NCBI GenBank assembly: GCA_013204045.1
Contig: JABMOQ010000079.1
Coordinates: 1-55,244 of the forward strand
Origin: Rhodospirillaceae bacterium
GTDB lineage: Bacteria; Pseudomonadota; Alphaproteobacteria; Rhodospirillales; JABHCV01
Reading direction: 5' to 3'
Length of the DNA stretch: 55,244 nt
Positions 1 through 55,244 of this stretch are shown in pieces. The position numbers were made by a program, and so were the translations under genes. The notes under the pieces are model-generated. The model saw only the letters and a program-made list of their open reading frames with translations, ran no database searches and had not been told where the DNA came from. How positions within the stretch are numbered: position 1 is the first letter of the stretch; each line of letters starts with the position of its first letter.

Positions 1-356
1 CCCATCTGGCTGGTGGACGCAGCCTGTCTTTCGATGGCCTTGCCACCAACAATCCACCGCATGGCGGGATCACGTCCGAGACGCTCGGCGTCGTTTACGT
101 CCTCATAACCACCAAGGCGTCCAAACACCGATTGGCGTAACTGCCCCGTCATACCGTGCCAACCGTTCTTGCCGGTTCTATTGTCTTGGAAAAGAACTCC
201 GGCAACCTTGGTTAAACCAAGAGCATCGTCAAGTTCTCGATAGGCGAGCAAACCAGCGTCAGAGGTGATCTTGGAACCATGAAATTCCAGTTTCAGGCGG
301 CGGTCAAAATTGACCCTGAGTTCGCCTCGTTTTGTTTCACCCTCTGGGTGTGCCAT
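1..356 (-). CDS. IS1380-family transposase, N-terminal part (runs off the window)
   Basis: Reading the minus strand from ATG at 356 gives about 118 residues beginning MAHPEGETKRGELRVNFD, then RRLKLEFHGSKITSDAGLLA and a GRLGGYEDVNDAERLGRDPA segment. This is the hallmark N-terminus of IS1380-type DDE transposases: the SDAGLLAYRELD motif followed by the YEDVNDAERL..DPAMR motif. The DDE catalytic residues lie further on, beyond the window edge. It is open throughout the visible part, so activity cannot be judged. The family call rests on motif recall, not on a search. Confidence 0.8.
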   Translation of the reverse strand, partial: MAHPEGETKRGELRVNFDRRLKLEFHGSKITSDAGLLAYRELDDALGLTKVAGVLFQDNRTGKNGWHGMTGQLRQSVFGRLGGYEDVNDAERLGRDPAMRWIVGGKAIERQAASTSQM

Positions 357-436
357 TTTCAATGCCCCGTTAATGCCTCAACATATTGATTTTTATATCA
401 GAATTTCAATGTGTAAGACAGAAAATACCGGGGCTA
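1..436 (-). mobile_element. Partial IS1380-family insertion sequence (transposase 5' end)
   Basis: The left edge of the window cuts through an insertion sequence. Its transposase starts at 356 and reads leftwards out of the window. The outer end is probably near 427-436, where the bases read ataccgggg next to the fragment of a methyltransferase gene; that boundary is inferred, because the other end of the element is outside the window and the terminal inverted repeats cannot be compared. The element lies where the first half of the adjacent mod gene should be, so it probably inserted into mod or deleted part of it. Confidence 0.7.
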
Positions 437-437
437 C

Positions 438-1385
438 TTGGGGAATAGGGGTTCAGAGATGGTGAATCTTTCTATAATTCTTGAAAATGTTGCACCTGAA
501 TTCAAACTTTCAAGAGTTTCCGTTGTTCATAATCCCAAAGGGTCAATCACAAAAGATTTTAATAGAGTTCATGAGTATTCGTTGTTCCTAACCAAAGCAG
601 ATAAAAAGGGTAATATCGCCAGAACTTCAGAGAAAAATGACAAGCCTAGAAAAATGCGAAGGTGGGGTGAAAATTCACTTCGTACTGACAGAAGGCCCTC
701 TTTTTATCCAATATATGTTAAGCATGGAAAGGTAGTCCGAATCGGCCCTGTTCCAGATGATGCTTTCCACCCATCTGCTAAAAATATCAGTCTTGAAACT
801 GGCGAAACTGAGATTTGGCCGATTGATCAGGATGGTGTGGAAAGGCGATGGAATTTCGGATTGGACTCAATAGAAAGCAATCTTGACCGCATTGCGGTCA
901 TTAAGGTTGATGGTTTCTTGGATCTTTTCGTTACTCATGAGCAGACAGTTCCGAAAACTGTTTGGACAGGAGGGGAGTTTGATGCAGGGAACTATGGAAA
1001 TACCCTGCTTATCGACATTCTTGGCGACAAGAAATTCGATTTTCCAAAGTCAATCAATCTTGTAAAGCGATGCATTTATCTTTCTACTGCGAGTGATCAA
1101 TCGCCCGTAATCCTTGACTACTTCGCAGGTTCTGGCACCACTGGCCACGCTGTAATCACCCTAAACCGGCAAGACAGTGGTCATCGCAAGTATATACTTG
1201 TCGAGCAAGGTGAGTATTTTGAGACTGTGACGAAACCCCGCATGCAGAAGGTGGTCTATTCCGCTGACTGGAAGGATGGCAAAGCGACTGCACCGCAAAC
1301 GGGCATATCCCATGCCTTCAAAGTTCTCAAAATCGAGAGTTGTCTAACGTCAGCGCCTATGGAACAACTTAGCGGTATTGCATAA
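438..1385 (+). pseudogene. mod: Fragment of a type III restriction-modification DNA methyltransferase (Mod)
   Basis: About 310 residues match the second half of beta-class adenine-N6/cytosine-N4 methyltransferases of type III restriction systems. The SAM-binding motif I is clear (ILDYFAGSGTTGHAV, near residues 225-240) and is followed by RKYILVEQGEYFETVTKPRM, as in Mod proteins. In this class the catalytic DPPY motif IV precedes motif I; no DPPY is present, because the N-terminal part is missing where the IS1380 element abuts. The end also departs from the family (after FKVLKIES), so both ends are lost. No res helicase gene follows. The nominal TTG start at 438 has no meaning for a truncated gene. 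Base composition is clearly more AT-rich than the core region, fitting acquired DNA. It is almost certainly inactive. Confidence 0.8.
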
Positions 1386-1475
1386 GAGAGGATTTCTGGT
1401 TCATCGTAATGACCCGAAGGGGAATGAAGATGAGACAGAAATCGCCGGAAATAGATAAGCTTTGTGACAGGATGT

Positions 1476-2210
1476 TCAGTCATCCTTAGATACCAACACG
1501 TGGCAAATTCGCCTCACGGCGATAACACCGAACGTCGCGGCGATAATGCTCAGAAGGGCCGGGAAAATCGAAAGCATAATTTTAGTTTTGTTGTTGTCCT
1601 TTAGTGCGTCAACCGATTCTTCCATTTCGAGCAGGTCACGGCGTGATGTCTCCTCAATTGAATCATGCAGGAGCTGAATGCTGTTGGAAAAAGCGTCCGC
1701 CCTGGCGTCAAAATCTCCCATTAACTTGTTTCCGCTTTCCACACCCTCCAATACGTAAAGTTCTGCCATTTTTCTACCCAAGTCGTAATAGGGAGGAAAA
1801 TCAGCCGAAATTGACTTCAAGGCAGTGACCAATTCTGACGACTGCATTCCCTGCGCCAGTCGGATGGCATTGGAAATGTGGTCTTCAAAATATTTTGCAT
1901 GCCGGGCGGCCTTCTCAAAACCATCATCATATCCACCAAACCCACGGGTGGCGGATACATCGGTCAAGTATTGCTGAACCTGAATCACATCGAAACGAAT
2001 GGCGTTGATTTGTCGCAGCAGTTCCAGGTCTTCCCTGGCGACACGTTCCAAGATATTGTCCGTCTCCTCAAGAAGGGGTTGTTCAATAACAAATTGAACG
2101 ACAGACCAGCCCGCAATCAGAGATGTGCTGAGAAAGAGGGCAAAAATAATGAGATATAGTTTCTTTCTTATGATACCGACAAACACGTCAACCATTTTCT
2201 TCGTCTCCAT
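1476..2210 (-). CDS. Chemoreceptor-like membrane sensor without a signalling domain
   Basis: 244 residues: a short cytoplasmic N-terminus, a membrane segment at about 17-39, a long helical region of about 170 residues presumably in the periplasm, a second membrane segment at about 212-233, and a short basic tail ending in LVSKDD. This is the topology of the four-helix-bundle sensory module of methyl-accepting chemotaxis proteins, but the protein stops just after the second membrane helix: there is no HAMP domain and no methyl-accepting coiled coil. It could be a genuine short sensor working with the upstream small membrane protein, or a truncated receptor. The start overlaps the end of the upstream gene by 23 bases, so the two are probably translated together. 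Function not assigned. Confidence 0.6.
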   Translation of the reverse strand: METKKMVDVFVGIIRKKLYLIIFALFLSTSLIAGWSVVQFVIEQPLLEETDNILERVAREDLELLRQINAIRFDVIQVQQYLTDVSATRGFGGYDDGFEKAARHAKYFEDHISNAIRLAQGMQSSELVTALKSISADFPPYYDLGRKMAELYVLEGVESGNKLMGDFDARADAFSNSIQLLHDSIEETSRRDLLEMEESVDALKDNNKTKIMLSIFPALLSIIAATFGVIAVRRICHVLVSKDD

Positions 2211-2448
2211 TACCGGGAACTACTTTAGCCCCATCCGAACCTGCGTATGATGTCTTTTCTCTCTCTTTTTCATCCATTTTCTTTTTTGCTTCTTCTAGGT
2301 CATTCATCCGTGCGGCACGCTTGGCAAGAATGACCGTCAGGCTGACGCCTACAATCAATATTGCATAAGAGGCAAAATAAGCCATTTCGGTCGAAACGCT
2401 GAAAATAAGTCCTGATGGCTCGTTCATCTTTAAAATCTCATTCAACAA
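2188..2448 (-). CDS. Small membrane protein with charged coiled-coil tail
   Basis: 86 residues. One membrane segment (about residues 22-43, FASYAILIVGVSLTVILA) is followed by a highly charged helical stretch (NDLEEAKKKMDEKEREK) and an acidic glycine-rich tail. The architecture, one helix plus a short coiled coil, is like that of CcmD or small scaffold proteins, but I do not recognise a family. It is the first gene of a two-gene unit and overlaps the start of the receptor-like gene by 23 bases, which argues that both are real and that the products may act together in the membrane. Confidence 0.55.
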   Translation of the reverse strand: MLNEILKMNEPSGLIFSVSTEMAYFASYAILIVGVSLTVILAKRAARMNDLEEAKKKMDEKEREKTSYAGSDGAKVVPGNGDEENG

Positions 2449-2781
2449 ATCTACAAGAGGAATATAAGTATACTCAGCTCCGGTGAACCGATATCGACAG
2501 TCTCATTCATGTCATATTCAGAAAATAATCACTGGTGATGAGGCCATGCTTGTATATTTAGATAACGCAAGCTAGGTGCTCTGTACATTCAGTATGCAGA
2601 GCTAAAGCCGGCAGTTTTCCAATTGCACCGCTTGCCACCAGGTCAAGGGGAAATAGAAGAAAATCTGCTCACCCCGTTAGTATGTCTGCTTATAAGGGGT
2701 AGAGCGGACATTGATTGGGGTGTGCGTTCAGGTCTGCTTATGACGGTGACCTCAACATCCATTGAAGAGACACTGATATTT
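2449..2781. other. Intergenic stretch with one copy of the dispersed repeat
   Basis: 333 bases without a credible gene. It holds the repeat copy at 2683-2745 and otherwise AT-rich sequence. The only open frame here (2623-2859, plus strand) is low-complexity, runs antisense into the hydrolase gene, and does not resemble a protein. Confidence 0.5.
2683..2745 (+). repeat. Dispersed intergenic repeat, copy A
   Basis: Reads TGTCTGCTTATAAGGGG then TAGAGCGGACATTGATTGGGG, followed about 25 bases on by a second GTCTGCTTATGAC. The same words (CTGCTTATAAGGGG, AGCGGACATT) recur at 3963-4031, 42701-42754 and 43427-43490. Non-coding. Repeats of this look are scattered between genes in many proteobacteria; their function is not known to me. 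Confidence 0.65.
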
Positions 2782-3807
2782 TCAAGCGCAATGTTGCTTG
2801 TACAGTTTCTTCATTTTGAATGTAGAAATAGTGAAATCTTGTGTTACCAGATTGTCTGATTTTAGTTTTTTTACATAGCCCATGACTTCTTCAGAAAAGT
2901 AATTATTGTCCTTTGCACATAATTTATCTTGGCTGTCGGCCAACCAGTCATTTAAGGCACTGCGTCCCGCACCGCTGCCTTTTGATTTTTCCTTTTCCCA
3001 GAAGGCTGCAATGGGTTGACCACGTAAATGATAGGCCAGGAACGCTTTGGTGATCTTGCGGGCTTCAGCCGTGGCCGATGAGCTGTAGCGCATTTTGTTT
3101 CCATATGGATCTTTCTTAGGGGTCTTGTATTTGACAACATCAAAGGCATGGTAGGCTCCTTTAAGGACAAAAGTATCAAGACCCTCGAATCTAGAAGCAT
3201 TGATGCACGGACCTGTATGATATGCGTCATGTTCAGCGGCGATTGCCACAAGCGGGATATCCTTATTCGTGTGACTGGTAATATATTTGCATGTGCCGTA
3301 AACGCTGATCCCCGCCTTGAATGTTCGATTTTCAGGTGACTTTATGCGTCCGCCAACAATGACATTATTGATGCTCATGGCGCCCGAAGAAAATCCCATG
3401 ACGGCAGCCTTGCTGATGTCGATAGATGATTGGGTGGCGAGAAAATCCAGTGCCCCAAGGGCATCACGGCCCTGAAGTACTTCTCTCAATTTGCCTTCCA
3501 TTTTGGTGCAATTTCTTATTTCTCGTGGGCTCAGTGAATTAATTGAAAGTACCGCGTAGCCGAGCCCGGTCAGGAAAGAAGGCCAGTCCCTGGTGGTAGT
3601 TTGATCGGGTCCACCACAGGAATGAAGCAGGACAACTACGGGGTGTGGTCCGGAACTCTCGGGCGTGAATAGGATGGCCTTTAACTTCACAATTTTATTG
3701 CTGCCGGGCTCCTTCATAGAACTATCAAAGGTTACCGACGTTGAATTGAACGCCATCAAAGTCAAAGACATAGCGAAAACGCAAAGTGAGAAAGCCAGTT
3801 TATGCAT
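2782..3807 (-). CDS. Secreted dienelactone-hydrolase-like alpha/beta hydrolase
   Basis: About 341 residues from the ATG at 3807, chosen because it opens directly into a signal peptide (MHKLAFSLCVFAMSLTLMAF); an in-frame ATG at 3843 adds 12 residues. The mature part has the alpha/beta-hydrolase layout of the dienelactone hydrolase family: an oxyanion-loop region HPVVVLLHSCGG, the nucleophile elbow GFSSGA (Ser as nucleophile), an acid in AAEHDAY and the catalytic His in GAYHAFD. It probably acts on an ester in the periplasm; the substrate cannot be told. The C-terminal 80 residues go beyond the usual domain and contain two Cys. No partner gene on the same strand is close. The region is AT-richer than the core. 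Confidence 0.75.
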   Translation of the reverse strand: MHKLAFSLCVFAMSLTLMAFNSTSVTFDSSMKEPGSNKIVKLKAILFTPESSGPHPVVVLLHSCGGPDQTTTRDWPSFLTGLGYAVLSINSLSPREIRNCTKMEGKLREVLQGRDALGALDFLATQSSIDISKAAVMGFSSGAMSINNVIVGGRIKSPENRTFKAGISVYGTCKYITSHTNKDIPLVAIAAEHDAYHTGPCINASRFEGLDTFVLKGAYHAFDVVKYKTPKKDPYGNKMRYSSSATAEARKITKAFLAYHLRGQPIAAFWEKEKSKGSGAGRSALNDWLADSQDKLCAKDNNYFSEEVMGYVKKLKSDNLVTQDFTISTFKMKKLYKQHCA

Positions 3808-3962
3808 TTGTTTTCTTACCAAATATTTACACTCAATTCTCATTTTGAATCCTGACGCTAACCGTTGCTTTCCTATTAACCAAATCTGAATTGTGCTTCT
3901 AGTTTAGAATAAACCTATTTCTCCTTCTGGCTAAAAAGAGAAGTTCCCGTCAGCGGCTAATT

Positions 3963-4031
3963 ATGTCTGCTTTTCTACGCTTAACGGACATTAATTGTCA
4001 GAACCTCTGCTTATAAGGGGGCAAGCGGGCG
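3963..4031 (+). repeat. Dispersed intergenic repeat, copy B (overlaps a stop codon)
   Basis: Reads TCTGCTTTTCTACGCTTAAC, GGACATTAATTGTCAGAA, then CTCTGCTTATAAGGGGGCAA and GCGGGCG. The stretch TTCTAcGCTTAACGGACATTAAtTGTC is almost identical to copy D (43427-43490). The repeat extends over the last codons and stop (4011-4013) of the methyltransferase gene that reads leftwards from 4862. Confidence 0.7.
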
Positions 4032-4862
4032 ATCGGGTTTTACCGCGACAGCCTCAATCAGGCTCACCCGTTCCTCATCAAGGTTACGGCGCAGGTTATA
4101 GGCCTTGGTGCTGATGTCGTCACCGACCAGCATATACACACCGAGTATCGGAAGATTGGGCTCGCCAACCGGTTCTTTCACGTGTGCAAAGGCCTGCTGT
4201 GCAAGATCGGTCTTGTCATTCCAGACCGTAATATCAAAACCGGCCGAAGTTATGACATCGCGGAATTCTTCCGGCGGCACCAGGAAACTTATGGAACTGT
4301 CTTGCGCCCACGGCACCGGGAAATGCAGCGGTGTGTTTTTATGGGCACATACTTCATACAAAACAGCACGGCAGCCGGGTTTGAGAACACGACAGGTTTC
4401 CGATAGCCACGCCAGCTTGTCTTCAACATTCATGTTCATCTGAATCGACCAGACGCCATCAAATGAATTGTCATCAAACGGTAGTTCCAGCGCACTACAG
4501 GCATGGAACCCTACCCGTTCGTGCATGTTTAATAACTGTGTCAGTCGCCCGGCGACATCAATGTATTCATCACTTAAATCTATACCGGTTACGCGGCATC
4601 CGGTTTCATGGGCCAGCCGGCGTGTGGAACCGCCGATGCCGCAACCCACATCCAGGATATGCTGCTCTGGCGTGAAACCGGAAAGTTTAATCAGTTCCCT
4701 GGTTGCGGTGTCGCCCCGGATATGAAATTCATCCACGGGCTGAAGATCATCCAGTGTGATGTTTGACGAATCCTTGCCAAGTTTATCTAGCCCTTCAATG
4801 ATCTTGTTATACAAATCATTTGGCGCGTAATAGCTGTGAATTTTTTTAATATCTTTAATCAT
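4011..4862 (-). CDS. SAM-dependent methyltransferase, class I
   Basis: 283 residues with the classical Rossmann-fold SAM site: motif I ILDVGCGIGGSTR (about residues 89-101), the acidic motif II end GIDLSDEYI, motif III ALELPFDDNSFDGVW and motif post-III VLKPGCRAVLYEV. The pattern is that of the Methyltransf_11/UbiE-like group that includes glycine-betaine-pathway and small-molecule methyltransferases; the substrate cannot be deduced. The C-terminal helices (DEERVSLIEAVA) are typical of this group. It starts 13 bases from the stop of the gamma-glutamyltransferase gene upstream and on the same strand, so they may be cotranscribed. Its last codons and stop lie inside repeat copy B, so the original C-terminus may have been changed by the repeat. 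Confidence 0.8.
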   Translation of the reverse strand: MIKDIKKIHSYYAPNDLYNKIIEGLDKLGKDSSNITLDDLQPVDEFHIRGDTATRELIKLSGFTPEQHILDVGCGIGGSTRRLAHETGCRVTGIDLSDEYIDVAGRLTQLLNMHERVGFHACSALELPFDDNSFDGVWSIQMNMNVEDKLAWLSETCRVLKPGCRAVLYEVCAHKNTPLHFPVPWAQDSSISFLVPPEEFRDVITSAGFDITVWNDKTDLAQQAFAHVKEPVGEPNLPILGVYMLVGDDISTKAYNLRRNLDEERVSLIEAVAVKPDRPLAPL

Positions 4863-4875
4863 TATCAGGCTCCGA

Positions 4876-6507
4876 TTAAAACCCCAGCGCGCAGCCGTCT
4901 TTTCTGGGGTCGGAGCCGCCGGTCAGGACCCCCCGCGTATGATCGATGTGAATGGCCTGGCCGCCGCCGTGGGGCGACTCGACAGTACGCACCGTGTGGC
5001 CGCGTGCCTTTAGTCCCTGGACCGTCTCGGCCGGCAGGCTAGTTTCCACCTCGACTTCCTGGCCGGTGGCGAAAACCCTTGGCATATCCAGGGCTGCCTG
5101 AACGTCCAGTCCATAATCGACCATATTGGTAATCAACCGGCAATGGCCGAACGGCTGATAGTCGCCGCCCATGACGCCGAAGGGCATCTCGACCCGATCC
5201 CCCTTTGTCATCATGCCCGGCATGATCGTGTGCATGGGTCGTTTGCCCGGCCCCATGCAGTTGGGATGATCGGCGTTCAGGTTGAACGAGGCGCCGCGGT
5301 TCTGGAACATGACGCCGGTTTGTGGGCACAGGATACCGCTGCCGAAAGAATGAAAGACGGAATTGATAAAGCTGACCGCATTCAGGTCCCGGTCGACCAC
5401 CGACAGGTACACCGTGTCCGATTTTTGCAAACCAAGATCGGAAATGTCGGGCATGGCCCGGTCCACGGATATTCTCGCCCGCAAGTCGGTGGCCCATTGC
5501 TTGGACAACAATCGTTCCATGGGAACCGTCATGCTAGAGAGATCGGCCATGTGGCGGTTGCGCATCTCAAAAGCCAGTCGCCCGGCTTCGATTTCAAGAT
5601 GGGTGCGCTCCGCCGACAGTGGCGGGTAGGCATTAAGGTCAAACCCTTCGAGCACGTTGAGCATGACCAGCGCCGTCAGCCCCTGATTGTTGGGGGGAAT
5701 CTGGTGAATATCATAGCCCCGGTAGTTGGTGCTGATGGCGTCAACGTAATCGCCGGCGACGGCGGCGAAGTCTTCCATGGAATGAAGCCCGCCCTGCTGC
5801 CCAAGCGTCGCCTGCATGGCCTCGGCCACAGGGCCCTGGTAGAAACCTTTGCTGCCGTCACGGGCAATAATGTCGAGGGTCGTAGCCAGCTGCGGCTGGT
5901 AATGGATGTCGCCTTCACCGGGAACCTGGTTATCGGGCAGGAACGTGGCGCGGGCCGCTTGGCCAGCGGCGAGCAGGTCTTTCGCCTGCAGCCAGTCATG
6001 GCGGACCCGGGCGAAGACCGGGTAGCCATCCCGGGCATATCCGATGGCGGGGGCCAGCAGCCGGGCAAATTCCAGGCTGCCGTGATCCCCGTGGAGCCGG
6101 CACCAGGCATCGATGGCCCCCGGCAGGGTGACCGCGTGCACGGAATCGGTGGCGATCTCGTCCAGGCCCAGTTCCTGGTATCGGGCCAGGGTCGCCGCCC
6201 CGGGCGAACGCCCCGAGCCGTTGTAGGCAATAACCCGGGCCGATCCCTTGGGGCAAAATAGCGCGAAACAATCGCCGCCGATGCCGGTGGATTGCGGCTC
6301 AACCACGGCCAGCACGGCGGCGGCGGCAATCGCCCCATCGACCGCATTGCCGCCATCGTGCAAGGCCTTGACGGCGGCGTACGTGGCAAACGGATGGGAC
6401 GTGGCGGCCATAGCATTCTGGCCATGCACCGCCGACCGGCCGGGAACCATAAAATCTCGCAAAACCTGGCTCTCCCTAGAGAAAAGATTAAAGCGTTTGC
6501 CCATCAC
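4876..6507 (-). CDS. ggt: Gamma-glutamyltransferase family N-terminal-nucleophile hydrolase
   Basis: 543 residues, the normal size for the precursor of a gamma-glutamyltranspeptidase. Family motifs in order: GMAATSHPxAT-like opening, GGNAVDGAIAAAA, TGIGGDCF, LPGAIDAW, PPNNQGLTAL, and the autoprocessing site SDTVYLSVVD, whose Thr (about residue 365) would become the N-terminal nucleophile of the small subunit; then RPMHTIMPGM and GVMGGDYQPFGH. These last features are more like the cytoplasmic GGT/cephalosporin-acylase-like branch than E. coli Ggt. No signal peptide is evident, so the protein may be cytoplasmic. Start uncertain: an in-frame ATG at 6450 begins just before the conserved PGRS. Reaction: hydrolysis or transfer of gamma-glutamyl groups such as from glutathione. 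Confidence 0.85.
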   Translation of the reverse strand: MMGKRFNLFSRESQVLRDFMVPGRSAVHGQNAMAATSHPFATYAAVKALHDGGNAVDGAIAAAAVLAVVEPQSTGIGGDCFALFCPKGSARVIAYNGSGRSPGAATLARYQELGLDEIATDSVHAVTLPGAIDAWCRLHGDHGSLEFARLLAPAIGYARDGYPVFARVRHDWLQAKDLLAAGQAARATFLPDNQVPGEGDIHYQPQLATTLDIIARDGSKGFYQGPVAEAMQATLGQQGGLHSMEDFAAVAGDYVDAISTNYRGYDIHQIPPNNQGLTALVMLNVLEGFDLNAYPPLSAERTHLEIEAGRLAFEMRNRHMADLSSMTVPMERLLSKQWATDLRARISVDRAMPDISDLGLQKSDTVYLSVVDRDLNAVSFINSVFHSFGSGILCPQTGVMFQNRGASFNLNADHPNCMGPGKRPMHTIMPGMMTKGDRVEMPFGVMGGDYQPFGHCRLITNMVDYGLDVQAALDMPRVFATGQEVEVETSLPAETVQGLKARGHTVRTVESPHGGGQAIHIDHTRGVLTGGSDPRKDGCALGF

Positions 6508-6703
6508 CGATGCTGAGAACGCGGCTGATTATTATTGTTATTCTATCCCCCAATATACTTAACCGTATCACTATAGATTTGGTGTTCACAAGCTTGTGGG
6601 GGCCAGAATATTCCGGCAGACAGGCCTTGCCGCCAACGACGCAGCACTTTGGCCTTGGCCTATTAACCGCTACACTTATCAGACATTAATTTAAGGGCCC
6701 CCC

Positions 6704-7102
6704 ATGGACATCCGCGAACGGCGCAATATTCTGGTGACCCGGCGTAACCCGGATAGCAAGCTGGAATATGTATCCAGCATGGCAGGCCATATGTCGGTTT
6801 CCGATAACATGGAGCGTAGCGCGGTCACCTTACGCTATGTGCCCGACAAGGTGATTCTGGACCCGGCCGCCTTCGGCGTCTATCTGGATGCCCTTGGCAC
6901 CCTGACATGGGAGAGCCTGGAAGATGTGGCGGCGGTTATCCTCAACGACATCAACAACGAGTTGATTGCCCGCTGGGTGCAGGTGTCGATCGTCGCCCCG
7001 GACAAGATCCATCCGGGTGTGGATAGCCATCAGGTGCTGCTGGAAGATCATCAGCCGAATTGGGACAACCCGGGCCTGCTGTCGCGCCTTAAGCTGAGTT
7101 GA
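6704..7102 (+). CDS. QueF-like T-fold protein lacking catalytic residues
   Basis: 132 residues. The middle and end match the C-terminal half of QueF, the NADPH-dependent preQ0 reductase of queuosine synthesis: VTLRYVPDK, LEDVAAVILNDINNEL and HQVLLEDHQPNWDNPGLL align with the tunnelling-fold strands and helices. However, the catalytic Cys segment is absent (there is no Cys in the protein) and the substrate-binding ESKSLK motif is replaced by DPAAFGVY, so it should not reduce preQ0. It is probably a divergent T-fold relative of unknown role. No other queuosine gene is near. Its 3' end overlaps the 3' end of fliJ by 14 bases on the opposite strand. Confidence 0.55.
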   Translation: MDIRERRNILVTRRNPDSKLEYVSSMAGHMSVSDNMERSAVTLRYVPDKVILDPAAFGVYLDALGTLTWESLEDVAAVILNDINNELIARWVQVSIVAPDKIHPGVDSHQVLLEDHQPNWDNPGLLSRLKLS

Positions 7103-7526
7103 TTTCGGCCTTGTTTCTGGTAAACGCCTTGATGCCGATCTCGTCCAGTTCAGCCTGCTCGAGGCGGAGTTCCTCTATCTCCTGGCGCTTGTCCCGGTCG
7201 GCCTGTGCTGTTTCGTACTTTTTTAGCTCACGGTAGGCCTGGGTCAGCTCGTCGCGGGCTTCATCGGCTTCCTTGTCGGCGTGGGCGATGGATTGGCCGA
7301 TGCGCTCGCGCCTGGCGATCACATGATCGGCGTAATTGCCGTATAGGAACCCGGCTTCTTCCGGCGAGGCGGCGGCGGCGGCCTGTTCGCTGATCAGCTC
7401 CTCTTCCAGGCGCAGGCCCTGTTGCTCGAGGGCCGCGATCAGGCGCAGGATGGCCCCCAGCTTGCGGCGCTTTTGATCGATGCCCCACTGGTTCAGCCGG
7501 ATCAGGGTTTTCAAGCCGCCTGCCAT
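7089..7526 (-). CDS. fliJ: FliJ-type flagellar export chaperone/stalk protein
   Basis: 145 residues, almost entirely charged alpha-helix with heptad character (for example LEEELISEQAAAAASPEE and ELKKYETAQADRDKRQEIEE), the antiparallel coiled coil expected for FliJ. Similarity in sequence is weak, as usual in this family; the call depends mainly on position, directly downstream of fliI on the same strand with a 4-base gap. FliJ joins the FliI hexamer to FlhA in the flagellar type III export gate. The size (about 140-150 residues) is normal. Confidence 0.8.
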   Translation of the reverse strand: MAGGLKTLIRLNQWGIDQKRRKLGAILRLIAALEQQGLRLEEELISEQAAAAASPEEAGFLYGNYADHVIARRERIGQSIAHADKEADEARDELTQAYRELKKYETAQADRDKRQEIEELRLEQAELDEIGIKAFTRNKAEINSA

Positions 7527-7530
7527 TGTT

Positions 7531-9021
7531 TCAGCTACCGTTCAGGGAGTTGAGCTGGCTGAGGGTATCGGGGCTCAGGGTTGGCTCGCCGGGGGTGGCC
7601 GGCGCCGGGCCGGCGCCGGGCGGCGCGAAGCCTTGCTCGGGGGCCGGGCCGGGCGCGGCCGGCGGCGGGCTCGTCTGATCTTGCAGCTCACCGGGGGTCA
7701 TATCCAGAATTTCCCGGAGCCGCTCATAACACGCCTCGAGGGAGGTTTGCTGATCGATGGTCTGGGCCAGAAATTCTTCGATGGCAGGATAATAATGGAT
7801 CGCCTCGTCGATGCCGGCATCGCTGCCGCGCCGGTAGGCACCCAAGCGGATCAGTTCGGCCATGTCTTCGTAGGTTGCCAGCAGTTTGCGGGCCCGACTG
7901 ACGACTTCATTCTCCTCGTCCGTATTGCAATCAGGCATGGTTCTGGAAACGCTTCTTAAAATGTTGATGGCCGGGTAGCGGCCGCGCTCGGCAATGGCCC
8001 GGTCGAGCACCACATGGCCGTCGAGGATACCGCGCACCGCATCGGCGACCGGCTCATTATGATCGTCGCCTTCGACCAGCACGGTGAACAGACCGGTGAT
8101 CGAGCCTTCGCCCGGCGCCCCCGGCCCGGCCCGTTCCAGCAGCCGCGGCAGTTCGGCAAACACCGATGGGGTATAGCCTTTCGATGCCGGTGGCTCGCCG
8201 GCCGATAGGCTGATTTCCCGCTGGGCCATGGCAAATCGGGTGACGCTGTCCATGAGGCACAAGACCTCGGCCCCCTGGTCGCGAAAATATTCCGATACCG
8301 CCATGGTCACGTAGGCCGCCTGGCGGCGCATCAAGGGGGGCTCGTCTGAGGTGGCGACGATGACGACACTACGCGCCATGCCTTCGTCGCCCAGATCGTC
8401 TTCAATAAATTCCCGAGTCTCGCGGCCACGTTCGCCAATCAGCCCGATGACACTGACTTCGGCATCCGTATTGCGGGCCATCATCGACATCACCGTCGAT
8501 TTGCCGACCCCGGAGCCCGAGAAAATTCCCATGCGCTGGCCCTTGCAGCAAGTCAGGAAGGTGTTGAGGGCGCGCACGCCGAGATCGAGTTTACCGCCGA
8601 CGCGCTGGCGCGAATGGGAATTGGGGGGGCGGGCGTGAACCCGGTAAGCCACCGGGCCGCTTTGCAATGGGCCCTTGCCGTCGACCGGTTCGCCGAAAGC
8701 GTTAATGACCCGGCCTTTCCAGCTATCGTCGGGAAAGATTACCGGGTTCGAGAGGCTGAGCTCGGCCCGGCAACCGAGGCCGATGCCATCGAGAGAGCCA
8801 AACGGCATCAACTGTGCGCTATTGTTCCTGAAGCCGACGACTTCGCAGACCACCTCGCGCCCTTCCCGGCCGATCAGTCGGCAGCGATCGCCGATGGTCA
8901 AAGCGCTTTCGGCGCCTTCGATCTCGATCAGCATGCCGACGATGGAAGAGACACTGCCATAGACGACGTGATCGGGCAGGCGGCCGATTTCGTTGCAAAT
9001 GTTATCCGAAAGCCTTTTCAC
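7531..9021 (-). CDS. fliI: Flagellum-specific type III export ATPase FliI
   Basis: 496 residues. Walker A GSGVGKST at residues 169-176, Walker B VLCLMDSVTRFA, the GLIGERGRE motif and GYTPSVFAELPRLLERAG, all diagnostic of the FliI/YscN branch of F1-like ATPases. The N-terminal beta-barrel domain (residues about 1-90) is present. After the usual end (about residue 440) there is an unusual Pro/Ala/Gly-rich tail of about 55 residues ending TLSQLNSLNGS. It energises unfolding and delivery of flagellar subunits at the cytoplasmic face of the export gate. It is divergent from ctrA, with CtrA half-sites between them, which fits class II flagellar genes of alphaproteobacteria. Confidence 0.95.
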   Translation of the reverse strand: MKRLSDNICNEIGRLPDHVVYGSVSSIVGMLIEIEGAESALTIGDRCRLIGREGREVVCEVVGFRNNSAQLMPFGSLDGIGLGCRAELSLSNPVIFPDDSWKGRVINAFGEPVDGKGPLQSGPVAYRVHARPPNSHSRQRVGGKLDLGVRALNTFLTCCKGQRMGIFSGSGVGKSTVMSMMARNTDAEVSVIGLIGERGRETREFIEDDLGDEGMARSVVIVATSDEPPLMRRQAAYVTMAVSEYFRDQGAEVLCLMDSVTRFAMAQREISLSAGEPPASKGYTPSVFAELPRLLERAGPGAPGEGSITGLFTVLVEGDDHNEPVADAVRGILDGHVVLDRAIAERGRYPAINILRSVSRTMPDCNTDEENEVVSRARKLLATYEDMAELIRLGAYRRGSDAGIDEAIHYYPAIEEFLAQTIDQQTSLEACYERLREILDMTPGELQDQTSPPPAAPGPAPEQGFAPPGAGPAPATPGEPTLSPDTLSQLNSLNGS

Positions 9022-9121
9022 GTCACCTCACCGCTTACCCCGAACTGGCCACAATCGGGCTCCCGCCCGTACCAGCCGAACTCTTTATATTGTCCCATTT
9101 ACAGACTAAAAGGACGACCCT

Positions 9122-9207
9122 TTAAGGTTGGTTAAGGGTGGCCCTTGGGGGCCTTAAAATGTGCCGGACCATATTTATGGTTAACAAACATTAACAAATA
9201 TGGTTAA
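9122..9207. promoter_or_regulatory. Candidate CtrA-binding sites between fliI and ctrA
   Basis: Two exact copies of the known CtrA half-site TTAACCAT occur on the minus strand at 9177-9184 and 9200-9207 (plus strand ATGGTTAA), with a one-mismatch copy at 9128-9135. TTAA pairs with six-base gaps are at 9122-9135 and 9181-9194, close to the Caulobacter TTAA-N7-TTAA box. Their place between divergent fliI and ctrA suggests autoregulation of ctrA and CtrA control of fliI-fliJ. The recognition words are from published work; occupancy here is inferred. Confidence 0.6.
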
Positions 9208-9241
9208 GCTTGCGAATCTGAAAATATATGAGGATTACTCG

Positions 9242-9949
9242 ATGCGGGTACTTCTGGTTGAGGACGATGCTGCGACGGCGCAAAGCCTGCAGATTATGCT
9301 GGAATCCGAGAACATGGTCGTCGATTCGACGGACCTTGGGGAAGACGGACTTGAGATCGGCAAACTTTATGATTACGACATCATCATTCTTGATCTGATG
9401 CTGCCCGATATGAACGGCATCGAAGTGTTGCGCCGCCTGCGCGATGCCCGGGTCGAGACTCCCGTACTCATCCTGTCGGGCCTAACCGACGCCGAAGACA
9501 AGGTCAAGGGACTGGGAACCGGGGCCGATGACTATCTGACCAAGCCCTTCGACAAGGCCGAACTGATGGCCCGGATTCAGGCCATCGTCCGGCGCTCGAA
9601 AGGCCACGCCCAGTCGCTGATCCGGACCGGCAAACTGGCCGTGAACCTGGATGCCCATACGGTCGAGGTCGAAGGCCAGCCGGTCCACCTGACCGGCAAG
9701 GAATACGGTATTTTGGAGCTTTTATCGCTGCGTAAAGGCACGACGCTGACCAAGGAAATGTTCCTCAATCACCTGTATGGCGGCATGGACGAGCCGGAGT
9801 TGAAGATTATCGATGTTTTTATCTGCAAATTGCGCAAGAAGCTGGGCGCCGCCACCGATGGCGAGAATTACATCGAAACGATCTGGGGGCGCGGCTACGT
9901 TCTGCGGGACCCGGAAGGTGAGCCAGACAAAGCCGCCGCAAAAGCCTAG
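9242..9949 (+). CDS. ctrA: Response regulator CtrA
   Basis: 235 residues from ATG at 9242, chosen because the receiver begins exactly MRVLLVEDD as in CtrA; a frame-open extension to 9200 lies over the CtrA sites. Receiver domain 1-120 with acidic pair E7-D8-D9, phosphoacceptor Asp51 ([13 protein letters not shown]) and the Lys in LTKPFD; then an OmpR-type winged helix with the recognition region [24 protein letters not shown] that is close to identical in CtrA proteins. It controls motility and, in many species, the cell cycle. Within this window the partner phosphotransferase ChpT is also encoded, at the head of the chemotaxis run. The CckA kinase is not in the window. Confidence 0.93.
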
Positions 9950-9951
9950 AT

Positions 9952-9990
9952 CCGATCACGTTTAAACGTGTGAATCGGCTCGCTCTTTTA
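9952..9990 (+). terminator. Probable terminator downstream of ctrA
   Basis: A perfect 14-base palindrome CACGTTTAAACGTG (9957-9970) is flanked by CCGAT and ATCGG (9952-9956 and 9974-9978), giving a stem that reaches to the ctrA stop, followed by CTCGCTCTTTTAG. The T run is short, so termination strength is uncertain. Confidence 0.45.
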
Positions 9991-9995
9991 GAATC

Positions 9996-10054
9996 GATCA
10001 GTTTTTCACCTTTAGTTTGAACACGTCGTGTTCCAAACTAAAGGTGAACTGATC
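9996..10054. other. Long imperfect hairpin between ctrA and cheR
   Basis: An inverted repeat of about 27 paired positions centred on base 10026: GATCAG, TTCACCTTTAGTTTG and AACACG on the left pair with CGTGTT, CAAACTAAAGGTGAA and CTGATC on the right, with one bulged C and a bulged TTT. It lies exactly between the convergent ctrA and cheR genes and ends at the base where the cheR stop begins. Neither side has a clear T tract. It may act as a two-way transcription barrier or as an RNase-processed 3' end. Confidence 0.6.
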
Positions 10055-10887
10055 TAGGTCGAAAACGTTAGCGACGATGTCGATTTGCAATAAACGCCGC
10101 GATGGCCGGTGATCGGCTTGAACATTTCGGTAATGCCGAGCACGGTTTCGGCACCGCCAAGAAACAGAATTCCATCATCGGGCATCAAGCTAGCAATTTG
10201 ATCCAGCACCTTGCCCTTGGTTTCCTGATCGAAATAGATCAGAACATTACGGCAGAAGACCACATCAAATTTGCCAAGGGGCATCAGGTTTGCCAGTAGA
10301 TTATACTCGCGGAACTGGATCATCGCCCGGAGCGCCGCATCGGCCTGCCACATATCATCCTGTTTCTGGAAATATTTAAGCAAAAGTTGAATCGGCAGGC
10401 CGCGTTGAACCTCGAACTGCGAATACAGCCCCGCTTTCGCCTTTTCCAATATTTCCTTGGAAATATCAGTGCCGACGATTTCTGTTTTCCAGCTGGCCAG
10501 CTTGGCCGCTTCCTCCTTGATGGTCATGGCTAAGGAATAAGGCTCCTGGCCGCTTGAGGCCGCAGCGCACCAAATGCGGAAGGATTTTCTATCGGTCCGG
10601 TTTTTAAGCAGATGCGGCAACACATGATTGCGGAAAAGGTCAAACGGCTTGATGTCGCGGAAGAAGAATGACTCGTTGGTGGTCATGGCTTCTGTGACAT
10701 CGTTGATCAATTGCTTGTCCTCGTGGTGCTTCAAGGTATCGACCAGTTCTTCCAGCCCTTTCAGGCCGCGTTTGCGGGCCACCGGTAAAAGCCTGCTTTC
10801 CAGCAAGTAGCCTTTATCCTCGGTCAAGACAAGTCCGGACTGGCCCTTGACCAGGGTCGACAGGTATTCAAAATCGCCGGGCCTCAT
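10054..10887 (-). CDS. cheR: Chemotaxis protein methyltransferase CheR
   Basis: 277 residues. N-terminal helical CheR domain (about 1-75) with TTNESFFFRD, then the SAM-dependent domain with IWCAAASSGQEPYSLAM (motif I region), IVGTDISKEILEKAKAG and FDVVFCRNVLIYFD, and LFLGGAETVLG near the end: all CheR signatures. It methylates glutamates of chemoreceptors in adaptation. Its ATG overlaps the cheB stop by four bases, so translation is coupled. No beta-subdomain or TPR extension is seen, so it is the plain form. Confidence 0.95.
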   Translation of the reverse strand: MRPGDFEYLSTLVKGQSGLVLTEDKGYLLESRLLPVARKRGLKGLEELVDTLKHHEDKQLINDVTEAMTTNESFFFRDIKPFDLFRNHVLPHLLKNRTDRKSFRIWCAAASSGQEPYSLAMTIKEEAAKLASWKTEIVGTDISKEILEKAKAGLYSQFEVQRGLPIQLLLKYFQKQDDMWQADAALRAMIQFREYNLLANLMPLGKFDVVFCRNVLIYFDQETKGKVLDQIASLMPDDGILFLGGAETVLGITEMFKPITGHRGVYCKSTSSLTFST

Positions 10888-12020
10888 GAGAACCTCCCGG
10901 CAATAATATTCATGGCCTTGGGCGCCAAATCAGTCAGGGGAAGAACGGCGTTGCAGAGGCCCGCCGTGGCAACGGCGCCGGGCATGCCCCAGACGACACT
11001 GCTGGCTTCGTCCTGGGCAATCACCGTGCCGCCGCCATCGACGATGACCTGACTGCCCTTCATGCCATCGGCACCCATGCCAGTCAGAATAACCGTCAGT
11101 ACGTTGGGGCCATAGGCCTTGGCCACGCTACGCAGCATCGGGTCAACGGACGGACGGCAGAAATTTTCCTGGGGCCCCTGATTCAAGGCGATGACGTTCT
11201 TGCCATCTTTCTTTTCCACAAGCATGTGAAAATCACCGGGCGCCAGGCAAATGTGGCCGGGCCTTAACTCCTCGCCATCCTTGGCCTCGGCACAAGACCA
11301 CCCGGTTTGCTGATCTATATGTCCGGCAAGGATCGCCGTGAATGTGGCCGGCATATGCTGGGTAATCACCACCGGCATATTAATGTTGGTATTAAGGCCT
11401 TTAAAAAAATTGAGCAGAGCCTGAGGGCCACCGGTAGAGCTGCCGACGGCCAGGATATTCGGCTTCAACGTGCCGGCTTGGCGCAAGGAAATGGCCTTGC
11501 TAGGGGCCGCGACAGGGGCCGGCCTGGCCAATGGGGCACTGGCGGCCGAAGGTTTGTTTCGCCCCGAGGCCACGGCATGTTTGCGGTGGGCGATGCCAAG
11601 ATGCTTGACCTTGTCAAAAAGTTCGCGCCGAAACTCGCCGCCGACACTTATGTCGTTGGTCGAAGTCGGTTTTGGCAAGTAGTCGGCGGCGCCTGCCTCC
11701 AGCGCCCGAATGCTGATCTCCGCATTACGTGCGCTGAGGGTTGAGGAAATAAGGATTTTAACGTCCGGGTTGATCTCCAGCAGTTTGGGCAATGCCGTTA
11801 ACCCATCCATCACCGGCATTTCGATGTCCAGGACGATAACGTCAATATCGAAGCGCGGCAGATTGTTGATCGCCATCAGGCCGTTGCCGACAGAGGCGAC
11901 CACCCGAATCGAATTGTCCTCTTCCAGAATGCGTGAGGTAAGGCCACGGATAACGGCCGAATCATCGACAATCATTACCTGGATTGGATCATCCGCACTT
12001 ATTTCTGATATTTCAGACAC
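10884..12020 (-). CDS. cheB: Chemotaxis response regulator protein-glutamate methylesterase CheB
   Basis: 378 residues. Receiver domain at about 12-130 with the Asp in VIVLDIEMPVMDG and the Lys in LPKPTS, a Pro/Ala-rich linker (about 150-185), then the methylesterase with the catalytic triad motifs GSSTGG (Ser), TQHMP (His) and TGMGADG (Asp). It removes methyl groups from receptors when phosphorylated by CheA. The start codon is 43 bases downstream of the cheY stop and its stop overlaps the cheR start. Confidence 0.95.
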   Translation of the reverse strand: MSEISEISADDPIQVMIVDDSAVIRGLTSRILEEDNSIRVVASVGNGLMAINNLPRFDIDVIVLDIEMPVMDGLTALPKLLEINPDVKILISSTLSARNAEISIRALEAGAADYLPKPTSTNDISVGGEFRRELFDKVKHLGIAHRKHAVASGRNKPSAASAPLARPAPVAAPSKAISLRQAGTLKPNILAVGSSTGGPQALLNFFKGLNTNINMPVVITQHMPATFTAILAGHIDQQTGWSCAEAKDGEELRPGHICLAPGDFHMLVEKKDGKNVIALNQGPQENFCRPSVDPMLRSVAKAYGPNVLTVILTGMGADGMKGSQVIVDGGGTVIAQDEASSVVWGMPGAVATAGLCNAVLPLTDLAPKAMNIIAGRFS

Positions 12021-12063
12021 TTACTTTCCCAGTATTGACGATCAACAAAGTCCGCCGGAATGC

Positions 12064-12429
12064 TTACAGCAACCCGAGCTGTGAAAACTTCGATTGAATT
12101 ATTTCGCTGTCAAAGGGCTTCATGATGTACTCGTTAGCCCCCGATTCGATCGCCTGCTGGATATGCTCAATGTCGTTTTCCGTGGTGCAGAAAACGACGA
12201 CCGGCTCCCCGCCGCCGTCCAGTGCCCTTAATTCTGTCAGAAACTCAATTCCGTTCATGACCGGCATATTCCAGTCGAGCAGAATTGCATCAGGCATTTT
12301 AGCCTTGCAAGCATCCAGCGCTTGTTGGCCATCGGCAGCCTCTTCCGTTTCAAACTCCAATTCCTGGAGAATCTTGCGGGCCACCATGCGAATTACTTTT
12401 GAATCATCAACAATCAGACAAGACTTCAT
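12064..12429 (-). CDS. cheY: Single-domain response regulator CheY
   Basis: 121 residues, one receiver domain: acidic pair D8-D9 in LIVDDSKVIR, phosphoacceptor Asp52 in ILLDWNMPVMNG, Thr in FCTTEND and Lys in IMKPFDSE. It lies between cheA and cheB and should carry the signal to the flagellar switch. The 222 bases between it and the cheA stop contain no gene; in many related clusters cheW is in or near this place. Confidence 0.93.
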   Translation of the reverse strand: MKSCLIVDDSKVIRMVARKILQELEFETEEAADGQQALDACKAKMPDAILLDWNMPVMNGIEFLTELRALDGGGEPVVVFCTTENDIEHIQQAIESGANEYIMKPFDSEIIQSKFSQLGLL

Positions 12430-12651
12430 GCCAACCTACTTTTTCCATGAATTACTGTTCTTATTTAAGAGATAGAACGTTATTCCAAATGTGACCTGCT
12501 TCCCTTACACCGACATTACAGCCCCGGAAGCAATACAAAAAGGCCACCCCAATATCAGGATGTATGGGTAAGTTACTCCCTAAGCCCTTCCCAACCAAGA
12601 CATTTGCTGGCCATTGGGGTCAAAAAACCCGGCCTGCAGGGACCTGCCCGT

Positions 12652-15429
12652 TCAGGTTTTTTCTGATGTAATTGTCGCCGAAGATACCGTATCCCCCAGT
12701 TTTTCGACCAGAGCCTCGCGGTCAAACTTGGCCACATAATCGTTAAAGCCCACTTCCCGGCCACGGGCCAGGTCTTCCCCGGTTGCATGAGAAGACAGCG
12801 CAACCATGGGGGTGCTCGCCCAGGAACCGCCGCCGCGAACTTCTTCGGCAAATTCGAAGCCATTCATGCCCGGCATTTCGATATCGCTGACGATGACATC
12901 GAAGGCCATCCCTGCTTCACGCATCTTCAGGGCTTCGTCGGCGGTTTCCGCCGTCGTGACGGTATATCCGGCGACCGAAAGGACCGGCGCCAGCAAATTG
13001 CGGAAGAACGGACTGTCATCCACAAGCAGAACTTTTCGTGACCCATGGGTGGTTTCGCCGGTGCCATAGGATCCGTCTTTATCCCCAAACCAGTCAGAGA
13101 ATGCCTGTGTCAGAAAGTGCCCGGCGTCGATCACATCGGTCGATTTTCCGTCGATAATGGCGCTGCCAACCAGTCCCGGATGGTTCGCGGCCAGCTCGAT
13201 ATTCAGTTTGTCTTCGATGATATCAACAATGTCATCGACAACCAGACCCATGGAGCGTTCGCGGTCCGTAAACACCAGGATCGGCTGACGGCCTGTTTCT
13301 TTCCATTCATGGTTGGCGTCGAACGGCACCAACGGCATCAGGTGGCCCCGGTACTGAACAACATAGGTTCCGTGGGATCGTTCCGTGGCCGCCATGTCGA
13401 CTTCTTCGAGGCGCGCCACCAGGGCAAGCGGAACCGCCTTCAACTCGTTGCCTCCGGCCCGGAAAATAAGCATCGATGTGGTGTCGTCCTTGGTCAATAC
13501 GTCTGCGTCGTCTGCATCCCTTTCGGCTTCCTTGGCGGAACTAAGATCACCGGTGGTATTGGCGATCCCATTGGGATCGATAATCATGATCACCGAACCG
13601 TCGCCGAGGACGGTATTGCCGGAATAAAACGGAATATGGCGCAGGATCGGCGATACCGGCTTGACCACGATCTCCTCGGTATCAAACACCTTGTCGACAA
13701 TAATGCCGAAAGTGTTGGGGCCGACTTGGGCTACGACGATAAACATTTCAGTGACTTCTTCTCCACTGGCATCGCCCAGCTTCAATAGATTGCGAAGGTA
13801 AACCAGTGGCAGCAATCGGTTACGCAGGCGCAGCACCGGTGATTCGTTGATCATCTCTATGGCGTTATCGGTTTTCGTAGAGGCACGAACCAGTTCCAGG
13901 ACGCTGATCTGCGGAATGGCGAAGCGTTCGCCCACGCACTCGACGATCAACGCCGAGACAATGGCCAGGGTCAGCGGAATCTTGATAACAAAGGTCGAGC
14001 CCTTGCCTTCAATGGACTTGAGTTCGATGGTACCGCCGATTTTTTCGATATTGGTACGCACAACATCCATGCCGACACCGCGGCCCGATACACTTGTCAC
14101 CTTTTCGGCGGTCGAGAAACCCGCTTTGAAAATATGCATATGAATTTGCTGATCGGTCATCTCTTCGATCTCGGCCTCGGTGGCGAGACCGTTGTCGATA
14201 ATCTTCTGGACGATGCGATCGGTATTTAGGCCACGCCCGTCATCTTCGATCTTGATGATGATATAGCCGCCCTCGTGAAAGGCGCTAAGCTCGACGATGC
14301 CCAGTTCCGGCTTGCCGGCCGCCACCCGGTCCTCGGTATTTTCAAGGCCGTGGTCGGCCGAGTTCCTGACCATGTGGGTCAACGGGTCCTTGATCAGGTC
14401 AAGAACCTGACGATCCAGTTCCGTTTCGGCACCGATCATCTTCAGTTCGATCTTCTTGCCCGATTCCACCGACAGATCGCGAACAATACGCGGCAGCTTG
14501 GCCCAAGCGTTGCCAATCGGCTGCATACGCGTCTTCATAACGCCTTCCTGCAAATCCGACGTGATGTGGCTGAGGCGCTGCAACGGCACCGTAAATTCAG
14601 AGTCATCGTTGCCGCGCACCATCTGGTTGAGCTGATTGCGGGTCAGCACCAGTTCGCTGACCATGGTCATCAAGTCTTCGAGGACATCGACGTTTACCCG
14701 AATAGACGATGCGGCAACTGCTGATTCCTTGGCCTCTGCCTTCACCTCTTCCCCTTTTGCCGGGGTCGTTTTTTTCCTTTTCGCCGGGACCTTGCCCTCG
14801 GCTGCCGACTGGGCTTCCAGCTCGGCCTTGATCTGGGCCGGAGATGCCGCCGCGACACCTTGGGCCGCCGCCGCTTCAACTTCGGCCAGCAATTCGGCCG
14901 CCACCGGGGCACCAAATTCATTGGCTGGCGGCGCATTGCCTGCCGCCGCTTCGACTTCGGCCAGCAGTTCGGCCGCCACCGGGGCGCCAAATTCGTTTGC
15001 CGACGGTGCCTCTTCGGTGGCCACGGGGGCCGCCGCCGCTGCCGCCGCCCCGCCGCCTTCCGCATGGGCATTGAGCGCGGCAATGATCTCGGCATCGCTG
15101 CCTTCCGGCTCCTCGCCGGTTTCCTCGAGGGACCCCAGCAGTTCGCGAATGGTATCAAGACACGTCAAAATAAGGGTGACGGCTTCGGCGGTGACTTCCA
15201 GGTCGCCGTCGCGGAACTTGCCGAGCACGTTTTCGCCGGCATGGGCCACGGATTCAAGCCGGGGCAGCCCAAGGAACCCGCAAGTCCCCTTGATGGTGTG
15301 AACAAGACGGAAAATGTTGCCGAGAATAGCGGCGTCCGTAGGGTCTTTTTCGAACTGCACCATCTGACCGTCAAGGGTGGTCAGGGCCTCGTTGGTTTCC
15401 GTCAAAAATTCCGTAAGAAGATCATCCAT
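12652..15429 (-). CDS. cheA: Hybrid chemotaxis histidine kinase CheA with two CheW-like domains and a receiver
   Basis: About 925 residues from ATG at 15429 (MDDLLTEFLTETNEAL); the open frame extends 22 residues more without a likely start. Order: HPt with phosphorylated His44 (LVHTIKGTCGFLG), Ala/Pro/Glu-rich linker with a duplicated 25-residue unit, dimerisation domain, ATPase (HMVRNSADHGLE N box, DDGRGL G box, VSGRGVGMDVV, GKGSTFVIKIPLTLAI), a first CheW-like regulatory domain (about 520-660), a second CheW-like domain (about 670-795), and a C-terminal receiver (KVLLVDDSPFFRN, VIVSDIEMPGMNG). The linker replaces an evident P2 domain. The second CheW module could stand in for the missing CheW protein, and the receiver may be a phosphate sink. 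Its stop is 222 bases before cheY. Confidence 0.93.
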   Translation of the reverse strand: MDDLLTEFLTETNEALTTLDGQMVQFEKDPTDAAILGNIFRLVHTIKGTCGFLGLPRLESVAHAGENVLGKFRDGDLEVTAEAVTLILTCLDTIRELLGSLEETGEEPEGSDAEIIAALNAHAEGGGAAAAAAAPVATEEAPSANEFGAPVAAELLAEVEAAAGNAPPANEFGAPVAAELLAEVEAAAAQGVAAASPAQIKAELEAQSAAEGKVPAKRKKTTPAKGEEVKAEAKESAVAASSIRVNVDVLEDLMTMVSELVLTRNQLNQMVRGNDDSEFTVPLQRLSHITSDLQEGVMKTRMQPIGNAWAKLPRIVRDLSVESGKKIELKMIGAETELDRQVLDLIKDPLTHMVRNSADHGLENTEDRVAAGKPELGIVELSAFHEGGYIIIKIEDDGRGLNTDRIVQKIIDNGLATEAEIEEMTDQQIHMHIFKAGFSTAEKVTSVSGRGVGMDVVRTNIEKIGGTIELKSIEGKGSTFVIKIPLTLAIVSALIVECVGERFAIPQISVLELVRASTKTDNAIEMINESPVLRLRNRLLPLVYLRNLLKLGDASGEEVTEMFIVVAQVGPNTFGIIVDKVFDTEEIVVKPVSPILRHIPFYSGNTVLGDGSVIMIIDPNGIANTTGDLSSAKEAERDADDADVLTKDDTTSMLIFRAGGNELKAVPLALVARLEEVDMAATERSHGTYVVQYRGHLMPLVPFDANHEWKETGRQPILVFTDRERSMGLVVDDIVDIIEDKLNIELAANHPGLVGSAIIDGKSTDVIDAGHFLTQAFSDWFGDKDGSYGTGETTHGSRKVLLVDDSPFFRNLLAPVLSVAGYTVTTAETADEALKMREAGMAFDVIVSDIEMPGMNGFEFAEEVRGGGSWASTPMVALSSHATGEDLARGREVGFNDYVAKFDREALVEKLGDTVSSATITSEKT
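14867..15016 (-). repeat. 75-bp in-frame tandem duplication inside cheA linker
   Basis: Two units, about 14867-14941 and 14942-15016, differ at only a few positions and encode the peptide NEFGAPVAAELLAEVEAAA twice with a 25-residue period. It lies in the low-complexity linker after the HPt domain, where length changes are tolerated. Confidence 0.85.
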
Positions 15430-15645
15430 AATTCTCAACCCATCAATTAAAAAATGCGAACACAACCAATTGTCATAAAACGTTAATTTCGCCAATACCT
15501 CGGTAGATATGAGGTGCCCATCAGGAAAAAACGATCATTTATTTGGCAAACCTCAGGTGGGGGAAAAATTGGCCCCGCCTCACCCACCGGATTCACTCCA
15601 ATAATTGGCATAAGTCCTTAAAGACATTAGCTTATCGATATGAGT

Positions 15646-16353
15646 TTAGCCACCAATATTGCCCGGCACAAGTACGGCCAGCTGGACTTCGTCGTCCCCT
15701 TCCGACACTTCCACATTGCAGCCAAGGGTTCCCGCCATTTTTTGACAGAAATAACCATGGACATTATGGGCCGTCAGGGCCTCTTCCGAAGCCCCGGAAG
15801 CGGTTCCGGCGGCCAGGGCTGCCGACAAATCTTCCTTCAAACGGACCCCGGAACCGGCGGCCCTGACCGCCATGCCAATGGCCTTGCCACCCGGTTTATC
15901 CCCCGGTTTGCCACCTGCGTCATCCCCTATTTCAGCGATACTGACGCCAAGTGACCCGCCCCGGGGCAGCGCATCGACACCGACCAGAACCATATTGAGC
16001 AATAATTTTGCAGCAGGGGCCGAAAATTCAGGGATTCCGCTAGCAATCGCATCCAAAGGCCAGTCCAGGGTAGTTCTGCCGCCGGCAAGAAAAGCCTGGG
16101 CCAGATCGCGGGTTTCCTCGAGTGTCGGTTTTCGGCCCGATAACCCGCCATGACCGAAGGCAAACCTGAAGAAGGCGAGCCGGGTGGACAGCTGGCGGAC
16201 GCTTCCCCCGATCAGGGTCAGCGCCTCGCCCCCGCCTCCAGCCCCCATCTCATCGAGCAGTTCGATCCCGTTATGGGCGGCACCGGCGGGTCCGACCAGA
16301 TCGTGGCAAAGCCTTGAGCACAATAGTTGTGCGACTTTCAGATCAACATCCAT
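15646..16353 (-). CDS. chpT: Histidine phosphotransferase ChpT
   Basis: 235 residues from ATG at 16353 (MDVDLKVAQLLCSRLCHDLV); a longer open frame to 16440 is probably untranslated. The motif LCSRLCHDLVGPAGAAHNGIE with phosphoacceptor His17 is diagnostic: ChpT is a dimeric histidine-kinase-like fold that has lost ATP binding and passes phosphate from CckA to CtrA and CpdR. The C-terminal ATPase-like domain is degenerate, with no N or G boxes, as expected. A Gly/Lys/Pro-rich insertion (GGKPGDKPGGK) is unusual. It is upstream of cheA on the same strand (216-base gap) and divergent from the formate dehydrogenase operon. Confidence 0.9.
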   Translation of the reverse strand: MDVDLKVAQLLCSRLCHDLVGPAGAAHNGIELLDEMGAGGGGEALTLIGGSVRQLSTRLAFFRFAFGHGGLSGRKPTLEETRDLAQAFLAGGRTTLDWPLDAIASGIPEFSAPAAKLLLNMVLVGVDALPRGGSLGVSIAEIGDDAGGKPGDKPGGKAIGMAVRAAGSGVRLKEDLSAALAAGTASGASEEALTAHNVHGYFCQKMAGTLGCNVEVSEGDDEVQLAVLVPGNIGG

Positions 16354-16486
16354 AATTCCGGTTCCATAAAAATAAGGCGTGGCGATAAAATAAAGAGTCG
16401 TATTCTGTGCAGGCAACCAATGTTTAAAGGCATTATGCATTATGACGACACTGGTTCATTACTCAATTCCTTAAGGTCTTCTCTGA

Positions 16487-18136
16487 ATGGTCAAAACTGC
16501 CCCTCGACACGGTCATCCCAAGGGCCGCCAAATAAGCCCGGAAGCGCTGGACCGGGTGCGCCAATTGCTCGGCGACGGCCCCCGCGATCATGACCTTCTG
16601 ATTGAATACCTGCACCTGATCCAGGACAGCGAAGGCCATATCCCGGCTTCCCTTTTGGCGGCCCTGGCCGATGAGATGAAACTGTCGCAGGCCGAGGTTT
16701 ACGAGGTCGCGACCTTCTACGCCCACTTCGATGTGACCGGCGCGGGCGCGAAGCCGCCACCGCCCCTGACGGTGCGGGCCTGTGGCGGCATCGCCTGTGA
16801 AATGGCCGGGGCCAAACAATTGATCGAGGCCTTGAGCCAGGCCCTTGGCGACAAGGTGCGGGTGATCGAGGCACCGTGCATGGGGGCCTGTGAAAAAGCC
16901 CCCGCCGCCGCCCTCGCCTTCAACCGGATTGACAGCGCAACGCCCGAATTAATCGCCGATGCGGTCCGCGAAGGCCGCACAGCCCCGAACGACACGGACC
17001 AGGCCATATTTCTGGACAATTATATCAGCCACGGCGGCTACACGCTGTTGCAGAGTTTCCGCGCCGGCGAACGCAGCCCTGAAAGCGTGATGGATGAGAT
17101 CGACCGTTCCGGCCTGCGCGGCCTCGGCGGTGCCGGATTCCCGGTCGCCAACAAATGGCGTTTCCTGGGCGATGCGCCGAAGCCCCGGATTCTGGCCGTC
17201 AACGCCGATGAGGGCGAGCCCGGCACCTTCAAAGATCGCCATTGCCTGGAGACCGACCCGCACCGGGTGCTGGAAGGCGCGTTGATCGCCGCCTGGGCGG
17301 TCGGGGCCGATGACATCTACTTCTACCTGCGCGACGAGTATCCGCATATTAGGCAATTGCTGACCCATGAACTTTCGAAATTGAATGGCGCCGGGCTGCT
17401 CGGGGACGTCACCGTTCATCTCAGGCGCGGCGCCGGGGCCTACATCTGCGGCGAGGAAACGGCGTTACTGGAAAGCCTTGAAGGCAAGCGCGGCCTGCCC
17501 CGCAACCGGCCGCCGTATCCGGCCGGAGCCGGACTGTTCGGGCGCCCGACGCTGATCAACAATGTAGAGACATTGTTTTGGCTGCCAGAGATTTTGCAAA
17601 AAGGCGCCGACTGGTACCAGGGCGCGGGCCGGCCCCACTTCTATTCCCTGTCGGGGCGGGTGCGCGATCCCGGCGTCAAGCTGGCCCGAAGCGGCATCAC
17701 CGTCAATGAACTGATCGAAAGCCATGGCGGTGGCATGGCCGATGGACACACGTTCAAGGCTTACTTGCCGGGCGGCGCTTCGGGCGGCGTGCTGCCGGCG
17801 GCAAAAGGCGACCTGCCGCTTGATTTCGGAACCCTGAATGAATACGGCTGTTTCATCGGCTCGTCGGCGGTCGTCGTGTTGTCCGACAAGGACGACATCG
17901 GCGCCGTGGTCCGCAATCTGCTGCGTTTCTTCGAAGATGAAAGCTGTGGCCAATGCACCCCGTGTCGGGCCGGTTGCGAAAAATTGTTACAATTGCTGGA
18001 TGCCCCGGTCCGTGATGAAGCCCTCATTCGCGAACTTGCCGATACCATGGCCGATGCCTCCATCTGCGGGCTTGGGCAGGCGGCGGCCAATCCGCTACTC
18101 TGCGCCATGAATTTTCTGGACGAGGATCTGAAATGA
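16487..18136 (+). CDS. fdsB: NAD-dependent formate dehydrogenase beta subunit (NuoE-NuoF fusion)
   Basis: 549 residues. Residues about 15-160 are a NuoE-like [2Fe-2S] domain (CGGIAC and then APCMGAC supply the four Cys). Residues about 180-545 are NuoF-like: GLRGLGGAGFP and NADEGEPGTFKDR for FMN and NADH, RRGAGAYICGEETALLESLEG, and SCGQCTPCRAGC for a [4Fe-4S] cluster. It takes electrons from the alpha subunit and reduces NAD+. The same fusion is known in the tungsten-dependent FDH1 of Methylobacterium extorquens, whereas most Fds enzymes have separate gamma and beta subunits. The stop overlaps the alpha-subunit start (ATGA). It is divergent from chpT. Confidence 0.92.
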   Translation: MVKTAPRHGHPKGRQISPEALDRVRQLLGDGPRDHDLLIEYLHLIQDSEGHIPASLLAALADEMKLSQAEVYEVATFYAHFDVTGAGAKPPPPLTVRACGGIACEMAGAKQLIEALSQALGDKVRVIEAPCMGACEKAPAAALAFNRIDSATPELIADAVREGRTAPNDTDQAIFLDNYISHGGYTLLQSFRAGERSPESVMDEIDRSGLRGLGGAGFPVANKWRFLGDAPKPRILAVNADEGEPGTFKDRHCLETDPHRVLEGALIAAWAVGADDIYFYLRDEYPHIRQLLTHELSKLNGAGLLGDVTVHLRRGAGAYICGEETALLESLEGKRGLPRNRPPYPAGAGLFGRPTLINNVETLFWLPEILQKGADWYQGAGRPHFYSLSGRVRDPGVKLARSGITVNELIESHGGGMADGHTFKAYLPGGASGGVLPAAKGDLPLDFGTLNEYGCFIGSSAVVVLSDKDDIGAVVRNLLRFFEDESCGQCTPCRAGCEKLLQLLDAPVRDEALIRELADTMADASICGLGQAAANPLLCAMNFLDEDLK

Positions 18137-20859
18137 CAGAATCCATCCCATTCACCCTTAACGGCAAAACCGTCGAGGCGCGCCCGGGCGAAAGTATCTG
18201 GCAGTCCGCCCAACGTCTTGGGATTCACATTCCGCATATGTGTTCCGAAATGAACCGGCATTACCGGGCAGATGGCAACTGCCGCCTGTGCATGGTCGAG
18301 GTCGAAGGCGAGCGCACGCTTGCCGCCAGTTGCAAGCGCCAGCCCACCCCCGGCATGGTCGTTCGCGTGGATTCCGAACGGGCGACAAAATCCCGTGCAA
18401 TGGTCATGGAACTGCTTGTCGCCGACCAACCGGATCGCGCAGAGGTGCGCGACTCATCGCACCGGTTCTGGCGCATGGCGGACCATCTGGGCGTCACCAC
18501 AAGCCGTTTTCCGGCCCGCCACCAGCCCGCCGCCGATAACAGCCACCCGGCCATATCCGTCAATCTGGATGCCTGTATACACTGCACCAACTGTGTGCGC
18601 GCCTGCCGCGAGGTTCAGGTCAACGACGTTATCGGCATGGCCGGGCGCGGTGCCCAATCAAAAATCGTTTTCGATTTCGATGACGCCATGGCCTTGAGCA
18701 CCTGCGTCGCCTGCGGCGAATGCGTGCAAGCCTGTCCGACCGGCGCGTTAATGGCAAAGACAGAAACGGTAAAAATCGACAAGACCGTAGACTCCTTATG
18801 CCCCTATTGCGGGGTCGGTTGTCAGGTCACCTATCATGTGGCCGATGGGCGCATCGTCCGGGTCGAAGGCCGGGACGGACCGGCCAACCACAACCGCCTG
18901 TGCGTCAAGGGGCGGTTCGGTACCGATTATGTGCACCACCCGCACCGATTGACCGTACCGTTGATCCGCCGCGATGATGCCCCCAAAGAGGCCGGGCAGA
19001 CGTTCGATCCCGGCAACCCCCTGAAGCTGTTCCGCGAGGCCACATGGGAAGAAGCCCTGGACCTTGCCGCATCGGGCCTGAAGGACATTCGCAAAAACAA
19101 CGGCGACAAGGCGCTGGCCGGGTTCGGCTCGGCCAAAGGCTCCAACGAGGAAGCCTTTCTGGTGCAGAAACTGGTGCGTACCGGGTTCGGTTCCAACAAC
19201 GTCGATCACTGCACCCGGTTGTGTCATGCCTCGTCCGTCGCAGCTTTGATGGAAGGCATTGGTTCGGGCGCGGTATCAGCGCCATTCACCGACGCCCTTG
19301 AATCCGACGTCATCATCGTGATCGGTTCGCGCCCGGCCCAGAACCATCCGGTCGCGGCGACCTTTATCAAGAACGCCAAACAAAACGGCGCGACCCTTAT
19401 TGTGATGGACCCGCGCGGTCAGGAACTGACCCGCCACGCCGATCACATGTTACAATTCAAGGCCGGCATGGATGTGGCGCTGCTCAACGCCATGCTCAAC
19501 GTGATCATCACCGAAGGGCTGACCGATGACGCCTATATCGCCGCCCACACGGAAGGCTTCGATGAATTAAAGGCCCACATCAAGCCGTTCACCCCGGAAA
19601 AGATGGCCGACCAATGTGGTATCGACGCCGACCTTATCCGCACCGTGGCGCGCACCTACGCCAGCGCCGAGCGGGCCATTATCTTTTGGGGCATGGGCAT
19701 TTCCCAGCATGTGCACGGAACCGACAACGCCCGCTGCCTGATCGCGCTGGCGCTGGTGACCGGACAGGTCGGCCGCCCCGGCACCGGCCTGCACCCGCTT
19801 CGCGGCCAGAACAATGTGCAGGGCGCGTCCGACGTCGGCCTGATCCCCATGGTCTATCCTGACTACAAATCGGTCACCGATGAAAAGACCCGCAAAATTT
19901 ATGAAAAATTATGGGGAACCCCTCTGGATGCGGAACCGGGGCTGACCGTGGTCGAGATCATGGATGCTATCGAAGGCGGCGACATCAGCGGCCTTTACGT
20001 CATGGGCGAAAACCCGGCCATGTCGGACCCGGATGTGAGCCATGTGCGCGCCGCGCTGGCCAAGCTCGACCATCTGGTGGTGCAGGACATTTTCCTGACC
20101 GAAACCGCCCACTTCGCCGACGTGGTTCTTCCTGCTTCGGCGATGCCTGAGAAAAATGGCACCTTCACCAACTCCAACCGACAAGTGCAGCTTGGCCGCG
20201 CCGTCATCGAGCCGCCCGGCGAAGCGCGGCAGGATTGGTGGATTATCCAGGAAATAGCCAACCGCATGGGCCTCGGCTGGACTTATAAGGGTCCAGAGGA
20301 TGTTTACGGGGAAATGCAGCAAGTCATGGACTCCATCAAGGGCATCAGCTGGCAACGCCTGGAACGGGAGGACTGTGTCACCTACCCGTGTGCATCGGAA
20401 AGCGAACCGGGCGAGGCGGTGCTGTTCGCAGGTGGCTTCCCGACCCCCAGCGGGCGCGGCAAGCTGGTTCCGGCGGCGGTGGAGCCGCCCGACGAACTGC
20501 CCGATGATGCTTATCCCATCATCCTGACCACGGGGCGCATGTTAGAGCACTGGCACACCGGCGCCATGACCCGCCATGCCGGCATATTGTCGGCGATCGA
20601 GCCGGTCGCCGTCGCCAGCCTGCACCCCCGGCAGCTGAAAAGCCTGGATATGGAAGCCGGAGACACTGTCCGCGTCAGCAGCCGCCGGGGCACGGTCGAA
20701 TTGATGGCGCGGGCCGACCGGGACGTGCCGGAAGGCATGGTCTTTATCCCGTTCTGTTTCGTCGAGGCGGCGGCCAACCTTTTGACCAACCCGAAGCTCG
20801 ACGCCTACGGCAAAATCCCGGAATTCAAGTTCGCCGCAGTACGCCTGGAAAAGATCTAG
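18133..20859 (+). CDS. fdsA: NAD-dependent formate dehydrogenase catalytic alpha subunit
   Basis: 908 residues. N-terminal [2Fe-2S] ferredoxin domain (CSEMNRHYRADGNCRLCMVE), two [4Fe-4S] motifs (CIHCTNCVRACRE and CVACGECVQACPTGAL), then a third cluster CPYCGVGCQVTYHV in the molybdopterin domain. The active-site motif DHCTRLCHASS has Cys364 at the place where E. coli FdhF has selenocysteine, followed by the essential His365. The bis-MGD oxidoreductase and C-terminal dinucleotide-binding domain (GRMLEHWHTGAMTRH) are complete. It oxidises formate to CO2 (or the reverse) in the cytoplasm, coupled to NAD through the fused beta subunit. Metal is W or Mo; the tup genes next door favour W. No delta subunit (fdsD) follows. 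Confidence 0.95.
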   Translation: MTESIPFTLNGKTVEARPGESIWQSAQRLGIHIPHMCSEMNRHYRADGNCRLCMVEVEGERTLAASCKRQPTPGMVVRVDSERATKSRAMVMELLVADQPDRAEVRDSSHRFWRMADHLGVTTSRFPARHQPAADNSHPAISVNLDACIHCTNCVRACREVQVNDVIGMAGRGAQSKIVFDFDDAMALSTCVACGECVQACPTGALMAKTETVKIDKTVDSLCPYCGVGCQVTYHVADGRIVRVEGRDGPANHNRLCVKGRFGTDYVHHPHRLTVPLIRRDDAPKEAGQTFDPGNPLKLFREATWEEALDLAASGLKDIRKNNGDKALAGFGSAKGSNEEAFLVQKLVRTGFGSNNVDHCTRLCHASSVAALMEGIGSGAVSAPFTDALESDVIIVIGSRPAQNHPVAATFIKNAKQNGATLIVMDPRGQELTRHADHMLQFKAGMDVALLNAMLNVIITEGLTDDAYIAAHTEGFDELKAHIKPFTPEKMADQCGIDADLIRTVARTYASAERAIIFWGMGISQHVHGTDNARCLIALALVTGQVGRPGTGLHPLRGQNNVQGASDVGLIPMVYPDYKSVTDEKTRKIYEKLWGTPLDAEPGLTVVEIMDAIEGGDISGLYVMGENPAMSDPDVSHVRAALAKLDHLVVQDIFLTETAHFADVVLPASAMPEKNGTFTNSNRQVQLGRAVIEPPGEARQDWWIIQEIANRMGLGWTYKGPEDVYGEMQQVMDSIKGISWQRLEREDCVTYPCASESEPGEAVLFAGGFPTPSGRGKLVPAAVEPPDELPDDAYPIILTTGRMLEHWHTGAMTRHAGILSAIEPVAVASLHPRQLKSLDMEAGDTVRVSSRRGTVELMARADRDVPEGMVFIPFCFVEAAANLLTNPKLDAYGKIPEFKFAAVRLEKI

Positions 20860-21000
20860 GCTCTTGATTTATGTCAATTACAGGAAGCCGGCCGGGCCAT
20901 AGTATCCTTGCCAATGGTCCCCGCCCATGCCGGACCAGCTTTCGGAAGGGTGGGAATACCGATGGGATCGTGACTCAGCCCGCGATTCCACATGAAAATG

Positions 21001-21081
21001 CCGCTGTCGCCATAAACGGACATATCTTTCTTCCCCCCCCATTGTCCGTTTCCCCATAGGCGGCAGCGGTTTTTCTTTTTT
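21001..21081 (+). terminator. Rho-independent terminator of the formate dehydrogenase operon
   Basis: Stem arms CCGCTG...CGCC..AAACGGACA (21001-21022) and TGTCCGTTT..GGCG.CAGCGG (21043-21069) with small interior loops, followed at once by TTTTTCTTTTTT (21070-21081). The T run ends against the fdhD stop, so it may also serve fdhD weakly from the other strand (no T run that way). Confidence 0.85.
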
Positions 21082-21922
21082 AATCATCCTCTATGGGCAC
21101 ATCGTGGACGATGCGCTCGGCACCGGCGAGGGCGATAAAACGCCGCCCCCGGGCGCGACCGATCAGGGTCAGGCCGACTTGGCGGGCCAGATCCACACCC
21201 CAGGCGGTAAACCCGGATCTGGAGACAAGAATGGGAATGCCCATCTGCACGGTCTTGATGACCATTTCGCTGGTCAGCCGGCCCGTGGTGTAGAAGATTT
21301 TATCTTCGCCGGTCATGTTTTCACGGAACATGTATCCGGCAATCTTGTCGACGGCGTTATGGCGGCCGACATCTTCCATATAAAGTAACGGCTTGCCGCC
21401 AAGCGCCAGGGCACAGCCATGGATAGCGCCGGCTTCCAGATAAAGACTGGGCTGGGTGTTAATGCGCTTGATCAGGGCATACAGCCACGAAGTCCTGATT
21501 TCAACGTCCGTCGGCAGCGTCTTTTTTTCAAAACTTTCCATGACGTCACCGAACACCGTGCCTTGTGCGCAGCCGGACGTCAGGGTTTTTTTCTTCAGCT
21601 TTTCCTCGTAATCGGTTTTGCGTTTGGTGCGCACGACGATGGTGTCGATGTCGGCATCAAAATCGATAGCGGTGATTTTATCGTCATGAAGCAGCATGTT
21701 CTGGTTAAGCAAATAACCGAGGGCCAGGTATTCCGGATAATCACCGATGGTCATCATGGTGACAATTTCCTGGCCGTTGAGAAAAAGCGTCAGCGGTCGT
21801 TCCACGGTGACCGATGTAATGAGCGCCTGGCCCGATTGATCGACGCCTTCAACCTTGCGGGTCAGGCGCGGATCGCCCGGGTCGGGTTTGATCAGGAAAC
21901 TGTCGTCGTCATCTGTCCTCAT
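21080..21922 (-). CDS. fdhD: Formate dehydrogenase accessory sulfurtransferase FdhD
   Basis: 280 residues from ATG at 21922 (MRTDDDDSF); the frame is open 38 codons further without family similarity. FdhD motifs: ERPLTLFLNGQEIVTMM, YPEYLALGYLLNQ, TSGCAQGTVFGD, EAGAIHGCALAL, YMEDVGRHNAVDKI, FYTTGRLTSEMV and VSRSGFTAWGVDLA. FdhD hands sulfur from a cysteine desulfurase to the bis-MGD cofactor, without which formate dehydrogenase is inactive. The usual CGxCG pair is reduced here to a single Cys in SGCAQG. It is convergent with fdsBA and divergent from tupB. Confidence 0.92.
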   Translation of the reverse strand: MRTDDDDSFLIKPDPGDPRLTRKVEGVDQSGQALITSVTVERPLTLFLNGQEIVTMMTIGDYPEYLALGYLLNQNMLLHDDKITAIDFDADIDTIVVRTKRKTDYEEKLKKKTLTSGCAQGTVFGDVMESFEKKTLPTDVEIRTSWLYALIKRINTQPSLYLEAGAIHGCALALGGKPLLYMEDVGRHNAVDKIAGYMFRENMTGEDKIFYTTGRLTSEMVIKTVQMGIPILVSRSGFTAWGVDLARQVGLTLIGRARGRRFIALAGAERIVHDVPIEDD

Positions 21923-22085
21923 GGCTCTGAAGATATGAGGGCAACGCCTCAGGGTGCAAGCACCCTTCCGAATGATGAAAAGATCTTCCATCAATTTTGC
22001 ATATTTATGTTTTATATTGCATATATTACGTATCAAGCAATATTATGCAATGAAAACAGACGGTTCGAGGATCATATTCGGCCCC

Positions 22086-22790
22086 ATGAACGATTTTTCA
22101 TCCGCTTTCACCGCCGCCCTGTCGCTGCTCGCCAGTGGTGATGCGGACCTGGCCGAGATCATTGCCCTGTCCCTGCAGGTCAGCCTCGGCGCTGTTTTTA
22201 TCGCCACCTGCATCGGCATGCCGCTGGGGGCGGCGACGGCGCTTTACAAATTTCCCGGACGCCGGACCGTGGTCGTCATCCTGAATGCGCTGATGGGGTT
22301 GCCGCCGGTGGTTGTCGGGCTGATCGTTTACCTGCTGCTGTCGCGCATGGGTCCGTTCGGGGTGCTTGGCCTGCTGTTCACGCCGACCGCCATGGTTTTC
22401 GCCCAGGTTATTTTGATCGTGCCGATCATCGCCGCCCTGAGCCGGCAGATCGTCGAGGATCTGTGGCGGGAATATGACGAGCAGCTGCGCTCCCTCGGCG
22501 CCGGTCCGCTGCGGTGTATGGCGACGCTGCTGTGGGACGGGCGCTTTTCGTTATTGACGGCGGTGCTGGCCGGTTTCGGCCGAGCCTCGGCGGAAGTCGG
22601 CGCGGTGATGATCGTCGGCGGCAATATCGATCATGTCACCCGGGTAATGACCACATCCATCGCCCTTGAAGTCAGCAAGGGCAACCTGGCCATGGCCCTG
22701 GGCCTTGGCATGGTTCTGATTGTGTTGTCCCTGGCCATTAACGGAAGCGCCTTTTTGCTGAAAGAATCGGGATTGAGGAAACACGCATGA
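22086..22790 (+). CDS. tupB: Tungstate ABC transporter permease TupB
   Basis: 234 residues from ATG at 22086 (MNDFSSAFTAALSLLASGDA); upstream in-frame ATGs at 22050 and 21954 are less likely. About five to six membrane segments of a binding-protein-dependent inner-membrane component; the cytoplasmic EAA-like loop reads EQLRSLGAGPLRCMATLLWDG and is followed by GRASAEVGAVMIVGGNIDHVTRVMTTSIALE, very typical of TupB/WtpB. Stop overlaps the tupC start (ATGA). Confidence 0.88.
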   Translation: MNDFSSAFTAALSLLASGDADLAEIIALSLQVSLGAVFIATCIGMPLGAATALYKFPGRRTVVVILNALMGLPPVVVGLIVYLLLSRMGPFGVLGLLFTPTAMVFAQVILIVPIIAALSRQIVEDLWREYDEQLRSLGAGPLRCMATLLWDGRFSLLTAVLAGFGRASAEVGAVMIVGGNIDHVTRVMTTSIALEVSKGNLAMALGLGMVLIVLSLAINGSAFLLKESGLRKHA

Positions 22791-23545
22791 GCGAAGCGCT
22801 GCAAAACGAAATTCTGCCGCTGGAGATTGAAGAGCTGACCTTCGAAGCCGGCGGCAAGCGGTTGATCAAAGAGGTCACCCATAAATTCAGGGCCGGACCG
22901 AGGACGGTCATCTTAGGGCCCAACGGTGCCGGCAAGAGCCTGCTGCTCAGGCTTTGTCACGGTCTTCTGAAACCGGCATCGGGGAAAATTCGCTGGTGTG
23001 GCGCGGCGGCAGATGATCCGGCCCGCCATCAGGCAATGGTATTCCAGCGCCCGGTCATGCTTCGGCGCACCGTCGCCGCCAATATCGATTACGCATTATC
23101 TTTGCGAGGCATGGACCGTGACGCACGGAAGGTCCGTGTCGAAAAAATGCTGGAGAGCACCGGCCTTTCCCGACTGGCCAATTCACCGGCCCGGGTGCTG
23201 TCCTTTGGTGAGCAACAGAAACTGGCCCTGGCCCGGGCCTGGGCCGTCAAGCCAAGGGTGTTGTTCCTGGACGAGCCGACGGCCAGCCTCGACCCGGCGG
23301 CGACCCATGCCATCGAGGACGTTATCGACGCCATCCACAAGGCCGGCACCCGCATCATCATGACCACCCATGACCTGGGACAGGCCCGGCGCATCGCCGA
23401 TGAGGTGCTGTTCATGCATCGGGGGCGGTTGCTTGAAAGCAGCCCTGCCGACGCCTTTTTCGAGCGTCCGGAAGACGAACAGGCACGGGCCTTTATCCAC
23501 GGCGAACTTCTGTGGTGGGACCAACCGGAAACAAGACTTCAATAA
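22787..23545 (+). CDS. tupC: Tungstate ABC transporter ATP-binding protein TupC
   Basis: 252 residues. Walker A GPNGAGKS (44-51), Q-loop MVFQRPVMLRRTV, signature region LSFGEQQKLALARAW (F replaces the usual G of LSGGQ, as common in this subgroup), Walker B VLFLDEPTASLDP and the switch His in MTTHD. It couples ATP hydrolysis to tungstate uptake through TupB. Translationally coupled to tupB, and 16 bases upstream of tupA. Confidence 0.9.
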   Translation: MSEALQNEILPLEIEELTFEAGGKRLIKEVTHKFRAGPRTVILGPNGAGKSLLLRLCHGLLKPASGKIRWCGAAADDPARHQAMVFQRPVMLRRTVAANIDYALSLRGMDRDARKVRVEKMLESTGLSRLANSPARVLSFGEQQKLALARAWAVKPRVLFLDEPTASLDPAATHAIEDVIDAIHKAGTRIIMTTHDLGQARRIADEVLFMHRGRLLESSPADAFFERPEDEQARAFIHGELLWWDQPETRLQ

Positions 23546-23561
23546 ACAGGAAAATTCTAAA

Positions 23562-24389
23562 ATGAAAATAATCGACGCCACCACTCTTGCCGCTTTGGTC
23601 CTCGCGGTATTGTTTTCAACCGGACCGTCGAAAGCCGACGAAGAAAAATTTATCACCTTGGCATCGACGACCTCGACCCGGGATTCAGGCCTGTTCGACT
23701 TTATCTTGCCCATGTTCACCCAGCGCACCGGCACCCAAGTGCGCGTGGTCGCCGTCGGCACCGGGCAGGCAATTCGGTTGGCCCGGGGCGGCGATGCCGA
23801 TGTGCTGCTGGTTCATCACCGAAAATCAGAGGATGCCTTCGTCGCCGATGGCGAGGGCATCAGACGCTATGATGTCATGTATAACGATTTTGTTATCGTC
23901 GGTCCGGCCGCCGACCCGGCCGCGATCAAGGGCCTTCATGATGCGGTTAGTGCGATGTCGAAAATCGCCACGGTTAAGGCGACCTTCCTGTCGCGCGGCG
24001 ATGACAGCGGCACCAATAAGAAAGAATTGAGCTTATGGCAAATGGCTGGAACCAATGTTACCGGTGCATCCGGCACATGGTACCGGGAAACCGGCTCGGG
24101 CATGGGGGCGACGCTGAATGCATCGGCAGCAAGTGGCGGCTATACACTGGCCGACAGGGGCACCTGGCTGGCCTTTATGAACAAGGTCGATCTCGTCATA
24201 ATGGTCGAGGGCGACCCGCGTATCCTCAACCCTTATGGGGTGATCGCCGTTAATCCGGCAAAGCATCCCAACGTCAAAGTGGAACTGGCACAACAGTTCA
24301 TAGACTGGCTGGTTTCGAAGGAAGGGCAGGACGCCATCGCCGCTTTCAGGATCAACGGCCAACAGCTTTTCATGCCGAACGCGCAATAG
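23562..24389 (+). CDS. tupA: Tungstate-binding periplasmic protein TupA
   Basis: 275 residues from ATG at 23562 with AACAGGA nine bases upstream; the longer frame to 23370 overlaps tupC and is not credible. Signal peptide MKIIDATTLAALVLAVLFST with cleavage expected after SKA. The mature protein opens with LASTTSTRDSGLFDFILP, and contains GTGQAIRLARGGDADVLLVH, FLSRGDDSGTNKKE and WYRETGSGMGATLN: these Ser/Thr/Arg-rich loops are the TupA oxyanion-binding signatures. Specificity for tungstate over molybdate is known for the family, not shown by the sequence. The gene ends 4 bases from the convergent lipoprotein gene. Confidence 0.92.
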   Translation: MKIIDATTLAALVLAVLFSTGPSKADEEKFITLASTTSTRDSGLFDFILPMFTQRTGTQVRVVAVGTGQAIRLARGGDADVLLVHHRKSEDAFVADGEGIRRYDVMYNDFVIVGPAADPAAIKGLHDAVSAMSKIATVKATFLSRGDDSGTNKKELSLWQMAGTNVTGASGTWYRETGSGMGATLNASAASGGYTLADRGTWLAFMNKVDLVIMVEGDPRILNPYGVIAVNPAKHPNVKVELAQQFIDWLVSKEGQDAIAAFRINGQQLFMPNAQ

Positions 24390-24392
24390 AGG

Positions 24393-24845
24393 CTACTTAT
24401 AACCGCCGTACTTGCAGCTTGCTCCCTGCAACACTTCATCAAGGCCGGCGGATGTGCGCCCGGTCAGGTTAATCCACAATTCCTGGTCCGCATCGATCAT
24501 CGACCAGAATTTGGAAACCTTGTGCGGGCAGGCCAGCATCAGGACATTAACCTGTTCGATCTTCTTGCGGGACTTGATGATATTCACATGATCCGGGTTG
24601 GGGACCAGCACATCCATGACGATGCGTCCGTTCTCATCAACGGTGACCGAGGTGGATATCCATTCGCCGCCGTTGGGAGGATTGACCTGGGCATCGCCCT
24701 TCAGCCACTTGGCGGCTTTTTGCGCTTTTTTGTCATCGCCGCAGGCGGTCAGGATCAACGCCAGCCCAAGCACCACTGCGAGAGCAGCAAAACCGCCCAC
24801 ACGATTTATACCAGAGATATTCATGCCCCTGTCTTTCAATTTCAT
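24393..24845 (-). CDS. Putative lipoprotein of unknown function
   Basis: About 150 residues. A hydrophobic signal segment (GFAALAVVLGLALILTAC) ends in lipobox LTAC, so the mature protein would begin at Cys and be anchored to a membrane. The following domain of about 120 residues has two or three further Cys (MLACPHKV, GASCKYGGYK) and reads like a small beta-rich domain; I do not recognise it. Start uncertain: ATG at 24845, 24824 (too close to its AGGGG) or 24896. It follows the regulator gene on the same strand, and it is convergent with tupA, so a link with metal or formate metabolism is only positional. Confidence 0.65.
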   Translation of the reverse strand: MKLKDRGMNISGINRVGGFAALAVVLGLALILTACGDDKKAQKAAKWLKGDAQVNPPNGGEWISTSVTVDENGRIVMDVLVPNPDHVNIIKSRKKIEQVNVLMLACPHKVSKFWSMIDADQELWINLTGRTSAGLDEVLQGASCKYGGYK

Positions 24846-24892
24846 TGCCGTTAACTTACGCCAAATTTCCAATAAGACCAAGGTCGGCCACA

Positions 24893-25801
24893 TCATATAT
24901 TCATGTGCACCCGGCCGAGGCCACTGACATCGTAGCCGTCCATTTCCCGGGCCCGTTGGTGAAAGGCGCTTGTGCGGGTGAAGTCTATCAGCTTCTGGAA
25001 CCCATCCCCGAAATAATCGCCGGGGCGTATCAAAAGGTCATAGCGTTCCTGTCGTATCGCTATGAAGTCAAGTCGATAGTGACCGGCCACCGCGGCCACC
25101 GCCATGCCGGCGTCGGCTCGGCCCTCGGCGATGCAAAGGGCCAGTTCGGTTTCATTCAGGGCCGGTCTGGATATGATATTGAACTCACCAATATCAATAC
25201 CGGTTTCGCCCGCCAGAAAATCAAATAGCACCCGGCTTCCGGCCCCCGGTTGGCGGACGACGATACGTGCCTTTTTTTTGGCCAGGTCGGCGAAATCCGA
25301 AATCCCCAACGGGTTGCCAGGGGCCAGCACCAGGCCCTGCTGGCGGCGCGCCCATTCAACCAGCACCAGGCCGCCTGGAACGGCCGTCGCCTGCTGCGCC
25401 CTTGCGACCGCGGCGATATTGTAGGCGCCGGTTTTACCGTCGATGACATGCAGGCCCGAGGCCATGGCCTGGCCAGCAAAAAAACGGTTGAGGCCGTCGA
25501 GACTGCCGCCCGCCGTCATGGCCAACTGACAATCCGATTGCAGCAACGCCCAGTCGAGCAGCGGGTCGTGGGAACCGGCAATAACCGGCGGCGGATTGAT
25601 AGGTTGTGTGCCTCTGGAAGTCACATTTCCCGGCATGAATGATGCCTCGGCCAGCCACAGATCAATCATGTGTTTGGGGAACAGCCACTTGCCGGTTACC
25701 CGCGTGCACGGAATCTGTTTCCTCTGCACCAGGTCATAGACCTTGCGCTCTTTGATGCGAAGGTATTCGGCGACCTCGCGGGTGTTCATCAGGTCTGGCA
25801 C
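24893..25801 (-). CDS. Excisionase-type HTH / substrate-binding-like transcriptional regulator
   Basis: 302 residues. Residues 5-52 are an excisionase/MerR-like winged helix ([20 protein letters not shown] then [13 protein letters not shown]). The rest resembles a periplasmic-binding-protein fold used as ligand domain ([56 protein letters not shown]), the PBP_like type found in molybdate/tungstate-linked regulators. Inferred: a cytoplasmic sensor of molybdate, tungstate or the cofactor, controlling tup, moaA or fds genes. It is divergent from moaA (65-base gap), and probably cotranscribed with the lipoprotein gene. Its target sites are not obvious. Confidence 0.8.
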
Positions 25802-25866
25802 GGGCTTCTCCTAGTGTCTATTTATGCATCCTAGCGCATTTTTTCCGGGCCCGGCGACGGCCAAGT

Positions 25867-26961
25867 GTGTCAAACCCCCTGATTCCCATAGCAAAGTTAG
25901 GGACGACATTTGCCGAAACCGCCGTTAAAGTGCCAGCCGATATGGATAAACCCCTGGGAACCCGCAACACGATGATTGACCCCCATGGCCGCCACGTAAC
26001 CTACTTAAGGGTATCGGTTACCGACCGTTGTGACTTCCGTTGCGTTTACTGCATGTCGGAAGACATGACGTTCCTGCCCAAGAGCGACGTGCTCAGCCTG
26101 GAAGAACTGGACCGGGTGTGCAGCGCTTTCGTTGCCAAGGGCGTTCGCAAACTGCGCCTGACCGGCGGCGAGCCACTGGTGCGGCGAAACATCATGCAGT
26201 TGGTCCGCGCCCTTGGCCGCCATCTGAAAAGCGGCGATCTTGACGAGTTGACCCTGACCACCAACGGCAGCCTGCTTGAAAAATACGCGGCCGAACTCGT
26301 CGATTGCGGGGTCCGGCGCATCAACATTTCCCTTGATAGCCTGAATCCGGAAAAATTCAGCACCATCACCCGCGGCGCTGATTTGAGCGCCATCTTGAAG
26401 GGCATCGAGGCCGCTAAACGGGCGGGCCTGAAAATAAAAATAAACACCGTCGCCCTGAAAAATTTCAGCGAGGAAGAATTCAACCCGTTGATTGCCTGGT
26501 GCGGCGAACAGGGATTCGACATCACCTTCATCGAAACCATGCCGCTGGGCGACATCGGCGGCGACCGAACCGATCAGTACCTGCCCTTAAGCGACGTGCG
26601 CGAGATGCTGAGCAATAAATGGACATTGACCGATAACGATACGAGTACCGGCGGGCCGTCCCGTTATGTGGACGTCGCCGAGACCGGCCAGCGCATCGGG
26701 TTCATTACCCCCTTGACCCATAATTTCTGCGCCACCTGCAACCGGGTCCGCCTGACCTGCACGGGCAAGCTTTATATGTGCCTGGGTCAGGACGACAGCG
26801 CCGACCTGCGCAGCCCCTTGCGCGCCAGCGAAGGCGACGAACTGCTTTTCACCACCATTGACGAAGCCATCGGCCGCAAGCCGAAAAGCCACGAGTTCAC
26901 TATCGAGCCGGGCAACGACGCACCGGCCCTCGCCCGCCACATGAACACCACGGGTGGTTGA
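25867..26961 (+). CDS. moaA: GTP 3',8-cyclase MoaA (molybdopterin biosynthesis)
   Basis: 364 residues from GTG at 25867; an ATG at 25942 would give 339 residues, nearer to the usual length, and neither has a clear ribosome site. Radical-SAM cluster CDFRCVYC in [37 protein letters not shown], and the C-terminal cluster [22 protein letters not shown]. The chain ends in Gly-Gly (MNTTGG), needed for MoaA activity. It converts GTP to the cyclic intermediate of pterin cofactor synthesis, with MoaC (not in the window). Position beside fds and tup genes fits cofactor supply to formate dehydrogenase. Confidence 0.93.
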
Positions 26962-26989
26962 TCGCCCGCCCTCGGACTATACTCCAAAA

Positions 26990-27754
26990 ATGACCCTGAA
27001 AATTGCATTCACAGCGGCGCGCCAGACGGAAGCACAGAAAGCGCTAAAAAAACTTAAAGCCCGTTACGCGCACGTTGCGGCGGCCAAGGCCGACGTGGTC
27101 GTCGCCCTCGGCGGTGATGGCTTCATGCTGCGCACCCTGCACCAGCACAGGAAGCGTGGCGTGCCCATTTATGGCATGAACCGCGGCACGGTCGGCTTCC
27201 TGATGAATAATTATCTTGAAGGCGGTTTGTTAAAACGCATCGAGATCGCCGAAGCGATCAAGGTTCATCCCCTGAAAATGACCACCACCGATACGGATGG
27301 GCGCAAGGCGACCGCGCTGGCCATTAACGAGGTATCCTTGCTGCGCCAGACCCGCCTGGCCGCCAACATTCGCATCAGGATCGACGGCGTCGTGCGCATG
27401 GGCAAGATGATCTGTGACGGCGTTCTGCTGGCCACCCCGGCCGGTTCCACCGCCTATAACCTGTCGGCCCACGGACCGATTATTCCGCTTGGTGCCGGCG
27501 TTCTGGCGCTGACCCCGATCAGCGCCTTCCGGCCCCGCCAATGGAAAGGCGCCTTGTTGCCCCATGACGCGGTGGTGACTTTCGATGTGATTGATCCGCA
27601 GGTTCGTAAAGTCAGTGCCGTTGCCGACCACACGGAAATCCGCCGGGTTAAAAAAGTCGTCGTCCGGGAAGATCGCAGCCAGTCCCTGACCATGCTGTTC
27701 GATCCGGAACACAATTTCGAGGAACGCATCCTTAACGAACAGTTCAAGGATTAA
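26990..27754 (+). CDS. nadK: NAD kinase
   Basis: 254 residues from ATG at 26990. NAD-kinase motifs [58 protein letters not shown] and a C-terminal region [15 protein letters not shown]. It makes NADP from NAD. It lies 28 bases downstream of moaA on the same strand, possibly cotranscribed, and its stop overlaps the stop of convergent pyrD by four bases. Confidence 0.93.
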
Positions 27755-28809
27755 CGGTGATCGGCACCGATGGCTTCAGAAATATGGCTGAAGCCGTCGG
27801 CTTTTAATAACGCCACCAGATCCCGGTTGATGCGCTGGACCAGCCCCGGCCCCTGATAGATCAGGCCTGTATAGAGCTGCACCAGCGATGCCCCGGCCCG
27901 TATTTTGGCATAGGCGTCATGGCCGCTTGAAATGCCGCCGACGCCGATCATCGGCAGTTTGCCTTCGGTCAGTTGATACATTTCGGACAGCACCCGGGTC
28001 GATGGCTCAAACAGGGGCCGGCCGCTCAGGCCGCCGGTTTCGGCCCGGTTGGCACCGCGCAGATTTTCCGGCCGGGTGATGGTTGTGTTGGTGGCGATCA
28101 GTCCGTCAATTTTCGTTTCCAACGCCACCCGGGCGATGTCGGCCTTGTCCTCGTCGGTCAGGTCGGGGGCGATTTTCAGCAACAGCGGCGGCGGGTTGTC
28201 CGGCGTTGCCTCTTTTCGAATTTCCAGAACAGCCGCCAATAACTTTTCCAACTGATCGGCGCTTTGCAAGGCGCGCAAACCCGGCGTATTGGGCGACGAT
28301 ACGTTGACGACCAGATAATCGGCAAGGGCCGCCATGGCCGCGACGCCTTGGGCGTAATCGGAGATAGCATCTTCGCTGCTTTTGTTCTTACCCAGATTAA
28401 CACCGACGATGCCGCCCTTGCGGCGTTTCACCAGACGGGCGGCAACGGCTTCCAGGCCATCATTGTTGAAACCCATGCGGTTGATAACTGCGCCATTGGC
28501 GGCCAGGCGGAACAATCGGGGCCTGGGATTGCCGGGCTGGGGCAGCGGCGTCACGGAACCGACCTCGACAAAACCGAAGCCCTGCCCGACCAGCCCGTCG
28601 ACGGCTTCGGCGTTCTTGTCAAACCCGGCGGCCAGGCCGACCGGGTTGGCGAAGTTGAGGCCCCAGAGGGTCTGTTCAAGGGCCGCATCGCCGGGCGCCC
28701 GCGTGCCGGGCATCAGGCCGGTGGCGAGCGCGGCGATGGCCATGCGGTGGGCGGTTTCCGGATTGATCAGCCGAACAAACATCCCGGCCATTTGGTAAAG
28801 GCCACTCAT
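27751..28809 (-). CDS. pyrD: Dihydroorotate dehydrogenase (quinone), class 2
   Basis: 352 residues. FMN TIM barrel with an N-terminal helix for membrane/quinone contact ([20 protein letters not shown]). Motifs: [60 protein letters not shown] (catalytic Ser of class 2), [10 protein letters not shown] and [19 protein letters not shown]. It oxidises dihydroorotate to orotate using ubiquinone. The ATG overlaps the stop of the upstream DUF952 gene. Confidence 0.95.
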
Positions 28810-29180
28810 GGCTCTACCTCAAGCACAAAGGGGGGGATGTCGGGAGGAAACACATGGCGGCCGTTTTCATCCAGCGGCAGTTCCTCGACTAGGGAAGCCA
28901 GGGCCACCTGAAAACCGCCGTATACATGGGGGAACAGCTGCCCCCCCCGTGACGGCTCCCATTTGAGTGCATCGCCAAGGGTTTCAGGAGCCACCCCGAT
29001 CAACAGCAAACCGGCGACACCGGCCCGGTGCCGGGCGGCACTTTCCGCGACTTGTTGGGCGGTCGAGAAATGAATGAAGCCGTCGGCCAGGTCATCATCG
29101 GAGCCTTTGTAGAAACCGTCTTCGACGGCCTGATCCCAAGCCTCGACAAGGCACATATGGAAAATAAGCGGATTCGACAT
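28806..29180 (-). CDS. DUF952 family protein
   Basis: 124 residues. The conserved pattern of DUF952 is present: PLIFHMCLVEAWDQA, DLADGFIHFSTAQQVAESAA, LLLIGVAPETLGDALKWEPS and LFPHVYGG near the end. Pairs with pyrD are common in alphaproteobacteria; here the stop overlaps the pyrD start (ATGA). Function unknown; a role in glutathione-type chemistry has been suggested for distant relatives but cannot be supported here. Confidence 0.85.
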   Translation of the reverse strand: MSNPLIFHMCLVEAWDQAVEDGFYKGSDDDLADGFIHFSTAQQVAESAARHRAGVAGLLLIGVAPETLGDALKWEPSRGGQLFPHVYGGFQVALASLVEELPLDENGRHVFPPDIPPFVLEVEP

Positions 29181-29232
29181 GTCGGAACATTACCAGCTTC
29201 GCGGCCGAGGGCATAGGCGCTAAGGTACAGGT

Positions 29233-29640
29233 ATGTCCGAGCACGCCGCCATTCTGTTCGCCAACGACGCCTTCTATATCGCCTTTGCAAGCTGCGATTA
29301 CGAGGCCATGGAAACCCTGTGGTCGGAAAGTGAGACTATCGCCTGCATCCACCCCGGTTGGGACGCCCTTATCGGCCGCGACGAGGTCATGGAAAGCTGG
29401 GGGGCTATTATGGAAAACACGGGCGAGATGGACATCCGCTGCTCACACGCAAAAGCCCACGTATTTGGCAGTTTTGGTTATGTTATTTGTTATGAGGGCA
29501 CCGACGAAATCACCCTTGTCGCAACCAATGTCTTTGTTTTAGAGGGCAGTAAGTGGCGCATGGTGCATCATCAGGCCGGACCGGCCCCCGCCGCCTTCGA
29601 CGAGGATGACGAAGAAGAGCCCCCCGAAACCATGCAGTAA
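29233..29640 (+). CDS. NTF2/SnoaL-like domain protein
   Basis: 135 residues. The order of helices and strands, with ANDAFYIAFASCDYEAMETLW, IACIHPGWDALIGRDEVMESW and a terminal VATNVFVLEGSKWRMVHHQAGPAP, fits the small alpha+beta cone of the SnoaL-like group (often annotated as nuclear-transport-factor-2-like). The tail is acidic (DEDDEEEPPE). Function unknown; such proteins include isomerases and scaffolds. Divergent from the DUF952 gene. Confidence 0.75.
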   Translation: MSEHAAILFANDAFYIAFASCDYEAMETLWSESETIACIHPGWDALIGRDEVMESWGAIMENTGEMDIRCSHAKAHVFGSFGYVICYEGTDEITLVATNVFVLEGSKWRMVHHQAGPAPAAFDEDDEEEPPETMQ

Positions 29641-29711
29641 AAGCTAAATGGGCCATGGTTCTGTTGCCAAAAATGGTGTATAATAAGTCGTTCTGGAGGC
29701 AGGAGTTTGAG

Positions 29712-29987
29712 ATGTTTAACCCGGTCGCATTTTCATTCAAAATTCATCAGGCAGCCCTTGATAGCGCGGCATCGGCGACAAGAATGATGACCGTAAACTA
29801 TTTGAATCTTCTCGAGCAGCAACGCTGCCTTCTGCAGCACACTTTCTCCTGCCACAGGGCCGAAGATGGGGCCAAGCCGAAGCGTGGGAAAAAAAGCAAA
29901 TGCGTGAAAGGGTCTCCGTGCCACGGACCGGATTTGCAGAACCATTACGGCAAGCGCGCCCACGACGTTGACATCGAACACGTCTGA
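29712..29987 (+). CDS. Small protein of unknown function
   Basis: 91 residues from ATG at 29712, which has AGGAG seven bases upstream; the frame to 29655 is not needed. N-terminal half helical (NPVAFSFKIHQAALDSAASA then NYLNLLEQQRCLLQ), somewhat like the start of phasin or polyhydroxyalkanoate-associated proteins; C-terminal half basic with three Cys (KPKRGKKSKCVKGSPCHG). A TATAAT lies at 29679-29684 but with a poor -35. Not recognised; it ends six bases before the convergent oxidoreductase. Confidence 0.5.
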   Translation: MFNPVAFSFKIHQAALDSAASATRMMTVNYLNLLEQQRCLLQHTFSCHRAEDGAKPKRGKKSKCVKGSPCHGPDLQNHYGKRAHDVDIEHV

Positions 29988-29992
29988 ACCCG

Positions 29993-31240
29993 TTAAAACC
30001 TGTTCACCCTGAACGGCGCCACATCCAGCGCCGGTGTTCGCATGGCCACAAGATCGGCGATCGTGCGGCCGGTGATAACGCTTCCCATCAACCCGGCATG
30101 AGAATGTCCGAAGGCAAAAAATGTCGTCGGGAAGTTGGGTGACTGAGCGATCACCGGCAGGCCGTCGGGCAATGTGGGGCGGTGGCCCATCCATTCGCTG
30201 TAGCCGTCCGTATTGACGCCTGGCAGCATCCGGCGGACGTGTTTGAGAAGCACCCGGGCCCGGTCATATTTTGTCGGCGCATCAAGGGCCGCAAATTCGG
30301 CTGTACCGGCGATGCGTAAGCCCATTTCCATGGGCGTCAGAACATATTTTCCCTCGCCGTGCATGACCGGCGTGCGCACCGTCACCCCCGGTTCCGGAAG
30401 GGTGATGTGGTAACCCCGTTCGCCGACAAGCGGCACCGGGCTGCCCAGGCGTTTGGCGAAGCTGCCCGAAAAAGCGCCGGCGGCGATGACCACAATATCC
30501 AGATCATGGCTGCCGGTGTCCGTGTTCAGGCACCGGGGGCCGTCGGTACCGACGTCCATATCCTGAATATTTGCCCGAAGGATGGTACCGCCGTTGTTGC
30601 AAAAATGATCGGCAAGCGCCTCGACGATGGCGAGCGGGCTGGTGACCTGTCCGTCATCGGGCAAAAAAACCCCGGCGACGTATGACGGGGCCAGCCCCGG
30701 TTCCATCTCGTGCAGGGCGTTCCCATCCAGCATCTCCAGTCGCACGCCGCGGCGTTTGCTCAAGTCCCAGTCGGCTGCGTGGGCAGCCAGGGATTTCTGG
30801 CTTTCATAAGCGTAAAGACATCCAGATGGTTTGATCAGGTCGGCGGCACCGATCGAGGCAAACAGGTCCTGAAAATCGGTGAGGCAATTTATGTGCAGAT
30901 CGCGCAAGATTTTTGAAGAGGCTTCTGCCCGGCTTGCCGTTCCGGCCCTCAGGAAACGCAGAAACCACGGAATCAAGGATGGAAAGTCACGCCAGCGAAT
31001 CGACAGCGGCCCCAGGGGGTCAAGCAGCCAGCCCGGAACATGCCATGCCGTGCCCGGCGACGACATGGGCACACAGTAGCTGGGGGCGAGTATCCCGGCG
31101 TTGCCGAAGGAACAGCCCTGGCCCGGGGCATCGCGATCAATAACGGTCACGTCATGGCCGTCGCGCTGCAAGTGAACGGCCGTCGCCATGCCGATAACGC
31201 CGGCGCCGATAACCGTGACTTTGCGGTTGGAAGGATTCAT
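29993..31240 (-). CDS. D-amino-acid dehydrogenase-like FAD oxidoreductase (DadA type)
   Basis: 415 residues from ATG at 31240 (MNPSNRKVTVIGAGVIG), preceded by GGGAAAAAAGG. N-terminal FAD motif VIGAGVIGMATAVHLQRDGHDVTVID, then CSFGNAGILAPS and PWFLRF, typical of the DadA group; late motifs ERGYHITLPE, EWMGHRPTLPDGLPVI and FFAFGHSHAGL are also characteristic. It should oxidise D-amino acids or a related amine to a keto acid, with electrons to quinone. It is 64 bases downstream of a second FAD oxidoreductase on the same strand, so they probably form an operon for amine or D-amino-acid breakdown. Confidence 0.85.
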   Translation of the reverse strand: MNPSNRKVTVIGAGVIGMATAVHLQRDGHDVTVIDRDAPGQGCSFGNAGILAPSYCVPMSSPGTAWHVPGWLLDPLGPLSIRWRDFPSLIPWFLRFLRAGTASRAEASSKILRDLHINCLTDFQDLFASIGAADLIKPSGCLYAYESQKSLAAHAADWDLSKRRGVRLEMLDGNALHEMEPGLAPSYVAGVFLPDDGQVTSPLAIVEALADHFCNNGGTILRANIQDMDVGTDGPRCLNTDTGSHDLDIVVIAAGAFSGSFAKRLGSPVPLVGERGYHITLPEPGVTVRTPVMHGEGKYVLTPMEMGLRIAGTAEFAALDAPTKYDRARVLLKHVRRMLPGVNTDGYSEWMGHRPTLPDGLPVIAQSPNFPTTFFAFGHSHAGLMGSVITGRTIADLVAMRTPALDVAPFRVNRF

Positions 31241-31304
31241 GGCCTTTTTTCCCAATCTTATTCGTTAGGCCCCATGTCGGTTTTGTCTGAACCGAACGAT
31301 CAAA

Positions 31305-32654
31305 TCAATCCTTTTCGTCAAGGTAGCGATACCACATCAACAGCGCCCGCTGCCCCAACCGCCGGAAAGCGGCAAGCGGATAGCGGGGCATCGGGCTGAG
31401 GAACGGCAGACGCGGATGGGCGGTTGAATTGCCGGTCAGCGAGGCCGCCAACAGGCGACCGGCATGCAGGGAAAAAGCCACACCTTTGCCCGTATAGCCC
31501 CCGGCGTAATGAACGGAAACATCGTCTTTGGCATGATGGATGTGAGGCATGTAGTCATATGAAACATTGACCCAGCCGTCCCAGAAATAATCCGCCGTGA
31601 TTTGGCCGAGGGCCGGAAATTTGGTTCTGACAACATTCAGCAACGCCTGCCGGTGCGCCGCCAGTCCCGAGGGTGTCGCCGTGATGGGTCCGCGCCCGCC
31701 CATCATCACCCGGTTGTCCGGCAGACGCCGGAAATAGGTGCTGGTATGGCGCGTATCGAGCATGGCGTCGGTGCTGACAAAGCGGCTCTCGGCCAGTTCT
31801 GTCGCCGACATGGGACGGGTAACGATGATATTCGACAGCACCGGAAGGTGGCACCCTCTCAGGGTCTTGTGCAGACCATCGAATGTATAGCCGTTGCCGG
31901 CCATGACCACCCGTTTTGCCCTGACCCGGCCACCCGGGGTCATCAGGACGTGGTGGCGGCTGTCCTTTGACCAGTTGATTACCGGACTGGCGCCGTGGAC
32001 GACGGCCCCGGCCGCCCGCGCCAGAATCAAAACGCCGTTCAGTAACTTTAAGGGATGCAGGGTGAAATTGCCGAGTGTGCGCAAGGCGGCGTAGGCCTCG
32101 GCACCCTGGAAATGAGTGTCGGCAATGGCCTGTGCGTCGAGCAACTCGGAATGGCCGCCAAAAACCTCGGCCAGTACTTTTTGTTCGGCCTCAAGTTTCG
32201 TGATGCGGCTGGGTCGATGCGCCATCTTCAGCAGGCCTTCTGGCTGGCAGTCGCAATCGATACCGCCGACATCAATCAGTTCGTGAACCGTCGCCAGCGC
32301 CGCCTTGCCCTCCGCGTAAAGGGCAAGGGCGGTTTTCATACCCCATTTTTCGACCCAGGTGTCGTAGCCGTGACGGCCGATGGTTGACATGACGAAGCTG
32401 CCATTGCGCCCGCTACAGCCCCAGCCGGGACGGTTGGCCTCGAGCACGACGGCGCGGATTCCATATTCCCGGGCCAGGAAGTAAGCCGTGCTGAGGCCCG
32501 TATAGCCGCCACCGATTATGGCGACATCGGTTTCCATATCTTCTTTCAGTGGCCCGTCATCGCCGGCCAAGGGCCCGGCAGTGGCCGCCCAGTAGGTGTC
32601 CGGATGATCTTCACCCAGGCCGGGATAGGGCGCTTTCAGGGGGTCTTTCAGCAT
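31305..32654 (-). CDS. FAD-dependent amine oxidoreductase (PuuB/OrdL-like)
   Basis: 449 residues. FAD site DVAIIGGGYTGLSTAYFLAR and VLEANRPGWGCSGRNGSF, in the DAO superfamily; YYFRRLPD-type strand, GGRGPITATPSG and YAGGYTGKGVAFSLHAGRLL near the end match the gamma-glutamylputrescine oxidoreductase group. The N-terminal TYWAATA is also typical. Substrate is probably a secondary amine or gamma-glutamyl amine; the gamma-glutamyltransferase far upstream is not linked. First gene of the two-gene run with the DadA-like gene. Confidence 0.82.
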   Translation of the reverse strand: MLKDPLKAPYPGLGEDHPDTYWAATAGPLAGDDGPLKEDMETDVAIIGGGYTGLSTAYFLAREYGIRAVVLEANRPGWGCSGRNGSFVMSTIGRHGYDTWVEKWGMKTALALYAEGKAALATVHELIDVGGIDCDCQPEGLLKMAHRPSRITKLEAEQKVLAEVFGGHSELLDAQAIADTHFQGAEAYAALRTLGNFTLHPLKLLNGVLILARAAGAVVHGASPVINWSKDSRHHVLMTPGGRVRAKRVVMAGNGYTFDGLHKTLRGCHLPVLSNIIVTRPMSATELAESRFVSTDAMLDTRHTSTYFRRLPDNRVMMGGRGPITATPSGLAAHRQALLNVVRTKFPALGQITADYFWDGWVNVSYDYMPHIHHAKDDVSVHYAGGYTGKGVAFSLHAGRLLAASLTGNSTAHPRLPFLSPMPRYPLAAFRRLGQRALLMWYRYLDEKD

Positions 32655-32742
32655 GCTGTCATTTTCGCCTGTTATCTTACTCTGTCGGTCATCGACATTT
32701 ACATATGAACTGCGGTTTTACCCATATGTTGGAACTTACGCC

Positions 32743-32964
32743 ATGCCTCGTTTTATCTTTCCCGCTTCCGCCGTGCTAGTGGCCTTCCTGATTGGGCCAC
32801 CGGCCCATGCCCAGTTTAACCCGCTATCCATTATCAAGGGAGCCATCGAGGCGGCGGCCGAAGACCGCAAGGCCGATGACATCAAGAAAAAAGCCTTCTT
32901 GCTGGCTCGCAAGGTCAAGGGCGTTAAAAACCTAACCAACCGCGTCAAGGTCGCCGCCAAATGA
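32743..32964 (+). CDS. Small secreted basic protein
   Basis: 73 residues from ATG at 32743. Signal peptide MPRFIFPASAVLVAFLIG with cleavage expected after AHA. The mature part (about 50 residues) is a basic helix rich in Lys and Ala (KKKAFLLARKVKGVKNL). I do not recognise a family. A terminator follows two bases after the stop, which supports a real transcription unit. Confidence 0.55.
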   Translation: MPRFIFPASAVLVAFLIGPPAHAQFNPLSIIKGAIEAAAEDRKADDIKKKAFLLARKVKGVKNLTNRVKVAAK

Positions 32965-32965
32965 A

Positions 32966-32987
32966 AACCGGCCCCTTTAGGGGCCGG
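32966..32987 (+). terminator. Hairpin terminator after small secreted protein
   Basis: CCGGCCCC-TTTA-GGGGCCGG (32968-32987) is a perfect eight-base-pair GC stem with a four-base loop right after the stop codon of the small secreted protein. Only a weak T stretch follows (CATCATTTGAC), so strength is uncertain. Confidence 0.6.
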
Positions 32988-33134
32988 CATCATTTGACAG
33001 GGAGGGGAAGGAACCGGGAAAGGCTCAGGGGGACGAGCGCGGGGGATATCCCGATCCCTTCATTTGTCCTCATCATAGCGCCGATCCCTGCCCGTGGCCC
33101 GTAACGGCTGTTCAAATAATTGTGATTTGCGGAT

Positions 33135-33620
33135 TTAATCCCCGGAAACCCGCATACGGCCCTGATAGCGGGCCATGAAATAGCGTTTTTCGCGGGTCCA
33201 GTAACAGCGTGAACCGCTTGGGGCGATCTCGAAATAGCCTTGCCTTTCCTGCATCCGGTAGGCCTGGGTGCAGCCCCAGTAGCTGACGGTGAAACCGTCA
33301 CCGGCCGGTTTGATGCGACCGATCCTGGAACTGCTAACGGTGATGGCATCCGTGGTACGGGGGAAACAATTGCCGGCGCGCGCCCCCCGGCATTCGGCTT
33401 CGTGGCTATCCATGACCTTGACGTGATCGATGGCACCGTCAGTGACCCGGAAACCGTCATCGTCAAGCATGACGCAGCCATCCTCGGGAGGGATCTGGCT
33501 GTGCGCGTATTCGCAGCTGAACCACAGGCCGTTCAGTGAGGGCGGGTTTTCCCCCGCAGATGGACTGGCGGCGAAAAACAACGCGGCCACAACCGTTAAC
33601 AAAATCCGGTGTGTTGTCAT
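33135..33620 (-). CDS. Secreted protein of unknown function with several cysteines
   Basis: 161 residues from ATG at 33620 (MTTHRILLTVVAALFFAASP), a good signal peptide with cleavage near SAG. The mature part has seven Cys (SCEYAHS, EDGCVML, EAECRGARAGNCF, WGCTQ, SRCYW), suggesting three disulfides in the periplasm, and the opening SLNGLWFSCEYAHSQIPPED suggests a lipocalin-like or inhibitor-like small beta domain. No family recognised. Confidence 0.6.
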   Translation of the reverse strand: MTTHRILLTVVAALFFAASPSAGENPPSLNGLWFSCEYAHSQIPPEDGCVMLDDDGFRVTDGAIDHVKVMDSHEAECRGARAGNCFPRTTDAITVSSSRIGRIKPAGDGFTVSYWGCTQAYRMQERQGYFEIAPSGSRCYWTREKRYFMARYQGRMRVSGD

Positions 33621-33668
33621 GCCCCATATTGCCCTATGGTGCGCCGCTTCCACAATGAGTAAGACGCC

Positions 33669-33926
33669 ATGAATTGGTTTAAGGAAATATATATTGCGCC
33701 GTTTCGGGCGCTTGCCGTGCTGATTGATATTTTCACGGCGAACCGGGATCGCCTTGACCGTCTCATGGCGCGCCCCGCCATCCGCATCATTTTCAGGGGT
33801 GCCGTTATCGTCACCACACTGGCATGGCTGGTTATCTGGTTAACCGCCGACCCCGACCACGAAGACCGACTGGGAAAGGCGCTTAAGGAAATGTTGCCGG
33901 GAAACGTTACCTCGGAAGGAAACTAG
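33669..33926 (+). CDS. Small membrane-associated protein of unknown function
   Basis: 85 residues. An amphipathic N-terminal part (MNWFKEIYIAPFRALAVLID) followed by one membrane segment at about residues 43-63 (IIFRGAVIVTTLAWLVIW) and a charged tail. No family recognised. Its stop overlaps the stop of the convergent rhodanese gene by four bases (CTAG). Confidence 0.55.
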   Translation: MNWFKEIYIAPFRALAVLIDIFTANRDRLDRLMARPAIRIIFRGAVIVTTLAWLVIWLTADPDHEDRLGKALKEMLPGNVTSEGN

Positions 33927-34246
33927 GCGGTTTCGGTGGCAAAGCCGGCCAATTTCCACCCTATGATCCCGCCGGCCAGGTGATAGACTTCGCTGGCGGC
34001 CTGGGTGGCATCCCTGAGCTGCGAGCCAAACATGGCGGTGCGCTTACCGCCGGCGCAGTGATAGATGACGATCTTGTCGTCATGGTCCGGCAGGCCCTGG
34101 GGATTGAACGCCGACAATGGCTGGTGATGGGTCTCGGCAATGCGTTCGCCGGCGCGCTCGGCCAGTTCGCGAACATCGACCAGAATGGCCTTGCCTTCCG
34201 ATATCCACTGGCTGACGGTACCGGGATCGATTTCCTTGATGCTCAT
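33923..34246 (-). CDS. Rhodanese-domain sulfurtransferase
   Basis: 107 residues from ATG at 34246 with AGGAG eight bases upstream. One rhodanese domain: LVDVRELAERAGERI, then the active-site loop HCAGGKRT with the persulfide-forming Cys64. This short single-domain type moves sulfur between thiols. It is divergent from a metallo-beta-lactamase-fold hydrolase with a small inverted repeat between them; such pairs belong to sulfide/persulfide detoxification loci of the BigR/SqrR type. No sulfide:quinone reductase or regulator gene is in the window. Confidence 0.88.
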   Translation of the reverse strand: MSIKEIDPGTVSQWISEGKAILVDVRELAERAGERIAETHHQPLSAFNPQGLPDHDDKIVIYHCAGGKRTAMFGSQLRDATQAASEVYHLAGGIIGWKLAGFATETA

Positions 34247-34296
34247 GGTCGGGCTCCTGAAGGCTGTTCCCGGTGGCCGGGGTTGATATTCCATAA

Positions 34297-34312
34297 ATTA
34301 GCATTACCTAAT
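34297..34312. promoter_or_regulatory. Candidate ArsR-type operator between rhodanese and MBL genes
   Basis: Inverted repeat ATTAG-CATTAC-CTAAT in an AT-rich stretch, at the centre of the 109-base gap between the divergent rhodanese and metallo-beta-lactamase genes. Short AT-rich inverted repeats of this kind are bound by persulfide-sensing ArsR regulators such as BigR in related loci; the regulator is not in the window. Confidence 0.4.
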
Positions 34313-34355
34313 GTGTATTCAAGGCCAAAATTAAAATTTTTTGAGGAATTTAGCC

Positions 34356-35216
34356 ATGACCCCCATCGTTGAGGGCTTTTTCGACCCGGCAACCAACACC
34401 GTCACCTATGTGGTATCAGACCCAGATAGCCGCCGTTGCGCCATTATCGACCCGGTTCTTGATTTTGATCCGAAATCAGGCCGCACCTCAAGCACATCGG
34501 CGGACCGGGTGATCGCCCACATAAAAGACCAAGGCCTAAGCGTGGACTGGCTTTTGGAAACCCATATCCATGCCGACCATCTGAGCGCCGGCCCCTATCT
34601 GAAAGAGCATCTGGGCGGACAGATCGGTATCGGCGCAGCGGTGCCGGTGGTTCAGCAGACATTCAAGAAACTGTTTAACTTAGGGGACGATTTTACCGCC
34701 GACGGGTCCCAGTTCGATATCCTTTTCGGTGATGGCGAAACATTGCCCTTGGGCGCCCTGGAAGGTCGGGTCATGAACACCCCCGGCCATACACCGGCCT
34801 GTGTGACCTATGTGTTCGGTGATGCCGCTTTCGTCGGCGATACACTGTTCATGCCCGATTACGGGACCGCACGCTGCGATTTTCCGGGCGGCGATGCGCG
34901 TATCCTGTATGCCTCGGTGCGCCGCATTCTGGGCCTGCCCGTCGAAACCCGCATTTTTACCTGTCATGATTACGGCACCGACGATCGCGATTTCGCCTGG
35001 CTCTCAAGCGTCGCCCAACAGCGTTCCGATAACATCCACATCGGCGATGGCATCGGGGTTGATGACTTCGTAAAAATGCGCGAGGGCCGGGACGCCGAAC
35101 TTGAGATGCCGGTTTTGATTCTGCCGTCGGTGCAGGTCAACATGCGGGCCGGTAAATTGCCCACAGCGGAAGACAACGGCATCAGTTACTTGAAAATTCC
35201 TGTCAACGGAATCTGA
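34356..35216 (+). CDS. Metallo-beta-lactamase-fold persulfide dioxygenase/hydrolase (Blh/ETHE1-like)
   Basis: 286 residues from ATG at 34356 with TTGAGGA nine bases upstream. Metal motif ETHIHADHLSAGPYL (H70, H72, D74, H75), then NTPGHTPACVTYV (third His), VGDTLFMPDYGTARCDFPGG (bridging Asp) and FTCHDYG (last His). This set, with GTARCDFPGG and CHDY, is that of the persulfide dioxygenase (ETHE1) and Blh group, which oxidises glutathione persulfide to sulfite; the rhodanese opposite supports this. Ends 38 bases before the next gene on the same strand. Confidence 0.85.
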   Translation: MTPIVEGFFDPATNTVTYVVSDPDSRRCAIIDPVLDFDPKSGRTSSTSADRVIAHIKDQGLSVDWLLETHIHADHLSAGPYLKEHLGGQIGIGAAVPVVQQTFKKLFNLGDDFTADGSQFDILFGDGETLPLGALEGRVMNTPGHTPACVTYVFGDAAFVGDTLFMPDYGTARCDFPGGDARILYASVRRILGLPVETRIFTCHDYGTDDRDFAWLSSVAQQRSDNIHIGDGIGVDDFVKMREGRDAELEMPVLILPSVQVNMRAGKLPTAEDNGISYLKIPVNGI

Positions 35217-35254
35217 CGGATACAAATTGCCGAAAACCGGATATCGTCGCCCCT

Positions 35255-36007
35255 ATGATGACCGATGGCTGCTGCAGACATATCGCCATAATTCCCGGCC
35301 GCGCCGGCAGCAAAGGGCTGCCGGGCAAGAACCGCTATCTGTTTGACCTGACGGCAGATTTCATTCAGGAGAGCCATCTGTTCGACCGTGTGATCGTTAC
35401 CAGCGACGATCAGGTGCTGCTTGAAATGGCGCAAAGACAAGGATTTGAAATACGCGCCCGGCCGCCCGAACTGTGTACCGACGAAGCATCCATGAAACAG
35501 GTGTTTGAAGACCTTGTCGCCAACATGCCTATAAAACCGGATGATTACCTGTGGTTTCTCGCCCTGACGCTGGTTTTTAAAGATGCCGATGATTTCCGGC
35601 ATGCCAAGGACATCATCGAAAAAGAACGTCCGTCGAGCCTGTGCAGCTTCATCCCGGCCGGAAGCCATCCCTACTACTGCTGGCGGGTTGATGAGAAAAC
35701 CGGACACATGGAACGCTTTATCGACCATGACCTGTACCGGCGCCAGGATCTTCCCGATGCCTGGGAGGAATATCCTTATCTGTACTGTATTCGCGCCGAT
35801 TCTCTGGATCAGGCAAATTCGAATTTAATTCGCGGCGACGTCTACCCTATTTTTTTGGACCAGGGGCAAGCCGAACGGATGGTCGACGTTGACGAGCCCA
35901 AGGATTTCATCACGTGGGAGAGAACCCATCCCCATCATTTTCATGAATGGCGAGAACGCCTGGCCGATGATGTGGATCTTCCGGGATTGAGCAAAAAGAA
36001 AAGCTAG
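35255..36007 (+). CDS. CMP-sugar synthetase-like cytidylyltransferase (acylneuraminate type)
   Basis: 250 residues. N-terminal nucleotide-binding motif IAIIPGRAGSKGLPGKN and the strand FDRVIVTSDDQVLLEMA, as in NeuA-like CMP-acylneuraminate synthetases, then DVYPIFLDQGQAERMVDVDEPKDF near the end. Between residues about 95 and 200 it diverges, notably where the usual PTSPLR-type sugar-binding run is expected (YLWFLALTLVF). The reaction would be CTP plus a nonulosonic or related acidic sugar. A second, more typical member lies at 39180-39866. The stop overlaps the stop of the convergent PilZ gene. Confidence 0.75.
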   Translation: MMTDGCCRHIAIIPGRAGSKGLPGKNRYLFDLTADFIQESHLFDRVIVTSDDQVLLEMAQRQGFEIRARPPELCTDEASMKQVFEDLVANMPIKPDDYLWFLALTLVFKDADDFRHAKDIIEKERPSSLCSFIPAGSHPYYCWRVDEKTGHMERFIDHDLYRRQDLPDAWEEYPYLYCIRADSLDQANSNLIRGDVYPIFLDQGQAERMVDVDEPKDFITWERTHPHHFHEWRERLADDVDLPGLSKKKS

Positions 36008-36324
36008 ACGAGGCCGGAAATGGCCATGACGACTTCCATCATGTCTTCCGAGCTGCGTTGAAATTTCAGGCCGACCAATGATTTTTCCACCCGAACAACA
36101 TCGGCCGAAAAACTTCCGAAGCGGTCGAGCTCCAGAGTGACAACCGTCCCTATTTCAAGGGCGCCCTTGACCCTGACCTTGGCCCCACTTGCGGACAGGT
36201 CCTGTATCTCACATTTCCTGGATTCTTCGCCTACCGTCAGGGTACAACTGAACTCAACACTGCTACGTTCGTGTTTGCGGTTTTCATGCATAGAACGGGA
36301 TGCCCTTTTCCGTATTTCAGACAC
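36004..36324 (-). CDS. PilZ-domain c-di-GMP-binding protein
   Basis: 106 residues from a GTG at 36324 (an ATG at 36291 is as likely). The two c-di-GMP motifs of PilZ are present: RKHERSSV (RxxxR) and DLSASGAKV (DxSxxG), followed by GTVVTLELDRFGSFSADVV and GLKFQRSS. A stand-alone adaptor that would link the second messenger to a target such as motility or exopolysaccharide. It sits convergent to the CMP-sugar synthetase gene and divergent from the glycosyltransferase operon, so it may control surface sugar production; that is inference. Confidence 0.85.
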   Translation of the reverse strand: MSEIRKRASRSMHENRKHERSSVEFSCTLTVGEESRKCEIQDLSASGAKVRVKGALEIGTVVTLELDRFGSFSADVVRVEKSLVGLKFQRSSEDMMEVVMAISGLV

Positions 36325-36390
36325 CCTAACGGATATAGCCCGATCCCGCCATAACCTTGCTAAACCTGTACGTATTTGAAACTATGGGTC

Positions 36391-37566
36391 ATGGATTCTA
36401 GGCGCATCGGTATCACTTGGCAGCTTTCGGACAATCACGGGTGGGGTGTGTTTGGCCTTAACTTCGCATATAACCTGATTGTCAACGGCCCGGCCGCGCC
36501 CATGATCTTCGCCGATCAGAACCTGACCGCCGTGCCCAATGAAACTATTGCCGCCCTGACCCCCTTTTTCAATGAGCGGGTCGAACTACTGGCCCGTATT
36601 GAGGCAAATGGTGGCCATGCCCTTTTCGATGAGGCTGTTTTAATTCATGCCCTGTCCGATGACTTCCGCCATTCGGAAATCAGCGACAAGGCGCGCGGCC
36701 ACCACAATGTTGGCTTTGTCTTTTTTGAAAATGGTGAAATCAACGCCGACTCTGTGGAACGGGCAAAGCAATGGGACCGCGTGCTTGTAGGGTCGAGCTG
36801 GAATCTGGAAAGATGCCAGGCATCCGGCATTGACGGCGCGGTCTTTGTTTCGCAAGGCATAGACCCCGACCATTTCAAGCCGGTCCCCAGAACCGACGCC
36901 CCGAAGGAACGCTTTGTCATATATTCCGGCGGCAAACTGGAAGTGCGGAAAGGCCAGGATCAGGTGCTTGCCGCCTTTAAACGCTTTGTACAGATTCATC
37001 CGGACAGTCTGCTCATTACCTCGTGGCAGAACCACTGGCCACAGACGATTCAAAGCTTGGTAGAAAGCCCCCATGTGAATTCCCTGCCGGGCCTGGACGA
37101 GAAAGGCAACCTGAGGATCGTCGACTGGGCCCTGGCCCACGGAATCCCTCCCAATACGGTGGTCGATACCGGCTGGGTGCCCAATACCTGGCTACCGAAA
37201 CTACTCTCCCAGGCCGACGTCGCCTTATTCCCCAACCGCGGCGAAGGCGGCACCAACCTTGCCGCCATGGAGGCCATGGCCTGCGGCGTGCCGTGTATTG
37301 TGTCGGCCAATACCGGCCATCTGGACCTGATCGGGGAAGATAATTGCTATGTGCTGGAAGACCAGAGTCCGGGAAATTTCAGCGCCGACCCAGGCAGACA
37401 CTGGCGCGATTCATCCATTGATGAAATTGTCGACAAACTTGAAATGGCCTATGCAGACGCCGCGGACCGCACCCGGCGTGGCGACAATGGCGCCACCTTT
37501 ATGAAAAACATTTCCTGGGAAACCCAGGTGGCCAAGATTGCCGATTCCATCAGCGATTTTCTGTAG
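36391..37566 (+). CDS. Glycosyltransferase, GT4-like (GT-B fold)
   Basis: 391 residues from ATG at 36391 (MDSRRIGITWQLSD); a TTG five codons earlier is less likely. GT-B layout: an N-terminal domain with GVFGLNFAYNLI, and a C-terminal nucleotide-sugar domain with FVIYSGGKLEVRKGQDQVLAAF, the KLLSQADVALFPNRGEGG acceptor/donor segment and NLAAMEAMACGVPCIVSANTGHLDLI (EX7E-like motif). It would add a sugar to a lipid, protein or polymer at the cytoplasmic side. First gene of a run with the RquA-like gene (19-base gap) and the sugar isomerase. Confidence 0.85.
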   Translation: MDSRRIGITWQLSDNHGWGVFGLNFAYNLIVNGPAAPMIFADQNLTAVPNETIAALTPFFNERVELLARIEANGGHALFDEAVLIHALSDDFRHSEISDKARGHHNVGFVFFENGEINADSVERAKQWDRVLVGSSWNLERCQASGIDGAVFVSQGIDPDHFKPVPRTDAPKERFVIYSGGKLEVRKGQDQVLAAFKRFVQIHPDSLLITSWQNHWPQTIQSLVESPHVNSLPGLDEKGNLRIVDWALAHGIPPNTVVDTGWVPNTWLPKLLSQADVALFPNRGEGGTNLAAMEAMACGVPCIVSANTGHLDLIGEDNCYVLEDQSPGNFSADPGRHWRDSSIDEIVDKLEMAYADAADRTRRGDNGATFMKNISWETQVAKIADSISDFL

Positions 37567-37585
37567 ATTTTTGAACCTGACAATC

Positions 37586-38323
37586 ATGAAAATTCCGAAA
37601 CCTGCATTCTATAAATATTTTGAAGATGGCATGCCGTGGTATCTGGTCCGCCATTACTGGTGGGCGTATCTGTGGCCGGTCGCGGTCTGGTTTTTCGACC
37701 ACCAGCCGATCATAAATGCCATCCTGTTCGGCCAGTACCGGAAATTGATGGACGCGACCATGGCAAGGTTGGCCCATCGGCCCAAGGGGCGGGTTTTGCA
37801 GCTAACCTGTGTGTATGGAGAACTGACGCCTAAACTGGCGGCGGCCCTGCACCCCGAGCCCCTGCACATCACCGATGTGGCGCAAATCCAGCTTGATGTT
37901 GCCCGGCGCAAGCTGGGCCACAGTGACCAGCTGATGGCGACCCGCATGAATGCCGAGCATTTGGGCTACGAAGATGACAGCTTTTCAACCATTGTGCTGT
38001 TTTTCCTGCTCCACGAAATGCCCGAAGAGGCGCGCCGCAATACCCTTGCCGAATGCATGCGGACCCTTGTGCCCGGGGGCGTGCTGCTGATGACCGAGTA
38101 TGCCCCCCGGCCACAAAGGCACCTGCTGTACCGTTTCCCGCCGAGCCGCTGGCTGCTGGTCCGGCTGGAGCCCTTCCTCGGTACTTTCTGGCTGGAAGAT
38201 ATGGAACCCCTGCTTAATGAATGCGGCAGCGCCCATGGCAAGCATGTCGCCGCCATCCGGGAAGAAACATTTTTTTCTGATTTCTATCGTGTTACTGAAT
38301 TCAGCATCGCGGGCAAGTCATGA
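37586..38323 (+). CDS. rquA: RquA-like protein (rhodoquinone biosynthesis-type methyltransferase fold)
   Basis: 245 residues from ATG at 37586. Features shared with RquA: MPWYLVRHYWWAYLWPVAV, DHQPIINAILFGQYRKLMDA, an altered SAM motif I reading QLTCVYGEL in place of a Gly-rich loop, TDVAQIQLDVARRKL, VLFFLLHEMPEEARR, TLVPGGVLLMTEYAPRP and LEPFLGTFW. RquA converts ubiquinone to rhodoquinone for low-potential anaerobic respiration; it uses SAM as amino donor. The differences (TEYAPRP where RquA has DYH.P) leave room for a paralogue of another function, and the operon position between a glycosyltransferase and a sugar isomerase is odd for a quinone gene. The gene name is tentative. Confidence 0.65.
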   Translation: MKIPKPAFYKYFEDGMPWYLVRHYWWAYLWPVAVWFFDHQPIINAILFGQYRKLMDATMARLAHRPKGRVLQLTCVYGELTPKLAAALHPEPLHITDVAQIQLDVARRKLGHSDQLMATRMNAEHLGYEDDSFSTIVLFFLLHEMPEEARRNTLAECMRTLVPGGVLLMTEYAPRPQRHLLYRFPPSRWLLVRLEPFLGTFWLEDMEPLLNECGSAHGKHVAAIREETFFSDFYRVTEFSIAGKS

Positions 38324-38344
38324 TCCGCTATGTGTTTTGGTTGA

Positions 38345-39163
38345 ATGTATATGAATAAGGAAAAATCCATCCGCTTCGGCATTGTTCAGGGCCGCCTGAC
38401 CCAATCGCCGCCCGGCTGCCTGCAATGGTTTCCGCAAGAAAAATGGCGCGATGAATTCGCCCTGGCGGCCGGTGTGGGCATCGATTACATCGAGCTGATT
38501 GCCGAAGAACAGCACAACCCCGATAACCCGATCTGGTCCGAAGCGGGCACCGATGAAATTATATCCCTGACATCGGAAAACGGACTGACCCTGCATAGCC
38601 TTTGCAACGACTACGTCATCAAGCACGGGCTTCTGGGGAACGACGATGTTATGGGCCAAAACCTGGAATTGATCGGGCGGGCCGGCAAGCTGGGCATGGA
38701 TAAATTTATCCTGCCGCTGTTCGGCCAAAGCGAGCTGACGGCCGCAAACGCCGATGACTACATGGCACCGGTCCGCCAAATCGCCGGCGCGGCCCTGGGC
38801 CAAGGCATGACCACCTGCCTGGAAACCAACCTGCCCGGCAGCGACCTTGCGGCGTTTCTGGATGGCACCGGGCTGGCATCCGTCAAGGCCGTTTACGACA
38901 CCGGGAACCGGGCCCCTTTCACCCCCGACCTTGGCGCCGACATCCGCCTGCTCAGACCCCATATCGCCCATGTTCACATCAAGGACAAGAACGCCGACAA
39001 TGAAAATGTCTTGCTGGGAAGCGGCCTCGTCGATTTTGCCGACGTGTTCCAGGCACTTTCGGATATCACCTATGGCGGCCCGTTCACCTTTGAAACACGG
39101 CGCGGCACAGACCCCCTGCACACGGCGGCCGAAAATATAAAGCTGGTCCGTCGCTTTTATTAA
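38345..39163 (+). CDS. Xylose-isomerase-like TIM-barrel sugar isomerase/epimerase
   Basis: 272 residues. The AP2Ec/xylose-isomerase-like barrel is seen in FGIVQGRLTQSPPGCLQWFP at the start, ELIAEE and CLETNL (metal-ligand Glu strands), AVYDTGN (Asp ligand), and HIAHVHIKDKN (His ligands). Typical members isomerise or epimerise sugars or their acids, or dehydrate inositol derivatives. Downstream of the RquA-like gene (21-base gap) and convergent with a CMP-sugar synthetase gene, it probably works in the same sugar pathway. Start could also be ATG at 38351. Confidence 0.8.
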   Translation: MYMNKEKSIRFGIVQGRLTQSPPGCLQWFPQEKWRDEFALAAGVGIDYIELIAEEQHNPDNPIWSEAGTDEIISLTSENGLTLHSLCNDYVIKHGLLGNDDVMGQNLELIGRAGKLGMDKFILPLFGQSELTAANADDYMAPVRQIAGAALGQGMTTCLETNLPGSDLAAFLDGTGLASVKAVYDTGNRAPFTPDLGADIRLLRPHIAHVHIKDKNADNENVLLGSGLVDFADVFQALSDITYGGPFTFETRRGTDPLHTAAENIKLVRRFY

Positions 39164-39179
39164 ACAAGGTCGACGCTAA

Positions 39180-39866
39180 TTATTCATTGCCCAGATAGTT
39201 CTGGAAAAGGCTTTCGAGCAGCTTCCAGTCCTCGGGCGCGTCCAGTTCGAAGGACTGCCAGAACGCCATCATAAAGATACCGATCTTGCCGCCCAGGCGG
39301 TTGCCGCTTTCCAGCAAAATGTGCGGACGGAACATGTAAATGGAGCCGTTCTCCACAAATTCAGGCTGGCGGTCCTGACGCATGCCGCGGTTGCGCCAGT
39401 CGTAATTGATACTTTCAAGGGCGCCTTCGCCGCCACCGCGCCAGATCAGGAAATCTTCAAGCCGCGAGCCGGAAAAACAGGAGTCCCATTTTTCTGCCCG
39501 AAATTGGCCGATGCATCTGGAAAGATCATGTTGTTTTCGAATTGGCGATGTGGCCTGCAACATCAAGGCGATTTCCGGATCGCCGCCGATAACCCCAAGG
39601 GCGTGGGCCATGGCCGATTCCGAGGTCGCCGAATCGCCCGCGATGTCATCCGGGCGAACCATGGGAATGGCGCCGTATTGCTGGCCAATATCCCGAATTT
39701 CTGCGGAATCCGAGGTCACGTAAACGGCATCTATTTCCGGCGTCTCCAGGGCCTGCTGGATGGTCCAGGCGATCAACGGCCGGCCGCAGAAATCGCGGAT
39801 GTTCTTATCCCGAATTCCCTTCGAGCCGCCGCGCGCCGGAATAATCGCCACCACCTGTTCAGGCAT
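39180..39866 (-). CDS. Acylneuraminate cytidylyltransferase (CMP-nonulosonate synthetase)
   Basis: 228 residues, the standard single-domain size. Motifs: VVAIIPARGGSKGIRDKNIR (CTP-binding P-loop-like region), AVYVTSDSAEIRDIGQQYGA, ATSPIRKQHDLSRCI and SIYMFRPHILLESGN, as in NeuA and PseF/PtmB-type enzymes. It activates a nonulosonic acid (sialic, legionaminic or pseudaminic) with CTP. No nonulosonate synthase gene is in the window, so the sugar remains open. It lies convergent to the sugar isomerase, 16 bases apart. Confidence 0.88.
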   Translation of the reverse strand: MPEQVVAIIPARGGSKGIRDKNIRDFCGRPLIAWTIQQALETPEIDAVYVTSDSAEIRDIGQQYGAIPMVRPDDIAGDSATSESAMAHALGVIGGDPEIALMLQATSPIRKQHDLSRCIGQFRAEKWDSCFSGSRLEDFLIWRGGGEGALESINYDWRNRGMRQDRQPEFVENGSIYMFRPHILLESGNRLGGKIGIFMMAFWQSFELDAPEDWKLLESLFQNYLGNE

Positions 39867-40109
39867 ATCTCTGATTCCCTCTTGTCCTGACTATATGTGC
39901 TTAAACCATAAAGACAAAACCCTGCCCGCAGCGACAATGATAGAGGTTAAGTAATCGACTCGCTAGCATCGCCTATGAAAAAAACGTCGCCTGACCCGTC
40001 ACCGCGCAAGACTCCAATCCATCTGTTTTGCTAAACTATTGGCAATACGAATTTTCATCGCGCCCTGGCAAACCCATGGTCCGCCCCAATCCATAAGGCC
40101 ACCTCTTTC

Positions 40110-40595
40110 ATGCTCGAAATACCCAGTACGGACATTGTTATCAGAGAGACCGTCGTTTCCTTTTCTGAAGCTTACGACGCGCCCGTCGGCAGTCAGTTGC
40201 TGGAATACTGGAACCGGCTGAGGGGTGAACGGGGGCGCCCGACGTGGCGGGAATTCAATTTCAGCGACATCATGGACATTGCGACTGCCACGATCATCAA
40301 GGACGTGATCGACGGCGGCCAGGAATTTAAAAACCGCTTCTGGGGATCGGCCAATAGCGAAATTGTCGGATTCGACGGCACCGGCAAGACCATCGCCGAT
40401 TATTACAACCCGGAACACGTGGCCGAGATTTTGGCGCTTTTTCGCGCCCCTTTAAGGACCTCGACACCGATGATTTTGCGGGGCAAGAACTATTACCAAC
40501 TGAAAACCGCATGGCGCCCCTATCAGGCGATTTGCGTCGGCTTCACCAGTGAAGACGACTCCGTTTCGCAGCTGGTGATTGCCTACGACGAATAG
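40110..40595 (+). CDS. PAS-like sensory domain protein (PAS_5 type)
   Basis: 161 residues. The pattern LLEYWNRLRGERGRPTWREF, DIMDIATATIIKDV, NRFWGSANSEIVGFDGTGKT and YYNPEHVAEI is that of the alphaproteobacterial PAS_5 family, in which a PAS-like fold stands alone. No output domain is fused. Role unknown; these are probably small ligand or redox sensors. It is convergent with a small helical gene 20 bases downstream. Confidence 0.8.
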   Translation: MLEIPSTDIVIRETVVSFSEAYDAPVGSQLLEYWNRLRGERGRPTWREFNFSDIMDIATATIIKDVIDGGQEFKNRFWGSANSEIVGFDGTGKTIADYYNPEHVAEILALFRAPLRTSTPMILRGKNYYQLKTAWRPYQAICVGFTSEDDSVSQLVIAYDE

Positions 40596-40615
40596 GCGCC
40601 CGGCCCGGCGAAGAC

Positions 40616-40930
40616 CTACAGTTCGTTCTTGGCGGTTTCAATAAGCTGGGACAGGCCGGTGCTCTCCACTTCCTTGGGCTTGTGAACATCCAGGTAATAT
40701 TCCAGGAACTTGATGAAGTCCTCGACCGTATCGTTGGGGTCTTTCGGCAGTTCTTCGGAACGAAAGAAGGCGAAGGCCGAAAAATTGGCCGCCGCATGGC
40801 GCAGGGCCGAGGCCGCTTCCTCAACGGAAAGGCCTTCTTCCAGTTTGGTATTGGCCTGATTGATAATATCATTGGCGAAAAGAACGCCGGGGGAAGGCTG
40901 GTTGTCGGCGGGCATGGCTTTGGGTTCCAT
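40616..40930 (-). CDS. Small helical protein of unknown function
   Basis: About 104 residues from ATG at 40930 (alternatives 40915 and 41008). All-helical, acidic: SPGVLFANDIINQANTKLEE, AASALRHAAANFSAFAFFRS, DTVEDFIKFLEYYLDVH. The ALRHAAxNFxAF motif recalls small uncharacterised alphaproteobacterial proteins (DUF3144/DUF5076-like), but I am not sure of the family. Divergent from glpK. Confidence 0.6.
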   Translation of the reverse strand: MEPKAMPADNQPSPGVLFANDIINQANTKLEEGLSVEEAASALRHAAANFSAFAFFRSEELPKDPNDTVEDFIKFLEYYLDVHKPKEVESTGLSQLIETAKNEL

Positions 40931-41074
40931 CGGTTTGTGGTGCGGGACGGCAAGACTATCAGGTGCCCGGCCAATAAAAAACCCCCTCCGGCTCTGGCGG
41001 CGCTTCAAACCCGGCCCTAGAATGAACGATCAGGAAATCGCTGCCTTTTTATCCTGATTGAAGGAAGAGACGCC

Positions 41075-42568
41075 ATGGCCAATTACGTTCTTGCCATCGA
41101 TCAGGGGACCACGTCATCCAGGGCTATCCTGTTTGATGAGTCCCATGTCCCCGTGGCCACCGCACAGCAGGAGTTCGCGCAGCACTTTCCGCAATCAGGA
41201 TGGGTCGAACACGCGCCTGAGGATATTTGGGAGACAACCCTTTCGACCTGCCGTGAGGCGATCGCAAATGCCGGGGCCGGGCCCGGCAGCATCGCCGCCA
41301 TCGGCATCACCAACCAACGGGAAACCACCGTGGTCTGGGACCGGGAAACCGGCAAGCCCCTATACCGGGCCATCGTGTGGCAGGACCGGCGCACCGCCGA
41401 TATCTGCACAGCCCTGAAAGAATCCGGCCATGAGGCCAAGGTAACGGCCCGAACGGGGTTGCTGCTTGATCCTTATTTCTCGGGGACCAAAATCGCCTGG
41501 ATACTCGATACCGTGGACGGGGCCCGCGCCGCCGCCGATGCCGGACGATTGGCCTTCGGCACCATTGATACTTTTCTGCTATGGCGCCTGACGGGCGGCA
41601 AGGTCTTTGCCACCGACGCCACCAATGCCAGCCGGACCTTGCTGTACGACATTCATGAGGGTCGATGGTCGGCTGACATGTGCGACCTTTTCCGCGTTCC
41701 CATGTCGATGTTGCCGGAAGTTAAGGACAGCGCCGATGATTTCGGAGAAACCGCCAGGGATCTGTTCGGCGCCAGCATTCCCATTGGCGGCGTTGCCGGC
41801 GACCAGCAGGCGGCAACCATCGGCCAGGCCTGTTTCCAGCCGGGGATGATGAAGGCCACCTATGGCACCGGTTGTTTTGCGCTCCTCAATACGGGGCACA
41901 CCGCCGTTGCCTCGACCAACCGGTTGCTCACGACCATCGCCTACCAGTTTAAGGGCCAACCTACATACGCCCTGGAAGGATCAATCTTCGTTGCCGGCGC
42001 CGCCGTACAATGGTTGCGCGATGGGCTGAAGTTCATAGACCACGCGGCCGAGGCGGCTGAGTTGGCTGAGAAGGCGGATGAAAACTCGGGCGTTTACCTG
42101 GTCCCCGCCTTCGTCGGGTTGGGCGCGCCCTACTGGGATGCCAACGCCCGCGGCGCCCTGTTCGGCATGACCCGCGCCACGGGCCCGGCTGAAATCGCCC
42201 GCGCCGCCCTCGAAAGCGTCGGCTACCAGAGCCGGGACCTGCTGGAGGCTATGCAGGGTGACTGGTCCGGGGCGGGCAACCATACGGTACTGCGCGTCGA
42301 TGGCGGCATGGCGGCATCGGACTGGACCATGCAATTTCTCGCCGATATGACAGGTGCCCCGGTGGACAGGCCCGGGGTTCTTGAAACAACCGCATTAGGG
42401 GCCGCGTACCTGGCCGGCAAGCAGCGCCATGTGTATCCGGACCTGGATGGTTTTGCCGAAACCTGGGCGCTCGAGCAGCGTTTTTTACCGAAGCCCGGCA
42501 CCGATTTGCGCGAGCAGCGGTACGCAGGCTGGCGGGATGCGGTAAGACGCACCTTGAGCACCTATTAA
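41075..42568 (+). CDS. glpK: Glycerol kinase
   Basis: 497 residues, the usual length. FGGY-kinase motifs: [131 protein letters not shown] and [19 protein letters not shown]. It phosphorylates glycerol to sn-glycerol 3-phosphate. No glpF or glpD is nearby. After this gene the base composition falls and gene debris begins. Confidence 0.96.
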
Positions 42569-42700
42569 CCCTCATCGGGGCCCACTTCGGCGGGTCATCT
42601 CAACCGGCGGCCGGAAGAAAACAAGGCCTCAGCCGTTCCCGGCCAAAGCCTTGGTTTATTGGCAAGCGGAGGAGGGAAAGTTGAGCAACAGAATCTTACT

Positions 42701-42754
42701 CATAACAGACATTGATAGCTGCAATCTCTGCTTTTAAGAGGCTAAGCGGGCCTC
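42701..42754 (+). repeat. Dispersed intergenic repeat, copy C
   Basis: Reads CATAACAGACATTGATAGCT then GCAATCTCTGCTTTTAAGAG and GCTAAGCGGGCCTC, a diverged copy of the repeat at 3963-4031 (CTCTGCTTATAAGGGGGCAA-GCGGGCG). Lies in the gap after glpK. Confidence 0.6.
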
Positions 42755-42833
42755 ATCTCGTGACGGCAATAAGGGCCGTTCTTGACCCTTTTCGGAAATT
42801 TAGATGTAGGCAAATGGCGAGAAGAAGTTCCAT

Positions 42834-43025
42834 TCAATCCGTATTAAGGGCCAACTCAATGCTGTGAAGATGGCGAAGCACACGATCTAGCCCATCTTGA
42901 TCTAAAAGAATTTCCTGTGGAGATTTGCCAAAAGCGGCACTCATTTTTTCCAGCCAATCGACAGCCCTTTCTTTGTCACCGAGAACATCAGTTGCCCGAT
43001 CCAAGCCAATTTCATAATAACTCAT
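42834..43025 (-). CDS. Short MbcA/ParS/Xre-type antitoxin-like protein, orphan
   Basis: 63 residues. VLGDKERAVDWLEKMSAAFG, SPQEILLDQDGLDRVLRHL matches the C-terminal toxin-binding domain (DUF2384) of antitoxins that pair with RES-domain toxins. The usual N-terminal helix-turn-helix is missing and no RES toxin gene lies on either side. Just upstream on the same strand are the last codons of another short frame (reading TKEEILKNDPRFRKGIK, about 43023-43090) whose stop overlaps this ATG; its front part is lost. Confidence 0.6.
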   Translation of the reverse strand: MSYYEIGLDRATDVLGDKERAVDWLEKMSAAFGKSPQEILLDQDGLDRVLRHLHSIELALNTD

Positions 43026-43112
43026 TTATTTTATTCCTTTCCGAAAGCGGGGATCATTCTTTAAAATTTCTTCTTTTGTACAGGTAGGGTGTTCCTGTTA
43101 TTTCGAGGACAA

Positions 43113-43277
43113 CTAGAACGCGAAACGGGCGGCGGCTTCACAGTCACCGCAATCGGTACACTCGTCCGGATGGATCACCCGCACGTTCTCGCCCTCGTAG
43201 AAACAATCTACGGGGCAAACCACGACACAGTCCATCAGTTTACACTTGATACAACTCTCGGTAACGATATAGGTCAT
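43113..43277 (-). pseudogene. fdxA: Truncated seven-iron ferredoxin FdxA
   Basis: 54 residues: [54 protein letters not shown], stop. The first [3Fe-4S]-type and the start of the [4Fe-4S] cluster motifs are well preserved, but full-length FdxA is about 105-112 residues and continues CGVCEPECPAEAI. Here the sequence departs after TDCGDCE and stops, so the last cluster Cys and the C-terminal half are missing. It is probably non-functional. Confidence 0.8.
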
Positions 43278-43645
43278 GGCCCTCTATAACGCGAACCTGT
43301 CGTTCTGATTACAGAATTAATGTGGACACGCCGGAAGTACGTTGCAAGTGCTAACAGGAAACCATTGTATCCGAATGTCCACTTTTTGCTAAAAACCGAA
43401 GTGCTAGTCACCTTCCGAAAATAGCTTCTTTTCTATGCTTAACGGACATTAAATGTCGGAATGTTTGCTTATCGGGGCTAGAACGGAAATCATTCGAGTG
43501 AGTAAATATGTTTGGAACTAACCCAAAGCTGTCAAAAACATCTTTGGTTCGAATCTAATGCCCTCCGTTTTTATAATTTCTTATGCCGGTATGAAGATTG
43601 CTATGCTAGATTTCAGGTCAATCACTCAGAGTTCAACAAAATAAT
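43278..43645. other. AT-rich gap with repeat copy D, no gene
   Basis: 368 bases between the ferredoxin fragment and the MFS gene. It holds repeat copy D, a related inverted piece at about 43354-43385 (GAATGTCCACTTTTTGCT), and a phrase GGTTCGAATC at 43546-43555 that looks like a tRNA T loop but has no stems. No open frame resembles a protein. Confidence 0.5.
43427..43490 (+). repeat. Dispersed intergenic repeat, copy D
   Basis: Reads TTCTTTTCTATGCTTAACGG, ACATTAAATGTCGGAATG, TTTGCTTATCGGGGCTAGAA, CGG. The first 25 bases are nearly the same as copy B at 3963. It contains the perfect palindrome GACATTAAATGTC (43445-43457). Confidence 0.7.
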
Positions 43646-44887
43646 ATGGCAGCTGCAATTGTACCGATTGCAACACTTCTATTGAGTGTTGCTCTTCTGC
43701 TTATGGGCAACGGTCTTCAAGGCACATTACTACCTGTAAGGGCTCAACTCGAAGACTTCGGTGCCCTTAATATTGGCATCCTCGGTTCATCCTATTTTAT
43801 GGGTTTTGCGCTAGGTTGTTTTTTGGGACCTAGGGCAGTAGAGCGAGTCGGCCATATTCGCGTGTTCACTGCTATGGTTGCCATTGCCTCAACCGTATCG
43901 ATTCTTCACGTTCTCATCTTATCACCGCAGATGTGGTGGGTATTCAGGGGGATTTCAGGATTTTGTTTTGCCACGCTGTATATGGTCATTGAAAGTTGGC
44001 TGAACGAAAAATCAACGAACAAGACGCGCGGCCTGATCTTTTCGATATATACGATCATTAATCTTACGGTGATCACCATTGGTCAAATGTTGCTAACGCT
44101 CGCTGATCCGCTTACCTTCACGCTTTTCGGGCTTGCCTCGGTCCTCGTTTCCCTTTCGACTGTACCGGTAGCCTTAACGAAGGCCTCGCCTCCCGCCCAC
44201 ATGACAGCTATCCAAATTCGCCCAGGATATCTTTTCAAGATTTCTCCTGTCGGGCTTATCGGTGGCCTGGCTGTCGGCTTGGCCAACGGTTCATTTTGGG
44301 CGCTGGCGCCGGTTTTTGCCCAAGGCGCAAATGGGGATGTTTCCTCGGCTGCAATTTTCATGAGCGTGGTTGTCATCGCCGGCGCTGTGGGGCAATATCC
44401 CTTAGGCAGGTTGTCTGACCACGTTGATCGCCGCAAAGTTATCATTCTGGCATCATTAGGAGCTGCAATGGCGGGGGTCGGCCTCGCTCTCATTGGTCAC
44501 CACTCGGGTCCCGGTTTTTTCGGGGTAGCCGCCCTCTTCGGATTTTTCGCTTTTCCAATTTATGCTTTGGCAGTTGCTCATTTGAATGATTTTGTCGAAG
44601 CGGATGGCTTTGTTGAGGCCGCAAGTGGCTTGCTCTTGGTGTTCGCTGCAGGGGCAGTGGTTGGTCCATTGATCGCGTCGATTTTGATGCGCTACTACGG
44701 GGTTAATGCTCTCTTTGCTTATACGGCTACTGTTCATATAGCCATGGCGGCTTATGCATTTTACAGACTGCACAAACGCGCTCCTACATTGGAAGAAGAG
44801 CGTACCCACTTTGTCGATAGCATCCGCGTAGCTCAAACCGTTTCCGCCATCAATCCACTTTCTGATCTGAGTGACACAAAACCATAA
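43646..44887 (+). CDS. MFS transporter (YcaD-like)
   Basis: 413 residues with about 12 hydrophobic segments. LLMGNGLQGTLLPVRAQLED near the start, FGALNIGILGSSYFMGFALG, the loop GPRAVERVGHIRVF (MFS motif A-like), the second-half loop GRLSDHVDRRKVI, and FWALAPVFAQGA in segment 7 fit the YcaD/YfkF branch. Substrate unknown. The coding sequence is visibly AT-richer in third positions than the core (many tt/at codons), indicating recent acquisition. It is alone, with debris on both sides. Confidence 0.82.
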   Translation: MAAAIVPIATLLLSVALLLMGNGLQGTLLPVRAQLEDFGALNIGILGSSYFMGFALGCFLGPRAVERVGHIRVFTAMVAIASTVSILHVLILSPQMWWVFRGISGFCFATLYMVIESWLNEKSTNKTRGLIFSIYTIINLTVITIGQMLLTLADPLTFTLFGLASVLVSLSTVPVALTKASPPAHMTAIQIRPGYLFKISPVGLIGGLAVGLANGSFWALAPVFAQGANGDVSSAAIFMSVVVIAGAVGQYPLGRLSDHVDRRKVIILASLGAAMAGVGLALIGHHSGPGFFGVAALFGFFAFPIYALAVAHLNDFVEADGFVEAASGLLLVFAAGAVVGPLIASILMRYYGVNALFAYTATVHIAMAAYAFYRLHKRAPTLEEERTHFVDSIRVAQTVSAINPLSDLSDTKP

Positions 44888-45109
44888 AAATGTTTCACAA
44901 GTGCTTTTTGATCACTAAGAGCGCTTTAGCCAGTTAGTGCTGTCAGATCAAACCAACTTTGACGGCCATATCGTGAAATTATAAAGTTTCAGGATGAAAA
45001 ATTGTAATCCCTTTCGCTATTGCAAAACGTCTCTTGAAGTTATCCGCCTAAACCCCGTCCACCCGGCGCCATCCACCCTGGGGGAATTAACGGCGGTCCA
45101 GGTCCAATA

Positions 45110-45229
45110 ATGGTGGTGACCTCAACTGATCCTCATTCATAAGTTAGGCCTGTTCTGGTTATGGGCCTGTTTGGACCGGGCGGCAAACTCATTCGGCGTG
45201 AGCCCGTCGAGGCTCGAATGAGGATAAGT
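45110..45229 (-). pseudogene. IS3-family transposase C-terminal stump (left, minus strand)
   Basis: Minus-strand translation gives YPHSSLDGLTPNEFAARSKQ then AHNQNRPNL and stop (TGA at 45137-45139), the very end of an IS3-type orfB integrase. Upstream of YPHSS the similarity stops, so only about 30 residues remain. The 3' flank GAATGAGGATCAGTTGAGGTCA resembles an IS3 right end. A second stump, in inverted orientation, is at 55169-55233; the shared core is TCCAAACAGGCCCATAACCA plus GAACAGGCC. Confidence 0.85.
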
Positions 45230-45264
45230 TGCGGAGCACGTCATATCTTCTGGTTAGCATGATG

Positions 45265-45308
45265 GGTTTTTTGCCCGGAAAAGGGCCACACCCGTAGGTG
45301 TGACCCTC
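45265..45308 (-). terminator. Rho-independent terminator of groES-groEL
   Basis: On the minus strand, GGGTCACACC-TACG-GGTGTGGCCC (45308 to 45285) is followed by TTTTCC and then GGGCAAAAAACCC. The ten-pair stem with one wobble/mismatch and the T run 30 bases after the groEL stop is a clear terminator. Confidence 0.8.
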
Positions 45309-45337
45309 TATCAAGATAGAATTCTAGGCCATCAGTT

Positions 45338-46984
<1,647 letters not shown>

Positions 46985-47272
46985 TTATTCGATGATGCCG
47001 AGAATGTCGGTTTCTTTCATGATCAACAGGTCATCCCCGTTAATCTTGACTTCAGTGCCGGACCATTTTCCAAACAGGATACGATCACCTTTTTTAACAT
47101 CCAATGGAGTCACTGTTCCGTCTTCGGTGACGACACCGCCGCCTGACGCAATGACTTTGCCCTCCATAGGCTTTTCCTGCACGGTTTCGGGAATTATGAT
47201 TCCGCCCGCCGTTTTCTCTTTCTGGTCCACGCGCTTTACAAGCACGCGGTCATGAAGGGGCCTGAATTTCAT
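46985..47272 (-). CDS. groS: Co-chaperonin GroES
   Basis: 95 residues, usual size. [20 protein letters not shown] at the start, the mobile loop [20 protein letters not shown], and [19 protein letters not shown]. It caps the GroEL ring. It is first in the operon, with a CIRCE element and an RpoH-like promoter upstream. Confidence 0.97.
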
Positions 47273-47320
47273 CGTTCACACTCCATTATATATTTGAAAA
47301 CACTAATAGTTTTACAGATT

Positions 47321-47347
47321 TTAGCACTCTGGTTCGGCGAGTGCTAA
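47321..47347. promoter_or_regulatory. CIRCE operator (HrcA site) upstream of groES
   Basis: TTAGCACTC-N9-GAGTGCTAA, a perfect match to the CIRCE inverted repeat bound by the HrcA repressor. It lies 49 bases upstream of the groES start and just downstream of the RpoH-like promoter, the expected place for repression of groESL. Confidence 0.97.
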
Positions 47348-47349
47348 GG

Positions 47350-47378
47350 AGATGGGGAAAAATTATTGAACTGTCAAG
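47350..47378 (-). promoter_or_regulatory. RpoH (sigma-32)-type promoter of groESL
   Basis: On the minus strand, CTTGAC (47378-47373), a 15-base spacer and CCCCATCT (47357-47350) match the sigma-32 consensus (CTTGAA and CCCCATNT). Start of transcription would fall in the CIRCE element. Dual RpoH and HrcA control of groESL is known in alphaproteobacteria. Confidence 0.75.
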
Positions 47379-47556
47379 ATGGCCCGGCAGGTATATTTTA
47401 GAGCAAGCACAGGGGAGTTGAACCAGCCCTCATTTTGCTTGGCACCAGACATCGACTTGGGTTTAGGCACCCCAAATAACAATTAGGTCACTTGTTGGAC
47501 GTACTGGACCGGGGCTTGCCAATAAAGGGGTCTGAGTGGTGGGTGTTTTACCACGC

Positions 47557-47883
47557 TCAATCCTCAGACTTTGCCAGTGTCCGCGCGATGCACTGACGCA
47601 CGTCTTCTGGCTGTGCGCTGACCGCGTTGGCGAGGCAACGGAGTTGGTATCGCAATCCATGCACCTGATCGAGGAGCGGCAAGATCACGTCCATGGCGTC
47701 CTCGTCCAGTTCAAGTTCGGTCGAGAACTCGTAGATAAGCCCGACCCGGGCAACGTCGATCTCACGGAACTGGTAGCCACTTAGGCCCCGTTCGGGTATC
47801 ACCCAGCCCCGCTCAACCCAAACGTGGAGTGTCTTGCGTCGAAGCCCCCTATAACGACTGAGAATTTCCACTTCTCCCATCAT
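47557..47883 (-). CDS. cbpM: Chaperone modulator CbpM
   Basis: 108 residues from ATG at 47883 (MMGEVEILSRYRGLRRKTLH). A MerR-like helical protein: WVERGWVIPERGLSGYQFRE, IDVARVGLIYEFSTELELDE and DVILPLLDQVHGLRYQLRCL are the CbpM pattern. CbpM binds the J domain of CbpA and inhibits it. It follows cbpA on the same strand, separated by four bases, the usual pairing. Confidence 0.85.
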   Translation of the reverse strand: MMGEVEILSRYRGLRRKTLHVWVERGWVIPERGLSGYQFREIDVARVGLIYEFSTELELDEDAMDVILPLLDQVHGLRYQLRCLANAVSAQPEDVRQCIARTLAKSED

Positions 47884-47887
47884 TGCG

Positions 47888-48799
47888 TCATCCTTCCATA
47901 CCTTGTCGTGGGTCGTAGCTGTGGTCTTTGCTCCAGTCCTCAAGGAAGGATTCTAGCATCGCATCCGACTTCTTCGGCAACATGACGCTAAGGGTCACCA
48001 ATTGATCGCCAGCAGCGTTTTTGCCATGCGCCGCTATGCCCTTACCCTTGATTCTGAGAGTGTCACCGGTATTTGACCCGGGCGGGATTGTCATCGAAAT
48101 CGAGCCCCGAACCGTCGACACATGTACCTTCGCGCCGAGTACAGCCTCATTGAGGGCTACCGGAAGTTTGACCAGAATATCCCGCCCCTGACGGCGGAAC
48201 GTCCGGTGTGGTTTGATGTGGACCTCGACATGAGCGTCGCCTGCAGAGCCGCCGCCGAGCCCTGGCATACCCTTGCCCCGAAGCCTCAGTATTTGGCCGT
48301 CGCGGTGGCCGACCGGGATAGTGATATCGAGGGTCTTGCCGTCGGGCATGGTGACTCGCTTTGTGGCACCGTTAACAGCCTCCAGAAAGGATATCTCCAT
48401 CCGGTAACCGATGTCGCCGCCCTGCATGCGGATGTGCGCCTTCTCGCCACCATGTTGCTGAGCTCGAAAGATATCAGAGAAGATATCTCCAAGGTCGTCG
48501 AACCCGGCGCTCGACGCATACGGATGATCGCCGCCGGCGTCGGCGTATTCGCGATAGAACTGGCGTGGCGTCTCCTTGCCTTCGGCGTCGATCTCGCCAG
48601 CATCATATTGACGGCGTTTTTCTTCGTCGGACAGGACGTTGTAGGCCGCCTGTATCTTCCTAAACGTTTTTTCCGAAGCTTTGTCGCCGGGATTGAGGTC
48701 CGGGTGGTGTTTCTTGGCATGCAAACGATGCGCTTTTTTAATTTCCGCCTTTGACGCATCCTTCTTGACGCCGAGCACTTCATAAAGTTTTTCCGTCAC
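47888..48799 (-). CDS. cbpA: DnaJ-family co-chaperone CbpA
   Basis: 303 residues from GTG at 48799 with GGAG seven bases upstream. J domain (about 3-70) with HAKKHHPDLNPGDKASEKTF, although the HPD tripeptide is present as HHPDL; no zinc-finger, but a Gly-rich linker and two C-terminal beta domains (KRVTMPDGKTLDITIPVGHR, LRLRGKGMPGLGGGSAGDAH, GSISMTIPPGSNTGDTLRIKGKG). This is the curved-DNA-binding CbpA layout. It stimulates DnaK and, in stationary phase, binds DNA. Cotranscribed with cbpM. Confidence 0.9.
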   Translation of the reverse strand: MTEKLYEVLGVKKDASKAEIKKAHRLHAKKHHPDLNPGDKASEKTFRKIQAAYNVLSDEEKRRQYDAGEIDAEGKETPRQFYREYADAGGDHPYASSAGFDDLGDIFSDIFRAQQHGGEKAHIRMQGGDIGYRMEISFLEAVNGATKRVTMPDGKTLDITIPVGHRDGQILRLRGKGMPGLGGGSAGDAHVEVHIKPHRTFRRQGRDILVKLPVALNEAVLGAKVHVSTVRGSISMTIPPGSNTGDTLRIKGKGIAAHGKNAAGDQLVTLSVMLPKKSDAMLESFLEDWSKDHSYDPRQGMEG

Positions 48800-48876
48800 G
48801 GCTTAACTCCATCGGCTTGAATTTAATAGACTACCCGCTTGGGGGGTGTTTTGATCACCTGTATGTCTAGATTTAG

Positions 48877-49254
48877 TATCTAGATATAATTCGCGTCCGT
48901 CACGCAGGATTTTTGATCTATCCGGAAGGGAACTTCATCGAGGCTTCTAACGACACCCCGTTTTTCCAGATTGGAGAGACTAAATATGGCCGCCCCATTC
49001 TTGTTCGGGCCTACGATGCCGATATGACATTCGAGGATGCCGCCAAGCCGCTGATGGTGTCCTTCGATTCGACAATCAAGGCCAACCTGTCCGTCGGATT
49101 GCTGCTTGACCTGCAAACTTACGAGGTTGACAGCATGCATATCGGACACACCCTGCGGATTGAGGCTGACGACCCCTATTTTCAATCCATTTCGGAAGGT
49201 TGGGGCGAGGCTCTGAAACAGGCTTTTCACTCACTGCCTGACTTCAAGTTCTAG
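48877..49254 (+). pseudogene. 3' fragment of Anbu (proteasome-like) peptidase
   Basis: The frame from the stop at 48874 runs FLIYPEGNFIEASNDTPFFQ, IGETKYGRPILVRAYDAD, FEDAAKPLMVSFDSTIKANL, EADDPYFQSISEGWGEALKQ. This is the C-terminal half of the Anbu family, a self-compartmentalising bacterial relative of the proteasome beta subunit, normally about 240-250 residues. The N-terminal Thr/Ser-containing catalytic half is absent; before FLIYPEG there is unrelated AT-rich sequence. The family is often next to transglutaminase and alpha-E genes, not present here. The end overlaps the convergent CDF gene by four bases. Confidence 0.8.
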
Positions 49255-50201
49255 AGTCCTCCTCCGCGCGGCGATGCCGCGTCCAAGCCGTGACTTTGCC
49301 AACTCTGGGCTTCGATGAATACCCGCGCCACCTGAGGGTAAGTAGTTTTGATTTCTTTTTCCATCAGGGAAATAGCTTCTTCGACCTGCCTGGAATCAAA
49401 CGTATCGTCGAAATCGAGACTCAGGGTGACCAGCACATCCTCGGGACCCAAATGCATGGTAAGAAGTTCATTTACGGCGAGAATTCCGGCTTGTCCTGCA
49501 ACAACTTCACGGATGCCCAGGACGACTTTTTTTGATGCCCCCTCGCCGATCAGAAGGCCTTTGCTTTCGTAGGCAAGCAGAACAGCAACCCCGGCCAGGA
49601 TAATCCCGATAACCACTGAGGCCACGCCATCCAGTATCGGCATGTCAAGAAGATCGCTGGAAACAATTCCGGCAAAAGCCACCAAAAGCCCCAATAGCGC
49701 CGCCGTGTCTTCGAAAAGCACAGTGAAAACCGTAGGATCCTTGCTCATATGAATAGCTTCGAGAAAACTCCGGCTTCCTTGGGTCTTCTTGAATTCCCTG
49801 AAGGCGACGTACCAGGCCGCCGCCTCGAAAATAACGGCGAAGCCAATGACGATGTAGTTGACGTAGGCGTTCTCGACAGGCTCAGGGGCGGAAATCTTCT
49901 GGATGCCGCCGTAAATGGAAATTCCGCCACCGACAGCAAAAATCAGGATGGCGACAACGAAGGTCCAGAAATAGAGCTCCATACTGTAACCAAACGGGTG
50001 GGTGTCATCCGGTTCTCGGTTGGCGCGCTTCATTCCATAAAGCAACAGTCCCTGGTTACCGGTATCGACGATCGAGTGAATTGCCTCGCTCAACATGGCG
50101 GAACTGCCGGTTATCGCCGCCGCGCCAAATTTGGTCACCGCTATCAGCGCATTTCCGGCCAGGGCGGCGTAAATCACTTTCTTGGAGCCGTGGGTGGCCA
50201 T
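49251..50201 (-). CDS. Cation diffusion facilitator (CDF) metal transporter
   Basis: 316 residues from ATG at 50201 (MATHGSKKVIYAALAGN). About five to six membrane helices; the metal site is visible as SEAIHSIVDTGNQ (His and Asp of helix 2) and ILDGVASVVIGIILAG (Asp of helix 5). The C-terminal cytoplasmic domain (VLVTLSLDFDDTFDSRQVEE) is the ferredoxin-like dimer domain. Likely exports Zn, Mn, Fe or Co in exchange for protons; the sequence does not tell which. It is convergent with the Anbu fragment. Confidence 0.88.
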   Translation of the reverse strand: MATHGSKKVIYAALAGNALIAVTKFGAAAITGSSAMLSEAIHSIVDTGNQGLLLYGMKRANREPDDTHPFGYSMELYFWTFVVAILIFAVGGGISIYGGIQKISAPEPVENAYVNYIVIGFAVIFEAAAWYVAFREFKKTQGSRSFLEAIHMSKDPTVFTVLFEDTAALLGLLVAFAGIVSSDLLDMPILDGVASVVIGIILAGVAVLLAYESKGLLIGEGASKKVVLGIREVVAGQAGILAVNELLTMHLGPEDVLVTLSLDFDDTFDSRQVEEAISLMEKEIKTTYPQVARVFIEAQSWQSHGLDAASPRGGGL

Positions 50202-50545
50202 GATAAATTTCCTGCAATCTAGGCGCTGGAATTTCCGTTGATCGATCCGTTTCACTTGCGCGCAGACCATAACATGTGAAAGCGTAGCGTGACGGTGAAA
50301 AACGTGGTTTTCTATTCACTTAAATCAATTTCCATTGAGCCGCGATTCGAGGCGAGGCCTGTATATCGTCGAATGGGACTGAACGGAATAAACAAAAGTA
50401 CAATTGGGGCAATTTTTAGTGACTGGAAAACCCAACCTGCAGGGCGTAGTTGATTTGTTCATAGACTGAAATCGGTTAATCCGCCGTCAGGGGAAATAAT
50501 TAATACTGAGCTTATAAGTCGAATTCTAAAATGAAATGAAACCGC
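50202..50545. other. Intergenic stretch without recognisable features
   Basis: 344 bases between divergent transcription units, AT-rich after 50270. It should carry the promoter of the CDF gene. I see no repeat, operator or gene. The right end is the break point before the GGDEF fragment. Confidence 0.4.
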
Positions 50546-50890
50546 GTGCTGTGCATAGTTGCTGACAAAATATCCGCCTCCGCCCGCAAAACGGACCTTG
50601 CGGCCCGGCTTGGCGGCGACGAATTTGCTGTCGTCCTTCCCGAAACGGCATACGATGGTGCCGGGTCCGCCTTCCGGAAAATTCAGGGCGAGGTCAACCA
50701 GGCCATGAAGGCAAACGGCTGGGGTGTGACAATGAGTGTCGGTGCCCTGACCTATACCATTTTGCCAGAGGATGCCGGTATATTGATAGCGGAAGCCGAC
50801 GCCCTTATGTATTACGTCATGCGGACCAGCAAGAACAATATCGTGCACGAACGGCACGATGGGCCCACCGAACGATCCGAACTGGACTGA
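50546..50890 (+). pseudogene. Half GGDEF domain (diguanylate cyclase fragment)
   Basis: The frame gives VADKISASARKTDLAARLGG, DEFAVVLPETAYDGAGSAFR, MSVGALTYTILPEDA, LIAEADALMYYVMRTSKNN. The signature RLGGDEF and the following VGAxT, ADALMY and SKNN parts are good, but everything N-terminal to the signature (substrate helices and sensor) is missing: an in-frame stop at 50537 lies just before. The remaining piece cannot cyclise GTP. It stops 13 bases before the zntB-like gene, so the fragment may still be transcribed. Confidence 0.8.
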
Positions 50891-50903
50891 TTGGAAAGAA
50901 AAC

Positions 50904-51896
50904 ATGACCGAGCATTCTGAACTCATCTGCGCCTATCTGCTGGATGGCACGGGAGCCGGGCAATCGCTCGACTGGTCGGGGGTCAACAGTTGGAAGCCAG
51001 GCCAGGCCAAGCTCTGGATTCATCTCGATTGCACCCACGAGAATACGGATGCCTGGCTGCGCGAACACAGTGGCCTCGATACCTTCGTGATCGATGGTCT
51101 GATAGCAAGCGAGACGCGCCCGCGGTGCGATTGGTATGCGGACGGAATCCTGATCATACTGCGCGGGATCAACCTCAACGCGGGGGCCCAGCCCGACGAC
51201 ATGGTTTCGCTCCGAATATGGATCGATAAACACAGGGTTATTTCGACGCGATTTAGGAATCTTATGGCCGTAGAGGATATTCGCCAGCAATTGGCGACAG
51301 GCAGGGGCCCGGTATCGACTGGCCATCTGGTGGCCCGTCTGGCGGCAAGCCTGACAGAACGGATGGGGCCCACGATCGATGACTTGGGTGATCAGGTAGC
51401 AAGCCTGGAAGACCTGCTGGTCGGCGGCGACGGAAGCGAAAAACTGGAGCTGCGGGACGTACGCCATAAGCTCGTCAACTTTCGGCGCCTGGCGATTTCG
51501 CTACGGCGCTATATTACGCCCCAACGCGAAGCGCTGAACCGCCTGTCGCAAATGGAGGAGGCGTGGCTTGATGACCGAGTGCGTGGACGCCTACGCGAAA
51601 CGATCGACCGGGTTACCCGGATTACCGAAGAACTGGACGAGGTGCGCGAACGCTCAGCAGTGGTGCAGGATGAACTGATGAATCGCATATCCCAAAGAAT
51701 GGAACGCACCATGTATGTCCTGACGGTGGTCGCCACCGTAATGCTGCCGCTGGGCTTTCTTACCGGGTTGCTCGGCATCAACGTTGGCGGTATGCCCGGC
51801 GCCGAAACCGGGTGGGCGTTTTGGGCGGTCTGTGCCATGTTAACGGTTCTGGTCGCAATCGAGATATTGGTCATGCGTCGTTTCAAGTGGATTTGA
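50904..51896 (+). CDS. zntB: ZntB/CorA-family divalent cation transporter
   Basis: 330 residues from ATG at 50904 (MTEHSELICAYLLDGTGAGQ). A long cytoplasmic domain with helical part (LRDVRHKLVNFRRLAISLRR) and two C-terminal membrane helices; the pore signature appears as LTGLLGINVGGMPG (GIN in place of CorA GMN), as in ZntB. A final RRFKWI tail is typical. ZntB transports Zn2+ (direction argued in the literature). It precedes mscS by 13 bases. Confidence 0.88.
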   Translation: MTEHSELICAYLLDGTGAGQSLDWSGVNSWKPGQAKLWIHLDCTHENTDAWLREHSGLDTFVIDGLIASETRPRCDWYADGILIILRGINLNAGAQPDDMVSLRIWIDKHRVISTRFRNLMAVEDIRQQLATGRGPVSTGHLVARLAASLTERMGPTIDDLGDQVASLEDLLVGGDGSEKLELRDVRHKLVNFRRLAISLRRYITPQREALNRLSQMEEAWLDDRVRGRLRETIDRVTRITEELDEVRERSAVVQDELMNRISQRMERTMYVLTVVATVMLPLGFLTGLLGINVGGMPGAETGWAFWAVCAMLTVLVAIEILVMRRFKWI

Positions 51897-51909
51897 TGGT
51901 ATACGTTTG

Positions 51910-54306
51910 ATGATTTTTCGTTATTTTCGCCTCTTCATGCTTTCGCCGATCCTTTTGGTCGTCAGCCTCGCGGCTTTTGCGCAAGACGCTGTCACCTTCG
52001 AAAAGCTGCTCCGTTCGTGGGAGCGCACCATCGAAAAAGTCGAAAGTCGCGTTCAGAGCGGTCATACAGGTAGCCTGGAAGAACGCGACCTTCGCGACCA
52101 GCTACAGGAAATCGTGCAATCCGCCGTTGTGGAACGCGACGCAGCGGTCAAGCAGGTCGCGCAAACCCAGGGGCTGCTCAAGGCCCTCGGTCCCCAACCG
52201 ACGGGAGAGGAAGCCAAGCCTGAGACCCCGACAATACAAACACGCCGAAAAAATCTAGTCGATGCACTGGTAAGCCAAGATGGCAAGGCCAAACAGGCCG
52301 AATTGATCATTGCCAAGGCGGATCAGGTTATCGCCAGGATTGGCGGACGCTCTCGCGAACGGCTGAAGGCCGCGCTGGTCGAACGCACCGTCACCCCGCT
52401 CCGATACAATACATGGGCGATCGCCGTGCCCGAGGCTGTCAGGATTTTCGACGCCTCTTTCATAGAGGCCTCCCGAGCCTGGTGGGATCGCGTCCGAAGC
52501 AACCCAGATAAACAAACATCTGTGTTGACCAGTCTTTTCATTGCCCTGGGCGCCGCATTTATCAGCTGGCCACTCAGTCGATGGCTCCGCGCACACTACG
52601 GTCGGGTTCCGGAGATCGATAGTCCCGGCTATGCGCGCCGACTCTTGGCGGGATTGGTGGAAGGTGGCGGGCGATCCCTGGCCCCAATCATTTTGGTTCT
52701 GGTGGCAGGCGCCTTGATCATCAATGGCGGTCTCGTCGAAGGCCCTTTGATAACCGTCGTTCAGGCATTGGTGCGAAATCTCGTCCTATTCTTCTTCGGT
52801 TACGCCTTGATCAATGCCTCGCTCGCTGCGCGCAACCATCAATGGCGACTGCTCGACTTCGAAGCCGAATCCTCTCGACTGCTCGTTTTCAGGCTTAAGC
52901 TCACACTCGGGGCGTTTCTTTTTTTCGAAGGCGCTCGTCAGGCAGTCTCCTGGACCACGCTGTCTGCGGAGATGGAGAGTGTTCTCACCCTGCTCTTTAC
53001 TCTCGTCCTCACACCGCTTCTGATTTCTTTGCTGAGTTCAAAAATTTGGGGACAGTTTTCGTCCGATGAAAAGGCGGCAGCGGGGCCAGTGACGTCAAGG
53101 TACCAACGTCTGCGTGTTTTCCTGATCATCTCCCTGATAGCGTTACCGATCCTGTCAATAATCGGCTTCCCGGGGCTGGCGACCTATCTGACCAGAGCCG
53201 TGGTGATGAGCGGCTTGTTCCTGGGAGGTATTGGATTGCTCAGGAGCATCGGGCGGGAAACCCTAGCCGCTTCCCTGGATTCCAACCGACCTCTGGGTCG
53301 CAAGATTTTGGATGTTCTCGCCCTGAAACGCGGGTCCAGCCAACAGGTGTTGTTCTGGCTTCGCTTTCTTCTGGATATCGGGCTTCTTCTCTTCGCCGCA
53401 ATGGTTTTGTTGCCCGTGTGGGGATTGGGCGCGGGGGACACAGCAACATCGGCGGCCAAATTCATGGGCGGCATCCAGATCGGCTCCTACACATTTTCGC
53501 TTTCGGATATTTTGATCGGGTTGTTGCTGTTCACCATCATCATCTTCCTGACCCGCTTAGCCCAAAAGGGTTTGGACCGTCACATTTTGCCGAATCTGAC
53601 CAAAGACAAAGGTGTTCAGGACGCCTTGAAAACCGGCTTCGGGTATATCGGGAGTATTATTGCGGTGCTGGTCACCGTTTCCGTCCTTGGGCTGGATCTG
53701 ACCAATCTGGCGCTGATTGCCGGTGCGCTTTCCGTCGGTATCGGTTTTGGCCTGCAGAATGTAGTAAATAACTTCGTTTCGGGCCTGATCCTGTTGGCGG
53801 AACGCCCCATCAAGCCGGGCGACTGGGTGGTCGTTGGTGGCCACGAAGGGACGGTGAAGAAAGTCAACGTGCGTTCGACCGAAATCGAGACGTTCCAGCG
53901 CGCCAGCGTCATCATGCCCAACGCGGACCTGATCTCTAATCCGGTCATCAACTGGACCCACAAGAATATGACGGGGCGCGTTGAAATTGTCGTCGGCGTC
54001 GCTTACGGCACCGACCCGCATCTGGTGCAATCGGTGCTACTGGACTGCGCCCGGACACACCCGAACGTCCTCGCCAATCCCGAGCCGTTCGTGCTGTTCA
54101 TCGATTTCGGCGAAAGCTCCCTAAATTTCGAACTTCGCGCCTATCTCGCCAACGTGGAAAAGCGCTTGCATACCGCTTCCGAAATACGCTTTGCCATCCA
54201 CTTCGCGCTTAAGGAGAAAGGGATCGAAATTCCATTCCCGCAGCGGGTGCTGCATTTTACCTCGCCTCCTCCCGGAGTTCCCTCCGCGGGAGATGAAAAG
54301 GTGTAG
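51910..54306 (+). CDS. Large mechanosensitive channel of the MscS/MscK type
   Basis: 798 residues from ATG at 51910. Signal peptide (FMLSPILLVVSLAAFAQDA), a periplasmic coiled-coil region of about 170 residues (DUF3772-like), then about nine to ten membrane segments. The C-terminal third carries the MscS pore and beta domain: ALSVGIGFGLQNVVNNFVSG, LILLAERPIKPGDWVVVGGH, EGTVKKVNVRSTEIETFQRA and PNADLISNPVINWTHKNMTG. It releases solutes at hypo-osmotic shock. It probably shares a transcript with zntB. Confidence 0.9.
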   Translation: MIFRYFRLFMLSPILLVVSLAAFAQDAVTFEKLLRSWERTIEKVESRVQSGHTGSLEERDLRDQLQEIVQSAVVERDAAVKQVAQTQGLLKALGPQPTGEEAKPETPTIQTRRKNLVDALVSQDGKAKQAELIIAKADQVIARIGGRSRERLKAALVERTVTPLRYNTWAIAVPEAVRIFDASFIEASRAWWDRVRSNPDKQTSVLTSLFIALGAAFISWPLSRWLRAHYGRVPEIDSPGYARRLLAGLVEGGGRSLAPIILVLVAGALIINGGLVEGPLITVVQALVRNLVLFFFGYALINASLAARNHQWRLLDFEAESSRLLVFRLKLTLGAFLFFEGARQAVSWTTLSAEMESVLTLLFTLVLTPLLISLLSSKIWGQFSSDEKAAAGPVTSRYQRLRVFLIISLIALPILSIIGFPGLATYLTRAVVMSGLFLGGIGLLRSIGRETLAASLDSNRPLGRKILDVLALKRGSSQQVLFWLRFLLDIGLLLFAAMVLLPVWGLGAGDTATSAAKFMGGIQIGSYTFSLSDILIGLLLFTIIIFLTRLAQKGLDRHILPNLTKDKGVQDALKTGFGYIGSIIAVLVTVSVLGLDLTNLALIAGALSVGIGFGLQNVVNNFVSGLILLAERPIKPGDWVVVGGHEGTVKKVNVRSTEIETFQRASVIMPNADLISNPVINWTHKNMTGRVEIVVGVAYGTDPHLVQSVLLDCARTHPNVLANPEPFVLFIDFGESSLNFELRAYLANVEKRLHTASEIRFAIHFALKEKGIEIPFPQRVLHFTSPPPGVPSAGDEKV

Positions 54307-54321
54307 GCGTTTCGCCCGCCC

Positions 54322-54903
54322 TCACTTGACCAACAAATCCGTCGCCAAGGCCCGGCAGGAAACGCTGACGGCCGGTTCTGTCGTGGTGGTTAGCGAAACC
54401 GTAAAATAGGTGATTTGTCCGAGCTGCTCCCCCACGGATAGCGCCTCCTTAACCGAACCTATAGGTTCATGGGTGAACTGAATGCCAATCCGCCGCCGGA
54501 GGCGTTCGCCGGTCGACAATTGTGAGGTGTAATCCGTCAGGCCGACACGGAACATTCTGAGGATCGTGCTCCTGCGTTTATCGAGGCACTGCAAACGCAA
54601 AGTCTCCATGTTGTCGGCGCTCTCGGTCTGCAGGTTGAACAGGATATTGATAATACCCTCGTCGTGTTTGTAGCTCACGCTCGACGTCGGCTGCGTGCCC
54701 GGCTTAGTCACCATCCTCGACACCGTATCCAGGGCTGCCTTGCGTAGACGTTTCATGCCCATATCGAAAAGCGTTGTTGGTTCTTTCTGCAGATAGGACA
54801 AAGTCCCACGCCCCTGACTCATCTCCTGATCCTGCGCAAAGGCCAAAGTAGACAGCACTACCGTCAAAGACACCAGCGCGGCTTGAAATTTTTTTAAAGC
54901 CAT
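54322..54903 (-). CDS. Secreted protein of unknown function
   Basis: 193 residues from ATG at 54903 (MALKKFQAALVSLTVVLSTL), with signal peptide cleaved near AFA. The mature part is a mixed alpha/beta domain with two or three Cys; I do not recognise it. It is convergent with the mscS-like gene (15-base gap), inside the IS3-bounded segment. Confidence 0.6.
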   Translation of the reverse strand: MALKKFQAALVSLTVVLSTLAFAQDQEMSQGRGTLSYLQKEPTTLFDMGMKRLRKAALDTVSRMVTKPGTQPTSSVSYKHDEGIINILFNLQTESADNMETLRLQCLDKRRSTILRMFRVGLTDYTSQLSTGERLRRRIGIQFTHEPIGSVKEALSVGEQLGQITYFTVSLTTTTEPAVSVSCRALATDLLVK

Positions 54904-55168
54904 CAATATATCCTCTGATATGGCCGCCCATAACAAGACATCAAATTATGGGGCCTGAAATACTGGAAACAAGGACTACTCTCGCACCCACTTCAAATAA
55001 TCTTTTTTGAAGACCTTATCTTCCAAGGGCAAACCTCCGCTGTCCGTACGGTTTGTGGTAAGAAAGTACAACGCTTATTTTTGACATCGATTCGGCACAG
55101 AAATCACCCAAGCTACTATTCTGACGCTCTCATCTTAAATATTTCCAAAAACAATTGCACACCATAAA
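54904..55168. other. AT-rich intergenic stretch
   Basis: 265 bases with no recognisable gene. It ends exactly where the right IS3 stump begins, and should contain the promoter of the secreted-protein gene. Confidence 0.4.
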
Positions 55169-55233
55169 TCCAAACAGGCCCATAACCAGAACAGGCCAAA
55201 CTAATGAATGAGGACAAGTTGGGAAGCAGGTCA
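55169..55233 (+). pseudogene. IS3-family transposase C-terminal stump (right, plus strand)
   Basis: SKQAHNQNRPN and stop (TAA 55202-55204), followed by TGAATGAGGACAAGTTGGGA and AGCAGGTCA, an IS3-type end. Only about 11 residues remain; before 55169 there is no transposase similarity. The 29-base core TCCAAACAGGCCCATAACCA + GAACAGGCC is shared with the left stump, in opposite orientation. Confidence 0.82.
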
Positions 55234-55244
55234 CAGACAAAGAA

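Follow-up and report, generated by a model that had tools for sequence, protein, structure and literature searches.

RquA uses SAM and Mn2+ to convert ubiquinone into rhodoquinone, a low-oxygen electron carrier, and the capacity to make rhodoquinone is inferred from genomes by a match to rquA. In our data set the enzyme forms two clusters, here called groups A and B (labels separate from the groups of PMC5953543), which are only about 36-44% identical to each other. Rhodoquinone has been reported from an enzyme of each, the RquA of R. rubrum in one group and that of M. marinus in the other (PMC9814641, PMC11707229), and the M. marinus enzyme works in E. coli (PMC11707229). Asp118 and Asp143 of R. 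rubrum RquA are the two named SAM-site residues (PMC9814641), and RquA was reported together with the oxygen-independent pathway in 73 of 84 genomes (PMC11707229). Two other families serve as points of comparison: the UbiE/Coq5 methyltransferases, and CpaM, a corrinoid protein-associated methyltransferase.

The gene described here lies at positions 37,586-38,323 (+ strand) of the window, that is, the whole 55,244-nucleotide stretch that was analysed, from a Rhodospirillaceae genome of 2.68 Mb in 177 contigs (98.7% complete). Its open reading frame starts with ATG and encodes a class I SAM-dependent enzyme of 245 aa. The gene is real: its product matches the NCBIfam RquA model NF038261 with an E value of 2.4e-52, and relatives 60-68% identical occur in many genomes. 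The first-pass annotation correctly placed it between a glycosyltransferase and a sugar isomerase-type gene. The former, of GT4 type (36,376-37,566, +; PF00534/PF13692), ends 19 bases upstream; the latter, 21 bases downstream (38,345-39,163, +), encodes a xylose-isomerase-like TIM-barrel protein (PF01261) weakly similar to L-ribulose-5-phosphate 3-epimerase. Elsewhere in the window, a NuoE/NuoF-like fusion followed by a molybdopterin oxidoreductase (16,487-20,859) looks like an NAD-dependent formate dehydrogenase, and a moaA-type gene is found at 25,867-26,961.

Of all families, the RquA model fits the window protein best by a wide margin, with 177.9 bits for a cut-off of 175, and the remaining families stay far below their own cut-offs. 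CpaM (NF043040) comes second with 48.5 bits against a cut-off of 180, and no corrinoid protein was seen next to the gene; the UbiE/MenG model (TIGR01934) gives 36.7 bits, below its cut-off of 158.35. Scores on NF038261 nevertheless fall into two distinct ranges. In the order to which the window belongs (317 genomes), scores are 249-317 bits for full-length true RquAs, against 166-178 for the window protein and six others. Among 398 genomes across the phylum the ranges are 279-317 and, for near-complete copies, 155-187, with one outlier at 225 bits; this outlier (L157, on contig 5 of G319) has the D-x-H segment of RquA and attaches to the base of RquA by a long branch. The curated cut-off passes through the middle of the lower range, which corresponds to a sister clade of RquA that includes the window protein. 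When scored with a profile built from true RquAs of the order, the related loci described below reach 105-144 bits.

Phylogenetic placement points the same way. We anchored a tree with the RquA of R. rubrum (genome G210, which we take to be strain ATCC 11170; counted from the Met of MTKHQ, its RquA has Asp at 118 and 143) and with that of M. marinus (G322, presumably strain MC-1). RquA (28 rows) and the clade of the window protein (32 rows) are split at 100/100. AU tests reject the window protein inside group A (p = 0.0006), inside group B (p = 7e-6) and with A+B without L157 (p = 0.004); a looser grouping, which also permits the window protein at the base of its own clade, gives p = 0.007, and p = 0.30 once R. 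rubrum is added. The tree is read here as unrooted, since rooting with methyltransferases of the source genome produced very long outgroup branches. On sequence grounds, the window protein is an RquA relative outside the clade of the R. rubrum and M. marinus enzymes; its identity to RquA is about 27-37%. The first-pass reading of an RquA holds for kinship, and for a link to low-oxygen quinone metabolism, and fails for family membership.

All the motifs on which that reading was built are present: HYWWAYLWPVAV at residues 23-34 (37,652-37,687, +), CVYG at 75-78 (37,808-37,819, +), FFLLHE at 139-144 (38,000-38,017, +) and LEPF at 194-197 (38,165-38,176, +). The first of them, however, is no RquA hallmark. 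This N-terminal segment belongs to the signature of the sister clade, HYWWAYLW...WFFDHQ, in which YWWAYLW is invariant in 50/50 aligned members; RquA has Y-[T/W/Y]-W-A-Y-[L/V/I]-[N/H/S/D]-P at this place. The other motifs are shared: C-V-Y-G is an altered SAM motif I standing for GxGxG, and the glycine-rich SAM loop of ordinary methyltransferases is absent from both clades. Residues invariant in both include Y24, W26-A27-Y28, L54, L71, Y77-G78, D97, Q102, L141, H143-E144, P146 and E195-P196, with P17 and F230 nearly or fully common; Asp97 (37,874-37,876, +) is the equivalent of the SAM-binding Asp118 of R. rubrum RquA. Length, class I fold, the VYG motif I, FFLLHE, LEPF and the WAY motif are alike in RquA and the window protein. 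The common motif I, HE and LEPF motifs and SAM-binding Asp argue for a divergent rhodoquinone synthase performing the same SAM-to-ubiquinone amino transfer, as do the score above the NCBIfam cut-off and the reported formation of rhodoquinone by RquA groups that are themselves so distant.

Other positions argue against it. RquA never or rarely varies at D190, H192, P199, A215, G243 and Q246-K247 (R. rubrum numbering), where the window protein has E, A, L, L, D and R-V. The change is clade-wide: Glu for D190, Gly or Ala for H192, no P199, Leu for A215, no G243 and R-V for Q246-K247, along with extra residues at 183-184. One such replacement affects the D-Y-H segment after strand 5, in which RquA has Asp in 100% and His in 93-100% of sequences. 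In the sister clade the first residue is Glu in 100%, the third is mostly Gly or Ala, and His is not among the commonest residues; the window protein has E171-Y172-A173 (38,096-38,104, +). Since UbiE has E-F-S at this site, the Glu of the sister clade may be ancestral.

The same features are consistent with an enzyme acting on the same class of substrate by other chemistry, such as methylation or another SAM-derived change of the ring. The clade-wide shift from D-Y-H to E-Y-G/A, with a Glu that matches UbiE, would fit such an activity, as would the clade-invariant R159 and R188. AlphaFold2 models are confident in both clades (pLDDT 94.5 for the window protein, 96.4 for RquA), and the best PDB match of the window model is yeast Coq5, although the scores of many class I methyltransferases are almost as high. 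The window protein resembles UbiE/Coq5 in the class I fold and this Glu, but has neither the glycine-rich SAM loop nor a score near the UbiE cut-off, and the source genome has its own ubiE (261 bits) apart from the window gene. Moreover, its motif I is as non-canonical as that of RquA, which speaks against ordinary methylation, and we know of no unexplained quinone from carrier organisms. We consider a different modified quinone less likely than not.

Searched with the window protein, genome contigs yielded 80 loci that are 46-66% identical, in Mariprofundus and other Zetaproteobacteria, Sideroxydans, Gallionella, Ferrigenium, Chromatiales, Tenderia and other Gammaproteobacteria, and Rhodospirillales MAGs. 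The sister clade is spread over Mariprofundaceae, Gallionellaceae, several Gammaproteobacteria and a few Rhodospirillales-type Alphaproteobacteria. The gene occurs sporadically, in 30 of 74 Mariprofundaceae genomes and about 8 of 317 genomes in the order of the window, one of these eight (G002) having a fragment only (108 bits). A phylum-level sample had suggested a core gene of Mariprofundaceae, which the family scan ruled out. Nor does the gene mark iron oxidation, for all that carriers had the look of iron oxidisers: six Mariprofundaceae have the Cyc2 motif, taken from PMC8406198, one time each, as opposed to 0/7 alphaproteobacterial carriers tested. One Mariprofundaceae genome, G538, has two copies, on contigs 8 and 4 (180 and 167 bits). 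Another genome, G031, apparently combines a true RquA (C355, 290 bits) with the sister gene (C245, 171 bits), at loci L113 and L120; it is a MAG with 78% completeness and 3% contamination, in which a binning error is possible. Literature on rhodoquinone with Zetaproteobacteria or Gallionella, or on 'RquA-like' proteins, contained nothing on the sister clade, which is apparently undescribed.

The position of the gene in the window could suggest that a paralogue has been co-opted for the modification of surface sugars or lipid-linked sugars. This alternative, raised in the first-pass annotation for a sugar or lipid, draws only on the neighbours. The gaps of 19 and 21 bases on a single strand favour it, as do two nearby genes resembling pseudaminate cytidylyltransferases. 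These divergent CMP-sugar cytidylyltransferases (35,255-36,007 and 39,180-39,866) are encoded on opposite strands, one on each side of the glycosyltransferase/RquA-sister/isomerase cluster, and neither reaches the PseF cut-off. Yet neither partnership is conserved. In two genomes of the same family (G081 and G083) the gene adjoins homologues of the genes at 29,655-33,653 of the window and a 242 aa gene, 4'-phosphopantetheinyl-transferase-like in our reading, with no sugar genes beside it. Five same-family genomes were searched for the glycosyltransferase, and none had a match to it at E<=1e-25; in the same family, the TIM-barrel isomerase has only 30-32% identical matches, on other contigs. 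Glycosyltransferases are also absent from the 25 commonest families of neighbours. The sugar-operon setting probably reflects chance gene order at this locus, and recruitment to sugar modification appears improbable.

Gene neighbours differ widely from lineage to lineage. At two loci (L038 and L114) the gene neighbours multihaem cytochromes and cytochrome b561, and at another (L037) a DHODB-type/GltD-type/2-oxoacid:ferredoxin oxidoreductase set. In many Gammaproteobacteria it is found with cytochromes c, glutamate dehydrogenase, oxoacid:ferredoxin oxidoreductase subunits and a GltD-type protein, and in Gallionellaceae it adjoins a short-chain dehydrogenase (names assigned by sequence reading, partly confirmed by Pfam). 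Haem-motif ORFs are enriched 4.2-fold at distances up to 1.5 kb from the gene (36/349) relative to those beyond 2.5 kb (11/413), in lineages that are not independent.

The source genome encodes ubiA (373 bits), ubiE and ubiB, as well as the oxygen-independent set ubiT-ubiU-ubiV in one run of genes; given this complement, a supply of ubiquinone is likely both in the presence and in the absence of oxygen. A further UbiE-like methyltransferase of canonical domain, unrelated to the RquA-sister gene, is encoded at 4,011-4,862 (-) of the window. A second rquA, for which the first-pass annotation proposed to search, was not found in the genome (98.7% complete). In the order, UbiV is present in 8/8 carriers of the sister gene compared with 171/317 genomes overall (Fisher p = 0.0066, uncorrected for relatedness). 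By contrast, each of five Mariprofundaceae carriers that were checked has just one U32 protein and is probably devoid of ubiUV, so a link to anaerobic ubiquinone synthesis does not hold for all carriers.

Our preferred explanation, to which we give a probability of about 0.65, is that the sister-clade enzyme modifies the head group of ubiquinone, yielding a quinone for low-oxygen respiration. It is based on kinship to RquA, a separate clade, shared core residues, and ubiquinone genes that include the anaerobic ubiTUV. The structural match to Coq5, the presence of UbiV in all carriers of the order, the enrichment of haem motifs nearby and the cytochrome or ferredoxin-linked neighbours of relatives also speak for it. 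The altered VYG loop and Asp97 would bind SAM, the head group of ubiquinone would lie close to His143/Glu144 and Glu195, and a hydrophobic segment at the N terminus would meet the membrane; as we found no published mutagenesis of these residues, their roles are inferred. The ring would then be modified with SAM, amino transfer as in RquA being the leading single candidate. Against this quinone-modification reading stand the sugar genes next to the gene in the window, the loss of residues that RquA never or rarely varies, the variety of neighbours and the non-general ubiUV link; moreover, we know of no assayed member of the sister clade, including in the literature searched.

Rhodoquinone itself, a special case of head-group modification whose confidence overlaps with it, is a tentative proposal. 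Besides the clade-wide replacement of D-Y-H and the exclusion from the RquA clade at 100/100, the apparent presence of both genes in the 78% complete MAG weighs against it. With the D-Y-H segment missing, a different ring modification is nearly as likely. A bolder proposal, and a more doubtful one, is that the clade makes a previously unknown ubiquinone derivative by SAM chemistry unlike that of RquA, which would tune the quinone pool of iron oxidisers and other redox-interface bacteria.

These results bear on how genomes are read. As the clade straddles the curated cut-off, which 14 of the 30 Mariprofundaceae carriers pass, some carriers would receive the RquA name while close relatives would not, and such labels on the sister clade may overstate which bacteria make rhodoquinone. 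If the clade does make rhodoquinone, low-potential quinones would extend to neutrophilic iron oxidisers, whose electron flow to NAD+ is still unsettled; any other product would mean a new quinone yet to be discovered.
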